Of a stretch of 64,000 nt of DNA, positions 1 through 64,000 are shown piece after piece. A model generated the notes under the pieces. It was not told the origin of the DNA and did not search any database. It saw only the letters and a list, made by a program, of their open reading frames with translations. The position numbers and the translations under genes are program-made. Positions within the stretch are counted from its first letter, which is position 1; each line of letters begins with the position of its first letter. This DNA comes from Thermosipho ferrireducens (GTDB taxonomy: Bacteria; Thermotogota; Thermotogae; Thermotogales; Fervidobacteriaceae): assembly GCF_017358165.1 (NCBI RefSeq), contig NZ_CP071446.1:1736001-1800000 (forward strand), in the 5' to 3' direction.

Positions 1-2
1 TA

Positions 3-545
3 TCAAGCTTTGTTAATTTTCTTCCATTCATTTCTCAAAATTCCCATAACGAATATATCATGATATTTACCTTCACGAAAAATTTCTTCCCTCAAAATAC
101 CTTCTACTTTAAACCCAACTTTTTCGTATGACTTTATTGCTCTTTTGTTAAAACTGTAAACATCAAGTCTGACTTTGTTTATATTCATTTCATTGAAAAT
201 AAAATTTACAAGTACTCTCATTGCATCTGTTCCATAACCTTTGTTCCAGAATGGTTTTCCAAGGAAAATGCCTACAGTTGCTACAGAATTTTTCCAATAA
301 ACATTATTAATTCCACACCCACCTATGTATTCCCCATCACTCAAAGTTTCTATTGCAAATGAATACGACTTCTCGCTAAAAGGATTAAGATTTTGATACC
401 ATTTTTCTTCATCTTCTTTTCTAAAAGGAAAAGGAATACCAGGCGTCAAACACTTTTTCACTTCAGAATCGTTAATATACTCCAAAACTTTTTCCAGATC
501 ATCCTTACTATATGCTCTTAACCTTACAAGTTTACCTTTTAACAT
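3..545 (-). CDS. GNAT family N-acetyltransferase (RimJ/RimL-like)
   Basis: Predicted to transfer an acetyl group from acetyl-CoA to an amine, possibly a protein N-terminus or an antibiotic-like amine; the substrate cannot be read from sequence. The protein is about 180 residues, usual for the Acetyltransf_3 group, with the N-terminal segment LVRLRAYSKDDL and the acetyl-CoA loop region GKPFWNKGYGTDAMRVLV followed by YEKVGF, as in RimJ/RimL proteins. The start chosen is the ATG at 545, eight codons inside the longest frame, because GGGGGTGAT lies just upstream of it. It is the second gene after a 41-residue small gene (stop 40 bases upstream) and probably shares its promoter. Confidence 0.8.
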   Translation of the reverse strand: MLKGKLVRLRAYSKDDLEKVLEYINDSEVKKCLTPGIPFPFRKEDEEKWYQNLNPFSEKSYSFAIETLSDGEYIGGCGINNVYWKNSVATVGIFLGKPFWNKGYGTDAMRVLVNFIFNEMNINKVRLDVYSFNKRAIKSYEKVGFKVEGILREEIFREGKYHDIFVMGILRNEWKKINKA

Positions 546-584
546 TTTATCACCCCCAAATAATTTCAATTACGTTTAATTTAG

Positions 585-710
585 CTATCTGATCACCCAA
601 AAATCATTCATGGATTCCTGAGAACTTTTCAAAACCTCTAAAACAACTTTTACTTTTCCTGCCTTCAACATCTTTTTTATAACACTCAACACAAATCTTA
701 TCCCTAACAT
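585..710 (-). CDS. Small protein of 41 residues, unknown function
   Basis: A short frame starting MLGIRFVLSVIKK and ending NDFWVIR. It is supported by context rather than homology: a near-ideal Shine-Dalgarno (GGGGAGGTG) sits 5-7 bases before the ATG, and a consensus-like promoter (TTGACA, 18-base spacer, TATAAT) lies 34 bases upstream of that. The peptide is basic in its first half (several Lys, one Arg) with alternating Leu/Val, so it could form an amphipathic helix. The GNAT gene follows 40 bases downstream on the same strand, suggesting a two-gene transcript. It could be a true small protein or a leader peptide. I do not recognise a family. Confidence 0.5.
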   Translation of the reverse strand: MLGIRFVLSVIKKMLKAGKVKVVLEVLKSSQESMNDFWVIR

Positions 711-743
711 GATAACACCTCCCCGTTAACTGAAACCAAAATT

Positions 744-773
744 ATTATATCATATACCAAATATTTTTGTCAA
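744..773 (-). promoter_or_regulatory. Sigma-70 type promoter for the small gene and GNAT gene
   Basis: On the minus strand TTGACA (768-773) and TATAAT (744-749) are separated by 18 bases, a full match to both consensus hexamers. The first start codon is at 710. Confidence 0.75.
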
Positions 774-819
774 TAACTAAAAATATTTTTTAGATAGTAA
801 TATTTTTTTGGATGAGGAA

Positions 820-850
820 ATAAAAAAAGTCGCGGCATCTGCCGCGACTT
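820..850 (-). terminator. Rho-independent terminator after the 34-residue gene
   Basis: A perfect 10-base GC-rich stem (827-850) with a 4-base loop, followed on the minus strand by seven T residues. It ends the transcript of the small gene at 876-980. A segment inside that gene (919-933) is complementary to one arm of this hairpin; see findings. Confidence 0.8.
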
Positions 851-875
851 CACATATATTCAAGGTCTTTCTATC

Positions 876-980
876 TTAACTGCTTAAATAGTAATTATTA
901 TACTCTTCTCTTATTAACCGCGGAAAGATGCCGTATAGTTTATATTTAATTTCCTTTATTATCTTTGTATCTACTGTCAT
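876..980 (-). CDS. Small protein or leader peptide of 34 residues
   Basis: The frame starts MTVDTKIIKEIKYK, is preceded by a strong ribosome binding site (AAGGAGGGG) and has its own promoter (1054-1082) and terminator (820-850), so it looks like a self-contained transcription unit of about 240 bases. The C-terminal third is rich in Tyr and Asn (EEYNNYYLSS). Codons 16-21 overlap a sequence able to pair with the downstream terminator arm, which would fit a leader peptide. No family recognised; it may instead be a small RNA with a fortuitous frame. Confidence 0.5.
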   Translation of the reverse strand: MTVDTKIIKEIKYKLYGIFPRLIREEYNNYYLSS

Positions 981-1053
981 TCTTACCCCTCCTTTTCTCA
1001 TTTCACCATTAAAAACTTTTAATATATCGGATAATTTAAATTAATATGTTAGT

Positions 1054-1082
1054 ATTCTCCCATAGAGTTTTTCTTTTGTCAA
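1054..1082 (-). promoter_or_regulatory. Promoter for the 34-residue gene
   Basis: On the minus strand TTGACA (1077-1082) is followed after 17 bases by GAGAAT (1054-1059). The -35 is perfect, the -10 weaker but preceded by TGG. Confidence 0.55.
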
Positions 1083-1125
1083 CACTTTGAACGTTACTAT
1101 TAGATTATTTAATGTTTACACCAAA

Positions 1126-1157
1126 TAAAAAAGGCCACATTTTGTGTGGCCTTTTTA
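1126..1157 (-). terminator. Terminator of the DUF302 gene
   Basis: A 12-base stem AAAAAGGCCACA/TGTGGCCTTTTT with a short T-rich loop; it ends in T runs on both strands and lies just downstream of the DUF302 gene. Confidence 0.75.
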
Positions 1158-1183
1158 GCATAATAATATTAATCTTAAAATTT

Positions 1184-1567
1184 TTAAACATTTTCAACAG
1201 CAGTTTCAAGTTTTTTCTCAATTTCTTTTGCTATTTCAGCCACCTTTGCATTATCACTTACCATCATTGCAGCTGTCGGTTTTATCGCAGCCACAACTGT
1301 TTTATCACCTTTTTCATATACTACAATATTACAGGGCAAAAGCAATCCAATAGTTTCTTCTTCGGTAAGAGCCTTATATGCATTTTGTGGATTACACGCG
1401 CCAAGAATTGCATATTTTTTAAAGTCAATTCCAAGTTTTTCTTTAAACTTTTCATCAATATCTATGCGGGTTAAAATACCAAAACCTTCTTTTTTCAATG
1501 AGTCTGTAATTTTTGCAATAGCTTCGTCGAATCCGTACTCAGTTTCTTTTAAGATTGCGTATTTCAT
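1184..1567 (-). CDS. DUF302 domain protein
   Basis: A 127-residue cytoplasmic protein with the DUF302 pattern: an N-terminal GFDEAIAKITDSLKKEGFGILTRIDI segment in short pieces, then YAILGACNP and LLLPCNIVVYEKGD. The family folds as an alpha/beta domain and has no settled biochemical role; it is often found near sulfur or redox genes. The ATG at 1567 is chosen over an in-frame GTG three codons upstream because AAAGGAG is correctly spaced only for the ATG. It is transcribed alone, with its own terminator, and divergently from the dihydrolipoyl dehydrogenase gene. Confidence 0.8.
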   Translation of the reverse strand: MKYAILKETEYGFDEAIAKITDSLKKEGFGILTRIDIDEKFKEKLGIDFKKYAILGACNPQNAYKALTEEETIGLLLPCNIVVYEKGDKTVVAAIKPTAAMMVSDNAKVAEIAKEIEKKLETAVENV

Positions 1568-1790
1568 GCAAATCACTCCTTTCGTTTTTAACCCCCCTAC
1601 CCCCGGTTATATTTATTTTACCACAAAAACACCAATAAAAACAAGTTCACAATCTATAAATTTATGTATTTGTTTTCAACTAACGTTAAAAAAATCGTTT
1701 TTACTAAATATAGATAGGCTCGATAATCCTCGCAATTTTTTATTAAATAAGTTATAATTACTTCGACAGTATTGGAGGGGAGGGATTTAT

Positions 1791-3155
1791 GTGTACGATG
1801 CAATAATTATCGGTGGAGGTCCTGGAGGTTATGTGAGCGCTATAAGACTTTCCCAGCTTGGTAAAAAAGTCGCCTTAATAGAAAAAAGTCTTATTGGAGG
1901 AACGTGCACAAATGTAGGGTGTATACCCACAAAAGCTATTTTAACAGCTGCTCATTTGTACACAGATATAAAAGAAAAAGCAAAGAAATTTGGTATAAAT
2001 GTTGAGAATGTAGGTTTCGACCTCTCCGGAATCATGAAACACATGTCAAAATCCGTTACTATGTCCAGAAAGGGAATAGAATATTTATTAAAAAAGAATA
2101 ACGTGGATCTGTATTATGGAAAAGCTATCATAAAAGATACCACACACGTTTTAATCGAAAATGAAAATAGAATTATTGAAGGAAGAAATATAGTGCTTGC
2201 TCATGGTTCCATTCCAACAATTTTTCCTCCTTTTGACACTGTTCCCAACATATGGACAAGTGATGATGTGTTTAAAATGACTGAACTCCCCGAAAGTATA
2301 GCTATAATCGGAGGAGGCGTCATAGGTATTGAGTTTGCGACATTTTTCTCTGCCCTTGGAGTTAATGTAACCATAGTTGAAATTGCAGAACATATTTTAC
2401 CTTACGAAGACAAGGACGTATCAGAAGAAATAAAAAAGGCTCTCAAAAAAAATAAAGTAAAAATACTCGAGAAAACAAAAGTTGAAAAAATAAGCTTCAA
2501 CAACAACGAGTATGTTTTAAAAACAACAGGTGAGAATAAAGAGGAAACTATCACAGCTAAAAAAGTATTGGTCGCTGTAGGTAGAAAACCAAACATACCT
2601 GATGATGTTAAAGCGTTAGGTCTTAAAATAGAAAGAGGTATTGTAACAGACAAAACATTGAAAACAAGCATAGATAATATTTATGCTATAGGCGATATAA
2701 GAGGACAGATCATGCTTGCACACGTTGCTATGTATGAAGGAATAGTTGCAGCACATAATATAGCTGGCGATAAGAAAGAAATGGATTACACAGCAGTACC
2801 ATCTATAATCTTTTCAAATCCAGAAGTAGCTTCTGTGGGTTTAAAGGAAAAAGATGTTGTAAACCAGGAAGAAATAAAAATATTTAAATTCCCCGTCTCA
2901 GCAAACGGACGTGCAAGAACAATGGAAGAACGGATCGGCTTTGCAAAAGTAATAGCTCATAAAGAAACGGGGAAAATTCTTGGATTAACCATAGTTTCTC
3001 CATCTGCAACAGATATGATAATGGAAGGCGTTATAGCTATAAAATATGGATTAACGGCTGAACAGTTAGCTGATTCCATACATCCTCACCCGACATTAAC
3101 TGAAACCTTGTTAGGAGCTTTTGAGGGAATCGAAAATCTCGCAATACATATTTGA
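1791..3155 (+). CDS. lpdA: Dihydrolipoyl dehydrogenase (E3 component)
   Basis: FAD flavoprotein that reoxidises dihydrolipoyl groups with NAD+. At 454 residues it has the normal length. Visible features are the FAD-binding GGGPGG near residue 8, the redox-active disulfide C39/C44 in GGTCTNVGCIPTKA, a second Rossmann motif IIGGGVIGIEF near 174, and the C-terminal HPHPTLTE (about 431-438) carrying the catalytic His-Glu pair. The start is GTG at 1791 behind GGAGGGGAGGG; the ATG overlapping it at 1789 is in another frame and closes at once. No E1, E2 or glycine-cleavage gene is adjacent, so its partner complex lies elsewhere. Confidence 0.93.
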   Translation: MYDAIIIGGGPGGYVSAIRLSQLGKKVALIEKSLIGGTCTNVGCIPTKAILTAAHLYTDIKEKAKKFGINVENVGFDLSGIMKHMSKSVTMSRKGIEYLLKKNNVDLYYGKAIIKDTTHVLIENENRIIEGRNIVLAHGSIPTIFPPFDTVPNIWTSDDVFKMTELPESIAIIGGGVIGIEFATFFSALGVNVTIVEIAEHILPYEDKDVSEEIKKALKKNKVKILEKTKVEKISFNNNEYVLKTTGENKEETITAKKVLVAVGRKPNIPDDVKALGLKIERGIVTDKTLKTSIDNIYAIGDIRGQIMLAHVAMYEGIVAAHNIAGDKKEMDYTAVPSIIFSNPEVASVGLKEKDVVNQEEIKIFKFPVSANGRARTMEERIGFAKVIAHKETGKILGLTIVSPSATDMIMEGVIAIKYGLTAEQLADSIHPHPTLTETLLGAFEGIENLAIHI

Positions 3156-3183
3156 ACAATAAACCTCCATAAATAATAATAAT

Positions 3184-3224
3184 AAGTGGGGTGTTTTCAA
3201 ATAAATACACCCCACTTTTATTTT
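3184..3224 (+). terminator. Terminator after lpdA
   Basis: An 11-base stem AAGTGGGGTGT/ACACCCCACTT (3184-3194 with 3207-3217) followed by TTATTTTT. It lies between two convergent genes. Confidence 0.8.
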
Positions 3225-3239
3225 TCAAATAAACGTATT

Positions 3240-4916
3240 TTACACTTTAAACTTCTCCGCTTTAGCTTCAAGAAGTTCAGAAACCTTTTTCACATTTTCT
3301 ATTTGTTGTTTAAGTTTTGAAATATGTTCCGTTTGTACGTTAATACTCACGTTTGTTTCAACCATTAATTTAGCTGCACTTTGAATTTGCTTCGTTATAT
3401 CCTGAACACTTGCTGACATTTCCTGGGCAGAAGCGCTCTGTTCTTCAGAAGCCGCTGCGAGATCCTCCGTTCGTCTTGTCACATCTTCCACCTGTTTTCC
3501 TATATTATCAAAAGTAGTTTTGACTGTCTTCATATCCTGGATAAACGCCGAGAAGGATTCTGAAACGTGTTTTGACGCTTCTGCTGTTTCTTTGGAACTG
3601 GTTGTGATTTCCTTAAGAGTTACACCTATTTCTTCAGTAGATTTTTTCGTTTCTTCTGCCAATTTTCTGATTTCTTCAGCAACAACTGCAAAGCCTTTAC
3701 CGGCTTCGCCAGCTCGGGCAGCTTCTATGGCAGCGTTCAATGCAAGCAGATTTGTTTGCTCTGCAACATTGTTAATAGTATCCAGAATTTTGTTTATTGC
3801 CCCAACAGATTGCTCCAGAAGGTTAACTTTTTGCGCCATATTTTCAGCTTCTTTATTTACTTTCACAGCCTCAACGACAATATTATCTATAGCCTGTATA
3901 CCATCTTTTGAAGAATTCATTATCTGGGTCATTGCATTAGAAAGATCAGTAGCAGAATCAGCAACAGATACAGCAAGCTGGGCCACCTGTTGAACATTTG
4001 TGTCAATACTTGAAGCTGTTTCTCCAATTGATTGAATATTATCAGTAATTTTGTCTGTAACTTCTTTAAGATAAACAGCTTTTTCATCTAATTTATTGGC
4101 ATCTTCAGTAATATTAGCCACTGTATCGTAAAGCATTCTGGAATTTTCTTTTAATTTTGTAATGATTTCCTGAAGTTGGTTCAAAAATAAATTAAACCCT
4201 TCAGCAAGCTTGCCTATTTCATCTTTTGTAGCCACAGGAAGGCGTCTTGTAAGATCTCCTCCACCACCTGCAAGTTCATTAACAATATCAAGTAAATTTT
4301 TAACTGGCTTATACACACCTCTTCTAATAGCGATTATTGAAAATGCTACGATCGCTGCACCTATTAATGTAAAGATCAACTGGATCAATTTTGTTAAATA
4401 TACTTTTTTCTCTGCATGGTCTTGAAGCAAACCTACCGCTTTGTTCATCTCTGAAAGAAGAAGCTCATTATTAGACTCGATATATTTTATTGCATTGTAG
4501 TCTTTCCCGTTAGTTTTTATTACTTCTTCCACAGCTTTTTTTAATGGCTCCCAGAGTTTTATAACTTTTTCTAACTGCACTTTAACATCATCATAAACAT
4601 TTGCGGGAAGAGTAGCCCAGGTCTTCATTTCAAGATCAAGAGGTACTTTACCCCCGTCTTTTAATCCTTTCAAAGTAATATCAAACACTTTTACCGTATT
4701 TTCAAGCTTTTGTTTGTAATTTTTAAATCCCATGTTGAGCATCATTGACTCTTTTGACATCTTTTGAGTAAGCATTCTTTGCCTTCCGGCTAAATTAACA
4801 ATTAACGCGTCATCTTTTTGTAAATTTGTAATATATAAAGTGGTTAAATAAATTGAAAGGATAAATATCCCAAGTACAACAAGTGGTATTAATAATTTTG
4901 TCATTAAATGTTTCAT
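3240..4916 (-). CDS. Methyl-accepting chemotaxis protein with PilJ-type sensor
   Basis: Transmembrane chemoreceptor of 558 residues. An N-terminal membrane helix (about residues 6-26) is followed by a PilJ/NarX-like periplasmic segment with the signature LAGRQRMLTQKMSKE, a second membrane helix near residues 175-195, a HAMP linker (KPVKNLLDIVNEL) and a full signalling domain with the hairpin tip [20 protein letters not shown]. It should control CheA in the cytoplasm. The frame is open for 71 more codons upstream, but that stretch runs through a noncoding repeat; AGGGAGGGA before the ATG at 4916 fixes the start. No che genes are nearby. Confidence 0.92.
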   Translation of the reverse strand: MKHLMTKLLIPLVVLGIFILSIYLTTLYITNLQKDDALIVNLAGRQRMLTQKMSKESMMLNMGFKNYKQKLENTVKVFDITLKGLKDGGKVPLDLEMKTWATLPANVYDDVKVQLEKVIKLWEPLKKAVEEVIKTNGKDYNAIKYIESNNELLLSEMNKAVGLLQDHAEKKVYLTKLIQLIFTLIGAAIVAFSIIAIRRGVYKPVKNLLDIVNELAGGGGDLTRRLPVATKDEIGKLAEGFNLFLNQLQEIITKLKENSRMLYDTVANITEDANKLDEKAVYLKEVTDKITDNIQSIGETASSIDTNVQQVAQLAVSVADSATDLSNAMTQIMNSSKDGIQAIDNIVVEAVKVNKEAENMAQKVNLLEQSVGAINKILDTINNVAEQTNLLALNAAIEAARAGEAGKGFAVVAEEIRKLAEETKKSTEEIGVTLKEITTSSKETAEASKHVSESFSAFIQDMKTVKTTFDNIGKQVEDVTRRTEDLAAASEEQSASAQEMSASVQDITKQIQSAAKLMVETNVSINVQTEHISKLKQQIENVKKVSELLEAKAEKFKV

Positions 4917-4950
4917 ACTATCCCTCCCTGTATTTTCACATTCTTTTACA

Positions 4951-4959
4951 ATTATATCA
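4951..4959 (-). promoter_or_regulatory. Extended -10 promoter for the chemoreceptor
   Basis: TGATATAAT on the minus strand fits an extended -10 element (TG, one base, TATAAT). No good -35 is seen. It lies 35 bases before the chosen ATG at 4916 and so supports that start. Confidence 0.5.
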
Positions 4960-5010
4960 CACAATGAAAAAATAATTGTCACATAATTATCCATAGTCCT
5001 AACAAAAGAG

Positions 5011-5245
5011 ATGGCGAGGATTAGCAAGGCTTGTCCTGAGCACGAAATGCGAAGGAGCTTACGAGAGTTAGCGAGAGTTGGCGAGGTTGGCAAAAAGACA
5101 AGATTCTTCACATTCGTTCGGAATGACAATAAGGAGAAGATCCTTCGTCACTTCGTTCCTCAGGATGACGTTCCTTTCATTCAGGATGACAAGAAAGAAA
5201 ATGTCATTCCGAGGAGCAGATGCGACGAGGAATCTTATGATTAGC
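5011..5245. repeat. Dispersed hairpin repeat cluster, site 1
   Basis: A noncoding stretch between the chemoreceptor and the epimerase made of about 30-base units, each with short inverted ends: ATTCT/GGAAT (5103-5124), ATCCT/AGGAT (5140-5166) and ATTCC/GGAAT (5206-5233), introduced by a tract of irregular GCGAG/GCAAG steps. The same units occur at 13.1-13.46, 20.2-20.44 and 43.5-43.8 kb, in both orientations. The open frame across it is a by-product of the repeat. Confidence 0.85.
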
Positions 5246-5302
5246 GAGGGTTAACGAGTTTAGTAAAAAATAACAGATACGTTCAAAAATTCTGCCTCAA
5301 AA

Positions 5303-6334
5303 TCACAAAATTTTGATTTTAGCATTTTCCTGCTTAAATTTTCCGCGAAATGCATTTTCTTTTAACATTAAATGCGAATCAAGATCGTGAAATACAAATG
5401 CTCCTGTTCCAAGTGCAATATTAACACTTTGATTTATACCCAGACTTGATTCTCCCATACATCCTATCATAAGCTGGAGATTTGCTGTCTTTGTCATTTC
5501 AATAATTGCAAGAGCATCTGATATACCTGATTTCATAAGTTTTATGTTAATAAAATCCACAGCCTCTTCCTTTATTAATCTATAAACATCATATTTACTT
5601 CTTGCGCTTTCATCAGCTGCAACAGGATACGTTGAATTAAACCTGATATATTTTAATCCTTCAATATCACTTGCCACGACAGGTTGTTCAAAAACCGAGA
5701 TGTCAATTCCTCTTCTGTAAAGCACTCTTGCAAATTCTATTGCCTGCTTTGGAGTATATCCCATGTTAGCATCCACTATGTATTTTGCTCCTTTAGTTTC
5801 TTTCGCTATTTCTCCGACCACTTCTATATCTTTTCTCAAATTTTCTCCCACTTTGATTTTGATTACATTAAACCCTTCTGAAAAAATTTTCTTAGCTTCT
5901 TTTACCATGTTTTCGATAGTATCCATTCCAACTGTTCTATCTGTTTCGATTTCTTCTTTTAACCCACCAAGAAGATAATACACAGGAGTTTCAATTTCTT
6001 CTGAAAATGCGTCAAGCACTGCGTACTGTACTCCCGCTTTTACACTGGGTGTTGAAAAAAATCTGTCAAGTACTTCGAATATTTTTCTATATTCTTTTAC
6101 ATCCATCCCAATAATACTTTCTTTTACCGCTTCTTCAAGTTTATAAAGCGCTTCAACCTTTTCACCATTAACCCTGAATGAAGGAGATATCTCACCATAT
6201 CCCTTAACACCTGCATCAGTTTCTATAACTACCTCTATGTTAGTGGAACTTTCTGAAATGCTTCCTGTAATATGGAAAGGTTTATAATATTCGTAAGTTC
6301 TTAATTTAAATTCCACATTCACAATCTTGCTCAT
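5303..6334 (-). CDS. Dipeptide epimerase (enolase superfamily, L-Ala-D/L-Glu epimerase type)
   Basis: Predicted to epimerise the second residue of dipeptides such as L-Ala-D-Glu released from peptidoglycan. The 343-residue protein shows the muconate lactonising subgroup layout: catalytic KIKVG (Lys about 159/161), metal ligands D188 (VDANMGY), E216 (FEQP) and D241 (AADES), and the second catalytic Lys in INIKLMKSG (about 265-268). It resembles the characterised Thermotoga epimerase TM0006 in length and motifs. Its ATG overlaps the TAA of the upstream transglutaminase-like gene (TAATG), so the two are translationally coupled. The exact dipeptide preference is inference. Confidence 0.88.
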   Translation of the reverse strand: MSKIVNVEFKLRTYEYYKPFHITGSISESSTNIEVVIETDAGVKGYGEISPSFRVNGEKVEALYKLEEAVKESIIGMDVKEYRKIFEVLDRFFSTPSVKAGVQYAVLDAFSEEIETPVYYLLGGLKEEIETDRTVGMDTIENMVKEAKKIFSEGFNVIKIKVGENLRKDIEVVGEIAKETKGAKYIVDANMGYTPKQAIEFARVLYRRGIDISVFEQPVVASDIEGLKYIRFNSTYPVAADESARSKYDVYRLIKEEAVDFINIKLMKSGISDALAIIEMTKTANLQLMIGCMGESSLGINQSVNIALGTGAFVFHDLDSHLMLKENAFRGKFKQENAKIKIL

Positions 6335-7683
6335 TATTTCACCTCCGAAAAATTTTGTATTTTTATAGAGTAACTAAATTTGTCATAATAAATATTTTCG
6401 TATTCCGTTTCAATCTCACCCACTTGATTATCATACGGATCTGAACGCCAGAATTTCTTTTCAGGATAAAATGGTTCCATAAGCTCAACGTTAGCAACCA
6501 TTCGAAAACCATCAAGATTTCCAAAATAAAAATTTCTCATTTTAGCATATTGTTTTCTTGCCCCACCAAAGGATAAATCTGCTGGCAACCACCCGTAAGG
6601 ATTTATATAAAACAATGCCCAATCATGCGGAGAAGCAAGATATTTGTTTATAAACCATCCCGATTGCCATCTTGCAGGGATACCAGCGATCCTGCACATT
6701 GTAATAAATAACAATGCTTGAAAGCCACAATCTCCTTTTAAATTTGTCGCGACAAATTCTGGAATTGTTTCGTAAGTCGCATATGGTCGAACATAAGAAT
6801 AGCTAACATTTAAAGTGATCCAATCATATATCAATTTTGCTTTTACATATGGATTCTTTTCATTTTTGATTATTTCACCTGTAAGATGTTTAAGGTATGG
6901 CGTAAAAACAATGTGAGGTGGTTTTTCAACTAAATATTTTTCGACAGATTCTGGAATATCTTCTTTTACTTTCTCAGACTCTACTTTGTTAATCCATTCT
7001 CTTATTTCATACTCAAATTCCACATAAAATTCTTTTCTGGATTTTAGTTTATCTTCAAAATAAATAGTTTTCTGAGGAGATGTTTCAGGTGATATCTTAT
7101 AATTTTTATGACTCGTAGAAATTACTTTTGCATTTGATATTTGGAAGCCATCTTTTGGAATAGGCAACCATACTTTTATTGTCTTACCAGAAATTTCATT
7201 GTAATCAGGAAATACATTAATTCTTGCACGAACTTTATATTGTTTTGGTTTTCCACCCTTAAGTAAAGCTTTCAATCTGTTGTTTAACAGCCTTCTTGAT
7301 TGTTCAACTTCCTTTTTTACCACAACTTGTTTTCTATAATTTTCCAATGCAAATCCTATATTTTCTGCAAATCGCTTTTCAAATCGCAGTTGTCCATCAA
7401 CGTAAATATAATCAAGTTCTCCTTCATACAATAATCTCTCAAAATCAACTTCGGTAAAACCTCTAATCTTATCCCTGGCTATTTTAATTGCATCTTCCAA
7501 AGTATGTGGATAATCTATTAAGAGCCGGTTGATACGTTCTTTTTCAAACAACAAGCGATTTTTCAGCAACTCTGGTAAATTTTTTTTGAGCATTTTATCT
7601 ATTAGCCTTAACGCTTTTCCAAAATTTCCTGAACTTTCTTCTCTCAAAATATTTTCGGGTAGATTTACCGTTAGAAATTCCAT
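6334..7683 (-). CDS. Transglutaminase-like cysteine protease/amidase
   Basis: A 449-residue cytoplasmic protein without a signal peptide. The last third is a transglutaminase-like (papain-fold) domain with the expected triad: Cys319 in KGDCGFQALL, His353 in SPHDWALF and Asp369 in WLPADLSFGG. In bacteria this fold mostly hydrolyses amide bonds. Residues 1-145 are helical and charged and I cannot place them; 145-260 look beta-rich (VWLPIP, FEYEI). It is the first gene of a two-gene operon with the dipeptide epimerase, coupled through TAATG, which suggests that both act on peptides, perhaps cell-wall peptides. The substrate is unknown. Confidence 0.82.
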   Translation of the reverse strand: MEFLTVNLPENILREESSGNFGKALRLIDKMLKKNLPELLKNRLLFEKERINRLLIDYPHTLEDAIKIARDKIRGFTEVDFERLLYEGELDYIYVDGQLRFEKRFAENIGFALENYRKQVVVKKEVEQSRRLLNNRLKALLKGGKPKQYKVRARINVFPDYNEISGKTIKVWLPIPKDGFQISNAKVISTSHKNYKISPETSPQKTIYFEDKLKSRKEFYVEFEYEIREWINKVESEKVKEDIPESVEKYLVEKPPHIVFTPYLKHLTGEIIKNEKNPYVKAKLIYDWITLNVSYSYVRPYATYETIPEFVATNLKGDCGFQALLFITMCRIAGIPARWQSGWFINKYLASPHDWALFYINPYGWLPADLSFGGARKQYAKMRNFYFGNLDGFRMVANVELMEPFYPEKKFWRSDPYDNQVGEIETEYENIYYDKFSYSIKIQNFSEVK

Positions 7684-7737
7684 ATATTATCCCCCCTTTT
7701 TTTGATATTAGTTCGGTAAGCGAATTATATTAACTAT

Positions 7738-7765
7738 ATTATACCAGATGTTATAATTAAAACAA
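7738..7765 (-). promoter_or_regulatory. Promoter of the transglutaminase-epimerase operon
   Basis: TATAAT (7738-7743) preceded by TGG gives an extended -10; TTGTTT lies 16 bases upstream (7760-7765). The first start codon is at 7683. Confidence 0.6.
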
Positions 7766-7844
7766 AAATATTTTTAAACCCACTATTCAACATACAGGGG
7801 AAAATATAACAGGATACGAGATTATTGCAGAGTTTTATGAGAAG

Positions 7845-7882
7845 TTGAAAAAATGGGATCCTCCATGGCGAAGATCCCATTT
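7845..7882 (-). terminator. Terminator of the amylase gene
   Basis: A 10-base stem AAATGGGATC/GATCCCATTT around a 12-base loop (7851-7882), followed on the minus strand by TTTTTTC. It lies about 95 bases beyond the amylase stop. Confidence 0.7.
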
Positions 7883-7976
7883 AAATACATAGAAAATTCT
7901 CAACTTACAATTATTAATATACAGAACTTGCTTAGCACTTTTAAGTTCAACCTGACTGTGAAAAAATAGCAAAAAA

Positions 7977-10442
7977 TTATTCCTGAATTTCTATCCAGAG
8001 ATCATCCATAATATATGGATCAGTATTATTTCCCCCACCAAAAACGTACGCTTTTGGTTCTTTAGATATCGGTCTAAACCTGGATTCTACTCCATCATAA
8101 TCCCAGCTTGTTATGTATATTTTCCATCCAGAATAATCTTCAGGATTTCCAAGATTATCTCCTTTAACTATTATCTTTATCCAGCCATCTTCAACAATCA
8201 ATTCTGGAGAACCTACTTGTGTACCGAATTGATTTTTATCTGCATTCTTTGCTGAATATAAAGCGGATGACCATCCAGTTACAAATATTTCGTAATCCCA
8301 ATCATCTATTTTATAATTCTGAAATGGTAAGTATTTGGCACCTTCTTTTTCAGGGTTATCCAGAAATATTTGATATGTTACGTGATCAAAACCATGTATT
8401 GGACTCCAGCTTTTTGTTATTTCCCTTGGCTTTATATAAATTACCAATGTAGGACCTATCGCCTGAACTCTGGCTCCCAGTATATCCATTTGCCTCTTAA
8501 AAGTCGGATCGGTAGGATACACATATGTCCCCTTTGGCCCATGATCATCATCTTTTGGGTCAATGACAAATGCTAAATCTCTTACTTCAAGACTTACTAA
8601 AAAACTTATCTCATCAGTGTAAAGTACGTCTTTCAAAGACTTTCCTCTGGCTTTTATGAGCAGAATATGCTTTCCGGGATCAAATCGCAATGGATCTATA
8701 ACATATTCAAATTTTCCATCCTTTACCTCTAATTTTATTTTGTTATTATACTTTCTATCAAGATATATATAAACATATTTTGCATTTGTTTCTCCAGTTA
8801 AAACAAATTTATCATCTATTGACATTCCATCTTTTAAATTGACTTTCACAAACAGATTACTCGTTCTTACAGATCTTTTTTCATTTGAAACTTCATACAC
8901 TGTTACACTTTTTCCAGGTATAGTAGTAATCAATTCTCCGTTTCCTTTTACAACAAGTTTTGTTGTTTTTCCTTTCACATTGAATATTGGAGTTAGCACT
9001 GTACCGGCTTCAAATTCTGTCTTTATTTTGGCGATTTTTACATCTTCAGCTGTGTTTAATACAACAACAAGTTTTTCATTATCATCTTCTAAAGAATATG
9101 CTAAAACACCTGCTCCACGTTCTTCGTAAATCAATGCTTTTACTTTTCCATATCTTGTTGCTGTATGTTTTTTTCTAAACGATATCAGTTCAGAAATAAA
9201 TTTGTACATATCACTGGTTTTATCAAAATGGTTTATTCCTCCTGAACCCCATCCGTTTTCAAACATGGAAGCTCTTGTCTCTTCAAAATATTGCTCCGTT
9301 CCATAATACACAACAGGCATTCCTGGTAACGTCATTAAAACCGTTAAAGCCATCTTTGTAACTACGGGAATTGTTCCTTTACCAAAACGCTCCATATCAT
9401 GATTATCTATAAATGTTACCAACAACCCTTTTTTTAAAGTTTCATTTCTGCGTTCAATTCTATATGCAAGGTATTGTGTCGGTTGTCCTCCTTTTATTAC
9501 CCTCTTTATTTCTTCATTCAACGGAAAATCGAGCATAGCATTAAAGCCTGTATCAAAGTACGTTTCTATTTCCTTTTCCGCAGAGTCATCCATTGGTTTT
9601 GACGTCAACCAGACTTCTCCAAAAGAAATAAAATTATCTTTTTGTGCATATATTCCATCTTTACTTAAAAAGAAATCTTTCCAGAAATCTTTTGGTACAT
9701 ACATTGCGGTATCAACTCTAAATCCATCTACTCCTACCTGTTTAATCCAGTATTTATAAGAATCTTTTAAAGCTTTTCTTACCTCAGGATTTTCTGTATT
9801 TAAATCATCAAGACCGGAAAGTTGATAATTAAGTTTTTGATTTTTATCCGAAAAGTCATTAATATCAGGTGTCCAGTGATAAATTGCTTTCTTTCTCACT
9901 TCGGGTTTGGTATAATCATTTAAATTAAAAGGGTATTGAGTTGGAGCATTTGTGGGAACACTTCCAGTATTCAACTCAAATTTTCCATTCTTAAACCTAA
10001 AATAATTTCCCACATGATTAACCACAATGTCTTGAATCAAGACCATATTATTTCTATGTAATTCCTCTGAAAGCTTTTTATAAATTTCTAAATCTCCAAA
10101 ATGTTCATCTACTTTTTTAAAATCACGCGCCCAATATCCGTGATATCCCCCATAATGTACCCAGGGATCCCACCACTGGTTCGCAACTGGCGGAGTAATC
10201 CAGATTCCATCAAACCCCATTCCCTTTATATATTCCAGCTTCTGCAATATTCCTTCTAAATCACCTCCACTGTATTTTGCCCCATCCCCTGGATTATACT
10301 CATTCATCCCCTGATCATTGTTAGAAACGTTTCCATCGTTAAACCTATCAATCATTATAAAATATAGTACCTTGTCCTGCCAATTACCAAAGATAATTGC
10401 AGTTAAAAGTAACAGAATCACCAAAAACAAAAATTTTTTCAT
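7977..10442 (-). CDS. Secreted alpha-amylase/pullulanase-type GH13 enzyme with C-terminal glucodextranase-like domain
   Basis: Extracellular glycoside hydrolase of 821 residues. A signal peptide (MKKFLFLVILLLLTAIIFG) is followed by a GH13 barrel with the nucleophile D244 (GFRVD), acid/base E276 (FGEVW) and D349 (FIDNHD), and conserved VVNH near 141-144. A beta domain follows near 450-530. The last 200 residues (PKDDDHGPKGTYVYP onwards, with KSWSPIHGFDH) resemble the glucodextranase/amylopullulanase C-terminal domain. It should cut starch or pullulan outside the cell. ATG 10442 is favoured over an in-frame GTG at 10451 by spacing from AGGAGG. The gene directly follows the PPC/DUF296 gene that is broken by an IS21 element, so its transcription may have changed. 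Confidence 0.92.
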   Translation of the reverse strand: MKKFLFLVILLLLTAIIFGNWQDKVLYFIMIDRFNDGNVSNNDQGMNEYNPGDGAKYSGGDLEGILQKLEYIKGMGFDGIWITPPVANQWWDPWVHYGGYHGYWARDFKKVDEHFGDLEIYKKLSEELHRNNMVLIQDIVVNHVGNYFRFKNGKFELNTGSVPTNAPTQYPFNLNDYTKPEVRKKAIYHWTPDINDFSDKNQKLNYQLSGLDDLNTENPEVRKALKDSYKYWIKQVGVDGFRVDTAMYVPKDFWKDFFLSKDGIYAQKDNFISFGEVWLTSKPMDDSAEKEIETYFDTGFNAMLDFPLNEEIKRVIKGGQPTQYLAYRIERRNETLKKGLLVTFIDNHDMERFGKGTIPVVTKMALTVLMTLPGMPVVYYGTEQYFEETRASMFENGWGSGGINHFDKTSDMYKFISELISFRKKHTATRYGKVKALIYEERGAGVLAYSLEDDNEKLVVVLNTAEDVKIAKIKTEFEAGTVLTPIFNVKGKTTKLVVKGNGELITTIPGKSVTVYEVSNEKRSVRTSNLFVKVNLKDGMSIDDKFVLTGETNAKYVYIYLDRKYNNKIKLEVKDGKFEYVIDPLRFDPGKHILLIKARGKSLKDVLYTDEISFLVSLEVRDLAFVIDPKDDDHGPKGTYVYPTDPTFKRQMDILGARVQAIGPTLVIYIKPREITKSWSPIHGFDHVTYQIFLDNPEKEGAKYLPFQNYKIDDWDYEIFVTGWSSALYSAKNADKNQFGTQVGSPELIVEDGWIKIIVKGDNLGNPEDYSGWKIYITSWDYDGVESRFRPISKEPKAYVFGGGNNTDPYIMDDLWIEIQE

Positions 10443-10474
10443 AAAGACCACCTCCTGATAAAAAGTAAAACTTA

Positions 10475-10773
10475 TTATTTGAAAATCAACGGCCTAAAAT
10501 ATTCGCCTTGCTTTCTGTAAAGTTCTATATTTAATTTTTCTATGAACAGTTCCACTGTATTGCAAACGGTACCACTGAACAGATGCCCTCCTATTACTTT
10601 TTTATCATATCCTGAAAATGAAACATGAATATGTGGAAAAATTCCATTGTCTTTCAAAGAAATGTTTCCACTCATAGTTAATAGCTCATATGGTTCCTTG
10701 AAAAAATCTTTCTCATATTCTTTTGTATTAACGTTAAACCACCCAAGATTAAATTCTCTCATCATACCTATAC
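10475..10773 (-). pseudogene. PPC/DUF296 domain gene, 3' part, interrupted by IS21 element
   Basis: This segment encodes the last two thirds of a PPC (DUF296) domain, including FPHIHVSFSG and GGHLFSGTVCNTVE. The family lacks a firm role in bacteria. The 5' third lies 2.1 kb away at 12910-13030. Removing the IS element and one 6-base target copy restores an in-frame gene of 139 residues, the normal family length, through ...VVMS|GIGMM. An open frame of 109 residues here begins within the IS end at 10804 but has no ribosome binding site, so I treat it as a fragment. The amylase starts 32 bases downstream and was probably co-transcribed. Confidence 0.9.
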
Positions 10774-10838
10774 CACTCATGTAAAAGTCAAGATAAAAAT
10801 GCATAAAAAAGGGAAAATAATAATGGACAAAAAAAGTA

Positions 10839-11600
10839 TTATTGCTTAGAAGAATTAGAGAAAAATTCGAGTTTTTCCTTTAATCTATATGATTCACCTT
10901 TAATTGAAATTACGTGGGAATGATGCAGTAGTCTATCCAGGATTGCTTGAGCCAGGACAGGGGATCCAAATATTTCACTCCACTCTGAAAACGGTGTATT
11001 GGTTGTTATTATCGTTGAATGTTTTTCATATCTTTTTGAGATTAACTGGAAGAATATATTTGCACCATCTTTATCTATTGGTAAATATCCTATTTCATCT
11101 ATTATTAATACTTTGTATTTTGCAAAATGTTTTAGTCTTACTTCTAATCTATTTTCTTTTAAAGCCTTTTTCAATTGAGCTATTAATTCTTGAAAATGTA
11201 TAAAATATGTTGAGTATCTATGTTTTGCACATTCAATTCCCAATGAAACAGCAAGATGCGTTTTACCAACTCCTGGAGTACCTACAAATAATATATTTTC
11301 ATTATTTTCCACAAATCTTAAGCTTTTTAAATCTAAGATTTGTTGTTTATTTATTCCAGGTTGAAAATCAAAGTCAAAATCTTCTATTCCTTTCAAAAAA
11401 GGAAAATTAGCAACTTTTACCATTGAAGCAATAGCTCTTTTTCTCTTTGCTTTTAACTCTAATTCACTTAATTCATATAATGCTTCTACTATGCTTTTTT
11501 CTTCATTATTTATAAGGGTTATATATTTATCCAGATTATTTTTCATATTTACCAGATTCAATTCTTCCAGATTGTTTTGTAATTTTATATAAACATTCAT
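10839..11600 (-). CDS. istB: IS21 family helper ATPase IstB
   Basis: AAA+ ATPase that assists the IS21 transposase in target capture. The 253-residue protein has Walker A GTPGVGKT (107-114), Walker B VLIIDEIGYLP (about 165-175) and the IstB-typical TTNTPFSEW segment. Its ATG overlaps the istA stop (ATGA) and the ribosome binding site GGAGGGA lies inside istA, so it is translated by coupling, as in other IS21 elements. Confidence 0.95.
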   Translation of the reverse strand: MNVYIKLQNNLEELNLVNMKNNLDKYITLINNEEKSIVEALYELSELELKAKRKRAIASMVKVANFPFLKGIEDFDFDFQPGINKQQILDLKSLRFVENNENILFVGTPGVGKTHLAVSLGIECAKHRYSTYFIHFQELIAQLKKALKENRLEVRLKHFAKYKVLIIDEIGYLPIDKDGANIFFQLISKRYEKHSTIITTNTPFSEWSEIFGSPVLAQAILDRLLHHSHVISIKGESYRLKEKLEFFSNSSKQ

Positions 11601-12811
11601 ACATTTCCCTCCTGCAAGAATTTATCCAGATTTTTTAAATTATTCTCACATACTTCTTTTAATTCTTCGCCGCTTTTTATATGCTTTCTCATTAATGCCA
11701 TATAATGGTTATTAAGATAATTAATTTTTTTACCTGTTATTTCGTGTACTGCTATTAACTCTGTGATATAATACACATAGATGTAGTTCTCATTGATTTT
11801 TAAATTAACTATTTTTCCTATGTATTCTGGTGGAACGGAGTATTTATTCCCTTTGTAGTATATCAATGAATCTTTTTGGACTTTAACTTTGACAGAATAA
11901 TCTACATATGATTCAATGATATGTCTTTTTGGTAGTGGGAATAAATACTCCTTTTCTTTTTGAAACAACAACAGTGGTGGAACATTAGTTGCTTGATTTA
12001 TTCGTGTGTTGACTTTTTTATTTATCCTTCTGATTATATCCTTTAATTCTTCCTCACTTTCAAAAGCGTAATTATATGCTAATAACCAATTTAAAAATTT
12101 ATTTGCTGATTCTACTTTCCCTTTGGTATATGAGTGCTTTGGCTTACATAATTTAATTTTAAACCCAAAATCTTTCGCAAAAGCTTTCATCTTGTTGTTT
12201 ATTTTTCTACCGTTTTCGGTAATATCTACAACAGATTTCATATTGTCGAATAGTATTTCTTGAGGAACACCACCTGTAGCTTTAAATGCGTTGATTAAAC
12301 ATTCAAAAATATCTTGTTGTGTTTTGCTTTGTCTGTATTCAAAGTAACAGTATCTTGAATATCCCAATTTGTAATTAAATACATTTACTACAAATTCTTC
12401 ACCACTTTTTGAATGTAATCTCATATTTTCTTTCCAATCCACTTGAGCTTGAATACCAGGTAAAGTTTCAAACCTCGGATGTCCTTTAGAATTCTTCTCA
12501 GCTCTCAACCCCTTCCTTTTTACATATTTCCTAAAGTTCGAATATGTTCCAATTACATCTCCTTCTTCATCTCTCAATCTTTCATATGCCGCTCTAATTG
12601 TAATTCCTTTAATTGACATTAACATCGCTATTTTTTCAAAATATTTATCCAGCTTACTGGGTTTGTTTCTAGTTTTAGGCTTTCCCTGATAACCTTCCCA
12701 ATACTTCTTTACAGTTCTTCTATCTATCCCATATATCCTTGCTAGTTCAGAAAAGTTAGGTTTCAAATTCATCCCCCTTAACATTTGCAAATGTTGTTTG
12801 ATTTTCTCCAT
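11597..12811 (-). CDS. istA: IS21 family transposase IstA
   Basis: DDE transposase of 404 residues. An N-terminal helix-turn-helix (FSELARIYGIDRRTVKKYW, about 20-38) binds the element ends; the catalytic core has D125 (QVDWKE), D189 (LFDNMKS) and E234 (KGKVESANKF). The ATG at 12811 is chosen over one 15 codons upstream because GGGAGGAGGG is correctly spaced before it. No frameshift or stop is seen, so the enzyme is probably functional. Confidence 0.95.
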   Translation of the reverse strand: MEKIKQHLQMLRGMNLKPNFSELARIYGIDRRTVKKYWEGYQGKPKTRNKPSKLDKYFEKIAMLMSIKGITIRAAYERLRDEEGDVIGTYSNFRKYVKRKGLRAEKNSKGHPRFETLPGIQAQVDWKENMRLHSKSGEEFVVNVFNYKLGYSRYCYFEYRQSKTQQDIFECLINAFKATGGVPQEILFDNMKSVVDITENGRKINNKMKAFAKDFGFKIKLCKPKHSYTKGKVESANKFLNWLLAYNYAFESEEELKDIIRRINKKVNTRINQATNVPPLLLFQKEKEYLFPLPKRHIIESYVDYSVKVKVQKDSLIYYKGNKYSVPPEYIGKIVNLKINENYIYVYYITELIAVHEITGKKINYLNNHYMALMRKHIKSGEELKEVCENNLKNLDKFLQEGNV

Positions 12812-12909
12812 CTTTGGTATCCCTCCTCCCAAAGGAAGGATACCATTTATGTACATTTTTGTGCATTTTTATTTTCCTCTTTTTGTCCATTTGTATTTTA
12901 CCATTTACA

Positions 12910-13030
12910 CACTCATTACAACTCCAGATTTTAAATCAACTTCTTTTAAAACCTTTACCAGCGTTTCAAAGAAATCCTCTCCATCATCAAATCTTACAAA
13001 AAGGATATTATCTTTAAATGTATAAACCAT
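12910..13030 (-). pseudogene. PPC/DUF296 domain gene, 5' part
   Basis: The first 40 codons of the interrupted gene: start MVYTFKDNILFVRFDDGEDF at 13030, behind GGGTGAGAGA, reading to ...VVMSG at the IS junction. In its present state the frame hits a TAA three bases inside the element. Joined with 10475-10773 it gives a complete PPC domain. Confidence 0.88.
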
Positions 13031-13090
13031 TCTCTCACCCTCTCTAAAATATTTTTACATCACTAAAATATAATATAACATACATATTGT

Positions 13091-13457
13091 AAATCTGGCG
13101 AGATTGGCGAGGTTAGCGAGAGTTGGTAAAAAGACAAGATCCCTCACATTCGTTCGGAATGACAATAAGGAGAAGATCCTTCGTCACTTCGTTCCTCAGG
13201 ATGACATCCCCCTCGTCATTTCATTCCTCGGGATGACAAGAAGAAGGGTGTCATTCCGAACCCGAAGGGTGAGGAATCTTATAATTGGCAAGGCCTGTCC
13301 TGAGCACGAAGTGCGAAGGATTTGGCGAGATTAGCGAGAGTTGGCGAGGCTTGTTCTGAGGAATGTAGTGATGAAGGATTTTGCAAGGTTAGTAAAAAGA
13401 ATCGGAATGACAGAGAAAAAAGATGTCATTCCGAGGAACTGAAAGGCGAAAAACTTT
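13091..13457. repeat. Dispersed hairpin repeat cluster, site 2
   Basis: Noncoding region between the PPC gene start and the cupin gene. It contains units with ends ATCCT/AGGAT, ATCCC/GGGAT and ATTCC/GGAAT, with GCGAG-step tracts at both sides. It shares long near-identical stretches with site 1 (5.0-5.25 kb). The open frame through it is not a gene. Confidence 0.85.
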
Positions 13458-13480
13458 ATAATCAGTAAGAGGTGGCAATA

Positions 13481-13798
13481 TTATCCAAGTATCTTTATCA
13501 CAAGCACCTCTGCTTCATCACTACCAACATTTTTTACACTGTGCAAAATATTTTTAGGAAATTCAATCATTTCATTTTTTTCTAATCTTGCAAGTTCACC
13601 ATTAATTTCCACCTCTACAATCCCGGATAAAACATAAAGTATTGCATCAACATCGCTCTTGTGAGCATGCAAAAGAGCTTCAGGTTTCAATTTTATGTGA
13701 ACCATTTGAATAGAATCATTCTCAAAAAACCTCGTACCAACGACTTTTTCATTACTTAAAATTGGTTCTTTACCCCTGTAAGAATAAACATTTATCAT
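13481..13798 (-). CDS. Cupin domain protein
   Basis: A 105-residue single-domain cupin. The first metal-binding motif is recognisable as HIKLKPEALLHAHKS followed by G-VEVEING; the second half has EFPKNILHSVKNVG with the last conserved His. Small cupins of this kind bind a divalent metal and serve as sugar or oxalate-type enzymes or as ligand sensors; the role here is unknown. GGAGGTGAG precedes the ATG. It is transcribed alone, divergently from the nitroreductase gene. Confidence 0.85.
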   Translation of the reverse strand: MINVYSYRGKEPILSNEKVVGTRFFENDSIQMVHIKLKPEALLHAHKSDVDAILYVLSGIVEVEINGELARLEKNEMIEFPKNILHSVKNVGSDEAEVLVIKILG

Positions 13799-13929
13799 TT
13801 TCTCACCTCCAGTTTAATTATAACTTTTATTTAGTCTTTAACAATATAACTTTTGTTACAAAATTTATCGAATACTATTTGGATAAACTGTGAAAAGATA
13901 GTAAACTATATTTGAAAGGTGGTGATACA

Positions 13930-14502
13930 GTGATTTTTGAGCTTGCAAAAAATAGAAAAACTATCAGAAAGTTTAAAAAAGATAACCCTCCAATCGAAGA
14001 TTTGATATACGCTATTGAATGCGCAAAAGAAGCGCCATCTGGAATGAACTCTCAGCCATGGATTTTTGTTATTATTAGAAATGAAAAACTAAAGCGAAAA
14101 ATTAGAGAAATATGCGAAAGAAATGAAAAAAGTTTTTATCAAACTGCGAAAGGACCACTCAAAGAGTTTCTTTTAAAGAACAATATTAACTGGAAAAAAG
14201 AATTTTTGACACAAGCTCCATACCTTATCGCAGCATTTTCATATATAAAAGCTCCATTTGCAAAAGAATCGCTATGGATCTCTATAGGCTATATTTTATT
14301 AGCTCTTGAAGAAAAGGGATTATCCACAGTAACATATACTCCTTCAGATCCGAAAGAAATTTCAAAAATTTTAAATACACCAGCAGAATACAAACTTGAA
14401 GTTATATTACCAGTAGGATATTCAGCAGATAACAAAAAAAAATGTAAAAGAAAAAATGTTAATGAAATTATCTTTTTTGATAACTTTGTTGGAGGTGAAT
14501 AA
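13930..14502 (+). CDS. Nitroreductase family flavoprotein
   Basis: FMN-dependent NAD(P)H oxidoreductase of 190 residues. It shows the family pattern: RKTIRKF near the start, APSGMNSQPWIFV (FMN phosphate region) around 35-47, and WISIGYILLALEEKGLSTV in the second half. The physiological electron acceptor cannot be assigned. The GTG at 13930 is used because AAAGGTGGTGA precedes it; the frame opens six codons earlier with TTG. The HAD gene starts two bases after its stop, so they form an operon. Confidence 0.87.
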   Translation: MIFELAKNRKTIRKFKKDNPPIEDLIYAIECAKEAPSGMNSQPWIFVIIRNEKLKRKIREICERNEKSFYQTAKGPLKEFLLKNNINWKKEFLTQAPYLIAAFSYIKAPFAKESLWISIGYILLALEEKGLSTVTYTPSDPKEISKILNTPAEYKLEVILPVGYSADNKKKCKRKNVNEIIFFDNFVGGE

Positions 14503-14503
14503 T

Positions 14504-15124
14504 ATGTATATTTTTGTGGATTATGATGGAACTTTAGTAAAAACCCCTGAGGAAGATTTTACCAAACTATACTTCTACGAACTAAGTAAAAAGTCCGGTA
14601 TTTCTCCTGAACATATTGCAACACTTGTTATGGGAACTATAAAAGAAATGGCTCAAAATCAGGATGGTCAAAAAACACTATATGAAGATTTCGTTGAACG
14701 TCTCATAAAAAAAGATACACGTGGGAGAAAATACTGGATAGAGCTCTTTGAAGACTTTTATAATAATGAATTTTTAAAAATCAAAAAATTTATACAACCA
14801 AATCACGAGCTAATCGATTCAATTAAACAAACAACACGACAAATTATTTTCGCTTCCAATCCATTGTTCCCAAAAATAGCTGTGGAAAAACGAATTGGTT
14901 TTGTAGGCCTCACTCCTCAAAACTTTGTATACATCGCCTACATGGAAAACTCCCACTATTTCAAACCAAATCCAAAGTTTTTCGATGAAATACTTAAAAA
15001 GTTAAACTTAAATCCATCAGAGTGTATAATGATAGGAGATTCTGAAGCAGATATGGCATCTGAAAAAGTTGGAATCAAATTTATTCATGTCTCAAACGTT
15101 GAAGAATGGAAAAAATACTTTTAA
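14504..15124 (+). CDS. HAD superfamily hydrolase (phosphatase-like)
   Basis: A 206-residue haloacid dehalogenase-like protein with the four HAD motifs: nucleophile DYDGTLV at residues 6-12, FASNP, Lys in FKPNPKFF and the acidic MIGDSEADM. A four-helix cap sits between motif I and II. It probably dephosphorylates a small metabolite. GGAGGTGA inside the nitroreductase stop region sets the ATG at 14504. It ends the two-gene operon, with a terminator 4 bases beyond. Confidence 0.87.
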   Translation: MYIFVDYDGTLVKTPEEDFTKLYFYELSKKSGISPEHIATLVMGTIKEMAQNQDGQKTLYEDFVERLIKKDTRGRKYWIELFEDFYNNEFLKIKKFIQPNHELIDSIKQTTRQIIFASNPLFPKIAVEKRIGFVGLTPQNFVYIAYMENSHYFKPNPKFFDEILKKLNLNPSECIMIGDSEADMASEKVGIKFIHVSNVEEWKKYF

Positions 15125-15127
15125 AAC

Positions 15128-15156
15128 AAATCCCCCTGTCAAAGGGGGATTTTTGT
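15128..15156 (+). terminator. Terminator of nitroreductase-HAD operon
   Basis: A 10-base stem AAATCCCCCT/AGGGGGATTT with a five-base loop, followed by TTTG. Confidence 0.85.
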
Positions 15157-15175
15157 AAATATCATTTGTTATTAT

Positions 15176-15715
15176 TCACCATCTATTGCCTCTCATCATT
15201 GAACCCGGGTAATTATATCCGTATCCCATCATCCATCCACCTGAATGGCATGGCATATCATCGTAATCAAAACCGCTTCTCTCATACCACATTCCAGGAC
15301 CCCATGATCTGTTTTCAGAAAAGCCGTATCTAAAAAGATTTCTGTACGGCATTTTTATTGTAACACCGTTTACTGTAGCGCCAAAAGCAACTTTAAATGT
15401 TTCATCATTAAATGAAACTCCTCTAACGTTAAGTTCCACTTCCATACCCGGTTTTAATTCAAAAAATCTCCAGATAGGCCCAGCAACTATTTCCACATCT
15501 CCTGAATCTGTTGTAACCGTTATTATCGCACCGGGCATAGTTCCAGGTTCAATTACAACATTTTTTATAGTACCGGCAACAACTTCTTCCTCTTCACTAA
15601 TCTGAACATTCTGAGGTAACTGTTCAACTGGCCTTCTGCTTACCCATCCTCCTGCAAATAAGATTCCTGTTATAATCGCTCCCAGAAATATAATAGTTAA
15701 AATCCTCTTCCTCAT
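15176..15715 (-). CDS. Secreted or membrane-anchored protein with Gly/Met/Tyr-rich tail, unknown
   Basis: A 179-residue protein with an N-terminal hydrophobic signal/anchor (ILTIIFLGAIITGILFAGG). Residues 45-125 look like a small beta domain (VVAGTIKNVVIEPG, ITVTTDSGDVEI, VELNVRGVSF) of the OB-like kind. The last 45 residues are unusual: aromatic and rich in Gly, Met, Tyr and Trp, with one Cys and one His (DDMPCHSGGWMMGYGYNY). Such tails are seen in metal-binding or surface-sticking proteins, but this is inference. AGGAGGTAGAAAGT precedes the ATG. I do not recognise a family. Confidence 0.65.
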   Translation of the reverse strand: MRKRILTIIFLGAIITGILFAGGWVSRRPVEQLPQNVQISEEEEVVAGTIKNVVIEPGTMPGAIITVTTDSGDVEIVAGPIWRFFELKPGMEVELNVRGVSFNDETFKVAFGATVNGVTIKMPYRNLFRYGFSENRSWGPGMWYERSGFDYDDMPCHSGGWMMGYGYNYPGSMMRGNRW

Positions 15716-15983
15716 ACTTTCTACCTCCTTATAATTAAGTTTGCATTTTAATTGTACTTTTAAAACCTTTGAAGGTCTTTAAAGATTCCTTAGAGTTTGC
15801 TTAGAACAACTTCTTCCCCATTTTCCCGGAACAAATCTTGTTAATTTCAATAATTTTGCCATTTTTTGCAACTTAAATTTGCACTTTCAACCAAGCTAAA
15901 AGTCATGTAATTATATTGTAATTGTATTGTGATATAATATATACACATTGCGCTTAAAACCACCAAAGAAAGGAGGGGGATAT

Positions 15984-17666
15984 ATGAAAAGTATAGTAAG
16001 TAAATTCATAGTAATTCTTTTAATAGTGATAACTGTGATCGTAACTGTGGTCTTTTTCTCAAGTTATTTTGGTCTGGAACGTGTATTTGAAAAGTACCTG
16101 ATGAGAGGATTTGTCGACTCTGTTTATACTGTTCTGGAAAAACTTTATGAAGCTGAATCAAAGGGTGAAATCTCAAAAGCACAGGTTAAACAGGAGATTA
16201 TCTCATTTTTAGAAAAATTTAGATATGAAAATGGGAAAAATTATGTATGGATAAATGACACCAATGGAAATATTATTTATCATCCTTCGATTAAAGGCAA
16301 TCAATTAAACCTTCAGGATAAACAGGGAAAATATATAATTAAAGATCTTATCAATGTTGTGGTAAAAAATGGTGAAGGTACAATAGAATATTACTGGACA
16401 AAATTAAATGATACAAAGTTATATAAAAAAATATCTTATGGAAAACTATTCAAACCCTACAACTGGATAATTGCCACGGGTATTTACTCAAGTGATTTGA
16501 AAGCTGCTGCCAATCAAGTACTTATCCCTATTATGTACACAACCCTGGCAGCTTCCATAATAGTAATAAGTGTAATATTCTTCCTGGGAAAAAATATTAG
16601 AAAAGAAACAAAGGAAATAGAAGATTTTATAGAAAGTGTCGCATCTGGCAATTTAACAGAAGATTTACACGTAAAACGTAACGATGAATTTGGAAGAATA
16701 ACTCTCCACATCAAAGAAATGACCAAAAAATTAAGGGAGAATATTCAAAGCATACAAACAACTTCAGAATTATTAGAAGATCATTCAAAAAAGCTTTCAA
16801 AATCTTCTCTGGAACTGTCTTCAGTAGGGGAGACAACAAATGATAAAGTATCAGAAATAAATGAAAATATTCAAAACATTTCTGCATCAGTAGAAGAAAT
16901 TAATTCTTCGACTGAAGAAGTTGCCTCAAGCATACAGTTAATATCAAACGTAGTTCAAGAATTGTTGAAAAATTCTAATATGGTGTTGGATGCTGCATCC
17001 AAAGGTAAGGAAATTCTCCTCAAAGTAGATTCAATGGTGGAGAAAAACGCAGAAATGGCATCTAAAACTCAGAATATAGTAGAAGAATTAATAAAAAGGA
17101 CAAAAAATATTGGTGAAGTTATCCAGACCATAAATACTATTTCTGAGCAAACTAATTTGCTGGCTTTAAACGCAGCTATAGAAGCTGCAAGAGCCGGGGA
17201 AGCTGGAAAAGGCTTTGCAGTAGTAGCAGACGAGATTAGAAAATTAGCTGAAGATAGTAAAACAGCCACGCAAAACATTATAGACATACTTGAAGAAGTT
17301 CAAGAATACACAAAAATGACCTCTGACTTTTCACAACAAACTGTGGAAAATACTCTGGAAACAAGAAACAAATCTTCAGAAGCAGAGAAAGAATTCTTAA
17401 ATATAATTTCTGAAATAGAAAACATTGTAAAAATGGTAGACGATTTATCGGCTACTACACAGGAACAAAGTGCGGCTGCTGAGGAAATATCAACAGCTAT
17501 TAACTCAGCTGCAAAAGCAATAACCAGTGTTGCAGAAGATATAAACGAAATAGTCTCATTAACAAAGAAACAATACAACTTCTCAAATACGGTAGACACA
17601 GCGGCAAAAGAACTATTAAAATTATCAACGTCACTGGCTGAAATAGCCCACAAATTTAAAACATAA
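15984..17666 (+). CDS. Methyl-accepting chemotaxis protein with single Cache sensor
   Basis: Chemoreceptor of 560 residues: membrane helix at 5-27, an extracellular single-Cache (sCache_2) domain with [16 protein letters not shown] and the closing [13 protein letters not shown], membrane helix near 183-203, HAMP and the signalling domain with the conserved tip [20 protein letters not shown]. Single-Cache domains usually sense small carboxylates; the ligand is unknown. The ATG at 15984 follows AGGAGGGGG; 12 extra upstream codons have no binding site. A TATAAT at about 15934 may be the -10. Confidence 0.92.
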
Positions 17667-17696
17667 CAAAACGGCTCCTTAAAAGGAGCCGTTTTG
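17667..17696 (+). terminator. Bidirectional terminator between chemoreceptor and argF
   Basis: A 14-base perfect stem CAAAACGGCTCCTT/AAGGAGCCGTTTTG with a two-base loop; T and A runs on both sides allow it to serve both convergent genes. Confidence 0.85.
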
Positions 17697-17711
17697 TCGC
17701 CTTCGAAACAA

Positions 17712-18650
17712 TTAAATTGTTGCAAGCATAACGGCTTTTATAGTATGTTTTCTGTTCTCTGCTTCATCCCACACTCTACTCTGGTTGCCCTCAATAACTT
17801 CAAATGTTACTTCTTCACCTTTCACAGCGGGGAGGCAGTGCATGAATATTGTCTCTCTTTTCCCTGTTTTTTTCATCACATTTTCGTTTACCTGATAAGG
17901 AGAAAGTAATCTTCTTCTTTCTTCTGCTTTACTCTCTTCCCCCATTGATGCCCATACATCTGTATAAATTACATCTGCACCTTTTACCGCTTCATCCACA
18001 TTGTCAGTAAACTCAATTACTGCACCCGTGTCTTTTGCAACTTCAAGACACTTTTCCACGAGTTTTCCTTCTGGCCTTAACTCTTTTGGAGAACAAATCA
18101 CATAATGAAGGCCCATTTTTGCCGAACCTATCATTAACGAGTTCGCCATATTGTTTCTACCATCACCCATAAAAACCATCTTTATTCCACGGAGTTTGCC
18201 AAAATTTTCCTCTATTGTCATAAGATCAGCCAGAACCTGAGTGGGGTGATAAAGGTCCGTTAAAGCGTTATAAACAGGAACTCCTGAATACTTTGCAAGA
18301 ATTTCTACTGTTTCCTGTTTAAACCCTCTGAACATTATAGCATCTACCATTCTTCCAAGAACCCTTGCTGTGTCTTCAATTGATTCTTTCGCACCAAGTT
18401 GAATGTCCTGGACAGAGAGGAATAAAGGATGCCCCCCTTCCTCACCAAAAGCTGTCTCAAAAGCCACCCTTGTCCTTGTAGAGCGTTTTTCAAATATCAT
18501 AGCAAGAGTTTTACCAACAAATCGCTGGTGGATTATCCCGGAACGACTGTCTGCCTTACAGGTTTTTGATATCTCCAAAAGATATCCTATTTCATCTGGA
18601 GTAAAATCAAGAAGTGTAAGTAAAGAACGCCCCTTTAAATTCATTCCCAT
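17712..18650 (-). CDS. argF: Ornithine carbamoyltransferase
   Basis: Catalyses carbamoyl phosphate + ornithine to citrulline + phosphate (or the reverse). The 312-residue protein has the carbamoyl-phosphate motif STRTR (57-61), HPTQVLADL near 133-141 and MHCLPA near 270 with the catalytic Cys. AAGGAGGGA precedes the ATG. No other arginine gene is adjacent. Upstream on the same strand lies the COG2403 gene, separated by a probable terminator. Whether it acts in arginine synthesis or citrulline breakdown cannot be decided here. Confidence 0.94.
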   Translation of the reverse strand: MGMNLKGRSLLTLLDFTPDEIGYLLEISKTCKADSRSGIIHQRFVGKTLAMIFEKRSTRTRVAFETAFGEEGGHPLFLSVQDIQLGAKESIEDTARVLGRMVDAIMFRGFKQETVEILAKYSGVPVYNALTDLYHPTQVLADLMTIEENFGKLRGIKMVFMGDGRNNMANSLMIGSAKMGLHYVICSPKELRPEGKLVEKCLEVAKDTGAVIEFTDNVDEAVKGADVIYTDVWASMGEESKAEERRRLLSPYQVNENVMKKTGKRETIFMHCLPAVKGEEVTFEVIEGNQSRVWDEAENRKHTIKAVMLATI

Positions 18651-18681
18651 AAAAGTTCCCTCCTTCTTTAATATATAAGTC

Positions 18682-18709
18682 CAAAAACGAAGCGGGGAAT
18701 ATCCCCGCT
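18682..18709 (-). terminator. Probable terminator after the COG2403 gene
   Basis: Stem AGCGGGGA/TCCCCGCT around AT (18691-18709), followed on the minus strand by CGTTTTTGG. The T run is short, so readthrough into argF is possible. Confidence 0.6.
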
Positions 18710-18727
18710 CATCGATTATTTAAACTT

Positions 18728-20062
18728 TCATAAAAGTCCTTTCTTTTGCAAAAATTCTTTCAAAATATCTTCAAGATTTGGTTTACCAATTTCCTGAAGT
18801 TCATAAGTTACTCTGACAGCCGGTTTATTAAGGTTGGTTACCCTTCTTAAATCAATAGGCGTGCCAATGATAACAAGATCAGCTTCTGCTCTATTTATGG
18901 TCTCCTCGAGTTCTTTCATCTGTTTTTCACCATAACCCATTGCAGGAAGTATTCTATCAAGATGGTTATATTTCTTATATGTATCAATTATTGAACCTAC
19001 AGCGTATGGTCTTGGATCAATAATTTCAGCTGCTCCAAACTTTTTCGCTGCAACATATCCCGCACCATATCTCATTTCACCATGTGTTAGCGTTGGTCCA
19101 TCTTCAACAACCAATACTCTTTTGCCTTTAATTGCTTCTGGATCTTCTACAAAAATAGGTGAAGATGCATCAACCACTATAGCATTCGGGTTCCATTTTT
19201 CTATGTTCTTTCTTACAATCTCTATTCCTTCAATATTAGCTGTTTCTTCTTTGTTTATAACTATTACATCGGCCATTAAAAGATTTGCCATTCCTGGATA
19301 ATACGCTATTTCATGACCTGCCCTGTGTGGATCTACAACTGTTATAAGTAAATCCGTTTTGTAGAATGGGAAGTCATTATTTCCACCATCCCAGAGTATA
19401 ATATCCGGATTCTCTGCTTCTGCAGCTCTTAATATTGCTTCGTAGTCAACACCTGCATAAATTACACTTTTTCTGTCTATATGAGGTTCATATTCTTCTC
19501 TTTCTTCGATTGTACATTTGTACTTGTCGAGATCAGCATAGTCTGCAAATCTTTGAACTTTTTGCTCAACAAGATTTCCATATGGCATAGGATGTCTTAT
19601 TGAAATAACCTTCTTTCCAAAAGCTCTCAAAATGTCGAGAACTCTTCTTGTTGTCTGACTCTTTCCACAACCAGTTCTTATGGCACATATGGAAATTACA
19701 GGTTTGGTGGACTCAACCATTGTGTTTCCTGGACCCATTAATTTAAAATCAGCCCCAGCAGATAGAACCGTTTCAGCTTTTTCCATCACATACTGATGAG
19801 GAAGGTCACTATAAGCAAGTATTACTTCATCAACTTCATATTTTTTGATAAGTTCTACGAGCTTTTCCTCAGGTTCAATAGGAATTCCGTTTGGATAAAG
19901 TTCTCCAGCAAGTTCCGCTGGATAAACTCGTCCTTCAATATCTGGAATTTGTGTGGCGGTAAATGCAACTACCTCATAATCAGGATTGTCTCTAAAATAC
20001 GTATTGAAATTATGAAAATCTCGTCCAGCTGCTCCCATTATAATAACTTTTTTCTTTGCCAT
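18728..20062 (-). CDS. COG2403 NTPase, cyclic 2,3-diphosphoglycerate synthase-like
   Basis: A 444-residue P-loop protein with Walker A-like RTGCGKSQ (129-136). The N-terminal third is a Rossmann-like domain (VIIMGAAGRDFHNFN, then DEVILAYSDLPH). It matches the family remembered as COG2403, which includes the archaeal enzyme making the thermoprotectant cyclic 2,3-diphosphoglycerate from 2,3-diphosphoglycerate and ATP. Bacterial members are often just called GTPases and their reaction is not established. Start: ATG at 20062 behind AGGAGGTGC. It precedes argF on the same strand. Confidence 0.72.
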   Translation of the reverse strand: MAKKKVIIMGAAGRDFHNFNTYFRDNPDYEVVAFTATQIPDIEGRVYPAELAGELYPNGIPIEPEEKLVELIKKYEVDEVILAYSDLPHQYVMEKAETVLSAGADFKLMGPGNTMVESTKPVISICAIRTGCGKSQTTRRVLDILRAFGKKVISIRHPMPYGNLVEQKVQRFADYADLDKYKCTIEEREEYEPHIDRKSVIYAGVDYEAILRAAEAENPDIILWDGGNNDFPFYKTDLLITVVDPHRAGHEIAYYPGMANLLMADVIVINKEETANIEGIEIVRKNIEKWNPNAIVVDASSPIFVEDPEAIKGKRVLVVEDGPTLTHGEMRYGAGYVAAKKFGAAEIIDPRPYAVGSIIDTYKKYNHLDRILPAMGYGEKQMKELEETINRAEADLVIIGTPIDLRRVTNLNKPAVRVTYELQEIGKPNLEDILKEFLQKKGLL

Positions 20063-20160
20063 CGTTGCACCTCCTAAATCTTAAAATTATAATAGCATTA
20101 TTCAGACAATAAAAGTATATCTAAAAATTTTGAAGTTATCAACCAACCTTTTTAGAAATT

Positions 20161-20225
20161 AAACTTTTTTATACACTTTATACTTTTTTATACTTTTTTA
20201 TGCATAAGTATGCATAAGTATGCGT
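20161..20225. repeat. Decamer tandem repeats upstream of the COG2403 gene
   Basis: Two blocks of 10-base repeats in succession: TATACTTTTT-type units (about three copies) and then TGCATAAGTA units (two full copies plus a partial). The period equals a DNA turn and the block lies in the upstream region of the COG2403 gene. Confidence 0.75.
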
Positions 20226-20227
20226 GT

Positions 20228-20440
20228 GGACATTAAATCTGGCGAGGTTAGCGAGTGTTGGCTCCCACTCATGTCATTTCGAACCCAAAGGGTGAGGAAT
20301 CTTAATTTAGCAAGGGCTACTAAAAGATAAGATCCCTCGCATACGCTCGGGATGACAGAAAACAGCAAGCGTTAACATTTCCCCAGCATGTCATTCCGAG
20401 GAGCGGGGAGGCGAGGAGTCTCATGATTAGCAAGTGTTGA
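20228..20440. repeat. Dispersed hairpin repeat cluster, site 3
   Basis: Intergenic units with ends ATTTC/GGAAT, ATCCC/GGGAT and ATTCC/GGAGT, mixed with GCGAG/GCAAG steps. Same family as sites at 5.0, 13.1 and 43.5 kb. It lies between the GDPD gene stop and the COG2403 gene start. Confidence 0.85.
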
Positions 20441-20495
20441 CAGGGTTAAAGCTGAAAAATGACAGATAATTTGAAACAATAAACATAAAATTTTG

Positions 20496-21194
20496 CTATT
20501 TTAAACCATGTTTGAAAGTATTCACCATTATTTCGACTTCATCTGTAATAATATAATCAACCGGGATGTTGTTGATAATATCTTTATCATTAACCGTCCA
20601 CAAAACTATCTTTTTATGTAATCGCTTGAAAAAATCGGCTAATTTAAAAAACAGATCTTTATTGTAGTGCAATAACTCAACGGGAATATGTGCACTGTAA
20701 ATTTCTTCCGGGGAAAATAAATCTTCAAGGGTATCCATAGTGATATTAAAATGTCTCTCATCAAACAAGTATCCAAATTTTTCACCTTTATACACTTTAG
20801 AAAGTCCTTTAATTAATTCATGCTCAAAGGAACTGAAAATTACAAATTCAGACAAATTATAATCCCTAACAAGTTTTACTGCACTATCACCTGCTTCAAC
20901 ATCTTTTAACTCTATATTTATTATTTTTCCCTTCGGCAAAACTTCTAACACTTCAAAAAGTGCAGGCACAGATGCTTTACTTTTTATCTCATTGAATAAA
21001 GATTTTTTTATGTGTATCTCCACACCAAAAACTCTTTTTAAATTTTCATCATGTGATATTACAAGTACATCATCTTCAGTTTTCCATACATCAAGCTCTA
21101 CACCATCAGCACCTAATCTAACTGCTTCTTTGAACGATTTTAAAGTATTTTCTGTATATTTTTTTGGATAGCCTCTATGACCTAAAATATACAT
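20496..21194 (-). CDS. ugpQ: Glycerophosphodiester phosphodiesterase
   Basis: Hydrolyses glycerophosphodiesters to sn-glycerol-3-phosphate and an alcohol. The 232-residue cytoplasmic form has GHRG at residues 5-8, ENTLKSF, the metal ligands in ELDVWKT, and the catalytic His in VISHDE. No signal peptide. It is the last gene of a unit with a Ugp-type ABC transporter (69 bases after the permease), so imported glycerophosphodiesters would be cleaved on entry. Confidence 0.9.
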   Translation of the reverse strand: MYILGHRGYPKKYTENTLKSFKEAVRLGADGVELDVWKTEDDVLVISHDENLKRVFGVEIHIKKSLFNEIKSKASVPALFEVLEVLPKGKIINIELKDVEAGDSAVKLVRDYNLSEFVIFSSFEHELIKGLSKVYKGEKFGYLFDERHFNITMDTLEDLFSPEEIYSAHIPVELLHYNKDLFFKLADFFKRLHKKIVLWTVNDKDIINNIPVDYIITDEVEIMVNTFKHGLK

Positions 21195-21262
21195 TCATCT
21201 CACCAGACCTTTGTCCTAATTTTTTCATTGCTTACGCTCTTTGAATTAAGCCTCAATTCATG

Positions 21263-22096
21263 CTAACCCTTTAACCCGCTGCTTACTAAACTCTTAACAA
21301 ATAAATTCTGTATCAGGAAAAACACCAATAAAGTCGGTGCAAGCACAATCATGGTACCTGCCATTATCGTTCCCCAATTATTAGCCGCTTCCGCGTCTAT
21401 TAACATTTTTACACCTATCTGAGCAGTTTTCATTTTATCTTCCATTGTAATTACCAGCGGCCATAGGTACATGTTCCATGCGTAAACAAAATTGATCATC
21501 GCAGCTCCTCCAATCATCGCCTTGGACAAAGGTAATAACACTTTTATAAGATATTGCATAGAAGTTGCTCCGTCAATCCGGGCAGCGTCACTTAATTCTT
21601 GAGGAATTGTTCTAAAATGTTGCCTCATCAAGAAAGTATTTGTGGCACTTGCAGTAAATGGTATTATAAGAGCCAAATAAGTATTTACCCATCCAAGACT
21701 TTTCATAAGTAAAAATAGAGGAACTATCATTACTGTCTCTGCAGGTAAAAATAAAGTAATAAACAAAGTAGAAAAAGCTACCTTTTTCCCTTTAAAATTA
21801 AAATTTGCAAATGCATAACCTGCAAGAACACCTGTTATTAATTTTCCCAGTGTAATAAAAATTGCTACTATAGCAGAATTTAAAAGCATCCTGCCAAGTG
21901 GAACCAGCTTTAATGCCTCTCTATAGTTCTCCCAATAAAAACTGCTTGGAATTACTTTTGGAGGAAAACTAAAGACCTCAGCTGGTTTCATAAAGCTCAT
22001 TAAAAATGCCAGGAGTATTGGAGCAAACATGACAAATGTAATAACAATCAGAAGAATCTCGGAAATTATAAAGTAAACTTTATTTTTTCTCCTCAC
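21263..22096 (-). CDS. ugpE: ABC transporter permease, UgpE/MalG type
   Basis: Inner-membrane permease of 277 residues with six hydrophobic segments and the EAA loop (ELSDAARIDGAT...) typical of carbohydrate-type permeases. GTG at 22096 is used because GAGGTGAT is correctly spaced for it; a GTG at 22105 would overlap the binding site. It follows the other permease directly. The glycerol-phosphate assignment comes from the neighbouring GDPD gene, not from this protein. No ATPase gene is in the unit, so a shared MsmX-like ATPase is likely. Confidence 0.85.
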   Translation of the reverse strand: MRRKNKVYFIISEILLIVITFVMFAPILLAFLMSFMKPAEVFSFPPKVIPSSFYWENYREALKLVPLGRMLLNSAIVAIFITLGKLITGVLAGYAFANFNFKGKKVAFSTLFITLFLPAETVMIVPLFLLMKSLGWVNTYLALIIPFTASATNTFLMRQHFRTIPQELSDAARIDGATSMQYLIKVLLPLSKAMIGGAAMINFVYAWNMYLWPLVITMEDKMKTAQIGVKMLIDAEAANNWGTIMAGTMIVLAPTLLVFFLIQNLFVKSLVSSGLKG

Positions 22097-22106
22097 AATT
22101 ATCACC

Positions 22107-22973
22107 TCACTGATAATGAACGCCTTTTTCTACAAATCTAAAATACAAATACGTAATAACAGACATAACCCCAAACATAACTACAGACTCTGATGCTGCG
22201 AGACCGTTATCCTGAAAAGCAAAGCCATCAAGATATAATCGATAAATCATTGTTGTCGTACTACCCAAAGGTCCTCCTCGAGTCATTATATCAATAATAC
22301 CAAATGATGAAAACATAGTTGTTGTAAAATTCATGATGAATAAATAAAAGGTTATAGGCGTAACAAGTGGGAACTTTATCTTCCACATTCTGGTCCACCC
22401 ACTTGCACCATCCAGCATAGAAGACTCTAAAATAGACTCTGGAATGTTTTGAAGAGCTGCTATATAAAAAATCAAATCGAAAGGCAACATTTTCCAGACA
22501 GTTGCCGCTATAAGTGCGATCATTGCGTATGGAACAGTGGTTAACCAATCCACATTTATATTAAATATTACTTGAAATAAGTAACTCACAAGTCCAGCTG
22601 TTGGAGTAAAAAGCATCGCCCACAACGTGGCAGAAATAGCAGGAGAAACTGCATAGGAGGAAAACATCAAAGTTCTAAATATCCTTGTTCCCGGAATATT
22701 TTGAACCAACAATTGAGAAATCAAAAAAGCTAAAAATATTGTTATTCCAACACTTGAAAATGAATATATAAAAGTTGTTCTTAGTACTTTGTAATACTCA
22801 CTATCTGTGAACAAATCAATATAATTATCCAGTCCAACAAAAATAGACCTGTCTCCGAAAAACGATTCTTGAAAAAAACTCAGCTTGAACGAGCTGAAAG
22901 CTGGAAAGTAAATAAAAAATATAATAATTACAAAAGTTGGTATCAAAAGAATATAAGGTGTTAATCTTCTCAA
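22107..22973 (-). CDS. ugpA: ABC transporter permease, UgpA/MalF type
   Basis: Six-helix permease of about 288 residues; EAA-loop ESILESSMLDGASGWTRMWKI near 175-195. The likely start is TTG at 22973 (RRLTPYILL), spaced 6-7 bases from AGGAGGTG; the GTG at 22982 is too close to that site. It is second in the solute-binding protein-permease-permease-GDPD unit. Confidence 0.85.
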   Translation of the reverse strand: MRRLTPYILLIPTFVIIIFFIYFPAFSSFKLSFFQESFFGDRSIFVGLDNYIDLFTDSEYYKVLRTTFIYSFSSVGITIFLAFLISQLLVQNIPGTRIFRTLMFSSYAVSPAISATLWAMLFTPTAGLVSYLFQVIFNINVDWLTTVPYAMIALIAATVWKMLPFDLIFYIAALQNIPESILESSMLDGASGWTRMWKIKFPLVTPITFYLFIMNFTTTMFSSFGIIDIMTRGGPLGSTTTMIYRLYLDGFAFQDNGLAASESVVMFGVMSVITYLYFRFVEKGVHYQ

Positions 22974-22998
22974 ACAACACACCTCCTAATTGTTTAAA

Positions 22999-23017
22999 TG
23001 CGCCCCGGAAGGGGCGC
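22999..23017 (-). other. Intercistronic hairpin between binding protein and permease genes
   Basis: A 7-base GC stem GCGCCCC/GGGGCGC with a 4-base loop just after the binding-protein stop and before the permease binding site. It lacks a T run, so it is more likely an mRNA 3'-end stabiliser or partial terminator than a full stop. Confidence 0.65.
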
Positions 23018-23039
23018 TATAACGAATATTAATTTTTTA

Positions 23040-24353
23040 CTATTCATACAACCTGTTGTATTTCTTCAGAGCTCTGGTAACCTCTTTCGCTGCCCAATTA
23101 AGAGCTTGTTCAACTGTCAATTCACCATTTATTACTTTCTCGTACGCGGTTTCTATTATTTCCCTGGTTTCAGGGAACACACCTATAATCGCACCATTCG
23201 TATTAGGTGTTTGTTTTGAAAGAAGCAACTGGAATATTGCCGTTAAGTAGTTTGGATGATCAGCGTAAAAACCCTCCATAAGTAATTGTTCAACAGCATC
23301 TTTTCTTACGGGGAAATATCCTGTTTCAAGATGCCATCTGATCTGCTGGGCTGGTTCTGTCATCCATTTTACAAATTCCCATGCAGCGTCAATTTCTTTT
23401 TGCGGATGATTTTTCAATATCCATAATGAGCCTCCACCAATCACCACTCCACCCTGAACGGATAGATCAGGTTTTGGTAAAAACGCTGTTCCAATTTCCC
23501 AGCCATTCTCTTTCGCGGTTTCAGTTATAAATTTAACATCGGAAGTTGAGTAGAATAACATAGCCGCTTTTCCAGAAAGGAATATTTGTCTTGCGCCACT
23601 CCAATCTTCTCTCTTCGTGTTGATCAATAATCCTTCCTTTGTCATTCTGGCAAGCAATTCAAATATGTTTTTTCCTGCCTGACTGTTAAACACTGCCTCT
23701 GTTGGTCTTTTGTCACCTCTACCATTGTCGTTGTTCACAAGAGGAGCGTTTTGAACAGCCATAAGTTGTTCAAAAAACCACGAGTGTGTCGGCCAGGTGA
23801 GACCATATCTGATAATATTTCCCTTGTCATCCTTTTTCACCAACTTTTTACTATATTCAATTAATTCGTCAAATGTTCTTGGAGGTTTATTTGGATCAAG
23901 TCCCGCTTCTTTGAAGAACGTTTTATTATAGAATAAAATCGCATTAGAAGAATTGAAAGGCATCGAGTACAATTTACCTCCAACTGTGTAATAGTTCAGC
24001 ACCTGTGGTAAAAATGCTCCTAAATCGATTGTTGGATCCTTCTCAATTAAATCTCCTATAGGAACAGCTATGTTACCATCAATCATGGCTCTTGTACCAA
24101 TATCATAAATCTGAACCACATGAGGCGGATTACCTGCTTTTACAGCGGCAATAGCTTTGTTAAACGTATCTCTGTAAGAACCTGTATATTGAACGTTTAC
24201 CTGAATATCTGGATGTGTTGCCATAAATTCCTTTGCCATGTCTTCCAAAAGACCTATTCTCCATCCACTCATAGCATGCCAGAACTCGATAGTAACTTTT
24301 GAAAAACTTAATATACTAATTAAAACAAGCAATACAATAAATACCTTTTTCAT
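23040..24353 (-). CDS. ugpB: ABC transporter solute-binding protein, UgpB type
   Basis: Exported binding protein of 437 residues with a cleavable signal (MKKVFIVLLVLISILSFSK) and family-1 features: VTIEFWHAMSG at the start, PHVVQIYDIGT, YSMPFNSSNAILFYNK and WEFVKWMTEPAQQ. The N-terminal WHAMSG is the type found in glycerol-3-phosphate binding proteins. The ATG at 24353 has GGGAGGGG upstream; the frame is open 28 codons farther without support. A TATAAT (24385-24390, minus strand) is a possible -10. The downstream GDPD gene supports a glycerophosphate substrate. Confidence 0.87.
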   Translation of the reverse strand: MKKVFIVLLVLISILSFSKVTIEFWHAMSGWRIGLLEDMAKEFMATHPDIQVNVQYTGSYRDTFNKAIAAVKAGNPPHVVQIYDIGTRAMIDGNIAVPIGDLIEKDPTIDLGAFLPQVLNYYTVGGKLYSMPFNSSNAILFYNKTFFKEAGLDPNKPPRTFDELIEYSKKLVKKDDKGNIIRYGLTWPTHSWFFEQLMAVQNAPLVNNDNGRGDKRPTEAVFNSQAGKNIFELLARMTKEGLLINTKREDWSGARQIFLSGKAAMLFYSTSDVKFITETAKENGWEIGTAFLPKPDLSVQGGVVIGGGSLWILKNHPQKEIDAAWEFVKWMTEPAQQIRWHLETGYFPVRKDAVEQLLMEGFYADHPNYLTAIFQLLLSKQTPNTNGAIIGVFPETREIIETAYEKVINGELTVEQALNWAAKEVTRALKKYNRLYE

Positions 24354-24702
24354 AAATACCCCTCCCCATAAATGATGTATTCCAATTATACAAAAAGTCC
24401 CGGAGTTTTTTCTATCTTGAAAATAAGAGGAAACCAACGATATTTATAAATATTTTATAATAATCAAAAATAAGCAGTTTAAATCAAAAACCTCAATATT
24501 ATTATTACTGAAGTTTTTTATTCAAATTTTAAGAACTATTAAAAACTGTAAAAGATATGTCGCACTATCAGGAAGGAAAATTACAGGCAAAAAAACCCGT
24601 TCCCGGAAAGAGGTTATAACAAAGAGATTACACAAAAGTGCAATTTTATATTGGATTTTTTAAACATATTTATGCGCTTTCACCTGAATATATTTTTCTC
24701 TT
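24354..24702. other. Intergenic region, about 350 bases
   Basis: Apart from a possible -10 (TATAAT, 24385-24390, minus strand) for the ugpB unit I see no gene, binding site or clear terminator. A weak imperfect stem near 24489-24520 followed by T residues could act as a plus-strand terminator but no plus-strand gene precedes it. Confidence 0.5.
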
Positions 24703-25353
24703 TTACACTTTACGTTTATATAAAATTATCTGGATTCTATCGGAAACGTCTTCGGAAGTGTCAGAAATGTCTGCTATTCTATGAACCAGCTTTTTCAGTT
24801 GAATTTTTTCAGCAAGCGGGAGATTTTCCATGGAAAAAATTTTCCGTATGGTTTTTCGCTCTATTTGATCCGTCTCATGCTCAAATTTTTCTGTATCTAT
24901 AATTTTTTCATTGGCACTCTCGAAATCTTCAAACATTTCTTTGGCAGCATCTTTCAACGCCATGTATGTTTCAAACGATTTCTTAACAAGATTTTCAAAA
25001 TCCTCAAAAAGTTCCGCAGGAATCTTCAAGTTTTGTAAATCGATTTCGTCTGCTACAGCTTCCGCTTTATTCGCTATCCTATCAAGTGACTCAATTGTTC
25101 CCAACAAATCACCTCTGAAATTCGGCAGGAATGCCCCGGAGTACATTTCCATTTCTGCTTTTCTTCTTACCTTATCTGCAGCTGTCTCTGCTTCACGAAC
25201 CCTTTCAGCAAGCTCTTTTATTTTATCGCTCGAAGCATTTTTCATACTCTGTATCAATTCCAAAAGCTTCCTTATGGTGTTTTCAACAGCATCTAAATGT
25301 TCATGAAACAACTCAATAACTGCCTGTTCTTTTTTTCCAAAGAACAAACTCAC
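24703..25353 (-). CDS. DUF47 (PhoU-like) partner of Pit
   Basis: A 216-residue all-helical protein of the DUF47/TIGR00153 group, related to PhoU. It begins SLFFGKKEQAVIELFHEH in pieces and carries repeated acidic helices (DKVRRKAEMEMYSG, FEHETDQIERK). It follows the Pit permease with almost no gap, the usual arrangement, and probably regulates it. The start is either GTG 25362 or GTG 25353; the latter has better spacing from GGGGGTG. Confidence 0.87.
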   Translation of the reverse strand: MSLFFGKKEQAVIELFHEHLDAVENTIRKLLELIQSMKNASSDKIKELAERVREAETAADKVRRKAEMEMYSGAFLPNFRGDLLGTIESLDRIANKAEAVADEIDLQNLKIPAELFEDFENLVKKSFETYMALKDAAKEMFEDFESANEKIIDTEKFEHETDQIERKTIRKIFSMENLPLAEKIQLKKLVHRIADISDTSEDVSDRIQIILYKRKV

Positions 25354-25365
25354 ATTCTCCACCCC

Positions 25366-26304
25366 CTAAAACTCTATTTTGAACACCACTTTCAATAACA
25401 AGTATATCAGAAAAGTTATCAATCCTGAAAAAACAGGGGTATTAACCCAGGCACTAATTATTTTAAAAACTATTTTTTTGTTTATTAACCTCGAACCTCT
25501 TGCATATCCTGCTCCAATAACAGCTCCCACAATCGCCTGAGAAGTAGAAACAGGAATACCAATTAATGCGTATATCCAGACTGTTATAGATTCTCCCAAA
25601 ACTGCTATCATAGCCGAAAAATAATCAAGTTCTATTATCTGTGTTCCAACTGTCATCATAACTTTATAACTGTAAGTCAAGACACCAAAAGCTATGCTCA
25701 ATCCTCCAACAAGCGCAGCTAATTGAACTCCTATTTCATTTGCAAATACTCCTGTAATGTTTGCTACATTATTTGCACCCAGAGAATATGAACCATACGC
25801 ACCTATAATTATCGTTCCCACCAGTATTATTTTTTCTCTGAGATAAATTGATTTTATTTTATTAAAAGGAACGGAAAATATTTTATACGTTAAAAAACCA
25901 AATATCATCCCACCAAGAGGTGTTCCAACCCATGCAAGCACAAGTTTTATCATGATTCCCCAGTTTACCCCACCAGCTATGAGACCAGTAGCAATAATGG
26001 AACCAACGATAGCTTGCGATGATGAAACTGGCACTCCAAGATAAGTCATTATTGTCATTGTGAGAGCAGCAGATAAGACAGATATTGATGCAAGCATAAT
26101 GTTGGCACTCGAAATACTACTTATTGTTTCTATACCTTTTGCTCCACCCAATACCGCTCCTATAACTATAAAAATTGCTGAAATTATTGTCGCCAACCTG
26201 TACTTAATAATTCTATTTGAAACAGCTGTTCCAAAAATATTCGCAGCATCATTTGCTCCAAGTGACCAACCAAAGAAAATTGCAGGTAAAATGTAGAAAA
26301 ACAT
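25366..26304 (-). CDS. pit: Inorganic phosphate transporter, PiT family
   Basis: Membrane protein of 312 residues with about ten helices and the duplicated PiT signature: GANDAANIFGTAV near 17-29 and GANNVANITGVF near 177-188, plus two GIPVSTSQAIVG/GVPVSSSQAIVG repeats. It transports phosphate with a cation. GGGGGGATT precedes the ATG. It heads a two-gene unit with the DUF47 protein. A 14-base palindrome lies 44 bases upstream. Confidence 0.92.
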   Translation of the reverse strand: MFFYILPAIFFGWSLGANDAANIFGTAVSNRIIKYRLATIISAIFIVIGAVLGGAKGIETISSISSANIMLASISVLSAALTMTIMTYLGVPVSSSQAIVGSIIATGLIAGGVNWGIMIKLVLAWVGTPLGGMIFGFLTYKIFSVPFNKIKSIYLREKIILVGTIIIGAYGSYSLGANNVANITGVFANEIGVQLAALVGGLSIAFGVLTYSYKVMMTVGTQIIELDYFSAMIAVLGESITVWIYALIGIPVSTSQAIVGAVIGAGYARGSRLINKKIVFKIISAWVNTPVFSGLITFLIYLLLKVVFKIEF

Positions 26305-26608
26305 CGAATCCCCCCAGTAAGCATCCAGTAATTAAAGAAGTATCTTATTATGATATCATAAAATTAATTATTTTAAAAGAATTAATTTCGGCTTCCCTTA
26401 CCCAAAATCATAAACAAATTTAAATACTCTCAAATATTCTTTATTCAATTAAAATAAAGCTGATTATTGTAATTTATTTTATGAAAAATGTGAGGAAAAA
26501 CTGGAAAGATTAGAGAAGGGCATCAAAATACTTCTGAAAATAAAATAAACAAAATGTGGAAAAAATAAACATTAGCCAATCTACAAGAATGTTAAAAACA
26601 AAAAAGTT
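26305..26608. other. Intergenic region, about 300 bases, with palindrome at 26348-26361
   Basis: It contains the perfect palindrome TTATGATATCATAA, placed about 45-57 bases before the pit start and overlapping a TATGAT that could be the -10, so it may be an operator. The rest is AT-rich. A short plus-strand frame near 26473-26549 reads like a charged coiled-coil tail but has no start codon. Confidence 0.5.
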
Positions 26609-27385
26609 TTAAATGTCGTTAAATGAGGGTAAATTTATAACTGATTCTAAAAATTCCCAGCTATTATTTTTTAAATTCGCTATATCTTTCAATGAAATCT
26701 GCGTTTCAACTTTTACTAATTTAACGTCCTTTTCCGTTAGTAATCGTTTTGCAAGTTCTATCATCCTGCATTCCATGGATTGTAAAATAATCTCTCCAAT
26801 ACTTTCAAATTCAACATTCGACAAATCTCTAAAATTAACCAATACAATATCACCATCTTCAAGAAACGATACTGGAATTTGAGTAAGATAGGTTGTATTT
26901 ACATACTTTTCGTAAAGGGGAGGAAACACACCTGGAAATGCCAAACATGCCTTTGCTATTTCTTTAGATGAACCTTCAAAAAGTTCAACAGTTCTTTCAA
27001 AAAGATTTACCATTTCGGCCTTAACACATGTTTCTCCCTTTAAACCTACTAAAAATTCTTCAACCTGATTCCATGAATAAATGGCAGGGGAAGTACTCCA
27101 TTTAATACAATGGGCTATTTGAACCTTTTTTCCAGCACTATTATTTTTATCATAGCCTTTCTTTTTCCTGTGTATAATCTGAAACGTAAATTCAAATTTT
27201 TCTATAAATTTTTGAAGTCTTCGACGTGCCTCAAATTTTCCAAAGTGTTCAAAAAGAATCGCATAAAAACCAGCCAATCCATTGGAGATTATTTCCATTT
27301 TTTCTTTTTGTTTTAACAAAAATCTTTCTAAAATTGGAATTACTGTTAATCCCTGAAAACAAAATCCTCCGGCATGTATCCTCAT
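26609..27385 (-). CDS. Patatin-like protein lacking catalytic residues
   Basis: A 258-residue protein that aligns by eye with the patatin encoded just upstream. The oxyanion region is altered (AGGFCFQG instead of SGGGIRG), the nucleophile elbow GVSIG becomes SNGLAG (residues 34-39), and the Asp of VDGGTLNNLP becomes Asn in VNTTYLTQIP (about 162-171). ACLAFPGVFPP (146-156) is retained and matches ASMAIPGVFPP in the partner. It is therefore probably inactive as a lipase and may regulate or dimerise with the active copy. Its ATG overlaps the partner's stop (ATGA), so the two are translationally coupled. Confidence 0.65.
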   Translation of the reverse strand: MRIHAGGFCFQGLTVIPILERFLLKQKEKMEIISNGLAGFYAILFEHFGKFEARRRLQKFIEKFEFTFQIIHRKKKGYDKNNSAGKKVQIAHCIKWSTSPAIYSWNQVEEFLVGLKGETCVKAEMVNLFERTVELFEGSSKEIAKACLAFPGVFPPLYEKYVNTTYLTQIPVSFLEDGDIVLVNFRDLSNVEFESIGEIILQSMECRMIELAKRLLTEKDVKLVKVETQISLKDIANLKNNSWEFLESVINLPSFNDI

Positions 27386-28233
27386 TTGAACAACTCCCCA
27401 GGAAGTGCGAGATTAAGCGTGTATTTGTAAGCGTTTTCCATAACTTCAAAACAGTTACTAACATCATTTATCTCCTCAATAGGAGGATAAATGATAAAAT
27501 CTGCCTCTCTCCTTAAAAAGGATAGCATTTTATTTTCACATATGCTGTTTAAAATATTTAATATTGTATTTGAAGTTTCCGGAATAACCAGGGAAGTTTC
27601 TATTTTCGATAAATCAACTGCTACAACATAATTTGCACCAAGATTTTTGGCAATATCAGCTGGTAAGTTGTTTAACGTTCCCCCATCAACAGCAACAGTA
27701 TTTCCAGATTTAACAGGGGGGAAAACACCTGGAATCGCCATTGATGCTAAAAGAGCTTTAAAAAGTCCACCAGATGAATGTAAAACAATTTTTCCAGTAT
27801 TTAAATCAGTTGATATACAATAAAACTTTATTTTCAAATCTTCAAAATGTAATTTTCCAAAGTACTTTTTCAGTATCTTAAAATAAATTTTAGTAAACAT
27901 CATATATTGTTTTCTTGTTATGTAAAAACAACTCATCTTTGCAAAAAATTTACCGGGTTTCGATTTTGTGGAAGATGAAGAAATAAAATTAAATGGGAAA
28001 AATCTAAAAAAGTGCCTGTACATTTTACAGAATTTCATCGAGTAATCCCAGAGAAGATGCGCATCTTTCAAAGCAGCATATCCTGCCCCCACTATAGCCC
28101 CAATACTAACACCTAATATTGCATCCGGAACAAATCCCCTTTCTTCAAGGGCACGAATTACACCAACATGTGCAGCTCCTCTTATTCCGCCTCCGCTAAG
28201 CACGAGAAATTTAAGCGAGCGTTTTTCTGACAT
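27382..28233 (-). CDS. Patatin-like phospholipase (RssA/YchK type)
   Basis: Serine acyl hydrolase of 283 residues with the complete patatin dyad: oxyanion loop SGGGIRGAAH (13-22), nucleophile S43 in GVSIG and D183 in VDGG. The region between is basic and carries FISSSS. No signal peptide, so it acts in the cytoplasm, likely on phospholipids or lysolipids. ATG 28233 follows TGGAGGAAG. The gene is second after the amidase (60-85 bases) and coupled to the inactive-looking paralogue downstream. Confidence 0.88.
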   Translation of the reverse strand: MSEKRSLKFLVLSGGGIRGAAHVGVIRALEERGFVPDAILGVSIGAIVGAGYAALKDAHLLWDYSMKFCKMYRHFFRFFPFNFISSSSTKSKPGKFFAKMSCFYITRKQYMMFTKIYFKILKKYFGKLHFEDLKIKFYCISTDLNTGKIVLHSSGGLFKALLASMAIPGVFPPVKSGNTVAVDGGTLNNLPADIAKNLGANYVVAVDLSKIETSLVIPETSNTILNILNSICENKMLSFLRREADFIIYPPIEEINDVSNCFEVMENAYKYTLNLALPGELFK

Positions 28234-28318
28234 TGTCTTCCTCCATATATTATACAAAGATTTAATTTTAAAAAACTTGCCAACAGCTTTTTAATTCTCG
28301 ATTCAAAATCATTCCCAA

Positions 28319-29707
28319 TTAGATAGGCGGAAGTTGTCTTTCAGGAAACTCTCTCTCAAAAACGCAGGCTAAAGCACACAATTTTTCTTCTTCAAAAGCT
28401 CGCGCTGAAAACGTTACGCCAAACGGCCCTGTATCTGTATAACCAGCTGGAATAGTTATAGAGGGATACTTAGCCTTTGCCGTTATATGTGCTCCATAAT
28501 TTGCAGGAAATAAAAGTGCTGTTAAATTATATCTTTCAAATAACTTATCTATGCTTCCCTTTGCGTATTTTATATCCCTTAATAACGACTCAATATATTC
28601 TTTTTCATTAATATCTGTTGCATCAGAACGCAATAAAATACTCTGTCCATATGGCATTGCATCTGCATTTCTGAAATTATATCTAATAATATCAGTTAAT
28701 GTTTTTACTTTTAGACTTTTATCTTTCAAATAATTATTTATTCCGTGTTTGAACTCATAAAATAAAACATTTATATTATTAATTTTTTCGAGGTCTTCAA
28801 ACTCTACTTTTACCACTTTTCCATTTAAACTCTCTATCTTTTTTATTGTTTCTTTAAATAACAAAATTTCTCCTTTACTCAACCACTCAAACAATTGTTC
28901 ACTATATCCAAAAATCATACCAGAATAATCATCTATTTTTTTAATTTCGGCTGAAAATTTTCTACTTTTTATGATATACGTTGCTGGATCATCTTCATCA
29001 TAACCTGAAATGACCCTCAAAACTTCAAATGCATCCTGAACTGTTCGTGTAATTGGTCCTGCAGTGTCCTGACTATAAGATATTGGAATTATACCTCCCC
29101 TACTAACTAACCCCACCGTTGGCTTTAATCCAACACATGAATTTGAACTTGATGGAGAAAGTATTGAACCAGAAGTTTCCGTACCAATAGCCGCCAGACA
29201 TAAATCAGCAGCAACAGCCACCGCAGAACCAGAGCTCGAACCGCCAGTGTCAAAATCTCCATAAGGGTTTTTTGTCTGTCCTCCAAGCTTGCTATACCCA
29301 TTTGGCATTTTAAAAGATACAAAATTTGCAAATTCAGTTAGATTCGCTTTCCCAAGAATTATTGCCCCCGCTTTTCTTAGTTTCTCCACCAAAAAAGCAT
29401 CTTTTGTCGCGTAATTTCCTTGAAGAGCTTTTGCTCCTGCTGTAGTTTGCATTTTATCCGCTGTATCTATATTCCCTTTTATTATTACTGGTATACCGTG
29501 TAATTTGCTTCTCACAAAACCACTTACACGCTCTTTATCAAGGGCCTTTGCGATAAACAGTGCGTCGGGATTTAATTCAAGAACCGCGTTTAAATGAGAA
29601 TATTCTGATATTCGTTCAAGATAAAACTCTACTAATTTCTCCGAAGTAAGCTTTTTTTCGTTAAAAAGTTCATTAGCCCTGGAAATAGTTAAGTTTCTAA
29701 GATCCAT
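28319..29707 (-). CDS. Amidase (amidase signature family)
   Basis: A 462-residue amide hydrolase with the Ser-cisSer-Lys triad: K77 in PVIIKGNID, then GGSSSGSAVAVAA and GTETSGSI carrying the two serines. It resembles GatA-type amidases, but no gatB or gatC lies near, so it is more likely a stand-alone amidase acting on a small amide or peptide amide. It starts 26 bases after the stop of the sugar permease gene and may be read from the transporter promoter. Confidence 0.87.
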   Translation of the reverse strand: MDLRNLTISRANELFNEKKLTSEKLVEFYLERISEYSHLNAVLELNPDALFIAKALDKERVSGFVRSKLHGIPVIIKGNIDTADKMQTTAGAKALQGNYATKDAFLVEKLRKAGAIILGKANLTEFANFVSFKMPNGYSKLGGQTKNPYGDFDTGGSSSGSAVAVAADLCLAAIGTETSGSILSPSSSNSCVGLKPTVGLVSRGGIIPISYSQDTAGPITRTVQDAFEVLRVISGYDEDDPATYIIKSRKFSAEIKKIDDYSGMIFGYSEQLFEWLSKGEILLFKETIKKIESLNGKVVKVEFEDLEKINNINVLFYEFKHGINNYLKDKSLKVKTLTDIIRYNFRNADAMPYGQSILLRSDATDINEKEYIESLLRDIKYAKGSIDKLFERYNLTALLFPANYGAHITAKAKYPSITIPAGYTDTGPFGVTFSARAFEEEKLCALACVFEREFPERQLPPI

Positions 29708-29732
29708 TTTCTCACCATCCTAAATTCAACAA

Positions 29733-30578
29733 TTACCCTTTAACTGAACCTGCACTGAGCCCCGCAATAATCTTTTTCTGAAATGCAAGAACCAATATTA
29801 CCAGTGGGGTTGTTACTATAACCGCCGCGGCCATTATCTGACCCCATGGGATTTCATATTGAGAACGTCCTTTGAACAAAGCTATAGCAACTGGAACTGT
29901 GTACATCTCAGGTCTTTGCATAAAAGTAAGTGCAAACAAAAACTCGTTCCAGGCAGCGATAAAAGTAAGAAGCCCTGTTGCCACCAACCCTGGCGCAGCC
30001 ATGGGAAGTACAATAGACCATAATGTTCTCAACCTCGAACAACCATCTATTGCCGCAGACTCCTCCACTTCTTTCGGGAGTTCCCTGAAAAAGTTTTGCA
30101 GTATCCACGTGGTAAGCGGCAAGGTTAATGTAATATACGGAACAATAAGTCCTGGATAAGTATTGATAAGTTTCATATTCCTCAATAAAACGAACAGGGC
30201 CCCAAGAATTGAAACCTGTGGAAACATACTAACAGCTAATATCAATGTCATTACCAGAACTTTCCCTTTAAACTTTAACCTCGCTATAGCATATGCTGCT
30301 AACGAACCTATTGCAAGAGAAAGTAATGTAGTACTTCCTGCCACAACTATACTGTTCCATATATTCTGATGAAAGGGCCTTTCTGTAAATACCTTTATAT
30401 AATTTTCAAATGTAACTCTTGCAGGTATAAGTCTGGGATTCACTTCAAAAAGGTCTTTGTCTGGCTTTAAAGAGGATATTACAGCCCAATAAAACGGAAA
30501 AATGCACCATATAAGAATAAAAGCTACAAGTGTATATAAAATAACATTTTTTAATATTTTTCTCGTAGATATACTCAT
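29733..30578 (-). CDS. ABC transporter permease, MalG type (trehalose/maltose)
   Basis: Six-helix permease of 281 residues with EAA loop PKEVEESAAIDGCSRLRTLW near 175-194. The ATG at 30578 has AAGGAGAGTG at good distance and is preferred to one nine codons upstream that would overlap the other permease. Third gene of the trehalose/maltose-type transporter unit. No ATPase gene is present in the unit. Confidence 0.87.
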   Translation of the reverse strand: MSISTRKILKNVILYTLVAFILIWCIFPFYWAVISSLKPDKDLFEVNPRLIPARVTFENYIKVFTERPFHQNIWNSIVVAGSTTLLSLAIGSLAAYAIARLKFKGKVLVMTLILAVSMFPQVSILGALFVLLRNMKLINTYPGLIVPYITLTLPLTTWILQNFFRELPKEVEESAAIDGCSRLRTLWSIVLPMAAPGLVATGLLTFIAAWNEFLFALTFMQRPEMYTVPVAIALFKGRSQYEIPWGQIMAAAVIVTTPLVILVLAFQKKIIAGLSAGSVKG

Positions 30579-30591
30579 GCTTTCACTCTCC

Positions 30592-31473
30592 TTAATCCAG
30601 TTCAAGTTTGAGTGATTTTATATAAATAATAGCAAATACTGAGATTATTACAAATATTGCAACAGAAATGGCGGACCCATAACCAAAAGACGCACTTGTA
30701 AATGCTCTGTCCATTAAAACGTGTCTATTGTAAACTGACAATGTTTCCGTTCCCACACTTCCACGAGTCATCACATAAACAACATCAAATACTCTTAAAG
30801 CGTCGAGAGTTCTAAAAATCAAAGCAACTGCTATTGTAGGTCTTAACATAGGTAGAGTTATTCTAAAAAATCTCTGCATTGCATTTGCTCCATCAATTCT
30901 TGCGGCCTCATATAATTGTTCAGGAATTAACTGCAAACCTGCAAGAATAAGAAGTGCCATAAATGGGGTTGTTTTCCAGACATCAACCGCTATGATAGCA
31001 GCCATAGCCATACCTGGTCTTCCGAGAATAGGTGTTCCAGGTTGAATTATATGCAAGGCTTCCAGAAATCTGGACATTATTCCAAACTGATCGTTAAACA
31101 TCCAGCGCCACATTTGGGATGAAATAGCTGTTGGAATTGCCCAGGGAATAAGCATAGCCGCCCTAATAGCTCCTCTAAATTTTATAGGTTGGTGAACTAC
31201 AAGCGCTATCATCAATCCCAACACAGTTTCTAAAGCTACTGAAACCAAAGTAAACACTATCGTATTTTTTAATGCATCTAAAAAGCGAGGGTCTTTAAAA
31301 AGACGTACATAATTATTAATTCCCACAAATTGTCTTTCAAAAATAGGATTCAATCCAAACTTGAAAAAACTATCATAAAATGTTTTAAATAAAGGAAAAA
31401 ATGCTATTACTGAAATAACCAAAATTGCAGGAAAAATCATCCAGAATGCCGTATAAGGATCTCTTTTCTGCAC
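30592..31473 (-). CDS. ABC transporter permease, MalF type (trehalose/maltose)
   Basis: Six-helix permease of about 293 residues; EAA loop PEQLYEAARIDGANAMQRFF. GTG at 31473 is the likely start given the GAGGTG position; another in-frame GTG is at 31482. Second gene of the unit, after a GC-rich hairpin. Confidence 0.87.
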   Translation of the reverse strand: MQKRDPYTAFWMIFPAILVISVIAFFPLFKTFYDSFFKFGLNPIFERQFVGINNYVRLFKDPRFLDALKNTIVFTLVSVALETVLGLMIALVVHQPIKFRGAIRAAMLIPWAIPTAISSQMWRWMFNDQFGIMSRFLEALHIIQPGTPILGRPGMAMAAIIAVDVWKTTPFMALLILAGLQLIPEQLYEAARIDGANAMQRFFRITLPMLRPTIAVALIFRTLDALRVFDVVYVMTRGSVGTETLSVYNRHVLMDRAFTSASFGYGSAISVAIFVIISVFAIIYIKSLKLELD

Positions 31474-31525
31474 ACCTCTCACCTCACTGCATTATTGTAA
31501 AAAAACCACTCATTATGCATTATAA

Positions 31526-31545
31526 ACGGGAGGCATTTGCCTCCC
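31526..31545 (-). other. Intercistronic hairpin between binding protein and permease genes
   Basis: Stem CGGGAGGC/GCCTCCCG with a four-base loop, located 23 bases past the binding-protein stop, without a long T run. It mirrors the hairpin in the ugp unit (22999-23017). Confidence 0.7.
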
Positions 31546-31568
31546 GAAATATAAAATAAATACTTCAT

Positions 31569-32813
31569 TTACTGTCCAAGAAGGAGTTTTAATTCTTTTT
31601 CAAGTCCGGCTATCGCCTTTTCAGGTGTCATTTGTTTTGTAAGCGCTGCGTGAACATACCTTTGAATAGCATCAGACACCTCGGCATAGTTTGCAGTTCT
31701 TGGTCTTGGGAGAGCATTGATAAATACATCGAACAATTCTACCATAAATGGAGCAGCTTCTTTGAGTTTTGGATCGTTGTAAACGGCTTTTAAAGTAGGA
31801 TTTTGTCCGGCATTTTCTGCTTTGTACAACTGTTGATTATAGCTTGTAAGGAATTTTATAAGCTTTTTAGCTGCTTCTTTTTCTTTCTTTGAAGAGAATA
31901 TATTAATTCCAAGATTCCATCCACCGAGTGTGGCTGCATGTCTTCCCTCTTCACCAGGACCCTTTGGAAGAGGCACAACGCCAACTTTTCCTTTTATTGG
32001 AGATTCATCACTATTAACTAAGGACCATGCGTATGGCCAATTTCTCATGAATACTGCTTCTCCATTCTGGAAAATTCTTCTTGCATCTTCTTCCATATAC
32101 GTAGTTACACCTTCTGGGGAAATTTTATATTTGTAAATAAGATCAACCATAAGTTGTAAAGCCTCAACGGCTTTTGGATTGTTGATTATAACCTTTCCTT
32201 TGTCATCAAGAACATCTGTTCCAAAAGACCAAACATATTCCATAAAATCACACACAAGTCCTTCATACCTTGCACCCTGCCATACAAATCCGTGAATCCC
32301 TTCAGCCTTTGATATTTTTGATGCCATTTCAACAAGTTCATCCCATGTTTTAGGTGGATTTTTATAGCCATATTTTTCAAGAAGATCTTTTCTATAGTAT
32401 AAAAGACCCGCATCTGTAAACCATGGAATAGCAACTATTCTTCCATTAACTGTTACAGATTTTACTGTTCCCGGGAGAAATTTGTCAAGTTCAAAATAGT
32501 CATAATCTTTTGTTAAATCTTCAAGAAATGGAGCAAATTCAGGTGGCCAAATTACATCAAGCATAAGAACATCTGGATCAGTTTCTCCTGCTGCAAGATA
32601 CGTGACATAAAGGTCATGTCTTTCTGTCGAAGAATCTGGCATAGGGATAACTGTAACAACTATATCTGGATTTTCTTTCATAAATTCCTTCAATTGAGCA
32701 TAAAGTACTTCAAGTTCTTTCCCCACACCGCCAGATGTCATGGTAATAGTGGTGATTGAAAATACCATAAGAGATACCATTAATAAACTTGCAATAACCA
32801 GTAACTTTTTCAT
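31569..32813 (-). CDS. Trehalose/maltose-type solute-binding protein
   Basis: Exported binding protein of 414 residues. Signal peptide MKKLLVIASLLMVSLMVFS, then TITMTSGGVGKELEVLY and DPDVLMLDVIWPPEFAPFLEDL, which recall trehalose/maltose binding proteins of Thermococcus and Thermotoga. The C-terminal part has the family-1 helices (AAKKLIKFLTSYNQQ). AAGGAGGTG precedes the ATG. The substrate is inferred from sequence type and from divergent treT. Confidence 0.88.
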   Translation of the reverse strand: MKKLLVIASLLMVSLMVFSITTITMTSGGVGKELEVLYAQLKEFMKENPDIVVTVIPMPDSSTERHDLYVTYLAAGETDPDVLMLDVIWPPEFAPFLEDLTKDYDYFELDKFLPGTVKSVTVNGRIVAIPWFTDAGLLYYRKDLLEKYGYKNPPKTWDELVEMASKISKAEGIHGFVWQGARYEGLVCDFMEYVWSFGTDVLDDKGKVIINNPKAVEALQLMVDLIYKYKISPEGVTTYMEEDARRIFQNGEAVFMRNWPYAWSLVNSDESPIKGKVGVVPLPKGPGEEGRHAATLGGWNLGINIFSSKKEKEAAKKLIKFLTSYNQQLYKAENAGQNPTLKAVYNDPKLKEAAPFMVELFDVFINALPRPRTANYAEVSDAIQRYVHAALTKQMTPEKAIAGLEKELKLLLGQ

Positions 32814-32921
32814 ACACCAACACCTCCTTCAGTTTATGGTTAAAAACTTCAAATTAATTTCAATGTTCAAAAAAACTTTAGCATAAATACGTCTTATTTT
32901 CTAAATTTGATGTGATAAAGT

Positions 32922-32950
32922 ATCATAATGTTAATTACGATTATTTACAA
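32922..32950 (-). promoter_or_regulatory. Promoter of the trehalose/maltose transporter operon
   Basis: Minus-strand TTGTAA (32945-32950), 17 bases, TATGAT (32922-32927); 109 bases upstream of the binding-protein start. Confidence 0.6.
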
Positions 32951-32988
32951 ATATCCGTTGATAATCATGAATAATGCATATTGGAAAT

Positions 32989-33010
32989 ATTTTCATTTAT
33001 CAATGAAAAT
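32989..33010. promoter_or_regulatory. Palindrome in the divergent trehalose region, candidate operator
   Basis: ATTTTCATT and AATGAAAAT separated by four bases, an AT-rich inverted repeat between the divergent promoters. ROK repressors bind such sites; the adjacent ROK gene is the natural candidate. Confidence 0.5.
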
Positions 33011-33075
33011 TTTTCAACAATTTATAAAATCAGGTATTTTTCGACAATAATATACAAATTATCGTTTTATTACTG

Positions 33076-33098
33076 ATTGATTCATTTTTTCGTATAAT
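33076..33098 (+). promoter_or_regulatory. Possible promoter for treT
   Basis: TATAAT at 33093-33098 on the plus strand, 96 bases before the treT start; the -35 (TTACTG near 33070-33075) is poor. Confidence 0.4.
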
Positions 33099-33193
33099 AT
33101 CTCTTGAAAACAACCGGTTTCTATGCTAACATTCATCAATATGATGTGATATCATTTATTCGAAATTCAAAAAAAGTGCCGGAGGTGTTTCAA

Positions 33194-34417
33194 ATGACGG
33201 TAGAAGTTCCAAAGAAAAGAATAACTGAATATTCAAAAATAGCGCCAGAAGATGTGGAAGAATTAATAGAACTTACAAAAGATCTCAAAGGACTAAAAGT
33301 CGTACATGTTAATGCTACAGCTTATGGGGGAGGTGTGGCTGAGCTACTCTATACACTTGTTCCACTTATGGAAGACCTCGGATTAAATGCAAAATGGGAA
33401 GTTCTTGAAGCCCCAAACGAATTTTACAATGTGACCAAAAAGTTCCATAACGCTCTCCAGGGAGCAGCAATCGACATCACAGATGAGGAATTCAAACTTT
33501 ATGAACAGATAAATATGGAAAACGCAAAAAAACTTGATCTCGACGCAGACGTAGTAATTATACATGATCCGCAACCAGCTTTAATACCAGTCTTCAAAGA
33601 AGGTAATTACATATGGAGGTGTCACATTGATACTTCAAGTCCAGATAAAGATGTATGGGAAAGATTAACTCAAAAGATGAAAGGATATTACAAAAAAGCA
33701 TTATTTCACCTAAACGATTACATAAATTCTCCTTTTGATAACATTGGTATAGAATTTCCTCCAAGTATTGATCCATTAAGTGAAAAAAATAGAACTTTAT
33801 CAAAAATAGAATTATCTGATATAATTAATAGGTACAGTATAGATGTGGAAAAGCCAATTATTACTGTTGTCGCTCGGTTTGATCCATGGAAAGACTTATT
33901 TGGAGCAATTGATGTTTATAGAGAAATTAAAAAAGTACTGGATGTACAACTTTTAATTGTATCTGCTATGGCCAAAGATGATCCAGAAGGCTGGACTTTT
34001 TTTGAAGATGTATTGCGATATGCAGGAACTGATAAAGACATTCTTTTTCTTACCGATTTAAAAGGTGTCAGTCACAAAGAAGTTAACGCTATCCAGACTA
34101 TTTCTACTCTGGGTCTTCATACAGCCACAAAAGAAGGATTTGGATTGGTAATCTCTGAAATGATGTGGAAAGGAAATCCTGTGGTTGCTCGTCCAGTGGG
34201 TGGTATTAAGCTTCAGGTAGATGATGGTATTAATGGTTATTTACGTTATGATATTAAGCAACTTGCTGAAGCGGCTATTGACATTATAAAGGATAGTGAA
34301 AAACGCAAAACTTTTGGAATAAATGCTAAAGAGACAGTAAGAAAGAAATTTCTCACAACTTCTCATTTAAAAAGATATTTAAAAGTAATCAGTGAGGTGG
34401 CAAATGAAACTATCTAA
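33194..34417 (+). CDS. treT: Trehalose glycosyltransferring synthase (TreT), GT4 family
   Basis: Retaining glycosyltransferase of 407 residues predicted to interconvert NDP-glucose + glucose and trehalose. It has HVNATAYGGGVAELL near 38-52, typical of TreT, the acceptor-side IHDPQP, and the C-terminal GT4 nucleotide-sugar segment ATKEGFGLVISEMMWKGNP in parts (E near 319 and 327). The ATG at 33194 follows GGAGGTGTTTC; an upstream TTG at 33104 lacks a binding site. It faces the trehalose-type transporter and overlaps the ROK gene by 14 bases, so import, conversion and control of trehalose are grouped. Confidence 0.88.
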   Translation: MTVEVPKKRITEYSKIAPEDVEELIELTKDLKGLKVVHVNATAYGGGVAELLYTLVPLMEDLGLNAKWEVLEAPNEFYNVTKKFHNALQGAAIDITDEEFKLYEQINMENAKKLDLDADVVIIHDPQPALIPVFKEGNYIWRCHIDTSSPDKDVWERLTQKMKGYYKKALFHLNDYINSPFDNIGIEFPPSIDPLSEKNRTLSKIELSDIINRYSIDVEKPIITVVARFDPWKDLFGAIDVYREIKKVLDVQLLIVSAMAKDDPEGWTFFEDVLRYAGTDKDILFLTDLKGVSHKEVNAIQTISTLGLHTATKEGFGLVISEMMWKGNPVVARPVGGIKLQVDDGINGYLRYDIKQLAEAAIDIIKDSEKRKTFGINAKETVRKKFLTTSHLKRYLKVISEVANETI

Positions 34418-35522
34418 CCTAAAAAAGATATTACTAAATCTGGCTTTTAGAAAATCATTGTACAGAAATGAATTAGGAAAAGAGTTGAAGGTCTCTCCTT
34501 CAACTCTTACCTACCTTCTAAACAAACTCTCTTCTTTGAAATTAATTGAAATAAAATCAAGTGAAACTATTTCAATGGGACGTCCAAAGCAAATCATAAG
34601 TCTTAACCCTGAAAAATGGAACATTATAGGGATTAGAATAGGACGAGAATTCATAAATTCCACTTTATTCAACGGAATTTTTGACGTAAAAGAAAAAATA
34701 AGCATAAGATTAACCAGCAGTGATATGGGAAATAAAAGAATTGGTGAATTATTAAAACAAAATCTTGAAAAAATTTCAAAAGTCCCAGTAAACGCAGTAG
34801 GCCTGGCATTTTCAGGGAAAGTGAGTTTTGACACGGTAAACTCACATATATTGAAATTAGAAAATTTTAATCCAAAAGAAATTGTAAAGAGTGTTTTTCC
34901 AGACTCAACAGTAACAATTTTGAACGATGTAGAAGCAATCGCCACAGAAGAATTTGTATTGCACGGTGGGCAGAAAATTTTAGTTATAAATTACGGTACA
35001 GGGATAGGAGCCTGTTTTTATGAGTCTCATGGAATTTACCAAAAAAGTGAAAGGAAAGTCATAGATCTGGGGCATTTTTACGCTGGGGGTAATGAAAAGT
35101 GTTATTGCGGGCGCACTGGTTGTTTTGAAACTGTTGCATCAGATTATGCGGTTCTGAAAAAATACAAATACAGGAATCTGGATATTGTGCATTTTATACT
35201 CCACCAGGAAGATTTCGAAAAAGATCTTGAAGAAATAAGACACATGTACAAATATTATAGAAGAAAAGCTGAAATATTATATGAAGAGACACTTAATCAC
35301 CTATCTGTGTTTTTAGGAAACATTGTGAGACTTTTAGAGCCAGACAAAGTTGTAATATGTGGAGAGGGTACTTCTCCATGGTTTACGCAGAGTCTTCAAA
35401 AGAAAATTTATGCAGTTTCTGGTTTAACACTTGGAATAGTACACAGGGGACTGGAAAATAATATAGAATATGGCAGTGCACTTGACGCTTTAAGAGAACA
35501 CATACTTTTTACTGATCTTTAG
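34404..35522 (+). CDS. ROK family transcriptional regulator
   Basis: A 372-residue repressor-type ROK protein: N-terminal winged helix (YRNELGKELKVSPSTLTYLLNKL, given here in context around residues 22-44), ATP-binding-like LVINYGTGIGA, and the zinc motif CYCGRTGCFE near 230. It lacks obvious kinase activity evidence and is probably a sugar-responsive regulator of treT and the transporter. ATG 34404 lies inside the treT end with GTGAGGTGG upstream. Its 3' end overlaps the convergent histidine kinase gene by 14 bases. Confidence 0.88.
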   Translation: MKLSNLKKILLNLAFRKSLYRNELGKELKVSPSTLTYLLNKLSSLKLIEIKSSETISMGRPKQIISLNPEKWNIIGIRIGREFINSTLFNGIFDVKEKISIRLTSSDMGNKRIGELLKQNLEKISKVPVNAVGLAFSGKVSFDTVNSHILKLENFNPKEIVKSVFPDSTVTILNDVEAIATEEFVLHGGQKILVINYGTGIGACFYESHGIYQKSERKVIDLGHFYAGGNEKCYCGRTGCFETVASDYAVLKKYKYRNLDIVHFILHQEDFEKDLEEIRHMYKYYRRKAEILYEETLNHLSVFLGNIVRLLEPDKVVICGEGTSPWFTQSLQKKIYAVSGLTLGIVHRGLENNIEYGSALDALREHILFTDL

Positions 35523-36474
35523 GGTTTAAAAATACAGAAAATCTGGAACCGACTAAATAATCACTTTCAACCTTTAACGTATAATCACATAAATTGCAAA
35601 GATGCTTCACAATCGATAGGCCTAACCCGGAACCTGTAGCCATTTTGACAGCATCAGCGCTTCTGTAAAACCTTTCAAATATCCTATTCAATTCTTCTTT
35701 TTTTATTCCTATGCCATTATCCTGTACTTCTATTTTATCTGAATCTAAAGTTACGTAAATTTGCGAATTTGGGTATGAATATTTTATAGCATTTGATAAC
35801 AGGTTCTTCAAAATTGTATATATTACAAAAGTATCTCCTTTTATTACTTCTGTTTTTATGACAGGGATTATTTCCATTTTCTTTTGAGAGATTTTGTCTG
35901 ACAATTCTGCAATGACTTCTTTCAAAACCTTATGAGAGCTTAAATCAACACTTTTTGGTTGATACAAACCAAGCTGCACCATAGAAAGCATTTTAAGCTG
36001 TCTTATGATTCTTTCCATTCTTTTAGATGCCCTTTTTATGTTAAGCAAAGATTCTTTAATGTTTTCCGGAAGATTTTGTTCCAATAAATTATAGACATTT
36101 CCTTCTATTACAGAAAGCGGGTTAAAAAGTTCATGAGAAATAGCAGTTGTAAAATCGCTTTTGGCCTGTTTTAATTGATTTACCTCTGTAATATCCTTTA
36201 TTATCATCAATTTATCTTTGTGAAAGTATTTTATAACCACATCTCTATAGGCGGAAAGTTTGAAAAAATACACCCTCGTCTCTAATTCAAAACTTTGCTC
36301 ATCGAGTATCTTTTCGGTATATTCCCCAATATAATTAAACGTAAAAATTGTAAAAATCTCCATGTTAATTTCTATTCCATATTCTCTGGCTCGTTTGTTT
36401 GCATATGTAACTTTCACTCCATCCAGCATCAGGATTAACTCATCAAAATAATCCAGACAATTTTTACTTATCAC
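35509..36474 (-). CDS. Sensor histidine kinase, PhoR-like, cytoplasmic
   Basis: A 321-residue kinase with an N-terminal PAS-like segment (about 8-95), a dimerisation helix with H114 in ISHELFNPL, and an ATPase domain (LLSNAIKYSYPN, DNGIGI, GSGLGLSIV). It has no transmembrane helix, unlike typical PhoR, so it must sense something inside the cell, perhaps through PhoU and the Pst complex. GTG start overlaps the regulator's TGA (GTGA). It is the last gene of the pst operon. Confidence 0.88.
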   Translation of the reverse strand: MISKNCLDYFDELILMLDGVKVTYANKRAREYGIEINMEIFTIFTFNYIGEYTEKILDEQSFELETRVYFFKLSAYRDVVIKYFHKDKLMIIKDITEVNQLKQAKSDFTTAISHELFNPLSVIEGNVYNLLEQNLPENIKESLLNIKRASKRMERIIRQLKMLSMVQLGLYQPKSVDLSSHKVLKEVIAELSDKISQKKMEIIPVIKTEVIKGDTFVIYTILKNLLSNAIKYSYPNSQIYVTLDSDKIEVQDNGIGIKKEELNRIFERFYRSADAVKMATGSGLGLSIVKHLCNLCDYTLKVESDYLVGSRFSVFLNPKDQ

Positions 36475-37139
36475 TTTATAGTCCCCTTTGTAGAAAACTT
36501 GTAGCCTATCCCACGAACTGTAATTATCCAGTCTTTCCCTATTTTATTTCTTAAACTACTTATGTGAACATCCACGACTCTGTCTGAAATAAACTCATCT
36601 TTCCATATTTTGTCCAGTATTTCATCGCGAGAAAAAACCCTGTTTGAATTTTTAGCAAGCAATCGGAGAATTTCGAATTCTTTTCCAGTTAAATCCACTT
36701 TTTTACCATTGAGTTTCACTAAATACTCATCGCAATAAATTTCTAACTCTCGAAACCTTATCACTTCACTTTCACCTCTGGTTCTTCTTATAAACGCTTT
36801 AACACGCGCTACAACTTCCCTTGGGTTAAACGGTTTTACTATATAATCATCCGCCCCAAGCTCTATACCAAATATTCTATCCATATCAGTATCTCTTGCC
36901 GATATTATAATTATACCTGTCTCCGGAAATTCTACTCTAAACTCCGGTATTTCACTTGTTGCATAACCATCAGGAAGCATTATGTCAAGTAAAACTACAT
37001 CAAAGCTTTTTTGAGAAATTTTTTCTCTCATTTCATAAAGAGTCCCCGCTTCTTCTATTTCGAAACCCTCAGCTACCAAATACTTTTTTAAAATTTCTCT
37101 GATGCCAGCATCATCTTCAACGATTAATATCCTGAACAT
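36471..37139 (-). CDS. phoB: Response regulator, PhoB/OmpR family
   Basis: A 222-residue regulator: receiver domain with acidic pocket VEDD, phospho-acceptor Asp in VVLLDIMLPDG, conserved Lys in DDYIVKPFNP, and a C-terminal winged helix (LTGKEFEILRLLAKN, VDVHISSLRNKI). The ATG at 37139 fits the GAGGTG site better than the one two codons upstream. Its position after pstSCAB-phoU argues that it is the phosphate-starvation regulator. Confidence 0.9.
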   Translation of the reverse strand: MFRILIVEDDAGIREILKKYLVAEGFEIEEAGTLYEMREKISQKSFDVVLLDIMLPDGYATSEIPEFRVEFPETGIIIISARDTDMDRIFGIELGADDYIVKPFNPREVVARVKAFIRRTRGESEVIRFRELEIYCDEYLVKLNGKKVDLTGKEFEILRLLAKNSNRVFSRDEILDKIWKDEFISDRVVDVHISSLRNKIGKDWIITVRGIGYKFSTKGTIK

Positions 37140-37144
37140 ATGCA

Positions 37145-37810
37145 TTACACCTCAAAAACATCTTTTGTATTTTCTCCTGTTTCTATATAAATTATTTCTT
37201 CACATAAATTTGTAAGGTGATCTCCTATTCTCTCTAAATCTCGTGCTATTAAAACGTACAATGTTCCAACTTCTTTAGAAAAATCTTCTTCGCAAATATT
37301 TGAAATAACAAATTCTCTTATATCCAGTTCAAGATTATCCAGCTCTTCATCCTGCTTCCATATTTTCTTTGCAAGCTCTGCATCTCTTTTTGAAAAAGCA
37401 AGAAACGTATCGTGAAGCATTTTCAATGCTGTTCCAAACATATCTTTTAATTCTTTTGTTAATTTAAAGGGAATGTTTTTTTCTCTGATTTTAAGAGCCT
37501 TTTCAGCCATATTGCACCCAAGGTCTGCTATACGTTCAAGGTTGTTTGCAAATTTTATCATTGTTATTACGTATCTAAGATCTCTGGTTAAAGGGTTATA
37601 CCTTGCTATAATTTCATAAACTTTTTCTTCTATTTCTCTATTCAGCGCATCTATATCATCATCTAATTCGAATACTCTTTTTGCAAGAGTAGTATCTGAA
37701 AACTCCAGAGACTGGATTGACATTTCAAAAGAATCTGAAACCAGCGAAAGCATTTTTGAAATGTCTGCTTTTAGTATTGTAAATTCTCTTTCATAATGCA
37801 TTACATCCAT
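37145..37810 (-). CDS. phoU: Phosphate transport regulator PhoU
   Basis: All-helical protein of 221 residues made of two PhoU repeats; the metal-binding signatures appear as ANNLERIADLGCNMAE near 90-105 and ARDLERIGDHLTNLCEE near 190-206. It links Pst transport to PhoR signalling. AAAGGAGGA precedes the ATG. Confidence 0.93.
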   Translation of the reverse strand: MDVMHYEREFTILKADISKMLSLVSDSFEMSIQSLEFSDTTLAKRVFELDDDIDALNREIEEKVYEIIARYNPLTRDLRYVITMIKFANNLERIADLGCNMAEKALKIREKNIPFKLTKELKDMFGTALKMLHDTFLAFSKRDAELAKKIWKQDEELDNLELDIREFVISNICEEDFSKEVGTLYVLIARDLERIGDHLTNLCEEIIYIETGENTKDVFEV

Positions 37811-37849
37811 TATATTTTCCTCCTTTTTGCCAGAATTACGTATTTTTGA

Positions 37850-38605
37850 TTATCCTATCTTTCCATTTAAATACATTTCAGTAAGTTCATTTTTTGGTTT
37901 TTTAATAATTTCGGCTGTTTCACCAGATTCTATTAAATCCCCTCTGTACATAAAAATCAAATAATCAGATATTCTGATTGCCTGAGCAATGTTATGGGTA
38001 ACTATTATTATAGTATAATTTTCAGAAAGTTGTTCTAAAAGTACTTCAAGTTTTTGAGTAGCTATTGGATCAAGAGCAGACGTAGGTTCGTCAAGAAGAA
38101 GAACCTCGGGTTCAACTGCAAGAGCTCTTGCTATACATAACCTTTGTTGCTGACCACCCGAAAGAGCTGTCCCCGGTTTATGAAGTTCATCTTTTACTTC
38201 ATCCCAGAGTGCGGCCTGTTTCAATGACCTTTCCACAATTTCTTCAAGTTTTTTTCTATTTTTTATCCCATGTAGTCTTGGACCAAAAGCAACATTATCA
38301 AATATAGACATTGGAAACGGTGTGGGTTTCTGAAAAACCATCCCAACCCGTTTTCGATACAAAGTAACGTCTATATCCTCTGAATATATATCTTTGTTTT
38401 CAAAATATATTTTTCCTTTTACACTAAAACCTGGAATAGTATCGTTTATTCTATTTATTGATCTCAAAAGTGTAGACTTACCACACCCAGATGGACCAAT
38501 AATAGCTGTTATCTTATTTTTACAAAAATCCGCTGTAATGTTACGCACCGCTTCTTTATCTCCATAATATGCACTAAAATCCTTTACTTCTATTATTTTT
38601 TCCAC
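37850..38605 (-). CDS. pstB: Phosphate ABC transporter ATPase PstB
   Basis: Cytoplasmic ATPase of about 251 residues with Walker [10 protein letters not shown], signature LSGGQQQR, Walker [13 protein letters not shown] and the PstB-typical [19 protein letters not shown] at 38605 is the likely start; the ATG at 38611 is too close to AGGAGGG. It overlaps the pstA 3' end by 32 bases. Confidence 0.94.
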
Positions 38606-39419
38606 TTGCATCCCTCCTGATTAAAAATGCAATTGAATATAATATCAAGACAAACACCATGAGAACTGCAGAAGATGCTTTAGCCATCCACTGAGCACTT
38701 TCACCATAAGCAGCCACAATGTAATAGATATGCGTGGGCAGGGTCATCACAGGTGAAAATAGTCCTTTAGGTAACTGAGTGGCGTAAAACACTGCTCCTG
38801 TTAACATAATTGGTGCAGTTTCACCAATAGCTCTCCCACTTCCCACAAGAGATGCTGTAATTATTCTTTTCTTAGCTGCGGGGATAAGCACCTTAAATAT
38901 TACCTCATTTTTTCTTGCACCAAGGGCATACGCAGATTCCCGCAATTCTTCTGGTAAGCTTTTTAACGCTTCTGCGCTTGCCGAAGCGATAACAGGTAGA
39001 ATCAACAATGAAAGAGTTAATGCTCCAGAAAGTAACGACGTTCTAAAGTTCATCGTAATCACAAACAAAGACAACCCGAAAAGACCGTAAACTATCGAAG
39101 GAACACCACTCAGTGAAGTAACAGAAATGTCAATTAAACGAGCTATTTTATTTGTTCCATACTCAGAAAGAAAAACACCTGTTATAATCCCCAATGGAAC
39201 AGCAAATAAAACACTTAACGAAACCATCAACAAACTTCCTAATATCGCGGGAAAAATTCCTCCTTCTTTCATTCCATTACTTGGCCATTGAGTGAAAAAC
39301 GAAAGTGTGAAGTACTTTACACCACTTATAATTACCAGCCCAAAAAATAATACTATTATTGTTAAAACAATATAAGATAAACTTTTCAAAATTATTGTAA
39401 AAATAATATCTTTTTTCAA
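38574..39419 (-). CDS. pstA: Phosphate ABC transporter permease PstA
   Basis: Permease of 281 residues with six helices and the EAA-type loop [19 protein letters not shown]. The start is taken as TTG at 39419, which overlaps the pstC stop (TTGA) and has AAGAAGGTGG at suitable distance; an ATG 12 codons earlier has no binding site. Confidence 0.9.
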
Positions 39420-40279
39420 ATCGACCACCTTCTTGTTAATTTCCTTGAAATACATGTTAGTACTATTGAAATTCCAAGCAAAATCGCCCCAGCAGCAAAT
39501 AATGAATGATAATGCATACTTCCAAGTTCAACTTCTCCCATTTCACTTGCAATTACCGCTGTTAACGGTCTCACAGGATCAAATAAAGATCGAGGTATCA
39601 TTGCAGCCCCACCTCCAACAAGCAACACAACCATGGTTTCGCCTATAATCCTGTTTACTGTAAGAACAGCCCCATTAAAAAGTCCAGAAATAGAAGCCCG
39701 TGTGGTAATTTTAAATGTCGTGATAAATTTAGTCGCACCAAGTGCTAATGAACTTTCTTCAAGTGAGCGATCAACTGCATCCATAGCTTCCGTCATCAGC
39801 GAAACTGCATAAGGAAGAGACAAAAATATTAACCCAGTTGATGCTAAAAGAAAATTTTCAGTTGACCATATATCAAAATAAATAAGGATCGGGGAAATAT
39901 ACATTAAAATAAAAGCGCCTATTATTACTGAAGGAACACCAGATAACAATTCCACACCTGACTTAATAATATTTTTTTCCCAGGAAGATGCATAAGTATG
40001 AAGATACAACGCTATAAAGTACCCCAGAGGCAAAACAATAAGAGAGGAAAAAAGTGTCAAAAGAAATGTCCCAACTATCATTGCAAGCATTCCATACTCT
40101 GCTTCATAACTTGTAGGATACCAGTTGGTACTTGTAAATATCTCCTTTCCAACAGTTATAAAAGCAGGATATGATTCTTTTATCATAAAATAAATCAGAA
40201 AAAACAGCGCCACTGTGGCTGTGGCCGCCAAAACGAAAATCAATGAAGTTTGAAAATAATATCCTAATTTCCTTTGCAA
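39416..40279 (-). CDS. pstC: Phosphate ABC transporter permease PstC
   Basis: Permease of about 287 residues, six helices, loop RSLEESSLALGATKFITTF. Two in-frame TTG codons compete as start; the one at 40279 is better spaced from AAAGGAGGG than that at 40285. Confidence 0.9.
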   Translation of the reverse strand: MQRKLGYYFQTSLIFVLAATATVALFFLIYFMIKESYPAFITVGKEIFTSTNWYPTSYEAEYGMLAMIVGTFLLTLFSSLIVLPLGYFIALYLHTYASSWEKNIIKSGVELLSGVPSVIIGAFILMYISPILIYFDIWSTENFLLASTGLIFLSLPYAVSLMTEAMDAVDRSLEESSLALGATKFITTFKITTRASISGLFNGAVLTVNRIIGETMVVLLVGGGAAMIPRSLFDPVRPLTAVIASEMGEVELGSMHYHSLFAAGAILLGISIVLTCISRKLTRRWSI

Positions 40280-40309
40280 ATGCAATTCCCTCCTTTAAAG
40301 TGTTGCTAT

Positions 40310-41131
40310 TTAGAACCCGTAAGCCGCAACGTACCCTGCCTTTTCCACCAATTCCTGTCCTTCTTTAGAAAGAGCAAAGGTAATATAATTTTTAATTACA
40401 CCAGATTCAGGATATCCTTTTGTCGCATCAATAAACATGAAAAGAGGCCTTGAAATGGGATATTTTCCTGTTAGTATATTTGATTTTGTAGGAAGTACTC
40501 CTCCAATCTTTAATACTTTGACCTTTTCCGTAACATAACCCACTCCCACGTAAGCTATTGCATAAGGATTTTTTGCAACACTTTCTATTTCAAACTGAGT
40601 ACTTTCAACTAATCTCACCCATGGAGCCATTTTCAAATTATTGAGAACCTTCTTTTCAAATGTTTCATAAGTGCCCGAAGCAGTATTTCTTGAATATACT
40701 GTTATTCTTTTCTTAGGCAAATTTGGATTAACCTGATTCCAGTATCTTATTTTTCCCGTATAAATTTTCGAAAGAATTTCCAGAGATATCTCGTTTATAT
40801 TAAGTTCTTGATTAACAATTATTGCTATTCCATCATAACCAACCACAATGGGGATAAAATATTTTCCTTTTTCACTCATTTTTTTAAGTTCCTTTTCTTT
40901 CAACCACCTGCTTGAATTAGCAATATCTGCTGTTCCGTTAAACAAAGCTGCTATACCTGTGGAAGATCCCGCACCTTCTAAAGTAACCTCAACATCTGGA
41001 TACATTTTTTTAAACTTTTCAATCCAGAGTTGAGCAATAGGAAAAACCGTGTTTGAACCTTTAATCACAAGTGTTTTTGAAAAAGACAAAATTGAAAAAA
41101 CTATCAATACCAGAATAAAAATTTGCTTCAT
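40310..41131 (-). CDS. pstS: Phosphate-binding protein PstS
   Basis: Exported phosphate-binding protein of 273 residues: signal MKQIFILVLIVFSILSFSK, phosphate-loop KGSNTVFPIAQLW, GAGSSTGIAALFNGTADIA split here as motifs, and SRNTASGTYETFE. No lipobox Cys is seen, so it may be periplasmic rather than a lipoprotein. GGAGGTGAG precedes the ATG. First gene of the pst operon, behind a probable Pho box. Confidence 0.93.
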   Translation of the reverse strand: MKQIFILVLIVFSILSFSKTLVIKGSNTVFPIAQLWIEKFKKMYPDVEVTLEGAGSSTGIAALFNGTADIANSSRWLKEKELKKMSEKGKYFIPIVVGYDGIAIIVNQELNINEISLEILSKIYTGKIRYWNQVNPNLPKKRITVYSRNTASGTYETFEKKVLNNLKMAPWVRLVESTQFEIESVAKNPYAIAYVGVGYVTEKVKVLKIGGVLPTKSNILTGKYPISRPLFMFIDATKGYPESGVIKNYITFALSKEGQELVEKAGYVAAYGF

Positions 41132-41191
41132 ATCCTCACCTCCAAATAGTCAGTTGCCGACTATATTGTCGGATATTATTGTTTAATAGCT

Positions 41192-41216
41192 ATTATATTT
41201 TATTAAGAAATGTTAA
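41192..41216 (-). promoter_or_regulatory. Promoter with probable Pho box for the pst operon
   Basis: On the minus strand TTAACA (41211-41216) and TTAATA (41201-41206) repeat with a 10-base period, and TATAAT (41192-41197) follows 3 bases later. Spaced TTAACA-type repeats in place of a -35 are the known form of PhoB/PhoP boxes. Confidence 0.5.
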
Positions 41217-41231
41217 GAAGTGAGGAAAGAC

Positions 41232-42452
41232 TCATTTGGAAGTCGAAGGTTTTATTCTTAAAATCATGGAAAGGGACAAAAGAATTAGCCCAACGATCAT
41301 TATGGCCGATGGAAGTCCAAACTTATCTGCAAGATAACCAGCTATAAGAGAAAAAATTGCAGTCAAAAACGTTGTGAATTGAGACTCTACTGATAAAACG
41401 GAAGCCATAGCTGTTGATTCAACGTTATCGCTAACATATGCCACAGAAATGGGTCTTCTGATATTCTCTAAAACATGAAGTAATATAAAAAATATTATTG
41501 AAAGAATACTCAAATTAATTTTATACGCAAATCCAGCGGCCGTTATAATTAATGCTCCCGCAATCAGAGTAGTGTTTAAGGCTTTTGAAGGATGTTTCAA
41601 CCTTTGGTTTACTCTCCAGGAATTTTTCGAAGCAATGCTCGTTAAAAAATACAATATAAAATACACTATTCCAATAACTACAGCGGATCTTTTTTTATCT
41701 TCCCAGAATAAGAACACAGGCAATGACAATGCAAATGCTTCCAATATAGGTTGTAAGTAATCTTTTAAACTCTTAAATACTGCACTATACGAAGAGGTGT
41801 TCAACAATATCCTGAGGACTCTAATATTTACTACAGCATTTATGAAATCTTTTAAGGTTGCCTTTTTGGTCTTCTTGCTTAAAGTGCCATCTAACTGTGC
41901 TGGATATGTAGCAAGATTAATAAAATTAAATATGTAAGGTACAATAGCAGCAAAGAATATCACTCTATAATTTCCACTATAAAATACTATTGTGGCAGCT
42001 ATCAGAGAGTTTAACGCTGAACCAAACTGAGACGCAGCTCTTGTCGCACCATAATATTGAACCTTTAAATTTTCCATATTTTTTATTTTAAGATAGTCCA
42101 AAATCATCGCTTTATGCGTACCTGTCCTGAATGCCTCTCCAAATGCGTACAATATCATTGCAAAAATATATAAATGAAACACCGGAAAAAAGTAAAAAAT
42201 AAGAAACGCTATTATATACGATCCCATTGAGAATAACATAGACTTTCTCCTACCATATACATCGGCAATTATTCCTGTAGGAACTTCAAGTAGATTGGTT
42301 GTAATACTCTTAACAGAAAATAATATACCTATTTGAAAATAAGTTAACCCACTTTCCAGAAAAAACAGAATAAGAAATGGTTCAAAGAATCTCAGATTCT
42401 TTAAAAAACCATACATTTGAAATTTTCTAAACTGTATGTCTTTTTCAAACAT
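41232..42452 (-). CDS. Major facilitator superfamily transporter
   Basis: Membrane protein of about 406 residues with 12 predicted helices. The loop-2 motif is ADVYGRRKSML, and the second half carries LADKFGLPSAIM. Substrate unknown; drug or peptide export are options. The ATG at 42452 lies inside the end of the radical SAM gene (8-base overlap) behind TTGGTGAT, so both are made together. Confidence 0.87.
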   Translation of the reverse strand: MFEKDIQFRKFQMYGFLKNLRFFEPFLILFFLESGLTYFQIGILFSVKSITTNLLEVPTGIIADVYGRRKSMLFSMGSYIIAFLIFYFFPVFHLYIFAMILYAFGEAFRTGTHKAMILDYLKIKNMENLKVQYYGATRAASQFGSALNSLIAATIVFYSGNYRVIFFAAIVPYIFNFINLATYPAQLDGTLSKKTKKATLKDFINAVVNIRVLRILLNTSSYSAVFKSLKDYLQPILEAFALSLPVFLFWEDKKRSAVVIGIVYFILYFLTSIASKNSWRVNQRLKHPSKALNTTLIAGALIITAAGFAYKINLSILSIIFFILLHVLENIRRPISVAYVSDNVESTAMASVLSVESQFTTFLTAIFSLIAGYLADKFGLPSAIMIVGLILLSLSMILRIKPSTSK

Positions 42453-43389
42453 TTTGATCACCAACCAGACAAAAAATAGGATCGATTTTCTTATTTATCT
42501 TATACGCAAATGCTCTACACCCACCGTAACATTTGTTAAAAAACAAACATTCTTTGCAATCCTTTATGAGAATTTCAGAATCGTAAGATTTCCATAACTC
42601 ACCAAAACTTTTATTTTTTATATTTCCCATATAAAATTCTTTATCAAATCGAAAGTGTCCACAGGGAACGACTGTTCCGTCAACAAGAATTGAAGCATGG
42701 GTACGCCCAGCAGTACAGAGCCCTCCTTTGATATTTTCCTCAACATAAAAAACCACATCATTTCGATATTTATCTATTATGCTCTGAACATATTTTATCA
42801 TCTTTCTTGTTGGAAGAAGTTCATCTTTATAAAGTTCTCCACGGCCAACGGGGACAAATCTGTCAACGTAAAGATTTACCCCAAGCTTTTTAGCAAATAA
42901 AACCATATTTTCAAAATATGAATAATTTCTCGCGTTTATAACATGTAAAATCGTAACTTCAAAACCCGCTTTAAGAAAATTCATTAAGCCTTCCATCGTT
43001 CGTTGAAATGTATTCTTTCCCCTAACAAATTCATGGAGCGACGCTATATGACCATCCAAAGAAACACCTATCAATATTTCTTTATCAATCTCTTTTAATT
43101 TCTTCACCCTCTCCCAGGTTGCAAGAGACCCATTTGTATTTATCATCATTCTTGCACCAAGAGATCTTCCATAAAGTATAATGTCTTCAAGATCTGGCCT
43201 TAAAAAAGGTTCGCCACCAACAATATCGATAATCTTTACACCTGCATCCACTAAATCTTTAATAACCTTTTTTGCTTCTTGAGTTGTCAATTCATATCGC
43301 GATTTTTTTCCTGCATTACAATAACAATGTCTGCATGAATAATTACATGCAGTAGTAATCTCAAATTCTACAATTTCAGGTCTTTGCAT
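42445..43389 (-). CDS. Radical SAM/SPASM domain protein
   Basis: A 314-residue radical SAM enzyme with C15xxxC19xxC22 for the SAM cluster, GGEPFLRPD, and a C-terminal SPASM-type Cys set (CTAGRTHASILVDG, VPCGH, CKECLFFNKCYGGC). Such proteins modify peptides (PqqE, AlbA types) or sulfatases. No precursor peptide with a binding site is visible close by and no sulfatase is present, so the substrate is unknown. AAAGGAGGG precedes the ATG. It is coupled to an MFS gene. Confidence 0.9.
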   Translation of the reverse strand: MQRPEIVEFEITTACNYSCRHCYCNAGKKSRYELTTQEAKKVIKDLVDAGVKIIDIVGGEPFLRPDLEDIILYGRSLGARMMINTNGSLATWERVKKLKEIDKEILIGVSLDGHIASLHEFVRGKNTFQRTMEGLMNFLKAGFEVTILHVINARNYSYFENMVLFAKKLGVNLYVDRFVPVGRGELYKDELLPTRKMIKYVQSIIDKYRNDVVFYVEENIKGGLCTAGRTHASILVDGTVVPCGHFRFDKEFYMGNIKNKSFGELWKSYDSEILIKDCKECLFFNKCYGGCRAFAYKINKKIDPIFCLVGDQNV

Positions 43390-43507
43390 AAAGAACTTTT
43401 CCCTCCTTTATGCTTTTTCTTTTTCCTTTTTCGAATATAGTATACCATCAGATATTTTAATAGAACTTAAAAAATATGAAAATTACCCATTTTATATAAG
43501 GCTCTTA

Positions 43508-43795
43508 CTCTTTTCTCAACATCGCAAGATCCTTCGTCGCTACGTCCCTCAGGACAGGCTTCGCCAGCCTTGCTAATGCCCTGTCATCCCGAGCATATGC
43601 GAGGGATCTTATCTTTTAATAGCCCTCGCTAAATTAAGATTCCTCACCCTCTGGGTTCGGAATGACATGAGTGGGAGCCAACTCTCGCTAATCTCGCTAA
43701 CACTCGCTAATCTCGCCAATCTTGCCAAATTAAGATTCCTCGTCGCATCCGCTCCTCGGAATGGCATGGGTGGGGGGCAACCTCGCCAGATTTAT
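43508..43795. repeat. Dispersed hairpin repeat cluster, site 4
   Basis: The same repeat family in mostly opposite orientation, with ends ATCCC/GGGAT, ATTCC/GGAAT (twice) and a damaged ATCCT/AGGAC copy, separated by a long tract of CTCGC steps. It fills the gap between the divergent radical SAM and M42 genes. Confidence 0.85.
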
Positions 43796-43901
43796 CCTCA
43801 TTCTCTGGCAGAAACATATCTGTTTAAGACTTTGGAGTATTATAAATTTGTGTTAAAATTAATTGTTGATGCTTTAAACGTTTATAACGGGAGGGATGAC
43901 A

Positions 43902-44918
43902 TTGGATACAAAAGAACTCGTATTGAAACTAACATCTATTGATGGACCATCTGGATATGAAGACAAAGTTATAGAAGAGATTAAAAATATAATGAGCCCC
44001 TATGTAGACGAAACTTATATAACAAAAACTGGCAGTTTAATTTGCAAAAAAAATGGAACTGGTAAAGGAAAAATAGGAATGTTAGCCCATGCAGACCAAT
44101 TAGGTTTTGTAATTTCAAAAATAGATGAAAAAGGCTACGCTTACGTTTCAAGTATAGGTGGATGGGATCCAAAAGTTATTGCGGGACAAAGAGCAAAAAT
44201 TTACTCACAGAAAGGATTATTTTCAGGAATATTTGGCTTTCTTGCACCACATTTACAAAAGAGTTCTGAAAGAAAAAAAATGCCAGATTTAGATGGACTT
44301 TTTCTTGATATAAGCATAAATGACAACTGGAAAGATATTCAGGTTGGTGATATTGTAACGTTAGATGATGTTGATGGGTTTGAACAAAATAACTTTATAT
44401 TTGCTCCTTCATTAGATAATAGAGCCAGCTGCGCAGCTATAATCAAAACTGCAGAACTTTTACAAAAAATGTCACACGAATACGATGTTTATTTCATATT
44501 CTCTACACAGGAAGAAATTGGAGGCCCTGGAGCACCAACAAGTGCTTATTATTGCGACTTAGATTATGCTTTTGTAATTGATGTAACTCACGGTGATGAA
44601 AATGTACCTGGGTATGTAAAAATAAAGATAGGTGAAGGGCCTGCAGTTGGAATAGGCCCGGTTATAAATAAAGATTTCAACAAACATGTTCAGGATATTG
44701 CTAAAAAATACAATATAAAAATACAATTTGAACCTATACCAAGACGTTCTGGAACAGATACTGATGCTGTGCAACTTGTGAGGAAAGGCATAAAAACGCA
44801 ACTGCTTTCAATTCCTCTAAAATATATGCACACCCCTGTTGAAAAAATTTCTATTAACGATATAGAAAACACCGCAAAGTTGATGACATTCTCTATCATG
44901 GAATTGGAGGTGCAATAA
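43902..44918 (+). CDS. M42 family metallopeptidase (first copy)
   Basis: Zinc or cobalt aminopeptidase of the TET/FrvX type, about 338 residues. Metal ligands are seen in AHADQLG (His, Asp), LDNRASC (bridging Asp), TQEEIGG (Glu-Glu), FVIDVTHGDE (Asp) and MHTP near the end (His). These enzymes form large dodecamers that trim peptides. The TTG at 43902 is the likely start; the ATG at 43896 is too close to GGGAGGG. It is followed without a gap by a second M42 gene. Confidence 0.9.
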   Translation: MDTKELVLKLTSIDGPSGYEDKVIEEIKNIMSPYVDETYITKTGSLICKKNGTGKGKIGMLAHADQLGFVISKIDEKGYAYVSSIGGWDPKVIAGQRAKIYSQKGLFSGIFGFLAPHLQKSSERKKMPDLDGLFLDISINDNWKDIQVGDIVTLDDVDGFEQNNFIFAPSLDNRASCAAIIKTAELLQKMSHEYDVYFIFSTQEEIGGPGAPTSAYYCDLDYAFVIDVTHGDENVPGYVKIKIGEGPAVGIGPVINKDFNKHVQDIAKKYNIKIQFEPIPRRSGTDTDAVQLVRKGIKTQLLSIPLKYMHTPVEKISINDIENTAKLMTFSIMELEVQ

Positions 44919-45923
44919 ATGTTTTTAAAAGAATTATCTGAATTAAACGGGGTTTCTGGAAATGAGGAGAAAGTAAGAGAGTTTATAAAAGAGAAAATAA
45001 AAGACAAAGTAGATAAGTTGTGGGTAGATAGAATGGGTAATCTTATAGCTTATAAAAAAGGAAAAGGGAAAGCAAAAGTAGTCTTAGATGCACATATGGA
45101 TGAAGTTGGACTTATGATAGTTAATATAAATGACGATGGAAGTTTAGCTTTTGCTCCCGTTGGAGGAGTTGATCCAAGAGTTATCATAGGTAAAAAAGTT
45201 ATAATAAATGATAAAGTAAAAGGTGTCATAGGTTATAAAGCCATACACCTTCAAAAGGATGACTATCTACGTACACCCGAATATTCTCAGCTCAGTATAG
45301 ACATAGGTGTCTCTTCAAAAAGCGAAGCTGAAAAAAAGGTAAAAATAGGTGATTATGTATCGTTTCTCACAAAATACAGAGAGATTGGTAACTTTGCCAC
45401 GGGAAAAGCATTCGACGACAGAGGAGGATGCAGTATTCTCTTAGACATTATCTTTAATAACATTGAGAGTGATTATGACCTATATTTTGCTTTTGTTGTA
45501 CAGGAAGAAACAGGATTAAGGGGCGCAGCTGTAGTATCGGAACAGATAAAGCCCGACTTTGCAATTGCTTTAGAAACAACAACTGCCGGGGATAACCCTG
45601 AGCTTGAAAAAGAACATTGGGCCACACATCTGGGAGATGGCCCAGCCATAACTTTTTTACATTCTGGTTATGCAATAGATCATAGAATATTTGAAGCGCT
45701 TGTCAAAACAGCACAAAAGCACAACATTCCTTTCCAGTATAAAAGAAGAACAGCCGGGGGAACAGATGCAGCAAGATATGCTCGAAGTATTTACGGTGTA
45801 CCAGCCGGTGTTGTTTCAATACCTTCAAGATACATTCACAGTCCTCTTTCGGTAATAAACCTTTCAGATTACAATAATACATACCTCTTAATTAAAACAT
45901 TCCTCGAAAAAAGTCCTATATAA
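44919..45923 (+). CDS. M42 family metallopeptidase (second copy)
   Basis: A 334-residue paralogue of the preceding gene. Ligands lie in DAHMDEVG, FDDRGGC, QEETGLRG, ALETTTAGD and RYIHSP. The two copies differ throughout, so they are old duplicates and probably have different side-chain preferences or form mixed particles. GGAGGTGCAA at the end of the first gene drives its ATG. Confidence 0.92.
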   Translation: MFLKELSELNGVSGNEEKVREFIKEKIKDKVDKLWVDRMGNLIAYKKGKGKAKVVLDAHMDEVGLMIVNINDDGSLAFAPVGGVDPRVIIGKKVIINDKVKGVIGYKAIHLQKDDYLRTPEYSQLSIDIGVSSKSEAEKKVKIGDYVSFLTKYREIGNFATGKAFDDRGGCSILLDIIFNNIESDYDLYFAFVVQEETGLRGAAVVSEQIKPDFAIALETTTAGDNPELEKEHWATHLGDGPAITFLHSGYAIDHRIFEALVKTAQKHNIPFQYKRRTAGGTDAARYARSIYGVPAGVVSIPSRYIHSPLSVINLSDYNNTYLLIKTFLEKSPI

Positions 45924-45945
45924 TAATAAAATAGAGATAATAAAC

Positions 45946-45981
45946 AAAAGGGCATGATTTTTAGCTTTCATGCCCTTTTTT
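45946..45981. terminator. Bidirectional terminator between M42 genes and rpoZ
   Basis: Stem AAAAGGGCATGA/TCATGCCCTTTT with a 10-base loop; T run of seven on the plus strand and TTTTG on the minus strand, serving the convergent units. Confidence 0.85.
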
Positions 45982-45997
45982 TACCTGTTTTGTTTTC

Positions 45998-46225
45998 CTA
46001 TTTTACATTTGGAATAAGGATTTTCAGAATTTCTTCGTTTTTAATTCTTATATATCCTTCACTAAGCTCTTTTAAAGCTATGCTCACATAATTTTTATCC
46101 CATGTTGTGACATATGGTTGTGCAAACTCTCTTAAATTCTCTGCACGTTTTGCAGCAGCAACAGGTATTGCAAATTTGTAAGGAATTCGTTCTATCAAGT
46201 CATCGTAATTAATCACTGGCTGCAT
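45998..46225 (-). CDS. rpoZ: RNA polymerase omega subunit
   Basis: A 75-residue protein with the omega pattern [25 protein letters not shown] and the C-terminal acidic tail. It assists RNA polymerase assembly. Located right after gmk as in many bacteria, last in the yicC-remA-gmk-rpoZ unit. Confidence 0.92.
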
Positions 46226-46226
46226 A

Positions 46227-46838
46227 TTATACCCCCTTAAAAAGTTTTCGGATTATCTCTGATTTCAGCACTCTACTTAATTTATGTGATTCAGCTATTA
46301 TAATAGACTTCATTGCCATTATAGATTTCTCTAAATCGTCGTTGATTATAAGATAATCAAACTCTACCATTTTTGAAAGTTCCCATTTCGCATCTTCCAA
46401 TCTTTTCATTAACGACTCAGGCCTTTCAGTTCCTCTCTTTATAAGACGCTCTCTCAAAACCTCGTAGCTTGGTGGAGCCACAAATATAAACACCGCCTCT
46501 TCGAAATTCTTTTTTACCTGCAACGCTCCTTGCACATCTATGTCCAATATAATACTTTTTCCTTTTTCTATATTATCAACTACAAATCCTTTTGGCGTCC
46601 CGTACAAATTTCCGTGAACTTCTGCCCATTCTAAAAATTCCTGATTGTGCTGCATTCTAACAAAAGTTTCTTTATCGATAAAAAAATAATCTACTCCATT
46701 CACCTCTCCAGGTCGAGGTGGCCTTGTCGTACAGGAAACCGAAAATACAAGATTATCCATTTTGTTTAGCAAAGAACTAATTATGCTTGTTTTACCAACT
46801 CCAGAAGGACCACTTACTACAAAAAGCGTTCCTTTCAT
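46227..46838 (-). CDS. gmk: Guanylate kinase
   Basis: Phosphorylates GMP to GDP. The 203-residue enzyme has P-loop [10 protein letters not shown], the GMP-binding [11 protein letters not shown] and GVDYFF, and LDIDVQGA. Third gene in the unit, 2 bases after remA and 1 base before rpoZ. Confidence 0.96.
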
Positions 46839-46840
46839 CT

Positions 46841-47125
46841 CTATCCCTTTCTTCTTATTTTATCAAGCTGTTCTTCTATTTCAAAGAAAGACTGCATAAA
46901 CCTCTGAGCAATAGTTTCAGGTTGAATTGCACTGAGAATTATGTGATTACTATCTGATATAAGTATCGCTCTTGTTTTTCTACCATAAGTTGCATCTATA
47001 AGTTTCCCCTCATCTTTTGCATCCTCTTTCAATCTCTTTAAAGGAGCGCTTTCAGGATTAACAATTGCGACAATTCTATCACCTGCTATAACATTACCAA
47101 ATCCTATATTTATGAGCCCAAACAT
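46841..47125 (-). CDS. remA: RemA/DUF370 family protein
   Basis: A 94-residue member of the RemA-like (DUF370) family: [18 protein letters not shown], then [20 protein letters not shown]. RemA binds DNA in Bacillus biofilm control; in Thermotogota the role is not known. ATG 47125 follows GGGAGGTGT; the frame is open 8 codons more upstream. It sits between yicC and gmk, a widespread order. Confidence 0.9.
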
Positions 47126-47141
47126 ACCAACACCTCCCGGA

Positions 47142-48017
47142 TTACTCAATATTCTGTACTTGTTCTTTAATTTGAGAATTTACAAACTTCCCATCTATTG
47201 CTAAATTACTAATTTCCAGCATACGACTTTTTGAAAGAATAGTGTTCAGTTCCCTATGAATCTCCTGAGAAAGAAAATTCAAGAGAGTACCCACTGGATT
47301 ATTTTGGTTTAAAAGTTCTTTACACCTGTTTAAATGACTTTTCAACCTTACAATCTCTTCTCTAATATCAGCTTTATCTGCTATTAGAGCCACAGCTGTT
47401 TCAAATTGATTTGCATCAAGCTCTACATTTTCCGGTAATATTTCTTCAACATTTTCCTTTATACGTTTTGCTATTTCTTGCTTTAAAAGATGGGAATATT
47501 TTTCTATCTCATTTGAAATATCCATAAGCTTATCTACCAGCTTTTTTAAATCCTTAGATAACTTTTCTCCTTCAATTTGCCTTTCCTTATCAACCACTTC
47601 TAACGTATTTTCAAGAACTTTAACAACTTTATTCCAGAGTCTCTCGATTTCATCAGAATCCAGCTCAGAATGAAAGATCTCTCGAAATACAAGAATATCA
47701 GACAAATTTATTGAAGATTGAATATTTAAGCTCTCTCTTATACTTTCAAGTACTTCAAAATACGACCTTGCCATGGCAAAATCTATCTTTAACTCAACTG
47801 GCTTTAAAAAGCGTGTATTAATTTTTACGTGAACTTTACCTCTTTTAACGTATTTAGACACTATTGAAGTTGCCAAATTTTCTTTTCCACTTAAATAATA
47901 AGGCAAAGAAACACTAACATCAAGGACTTTTGAATTTACCGTTTTGATTTCACATGAGATTCTGTAATTTTCATCCACATAGTCCAACTTTCCATACCCC
48001 GTCATACTTTTTGGCAA
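47142..48017 (-). CDS. yicC: YicC/YloC family endoribonuclease
   Basis: A 291-residue protein with the family start SMTGYG, the [15 protein letters not shown] segment, and the C-terminal DUF1732 signature [19 protein letters not shown]. Members cleave RNA. The likely start is TTG at 48017, correctly spaced from AGGAG; the upstream GTG overlaps that site. First gene of the unit. Confidence 0.9.
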
Positions 48018-48097
48018 AATTATCACTCCTGTAAATTAATTATACACGATTCTCAACAAAAATCAAAAAAATTTTTCTTATTTCTCAGATTTTCTGT

Positions 48098-48126
48098 AAA
48101 AAAGGTGGGACCGACGTAACGGTCCC
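48098..48126 (-). terminator. Terminator of the 2-oxoacid fermentation operon
   Basis: Stem GGGACCG/CGGTCCC with a six-base loop (48107-48126), followed on the minus strand by ACCTTTTTTAC. Confidence 0.75.
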
Positions 48127-48163
48127 GATAATGAGGGCTTTATCTCATCCGCCTACTGCTCGC

Positions 48164-48700
48164 TTAGCCTTTAGCAATTTTCATACCTTCTTCAATAGCC
48201 TGTTTATTTAAATCTATAAGATGAGATTTTTTTCCAGTAAGTTTCTTCTGGAAAGCTTTTTCTATACTTTCTTTAGACACGATACCAGTTTTTGCAATAA
48301 CTGCTCCTAACATAACCATATTTGCAACCTTTAAATTTCCAAGTTTATCCGCTATCTCGTTACACGAAACTTTTATGATGCTTATTCCATCTTTTACATC
48401 AGGTTCTCGATCTATAACCGATTCATTAAGGAACAGATACCCATTTTTTGTAACAAAATTCTGGAATTTCAACATAGAAGGGATATTCATAGCTACAACC
48501 ACATCAGCTTTATCCACCACAGGAGAAGCTACTTCTTCATCACTTACTACAACTGTACAGTTAGCAGTTCCTCCGCGCATTTCTGGGCCATAGGAAGGTA
48601 TCCATGTAACATTTTTACCTTCTATCATCCCAGCATATGATAAAATCTGTCCCATTAACATTACACCTTGTCCACCAAAACCTGCAAAAATGAATCTCAT
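48164..48700 (-). CDS. korC: 2-oxoacid:ferredoxin oxidoreductase gamma subunit
   Basis: A 178-residue gamma subunit with [16 protein letters not shown] at the start and [13 protein letters not shown], both typical of POR/KOR gamma domains. It helps bind CoA. Its ATG overlaps the stop of the beta subunit (ATGA). Last gene of the operon. Confidence 0.92.
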
Positions 48701-49446
48701 TTCTCATCACCAACCTTATCCACAAAGACTCCAAGGGGATACTCTGGAATCATATTTTCTTCAAGCCACTTCATTGAGGTTATAGGATCAATACCCCAAT
48801 TTGTTGGACAGGTTGAAAGTATTTCTACCATTCCAAACCCTAATTCGTTAATCTGGGCAAGGAATGCTTTTTTTATAGCCTTTTTGGTTTTTTCCACATC
48901 CTGCGGTGTTGTAACTTTAGTTCTTGCAAGATAGGCTACACCTTTAGCCTCTTTCAAAAATTCACACATATGCATTGGATAGCCATCATTCTCTGCTTTT
49001 CTTCCATATGGAGTAGTGGTAGTTTTCATACCAAGAAGGGTTGTTGGAGCCATTTGACCACCTGTCATACCATATATTGCATTATTCACAAATATTGTCG
49101 TAATTTTTTCTCCACGATTTGCAGCATGAATAATTTCAGCTGTTCCTATGGCGGCCAAATCTCCATCTCCCTGATATGTGAAAACCATTAAATCCGGCCT
49201 TGATCTTTTAATTCCAGTAGCAACTGCAGGAGCTCTACCATGAGGTGCTACTGTACCATCCATGTTAAAAAACTGATACGCAAAAACTGAACATCCTATA
49301 GGTGCGACTACCAATGTTTTCTCTCTTATACCAAGTTCATCAACTACTTCTGCAACAAGTCTATGAATAATTCCATGATGACATCCTGGACAATATGTAA
49401 ACTCTTTTTCTCCAAGTGCTTCAGGCTTTTTATAAATAACCTGCAT
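48697..49446 (-). CDS. korB: 2-oxoacid:ferredoxin oxidoreductase beta (thiamine diphosphate) subunit
   Basis: A 249-residue beta subunit. It binds thiamine diphosphate through GDGDLAAIG...[10 protein letters not shown] and carries YCPGCHHG near the N-terminus. ATG 49446 follows GGGAGGTGA, which is also the end of the alpha gene. Substrate choice is set by the complex; the operon suggests branched-chain or similar 2-oxoacids. Confidence 0.92.
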
Positions 49447-49451
49447 TAAAA

Positions 49452-50510
49452 TCACCTCCCAATTTCCTTTTTCAACGCTTCGTAAATCTCATTTGGTGTA
49501 GGAACTACTCCACCCATTCTGGAATAAAATTTCACAGGTTTCCTTCCTTTTATACTTATGAGAACGTCTTCCAACATTTGTCCCATATTCATTTCAACAT
49601 CGAAAAACATATCAACCTTATCAGCTAATTTCTCAAGTGGTTCATATGGGAATGGCCAAACAGTAATTGGTCTGAAAAGTCCTACTTTTATTCCATCTTT
49701 TCTCGCCATATCAACAACACTTTTTGCTATCCTTCCAATAGTTCCAAATGCAGTAATAACTATATTGGCATCCTCTGTTTTGTATTCCTCCCACCTAATT
49801 TCTTTCTTTTCAATCTCTTTATACTTTTCGACAAGTACAAGATTCATTTTCTCAAGAACGTAAGGATCTATATCAAAAGATGTTATTAAATGAGGTTTTC
49901 TACCTTTTGCACCTGTCATTGCCCAGCTGCTATGATCAGGAAGAGTCGACAAATCTCTAAAATCTGGAAAAACAACAGGTTCCATCATCTGACCCAAAAG
50001 CCCATCAGCGAGTATCAAAGCAGGATTTCTGTATTTATCCGCCAGATCAAACGCAAGCACAGTTAAATCAACTGCTTCTTGAACGGTGGATGGCGCTAAC
50101 GTAATAAGTTTGTAATCCCCATGTCCACCACCTTTAGTAGCCTGCCAGTAATCACCTTGGGCTGGCTGGATATCACCTAATCCTGGACCACCACGAACAA
50201 CATTTACAAAAACTGCCGGCAATTGAGCACAGGCAATGTAAGATACACCTTCCATCATCAAACTGAACCCTGGCGAAGAAGTTGATGTCATAACCCGAGT
50301 CCCGGTACATGCCGCGCCATATAACATATTCACCGTAGCTACTTCACTTTCAGTTTGTAAAAAAACTCCGTCAACTTCTGGCAAGCGTTTTGACATATAT
50401 TCAGGCAGTTCACTTTGAGGAGTAATTGGATATCCAAAAAAGTGCCTACATCCGGCTCTAATAGCAGCTTCTCCAATTGCTTCTGTTCCTTTAACCATCA
50501 CTTTCTCCAT
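49452..50510 (-). CDS. korA: 2-oxoacid:ferredoxin oxidoreductase alpha subunit (KorA/VorB type)
   Basis: A 352-residue alpha subunit with [12 protein letters not shown] near 26-37, [12 protein letters not shown] and the transketolase-like C-terminal part. Proteins of this size in a four-gene layout are usually labelled VorB (3-methyl-2-oxobutanoate) or KorA (2-oxoglutarate). Co-transcription with phosphate butyryltransferase and butyrate kinases favours the branched-chain acid role, by inference. Confidence 0.9.
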
Positions 50511-50522
50511 TATTTCCCCTCC

Positions 50523-50744
50523 TTACTCTTCCCTATAAACTGTTATACAAACTTCAGGACACATTCTGTAGCAAAAACCACACGCGATACACTTTTCAAG
50601 GTATTTTGCCTCAGCTGGATGATAACCCTTTGTGTTGAAACCTTCTGCAAAATCTATCACTTTTGTTGGACATGCATGAATACAGAGCCCACACCCTTTA
50701 CACCTTTCCTGGTCAATTTCAATGTACCCTTTTACCTTAGGCAT
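50523..50744 (-). CDS. korD: 2-oxoacid:ferredoxin oxidoreductase delta subunit, 2[4Fe-4S] ferredoxin
   Basis: A 73-residue ferredoxin-like subunit with two cluster motifs: C15xxC18xxC21xxxC25 and C52xxC55xxC58xxxC62. It passes electrons from the thiamine site to soluble ferredoxin. First of the four subunit genes, 22 bases after the P-loop gene. Confidence 0.93.
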   Translation of the reverse strand: MPKVKGYIEIDQERCKGCGLCIHACPTKVIDFAEGFNTKGYHPAEAKYLEKCIACGFCYRMCPEVCITVYREE

Positions 50745-50766
50745 TTTTACAACCTCCTTATCAACA

Positions 50767-53386
<2,620 letters not shown>

Positions 53387-53400
<14 letters not shown>

Positions 53401-54460
53401 ACATTTCACCCCATTTTTTTGCTGTTTCTTCACCTTTTAATACGCGTAATGCGCCTTTTGCAAGAGCTTCCATTTCAAACTCTCCTGGCACGTTAAACAC
53501 CGGAGCAAATTTGTAAACATAGCATTTTATTTTCTCAACAAACTTTGTGTTATGTGCTATACCTCCAGTAATCACTATAGCATCAACTTTACCTTTTAAA
53601 ACTGAACACATTCCTCCTATTTCTTTAGCAATCTGGTAAGCCATAGCATCCACTACAAGTTTTGCTTTCTCATCCTTTTTTGCCATTTCAATAGCTTCCT
53701 GCATATTATTGGTTCCAAGATAAGCTACGACTCCACCTTTTCCAACAAACATTTTCTTAATCTCATTTCTAGTAAACTTTCCAGAAAAGCACAATCTAAT
53801 AACATCACCTACAGGTAACTCTCCCGTCCTTTCTGGACTAAAAGGCCCTTCATCGTTAGCGTTATTTACATCTATCATTTTTCCCTTTTCATGCGCAGTA
53901 ACGGATATACCTCCCCCTAAATGGGCTATTACCATATTCAAATCTTCGTACTTTTTTCCAAGTTCTTTTGCAACCTCTCTTGCAACTGCCTTTATATTCA
54001 AAGCATGTGCAAGGCTTCTTCTGCTTATTTCTGGTATTCCTGAAAGTCGAGCCTCTTCTACCATTTCATCTACTGAAACAGGATCAGTAATAAACACCGG
54101 TATACTTCCGTTTGAAATAGAATAACCAATTACCGCTGCCAGATTAGAGGCATGTTTTACTGGTGTTTTAAATTTCAAATAATCGACCATCTCTGCTGTT
54201 ACTTCATAAGTACCACTTTGCAACGGGGGAAGAATTCCCCCACGGCATGCTATAGCTGAAAAATCTGCTATATCATAGCCTTCTTCTTTAACAAAATCTA
54301 TTATTGCTTTTTTTCTCAACTCTTCCTGCTCCATAATATCGTCAAATTTTTCAAGCTCTTTTATATCATGACGCAAACTCTTCTGGACGATTTTTTTGTC
54401 ACCATCAAATATGGCCACTTTTGTACTGGTAGACCCAGGATTTATAACCAGTATCAACAC
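53387..54460 (-). CDS. buk: Butyrate kinase (first copy)
   Basis: A 357-residue acyl kinase with [29 protein letters not shown] and VITGGIAHNTKFV. GTG at 54460 directly follows the aminotransferase stop. Flanking of ptb by two kinases suggests different acyl chain preferences. Confidence 0.92.
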
Positions 54461-55696
54461 TTATATCAACCCCTTGGTTTTACCATATTCCAGGATGGTA
54501 TCCCTTAATCTTTTTACTCCTTCTACAATTTTTTCATGAGGTGGTAAGCAGAAAGACATGCGCATAGAAGGAGAAACTTTATTGTCTGGAGTAAATGGTT
54601 GTCCGGGTATATAGAAAACCAGCTTTTGCTTTGCTATCTCAAACATTTCCATAGTATCAAAACCCTCTGGCAACGTTACCCAGGTAAACAGTCCACCTTC
54701 AGGTTTCACCCATTTTATTCCTTTTATATCACCAAAATATTCCTCAAAGGCCTGCATCATAGTATCTTTTTTAGATTTATACAGTTTAATCGTAGGTGTT
54801 ATTTGTTGAAGAATATCGTATCTTTCAAAGTACCTCGCTGCTAATCTTTGCGTCAGAGCAGAACTACACAGGTCCGTTCCCTGTTTGGCTAAAACAAATT
54901 TTCTTACAACTTGTTCAGAACCAATTACAACACCTATTCTCAAACCAGGGGCCAAAATTTTGCTAAACGTGTTGAGTAAAATTACTCTTTCCGGTCCAGC
55001 CATTTTAAAAATAGGATCTAACGGTTCTCCTTCAAATCTTAATAATCCATAAGGATCATCTTCAATTATAGGTAAATCATACCTTTCAGCAAGTTCAATT
55101 ATTCTTTTTCTCTTTTCATAAGAAAGAGTTACACCAGCAGGATTATGAAAGTTTGGTATCACGTAAATAAACTTCACCTTTTTAATAAGACCTTTTTCAT
55201 CCAGACTTTTAAGCTCTTTCTCCAATACATCAACATTCATTCCATCATCTTCCAGAGGAATTGTTACAAATTTAGGAAATCTCATTTTAAAAGCACTCGC
55301 TGCCCCAAGATAAAAAGGATCTTCAACAATAGCTATACTTTCTTCATCCAGAAAAATTTTCCCCGCAAGTTCCAGAGCTTCTTGAGAACCAGTAGTGAAC
55401 ATTATGTTGTTCTCGCTAAGATTTGATATACCATAAATTCGTTCCAGCATAGCAATAATTTGATTGGCAAGCTCCGGATCGCCTTCAGTTGTACTGTACT
55501 GCAAAACGTAAGCATACTCTTTTTCTATTATCTCTGATGCTATTTGCGATAATTCTTTTCTTGGGAATGTTTCTGGATCAGGCACTCCACCACCAAAAGA
55601 TATAGCATTTGGAACAGAGGCGTATTTTAAAAGTTCTCTGATTAGCGAAGATTGTAAACTATTTCCCAATTTTGAATACTTAGTCTCAAAATCCAC
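54461..55696 (-). CDS. PLP-dependent aminotransferase (class I/II, LysN/TM1131-like)
   Basis: A 411-residue fold-type I aminotransferase. Features: SFGGGVPDPETFP near 30-45, NFHNPAG near 195, DDPYG near 220 and the PLP Lys in NTFSKILAPGLRIG near 248. It probably removes amino groups from branched-chain, aromatic or 2-aminoadipate-type acids to feed the oxidoreductase. GTG 55696 fits GGAGGTGAT; ATG 55702 is only one base from it. It is the first gene of the operon. Confidence 0.88.
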   Translation of the reverse strand: MDFETKYSKLGNSLQSSLIRELLKYASVPNAISFGGGVPDPETFPRKELSQIASEIIEKEYAYVLQYSTTEGDPELANQIIAMLERIYGISNLSENNIMFTTGSQEALELAGKIFLDEESIAIVEDPFYLGAASAFKMRFPKFVTIPLEDDGMNVDVLEKELKSLDEKGLIKKVKFIYVIPNFHNPAGVTLSYEKRKRIIELAERYDLPIIEDDPYGLLRFEGEPLDPIFKMAGPERVILLNTFSKILAPGLRIGVVIGSEQVVRKFVLAKQGTDLCSSALTQRLAARYFERYDILQQITPTIKLYKSKKDTMMQAFEEYFGDIKGIKWVKPEGGLFTWVTLPEGFDTMEMFEIAKQKLVFYIPGQPFTPDNKVSPSMRMSFCLPPHEKIVEGVKRLRDTILEYGKTKGLI

Positions 55697-55785
55697 AAAC
55701 ATCACCTCCAGAATATTTTTGCGTTCCACTTTTAATTATAGCAATTTCATGCCAAACATATATTTTTTTATAATCCCATCTTAAC

Positions 55786-55860
55786 TTGCAAAAACTCACC
55801 TTTTTGCCACTATGCAAAAAAATGCATTTTGCAATGAATTGCATGCAAAAATATGCAAAT
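55786..55860. promoter_or_regulatory. Cluster of TGCA elements between divergent operons
   Basis: Seven TGCA tetramers in 61 bases (55797-55857), arranged as overlapping inverted repeats: ATGCA(6)TGCAT at 55812-55827, TGCAATGAATTGCA at 55830-55843 and TTGCATGCAA at 55840-55849. It lies in the 364-base gap between the fermentation operon and the serine operon. A TATAAT on the plus strand (55897-55902) and one on the minus strand (55735-55740) flank it. It looks like a multi-site operator. Confidence 0.55.
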
Positions 55861-56060
55861 CAAAATACTTTTAATTATTTCAACTTAATTGTACAATATA
55901 ATATGAAACATGATAATCTTTAAAAACGTGAGAAATAGCTAACATACTTCTAATTAACTGTCTTTATTGTCATTTATTTTACGCTAAGATTGTTTTGTAT
56001 TTTTACGCTTTGCCTTAAAATTTTAAATGTATAAACTTATACTCAGGAGGTGGAGAAAAC

Positions 56061-57206
56061 ATGATCAAAAAGAACTATTTGTTATCACCAGGACCAACAC
56101 CTGTACCATTTGACGTACTTCTGGAAGGAGCCCGCGAAACAATTCATCATAGAACTCCTCAATTTGTAAGCATTCTGGAAGAAACACTTGAAGAGGCAAA
56201 ATATTTGTTCCAGACAAAAAACAACGTCTTTGCTTTTCTTTCTTCAGGAACTGGCGCATTAGAAGCTGCTGTAGCAAATCTTTTAAGCCCCGGTGACAAA
56301 GCTATTATTGTTGAAGCTGGAAAATTTGGGGAAAGATGGAGAGAAATTGCTGAGGCATATAATGTTAATGTTGTATCTATAAAACTTGAATGGGGGGAAG
56401 CCGTAACTCCAGAACAAATTAAAAAAGCTATCGAAGATAATCCAGACGCTAAAGTAGTATTCACAACTTACAGTGAAACTTCCACAGGAACAGTTATAGA
56501 TCTTGAAGGCATCGCTAAAGTAACCAGAAATACAGATGTTGTTCTGGTTACAGACGCCGTTAGTGCTCTCCTTGCAGAACCTTTAAAAACCGATGAATGG
56601 GGAATAGATGTGGTAGTAACAGGTTCACAGAAAGGCTTAATGTTACCACCCGGGCTTGCCTTAATAACTCTCAACGAAAAAGCCTGGAAGCTTGTAGAAC
56701 AATCTAAAAATTCAAAATACTACTTTAATTTGAAAGCTTACAGAAAATCCTATCCGGACAACCCCTGGACTCCAGGAGTTAATCTTATTTACATGTTAAG
56801 AAAAGCTATAAAGCTGGTAAAAGATGAGGGAATTGAAAATATATGGGAAAGACATAGAGTTCTTGCAGATGCCACAAGAAGTGCAGTAAAGGCTCTTGGA
56901 CTTGAACTCTTTTCCAAACGTCCTGGAAATGTTGCAACGGCAGTTAAAGTTCCTGAGGGAATAGATGGTAAAAAATTAACAAAAATAATGAGAGATAAAT
57001 ACGGTGTTACCATAGCAGGTGGACAGGCACATGTTAAAGGAAAAATATTTAGAATATCAACTCTTGGTTACTTAAGTATCTTTGATACTATCACTGGAAT
57101 AGCTGCACTTGAGTTTGTTCTCAATGAATTAGGATATAAAGTAGAGTTTGGAAAAGGTGTGAAGGCAGCACAGGAGGTGCTGTTCAAGGAGGTTGGCCAA
57201 CAATGA
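56061..57206 (+). CDS. Serine-pyruvate / alanine-glyoxylate type aminotransferase
   Basis: Fold-type I class V aminotransferase of 381 residues resembling TM1400. Visible: [10 protein letters not shown] at the start, [11 protein letters not shown] near 62-72, [12 protein letters not shown] and the PLP Lys in [13 protein letters not shown] near 195. Paired with SerA it likely makes phosphoserine or serine from the 3-carbon keto acid, replacing SerC. AGGAGGTGG precedes the ATG; the next gene overlaps by four bases. Confidence 0.9.
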
Positions 57207-58105
57207 GAATTCACGTAAACGATCCCCTTGATAAGAGTGCGATGGAAAAGCTTAAAAACTCTGGACATATAGTAACCGAAGAACATCTGGCAAAAGAAGA
57301 ACTTATAAAAGAAATCCCGGATATAGACGTGTTAGTTGTAAGAAGTGCCACAAAAGTTACTGCAGATGTTATAAACGCTGGAACAAAATTAAAAATTATT
57401 GCAAGAGCTGGTACAGGTCTCGATAACGTTGATGTAGAGGCTGCTAAATCTAAAGGAATCAAAGTACTAAATACTCCCGGCGCAAATGGCATTTCTGTGG
57501 CTGAACTTGTAATAGGATTTATGATCGCCTGTTCCAGACACATAGCAAGAGGTACTGCAGATTTAAAAAACAACAAATGGACTAAAAAAGAACTTAAAGG
57601 ACATGAACTCTACAAAAGAACAGTCGGAATTATTGGATTTGGTAATATAGGCAAGGAAGTAGCCAAAAGATTGCTGGCATTTGAGATGAACGTACTTGCT
57701 TATGATCCATTCATTAAAGAAACTGATCTTGACGTAAAATTAGTAGATTTAGACACAATTTACAGAGAAGCAGACATTATAACCGTCCATGTTCCTTTGA
57801 CTTCTGAAACCAAACATCTTATTAACAAAGAAGCTATAGACAAAATGAAAGACGGTGTGATTATCATAAATGCCGCTCGTGGCGGAGTTTTAGACGAAGA
57901 AGCGCTGTACGAAGCACTTGTTTCAGGAAAAGTTTATGCTGCAGGCCTTGACGTTTTTGAAGTAGAACCTCCTGAAGATGAATTAAGAAGAAAACTCCTT
58001 TCCCTGCCAAATGTAGTAGCAACCCCTCATATTGGTGCTTCAACAAAAGAAGCACAGTTAAGAGTTGGACAAATAATAGTAGATAAAATTCTCCAGGAAT
58101 TGTAA
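57203..58105 (+). CDS. serA: D-3-phosphoglycerate dehydrogenase, short form
   Basis: NAD-dependent 2-hydroxyacid dehydrogenase of 300 residues: GTGLDNVD near 70, nucleotide motif [16 protein letters not shown] near 142-157, catalytic Arg in [14 protein letters not shown], Glu and His in ...[12 protein letters not shown]. It lacks the C-terminal ACT domain, so no allosteric serine inhibition through ACT is expected. Its ATG overlaps the aminotransferase stop (ATGA). Together they form a serine synthesis operon. Confidence 0.92.
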
Positions 58106-58126
58106 ACTTGCATATTCTCCAAAACT

Positions 58127-58154
58127 AAAAGCCCTCCGTAATGGAGGGCTTTTC
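58127..58154. terminator. Terminator between serA and tRNA-Ala
   Basis: Stem AAAAGCCCTCC/GGAGGGCTTTT with a five-base loop; T-rich on both strands, so it can end both convergent transcripts. Confidence 0.85.
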
Positions 58155-58230
58155 TGGTGGAGCCGATGGGATTTGAACCCACGGCCTCTACCGTGCGAAG
58201 GTAGCGCTCTCCCAGCTGAGCTACGGCCCC
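58155..58230 (-). tRNA. tRNA-Ala (anticodon CGC)
   Basis: A 76-base cloverleaf on the minus strand beginning GGGGCCG and ending with an encoded CCA. The acceptor stem has the alanine identity pair G3:U70. The anticodon arm is CTACC-TTCGCAC-GGTAG, giving anticodon CGC for GCG codons. The T arm has GGTTCAAATCC. Confidence 0.96.
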
Positions 58231-58318
58231 AGACAACACATTTCATAATTTATCATATCTTTATCCTCACGTCAATACCACCAAAATTAATATAAGAAGT
58301 CACATTTTAACTTCTATG

Positions 58319-60877
58319 TTAAACTTTTGCATCAAAAACCTTTTCAACAACCTTTTTTCCAAACAATTTTAGAAAGATCGGAAGAATTACTATGGATGTT
58401 ATCAGACAAAATAAAATACCAAAAAACAACAAAACTCCAAGCTGAGAAACTAATGGATCTTTGACAAAATAAAGAAGGCCAAATCCAATCATGCTTGTCA
58501 GCGAAGTAATAATAACTGCTTTTCCAGATTGCTCTAACATTGGAATAATACTATTTTTCCGATTCGATATGTAACTATGCAACATGTGAATTCCATCATC
58601 AATTCCTATCCCTAATATAAGAGGAATCGCAACAATATTTGCAATATTAAATCTTATATCAAATAAACTCATAAATCCCAAAAGCCATAACGTTCCCAGA
58701 ACTACCGGTACTAAAGATAGAAGAGCCAGCTTTAAATCTTTAAAATGTATAACCACTATTATAACAAGTGCTAATAATACCATCATAGTACTTTGAAGTA
58801 AATCACTTCTGATATAATCAAGCAGCTTAATCCATACAAATGTTGTTCCTGAAACATCATCATCTATATTTTTTAGAACTCTATAAATCTTTTTCATAGA
58901 CGCTTCATCCCACATGTTTCTTTTAACAAAAACAAATGTTGCTATTGAACCATCCTTTCCCACATATTTCTTTTTAACATAATCTGGAAGAGTTTCAAGA
59001 GTTATTTTCCCTTTACCTACACTGTTTCTCATACTTTCTATTATCATGCTCAGGACTGTATCAAGTTTCTCCTGAAGCTGTTCTAACTCTTTGTTATTTA
59101 ATCCTTTAAGATAAACAAGTATTGACTTTATTTTACTCAATGTATCTGGAGAATATTTTTGTTTTAAAGCCGGATTATCAAGCTGATTAAGTAATATAGA
59201 AATTTCTATTTTCAGCGGAACATTTGCCAGCTTCGGTGGTTTTGCATTAATGTATTTTTTATAAAGTTTTTTTAATACCTCTAATTTTTTATCCTGATTC
59301 TCAGGCACTAACAATACAGGAGAATCAATTGTCGCATAAATATCCGTGTTTTTCAATGCTTCGTATTGTTTTCTTGCTTCTTCAATAGAAAACGCTCTCA
59401 ATATATTATATTCAAAAGAATTATCGTATTCTTCTTTTAATTTATTTTGCATTCTAACAGAAGGAATATCTGGTAATAAATCAAATGCGTTATAATTAAA
59501 TTTAATTTCAAATCCATTAAAAAACGGGAAAAATATTACAACAAACATTATAACCATTATTAAAAATTTGTTGTTTAAAAGAAAATTACTGTACTTCTTA
59601 ACAAAATTCGTATTCGACCTGATTTTTTCTGTTTTAGGTTTTGTATAATACAATATCGAAGGTAACAAAAACATTACAGCTAACAAACACATTAAAATGC
59701 CAGTTCCAGCAATAAAGCCAAGTTCATACAATCCTTTGAATTTTGAGAACATTAAAATATAAAAAGATACAGCTGTTGTAATCGCTCCTGCTGAAATTCC
59801 TGGCAAAGTGTGTTCAAATACTTTTCTAATGCTTTCCAATACATCTTTTCCAGCGTTTATTTCATAATAAAATTTTGTTAAAAAATGTAGAGAAAAATCC
59901 ACTCCAAGTCCAAGCAGCATAACAGCAAATATACTTGTAACTATATTCAATCTGCCTATCACCAGATAATTTATTCCAAGTGTCCATATTATAGCAAGTA
60001 AAACCGGAATAACAATATAAAATGGAGCGGAAATTTTTTTAAACCAGATTAAAAAAAGGAAAAATATTATAACCAACGCCATCAAAGAGATTATGGATAA
60101 TTTGGAATTTAAATTTTCCTGTTGCTCCTGCATTACCTTTGCCGTACCTGTAATTCCAATACTTAAATCTGAATATCTTTGAATCACAGGTTTTAAAGCA
60201 TTCTCAACTGTTTTTACCATTTTTTCGAAGAAAATCATATTATGTTCTGCGTTGGTTGGTCTTAAAAGTATAAGAATGTTATTTCGCATATTATTATAAT
60301 AATACTCGCTGTTAAGCATTGCTAAATTTTTCTCTATTTCGTTACCTGCAAACTTCCCATTGATTAAATAATCATATGTAAAATCTATAACTTCTTTATC
60401 AAATTTATTTTTTAAAACTGTGTATAGCAACATTTTTGATATAACATTTCTGTCCTTAGATAAAGCTAACAGCTCTGTATTATCTTCAATTATTTTGGTG
60501 ATATGATCAAATGTATCCTCGCTCAAATACAACAGGAAATTGCTTTTTATAAAAGTCAGAGGAAATTTATAATCTACATCTTTGACATATTTGTTTAAAT
60601 TTTTCACTATGTTTACTATTTCTTCGACTGCCATTTCCATCCTCTGATTATTTTTCCCACTTACGCTTATTATCAAATTATCAAATCCACCAAAATTTTT
60701 CGCAATCTGCTCAAATTTTTGTACTTCAGGATCATTTCCAGGTAAAAGATTATACGTCCCCATATCTATTTTGGTTTTCAAAGAAACAAAACCAAAAAAT
60801 ATCGTAAGAAATATTGAAATGACGATAATCAAAATTCGATTCTTAATAATAAAATTGAACAAATTTTTATTTTTCAT
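58319..60877 (-). CDS. RND superfamily exporter (MMPL/HpnN-like)
   Basis: Inner-membrane protein of 852 residues with a duplicated layout: one helix, a large outside domain (about 35-240), five or six helices with the MMPL signature LGLGVDFSLHFLTKFY near 320-335, a repeat of this pattern with LGIGIDDGIHMLHSY near 775-790. The conserved Asp residues in helix 4 (GVDF, GIDD) are present. Members export lipids or hydrophobic compounds. AAGGAGAGG precedes the ATG. A C-run/G-run palindrome sits 30 bases upstream. Confidence 0.88.
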   Translation of the reverse strand: MKNKNLFNFIIKNRILIIVISIFLTIFFGFVSLKTKIDMGTYNLLPGNDPEVQKFEQIAKNFGGFDNLIISVSGKNNQRMEMAVEEIVNIVKNLNKYVKDVDYKFPLTFIKSNFLLYLSEDTFDHITKIIEDNTELLALSKDRNVISKMLLYTVLKNKFDKEVIDFTYDYLINGKFAGNEIEKNLAMLNSEYYYNNMRNNILILLRPTNAEHNMIFFEKMVKTVENALKPVIQRYSDLSIGITGTAKVMQEQQENLNSKLSIISLMALVIIFFLFLIWFKKISAPFYIVIPVLLAIIWTLGINYLVIGRLNIVTSIFAVMLLGLGVDFSLHFLTKFYYEINAGKDVLESIRKVFEHTLPGISAGAITTAVSFYILMFSKFKGLYELGFIAGTGILMCLLAVMFLLPSILYYTKPKTEKIRSNTNFVKKYSNFLLNNKFLIMVIMFVVIFFPFFNGFEIKFNYNAFDLLPDIPSVRMQNKLKEEYDNSFEYNILRAFSIEEARKQYEALKNTDIYATIDSPVLLVPENQDKKLEVLKKLYKKYINAKPPKLANVPLKIEISILLNQLDNPALKQKYSPDTLSKIKSILVYLKGLNNKELEQLQEKLDTVLSMIIESMRNSVGKGKITLETLPDYVKKKYVGKDGSIATFVFVKRNMWDEASMKKIYRVLKNIDDDVSGTTFVWIKLLDYIRSDLLQSTMMVLLALVIIVVIHFKDLKLALLSLVPVVLGTLWLLGFMSLFDIRFNIANIVAIPLILGIGIDDGIHMLHSYISNRKNSIIPMLEQSGKAVIITSLTSMIGFGLLYFVKDPLVSQLGVLLFFGILFCLITSIVILPIFLKLFGKKVVEKVFDAKV

Positions 60878-60904
60878 AAGTCCTCTCCTTCCAAATCAGA
60901 TTAT

Positions 60905-60928
60905 TTATCCCCCTATATGGGGGGTATT
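60905..60928. promoter_or_regulatory. CsoR/RcnR-like palindrome before the RND exporter
   Basis: ATCCCCC-TATAT-GGGGGGTAT, a G/C-run inverted repeat around an AT centre, 28-50 bases before the exporter ATG. Operators of CsoR/FrmR/RcnR-type repressors have this form. A weak promoter lies immediately upstream on the minus strand. Confidence 0.5.
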
Positions 60929-61201
60929 TATATTTTAACCTTTTCCTGTTACTTACAAATTAATACAAAATTTCTTATTATTTCAAAATTATTAATATTT
61001 ACCTTATGTACAGTTTTTAATGTCAAATTCAAGCAACAGGATACATTTCGCTAATTACGTCATTTTTTCTTTTTTTGCTCAACGAAGGACAAACTTACCA
61101 CTATTTTTTCAAATCCCCGCTTATATGGTATTATATTAAAAAAAGTTTTAATAACATCTTTTATAAAAGAGATTTATAACAAATTTTCCAGTTAGCATCT
61201 C

Positions 61202-61231
61202 TTGACAATATTAGATTTTAGTGTTTAATGT
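61202..61231 (+). promoter_or_regulatory. Probable promoter of the acyl carrier protein operon
   Basis: TTGACA at 61202-61207; the -10 is weak (TAATGT at 61226-61231, spacing 18). The rest of the gap from 60929 to 61201 is AT-rich and shows nothing I can support. Confidence 0.45.
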
Positions 61232-61268
61232 AAAATGATACAAATAAAACTCTAAAGGAGGTCATAGC

Positions 61269-61526
61269 ATGGAAAGGGAAGAATTACTCAGACAAATTAG
61301 CAGAGTACTTGCGGAAAAACTTGATATTCCTATTGAAGAAATTGATGAAAGTTCGAATATAATCGATGATCTTGGAGCGGATTCTTTAGATGTGGTTGAC
61401 TTGATCATGATTTTAGAAGATGAGTTTGGCATCAGGATAGAAGATGATGAGCTCGAACAAATAGTTTCCGTATCAGACGTAATTGATATAATTGAAAACA
61501 AGCTCAAAGAAAAAGAGGAGGAATAA
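61269..61526 (+). CDS. acpP: Acyl carrier protein
   Basis: An 85-residue acidic carrier protein. The phosphopantetheine attachment Ser is S39 in LGADSLDVVDL. It has the normal four-helix layout with an extended acidic tail (KEKEEE). AAAGGAGGTC is an ideal ribosome binding site. No fatty-acid synthesis genes lie near; the DUF89 gene starts 2 bases after its stop. Confidence 0.95.
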   Translation: MEREELLRQISRVLAEKLDIPIEEIDESSNIIDDLGADSLDVVDLIMILEDEFGIRIEDDELEQIVSVSDVIDIIENKLKEKEEE

Positions 61527-61527
61527 T

Positions 61528-62409
61528 ATGCTTTCAAAAGCACGGTGCTTGCTCTGCCATGTAGAGCAGGCACAACGTGTTTTAGATAAATTCATACATA
61601 GTGAAGAAGAAAAGTGGGTTTTAATGCAAAGGATTCTCCAAGATTTATCAAACACAAAATACGGGTTGAAACCTATAGAGATTGCTGAAATTTTATATAC
61701 GAAATTAGAGGAATACATAGGTATAAATGATATTTACAAAAAGGAAAAGGAACTATCTAACAAAATTGCTTCCAGAGCTGTTGAAATCTTAGAAGATGAG
61801 ATTTTAGATTCTGCTGATCCTTTGTATGAAGCTGCAAAACTTGCTGTGACAGGTAACCTTATTGATTTTGGAACTTTCAAAGAGAACCACGAAAAATTAA
61901 TTACAAGGGTTTTAGAATTATGGAACGAACCTTTTGGTATGGAAGACATAGAAGAATTTAAAGAAAGGCTCTTAGATTCTTCCACGCTCCTTTATGTAGC
62001 TGACAATGCAGGTGAAATTGTGTTCGATAAATTTTTTATTGAAATAATGAAACAAACTAACCCAGAGCTCTACATTGCTGTAGCTGTTAAAGGAGCTCCT
62101 ATAATAAATGACGCGACTGTTGATGACGCAATTTATTCAGGTATCAACAGTGTTGCTGAAATAATAAATACAGAATTAAAAACTGCTGGAACAACTGTCG
62201 AAAAAGCTTCCGATAGTTTTCGGAGAGCTTTTTTTGACTATGACATTGTAATCGCAAAAGGCCAGGGAAATTTTGAGGGACTTTCAGATGAAAAAAGAGA
62301 AAATCTTTATTTTGCACTTGTTGCAAAATGTGAAGTAGTAGCAAATTACATTGGAGTCCCTAAAGGAACAAAGCTGTTTATAAACTCCAGAAGAATTCCC
62401 CAAGCCTGA
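61528..62409 (+). CDS. DUF89 family metal-dependent phosphatase (COG1578)
   Basis: A 293-residue protein with the DUF89 pattern: N-terminal CLLC (residues 7-10), LLYVADNAGEIVFDKFF, AVKGAPIINDATVDDA and IAKGQGNFEGL, which hold the metal and phosphate. DUF89 enzymes are damage-control phosphatases; related eukaryotic members act on 4'-phosphopantetheine or sugar phosphates. GAGGAGGAAT at the end of the acp gene drives its ATG at 61528, so the two are co-translated. Its end overlaps the convergent manA gene by 32 bases. Confidence 0.85.
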   Translation: MLSKARCLLCHVEQAQRVLDKFIHSEEEKWVLMQRILQDLSNTKYGLKPIEIAEILYTKLEEYIGINDIYKKEKELSNKIASRAVEILEDEILDSADPLYEAAKLAVTGNLIDFGTFKENHEKLITRVLELWNEPFGMEDIEEFKERLLDSSTLLYVADNAGEIVFDKFFIEIMKQTNPELYIAVAVKGAPIINDATVDDAIYSGINSVAEIINTELKTAGTTVEKASDSFRRAFFDYDIVIAKGQGNFEGLSDEKRENLYFALVAKCEVVANYIGVPKGTKLFINSRRIPQA

Positions 62410-63163
62410 TTACTATTGAGTTTGTGACTTTGCTTTTAGCATTAACAGGTATTATCTTTGCAGAGTAATCCTTTGTAATATTTTTTGGAACAGTTATTGA
62501 GAATCCTTGAACGTCACTATTTTCTACCGAATACATCTCAAAATATTTTGAAGAAATCTTATGTTTTATTAAATCTTCAAATCTCACAGGCTTTGATACT
62601 TCCAGTGCTTTGTCAATATGCGTTTCTCTGGGTCTTCCCCAATCGTATATTCTATAAGTCAAGTCTGAGGACTGTTGAACTTCAATAACAGTTGAATTTG
62701 GACCAAGAGCGTGAATTGTACCTGCGGGTATATATACAAAAGTTCCTGCTTTTATCTTTTCTATTCGCAACGCCTTGCTCCAAGTATTATTTGAAATTGC
62801 TTCAGGGATAAGCGATGGATCTTCACATATTGCGATATTTCCATCTGTTAAAAAATACCATGCCTCAGTTTTTCCCCACGGTTCATTTTCTACTGCTTTT
62901 GCATACTCATCATCTGGATGTACCTGCACAGAAAGCCAGGAAGAAGTAGATATTAATTTAACCAGAAGCGGAAATCGAGAAAATTTTTTCCCCAGAATCT
63001 CCTGGCTTTTCTTGTTAATACTCTCTCCTTCTAAAATCGTTGTAAAAAGTGGATGACCTGAAACGAGCCATATTTCACCTACTGGTTCGCCGTCCAATCC
63101 AAAAATATTATTAATTTCAGGATTACCCCATACCATTCTTCGAAAAAACGGCGCAGGATTCAT
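62378..63163 (-). CDS. manA: Mannose-6-phosphate isomerase, class I short form
   Basis: Interconverts mannose-6-phosphate and fructose-6-phosphate. The 261-residue cupin-like enzyme has zinc ligands in SVQVHPDDEYA, GKTEAWYF and the His of GTIHALGP, matching Bacillus-type short forms. Start overlaps the stop of the FapA gene by 4 bases. The 3' end overlaps DUF89 tail to tail. Confidence 0.9.
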   Translation of the reverse strand: MNPAPFFRRMVWGNPEINNIFGLDGEPVGEIWLVSGHPLFTTILEGESINKKSQEILGKKFSRFPLLVKLISTSSWLSVQVHPDDEYAKAVENEPWGKTEAWYFLTDGNIAICEDPSLIPEAISNNTWSKALRIEKIKAGTFVYIPAGTIHALGPNSTVIEVQQSSDLTYRIYDWGRPRETHIDKALEVSKPVRFEDLIKHKISSKYFEMYSVENSDVQGFSITVPKNITKDYSAKIIPVNAKSKVTNSIVIRLGEFFWSL

Positions 63164-64000
63164 TCTTTGTACCCTCCCACTACTATTTTGTTGTTTTCTA
63201 ACTTTAAAACGGCCTTTTTCAAAGCCACGTTTATATAATGTTTCAAATTTTGAACCACCACTTCTACACCTGGATGAATAATTTTTCTCGCCACAATTTT
63301 CGCATTACTTTTGGTATTGGTAATAATCTCTTCTATTTCATGCAACCTCTTAATATTTTTTTCCAGTTGCTCTCGAACTGCTATTAAAGTGGAAGCAGAT
63401 TTTGAAAAAAGTTTCATCTTATCTTCGGGAATATCTACTTTAGCTTCTTTCAGTTTTTTATACTGCTTTACAACCTTTAACAACTTCTCCACGTTTGATT
63501 TGTCTAATGCTATTTGTGTTTTCAACAATCTCATTTCTTCAATAATATATGGAGGAATCCCTACTTCCACGTGAGTTGAAACAGCTATTTCAGAGCCTAT
63601 TTCATCAACTTCTATCGTAAGACCAGCTATATACTCTCCTCCCACAACAACTCCCTTTCCATCTTTAGAAATTATACTCCCTGTTACTTTCACGTGACAG
63701 TTTGAAAGTTGATCAGTAAAATAAAGATTTCTCGCTTCAATATTCGCCCCTTCCGCATAATTTACAAAAACATCACCACTGGCTTTTATTAACCCTTTTT
63801 CACGTGCTTTCACGCCAAAAATTGTCACGTTTCCTTCCAGAGAAATGACTGTAGCAGCTTCCACAACACCCTCTATGTTTATATTACTTTTTGCTCTCAC
63901 AACAAACCCCGGCCTCACATCACCTTTTATCACAACTGTACCAGGGAAATCTATATTGCCGGTTGAATAATCAACATTACCCTCCACTTCGAGAGTTTCG
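63160..64000 (-). CDS. FapA/DUF342 family protein, partial
   Basis: The last 280 or so residues of a DUF342 (flagellar assembly protein A-like) protein; the frame is open to the window edge, so the start lies outside. Short beta-helix-like repeats (VVIKGDVRPGFVVRA, INIEGVVEAA, GLIKASGDVFVNYAEGA) are followed by a long coiled coil (about 150-230 of this fragment) and a short beta tail. The family is found in many bacteria with polymer-forming or surface roles that are poorly defined. It overlaps manA by four bases. Confidence 0.82.
   Translation of the reverse strand, partial: ETLEVEGNVDYSTGNIDFPGTVVIKGDVRPGFVVRAKSNINIEGVVEAATVISLEGNVTIFGVKAREKGLIKASGDVFVNYAEGANIEARNLYFTDQLSNCHVKVTGSIISKDGKGVVVGGEYIAGLTIEVDEIGSEIAVSTHVEVGIPPYIIEEMRLLKTQIALDKSNVEKLLKVVKQYKKLKEAKVDIPEDKMKLFSKSASTLIAVREQLEKNIKRLHEIEEIITNTKSNAKIVARKIIHPGVEVVVQNLKHYINVALKKAVLKLENNKIVVGGYKE

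Follow-up and report, generated by a model that had tools for sequence, protein, structure and literature searches.

A probable intrinsic terminator with a mutually exclusive upstream pairing, and a hairpin-promoter cassette present twice in the genome of Thermosipho ferrireducens

On the minus strand of the window, the 64,000-nucleotide stretch of Thermosipho ferrireducens DNA analysed here, a short reading frame is followed by a terminator-like hairpin, and a segment inside the frame is able to pair with that hairpin. The question raised by this locus is whether the pairing makes the hairpin an attenuator of the genes that lie beyond it, as was proposed from a sequence-only reading. The hairpin (GAAGTCGCGGCAGATGCCGCGACTTT, 826-851) consists of 11 pairs, seven of them GC, with a 4-nt loop and a T run (tail TTTTATTTCC), and thus has the GC-rich stem, the short loop and the T run on the transcribed strand of an intrinsic terminator. 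The frame of 34 codons (MTVDTKIIKEIKYKLYGIFPRLIREEYNNYYLSS, 876-980, minus strand) has a strong Shine-Dalgarno sequence (AAAGGAGGGG), and a promoter-like site for its short transcript lies at 1054-1082 on the same strand (TTGACA-17-GAGAAT with TG before the second hexamer, 10 of 12 consensus positions). The hairpin, the promoter-like site and the strong ribosome site described earlier are therefore all present; all of the promoters reported here are consensus matches with predicted starts. The upstream DUF302 gene, named by a family match, is closed by a terminator-like site of its own at 1128-1156 (minus strand, consensus scan), so the 34-codon unit is freestanding. A scan of genome contigs with the DUF302 protein found one distant relative (in a Bacteroidales genome), which was unusable for comparison.

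On the minus-strand letters the proposed pairing of 919-933 with the terminator was confirmed as two helices of 8 and 5 bp separated by a small internal loop. The longer helix joins 933-926 (CGGCATCT) to 840-833 (AGATGCCG), the shorter joins 923-919 (CCGCG) to 846-842 (CGCGG), and the internal loop between them is 2 x 1 (925-924 against 841). The full segment CGGCATCTTTCCGCG (933-919), which overlaps the codons GGC ATC TTT CCG CGG, is complementary to CGCGGCAGATGCCG (846-833). Its partner had been described as one arm of the terminator, and this needs correction; within the partner, 846-842 belong to the inner 5' arm, 840-837 form the loop of the hairpin, and 836-833 are the four bases with which the 3' arm begins. 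Because the partner spans both arms and the loop of the terminator (851-826), the two structures share bases and exclude each other, as the sequence-only reading had it.

Folding was performed on a transcript whose start was put at 1047, estimated from the -10 hexamer, at 37, 65 and 70 C, the two higher temperatures being an assumption from the likely group (Thermotogales). At 37 C the alternative fold had an energy of -31.3 kcal/mol against -34.0 for the terminator, which is 2.7 worse, and at 65 C the corresponding values were -9.36 and -11.14, which is 1.8 worse. With the RNA end at 835-831 the alternative helix had a probability of more than 0.97 at all three temperatures. The terminator predominates once the RNA end reaches 828, and with the end at 822 its probability was 0.999 at 37 C, 0.950 at 65 C and 0.934 at 70 C. 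The alternative helix is thus formed earlier in transcription and then loses to the completed terminator. An alternative helix that never competes had been named as grounds for giving up the proposal; since the energies are nearly equal and the alternative comes first, energy does not dispose of the pairing.

How unusual such a pairing is was judged against 73 terminators, collected by one rule from 464 kb (the window and 20 further stretches), leaving out candidates less than 260 nt from the start of a stretch or weaker than -8 kcal/mol. The duplex energy with the 197 nt that precede it placed the present terminator third of 73 (-23.9, tied with the one listed second). Dinucleotide shuffles of those 197 nt matched the pairing in one case out of 1000, and on a second score in none of 200; across the set, the same shuffle test gave p <=0.01 for four terminators and <=0.05 for nine. 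When the upstream regions of the other 72 terminators were swapped onto this stem, none reached its energy, and the present case was among four of the 73 at <=0.02 in this swap test. In a genomic sample of 34% G+C, an equal duplex energy with this stem was found for 32 of 4688 windows, two of the 32 containing the terminator itself. With stems trimmed to their core, the energy gained in the full fold placed fourth of 73 at 37 C and second at 65 C, and the cost of abandoning the terminator ninth and fourth, respectively. Other terminators in the set have equal or better alternative pairings. The pairing is therefore moderately beyond chance, an outlier that is not unique, and with the look-elsewhere effect it may be due to chance. 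Rare, GC-rich codons also run through the segment 919-933; on a score examined post hoc, a fraction of about 2e-5 was as low among 101456 five-codon windows taken from long frames. This could reflect bases kept for pairing or a spurious reading frame.

The genes beyond the hairpin form a unit with its own promoter, as had been noted earlier. This promoter (773-744, minus strand; TTGACA-18-TATAAT with TG) agrees with the consensus in all 12 positions and lies past the terminator, and it is followed on the same strand by a 41-codon gene (MLGIRFVLSVIKKMLKAGKVKVVLEVLKSSQESMNDFWVIR, 585-710), which has a paralogue elsewhere in the genome, and by a GNAT acetyltransferase gene (3-569; PF13302, E 3.1e-25). 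Two AAAATATTT boxes with a spacing of 22 bp occur at 757-789 on the minus strand, at 789-781 and at 767-759, where the second overlaps the end of the -35 region; they may be an operator or a UP element. The 41-amino-acid protein gave no match in a plasmid search, in Pfam or in NCBIfam, and within the family only weak matches were seen, in four of 20 genomes at E <= 1 with its own genome counted. We also considered a leader peptide of the GNAT gene that would act by masking the ribosome site of that gene, an idea that was rejected when the fold at 65 C contained no such structure.

Taken as a whole, the locus is probably an ordinary one, in which 826-851 would be an intrinsic (Rho-independent) terminator and insulator, and the pairing would have no regulatory role. 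The terminator would end a transcript of about 225 nt carrying the orphan 34-codon frame and would keep RNA polymerase out of the next unit, that of the 41-codon and GNAT genes, which would start from its own strong promoter at 773-744. The pairing at 919-933 would most likely be a coincidence or a relic of hairpin-like sequence. Termination in the cell, insulation and a lack of regulation appear to us the most likely state of affairs. Counting against this are a rank within the top few of the 73 terminators, the 999 of 1000 shuffles that were beaten, the early alternative helix, the gap of about 2-3 kcal/mol and the rare GC-rich codon run; the two copies of the cassette described below are also too small a number to gauge constraint. 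The hairpin resembles an intrinsic terminator between two units in its 11-bp GC-rich stem, its 4-nt loop and its T run, with a promoter directly after it; it differs in that a segment of the upstream frame is able to pair with the stem, and in that its core is common to a second downstream cassette.

That second cassette was found through the hairpin core, GCGGCA..TGCCGC, which the 1.98 Mb genome contains twice, and its reversed control not at all. Each of the two sites immediately precedes a near-identical promoter and a paralogous 41-codon gene. The second cassette, at about G000:C1:1468620-1468893 of the same genome (L002 1382-1660, minus strand), was aligned with window 585-851 (minus strand); the two share the hairpin core, an A/T box upstream of the -35 hexamer, the near-identical promoter and the ribosome site, and both copies carry A/T boxes 22 bp apart. 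The 14 letters of the hairpin core are identical at every position, the spacer between hairpin and promoter has diverged, and after each hairpin comes a T run on the upstream gene's strand. The paralogue (G000:C1:1468623-1468742) is 41% identical by residue and 59% by base, and the C-termini, NDFWVIR and NDLWIIR, have the common end ND[FL]W[VI]IR; across 45 genomes of the order, the DNA pattern of this C-terminus was found at two sites, both in its own genome. The surroundings of the second cassette differ, the frame upstream encoding an unrelated 122-aa protein and the gene downstream a DUF5700 putative zinc peptidase, as against GNAT in the window. Upstream of its hairpin the best pairing is weak and scattered (-15.9), with no comparable segment, so the unit of terminator and promoter persists without the supposed antiterminator. 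Since the cassette is present twice, the hairpin would belong with the promoter as an upstream insulator. Separately, interspersed repeats CATTCCGAGGAGCGCA...GACGAGGAATCTTAT, with RSxCDEESY-like translations, were seen at L002 80-290 and 2480-2700 and at window 5011-5254.

TTGACAAAAATATTTGG, a sequence that the two cassette promoters share, was also found exactly at the promoters of DUF2089 genes in two related genomes and, with one mismatch, in two further genomes upstream of genes that we take to encode MFS exporter-like proteins. The search returned 11 matches in 20 genomes, one of them at a contig end, and four that by eye lay inside genes were dropped. At the seven retained sites a second A/T box lies 21-22 bp upstream, and none of 5000 single-base shuffles fit as well. 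TTGACAAAAATATTTGG with tandem A/T boxes is recorded at window 757-789 (minus strand) and at L056, L057, L084, L086, L088, L089 and L090, at the cassettes here and, in related genera, at the DUF2089 genes and the exporter-like genes. The promoter of the DUF2089 gene in the genome studied here is similar, but not identical, to the cassette promoters. PMC11237479 resolves DUF2089 into three parts, zinc ribbon, helix-turn-helix and SHOCT-like domain, and puts it in envelope-stress gene contexts. The shared sequence and boxes could possibly mark an envelope-stress regulon; the boxes would also be accounted for by phased A/T tracts that serve the promoters as UP elements.

Among the other explanations for the pairing, attenuation through translation of the 34-codon leader survives best, and we consider it unlikely. 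According to this explanation, 919-933 when free of ribosomes would form the early helix, delay the terminator and allow read-through, and ribosomes crossing the segment would free the terminator. It draws on the strong ribosome binding site of the leader, on the rare codons that run through the segment, on a pairing within the top few of the 73 terminators and on two mutually exclusive structures, terminator and antiterminator, that are close in energy, with the alternative dominant while the RNA ends at 835-831; at equilibrium, however, the terminator is favoured, and a search of 40 relatives gave no homologue of the leader frame. In trp and his attenuators, a short frame with a strong ribosome site is combined with alternative helices and a terminator. 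In contrast to these, about 40 nt here separate the segment 933-919 from the stop codon (878-876) beyond it, the target has its own promoter and there is no biosynthetic target. Given the size of the ribosome footprint, a ribosome at the stop codon leaves 919-933 uncovered, as does one stalled at the Tyr/Asn codons (902-888), and a logic of the trp type would have no off state. Only ribosomes in mid-frame cover the segment, which leaves as the sole workable logic that translation favours termination.

Riboswitch expression platforms likewise use an early alternative helix that is displaced by the terminator during transcription; the same displacement is seen here, but no aptamer-like structure was noticed in the region, and an Rfam search of it gave no family at the gathering threshold, so that a riboswitch or other known RNA was rejected. 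The proposal that translation or a ligand decides between the two forms is thus not borne out, since a ribosome at the stop codon misses the segment, no Rfam family reaches threshold and the second cassette has no comparable segment. The 41-residue gene would also fall away as a target of attenuation; its expression would not depend on read-through, the predicted 12/12 promoter at 773-744 intervening past the terminator. The pairing and the codon run are all that was found in favour of such a switch. In a broader version, to which we give slightly less credence again, a stress cassette would have been duplicated and one copy would have gained the 34-codon frame as a translation-gated attenuator, its early helix delaying the terminator; the 41-codon gene would then be a small protein or leader peptide controlled like DUF2089 genes and exporter genes in related genera. 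The available text of PMC11237479, PMC7332713, PMC10707071 and PMC3636130 makes no mention of the element, and we make no claim of priority.

It is still less probable that the transcript from 1047 to 820 serves as a small RNA or encodes a functional 34-residue peptide, with the pairing folding or protecting the finished RNA instead of controlling termination. Such a role would suit a unit that stands by itself between two terminators and has a promoter-like site of its own and a strong ribosome binding site, but Rfam gave no match for the region, Pfam and NCBIfam gave none for the frame, and its codon preference is only weakly in frame. The protein search found no homologue of the frame in the 40 relatives, none of them another species of its genus, and in the search of 41 genomes the matches outside its own genome were at chance level (seven genomes, E 0.06-0.3). 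That the GC-rich palindrome (16 bp, CGCGGCA-NN-TGCCGCG) serves the cassette as a site for protein binding, and not as a terminator, we regard as very improbable, for although its core is the same in both cassettes despite the diverged spacer and its inner 12 letters are confined to the two cassettes genome-wide, both copies carry the T run that marks a terminator on the upstream gene's strand, and they stand at unequal distances from the -35 hexamer (53 and 63 nt).

If the attenuator were real, this AT-rich genome would contain an unclassified switch gated by translation. Convincing alternative pairings adjoin several of the 73 terminators in the 464-kb sample, and they should be labelled attenuators only with conservation or expression data. 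The duplicated cassette of hairpin, promoter and 41-codon gene is a more useful lead than the attenuator idea.
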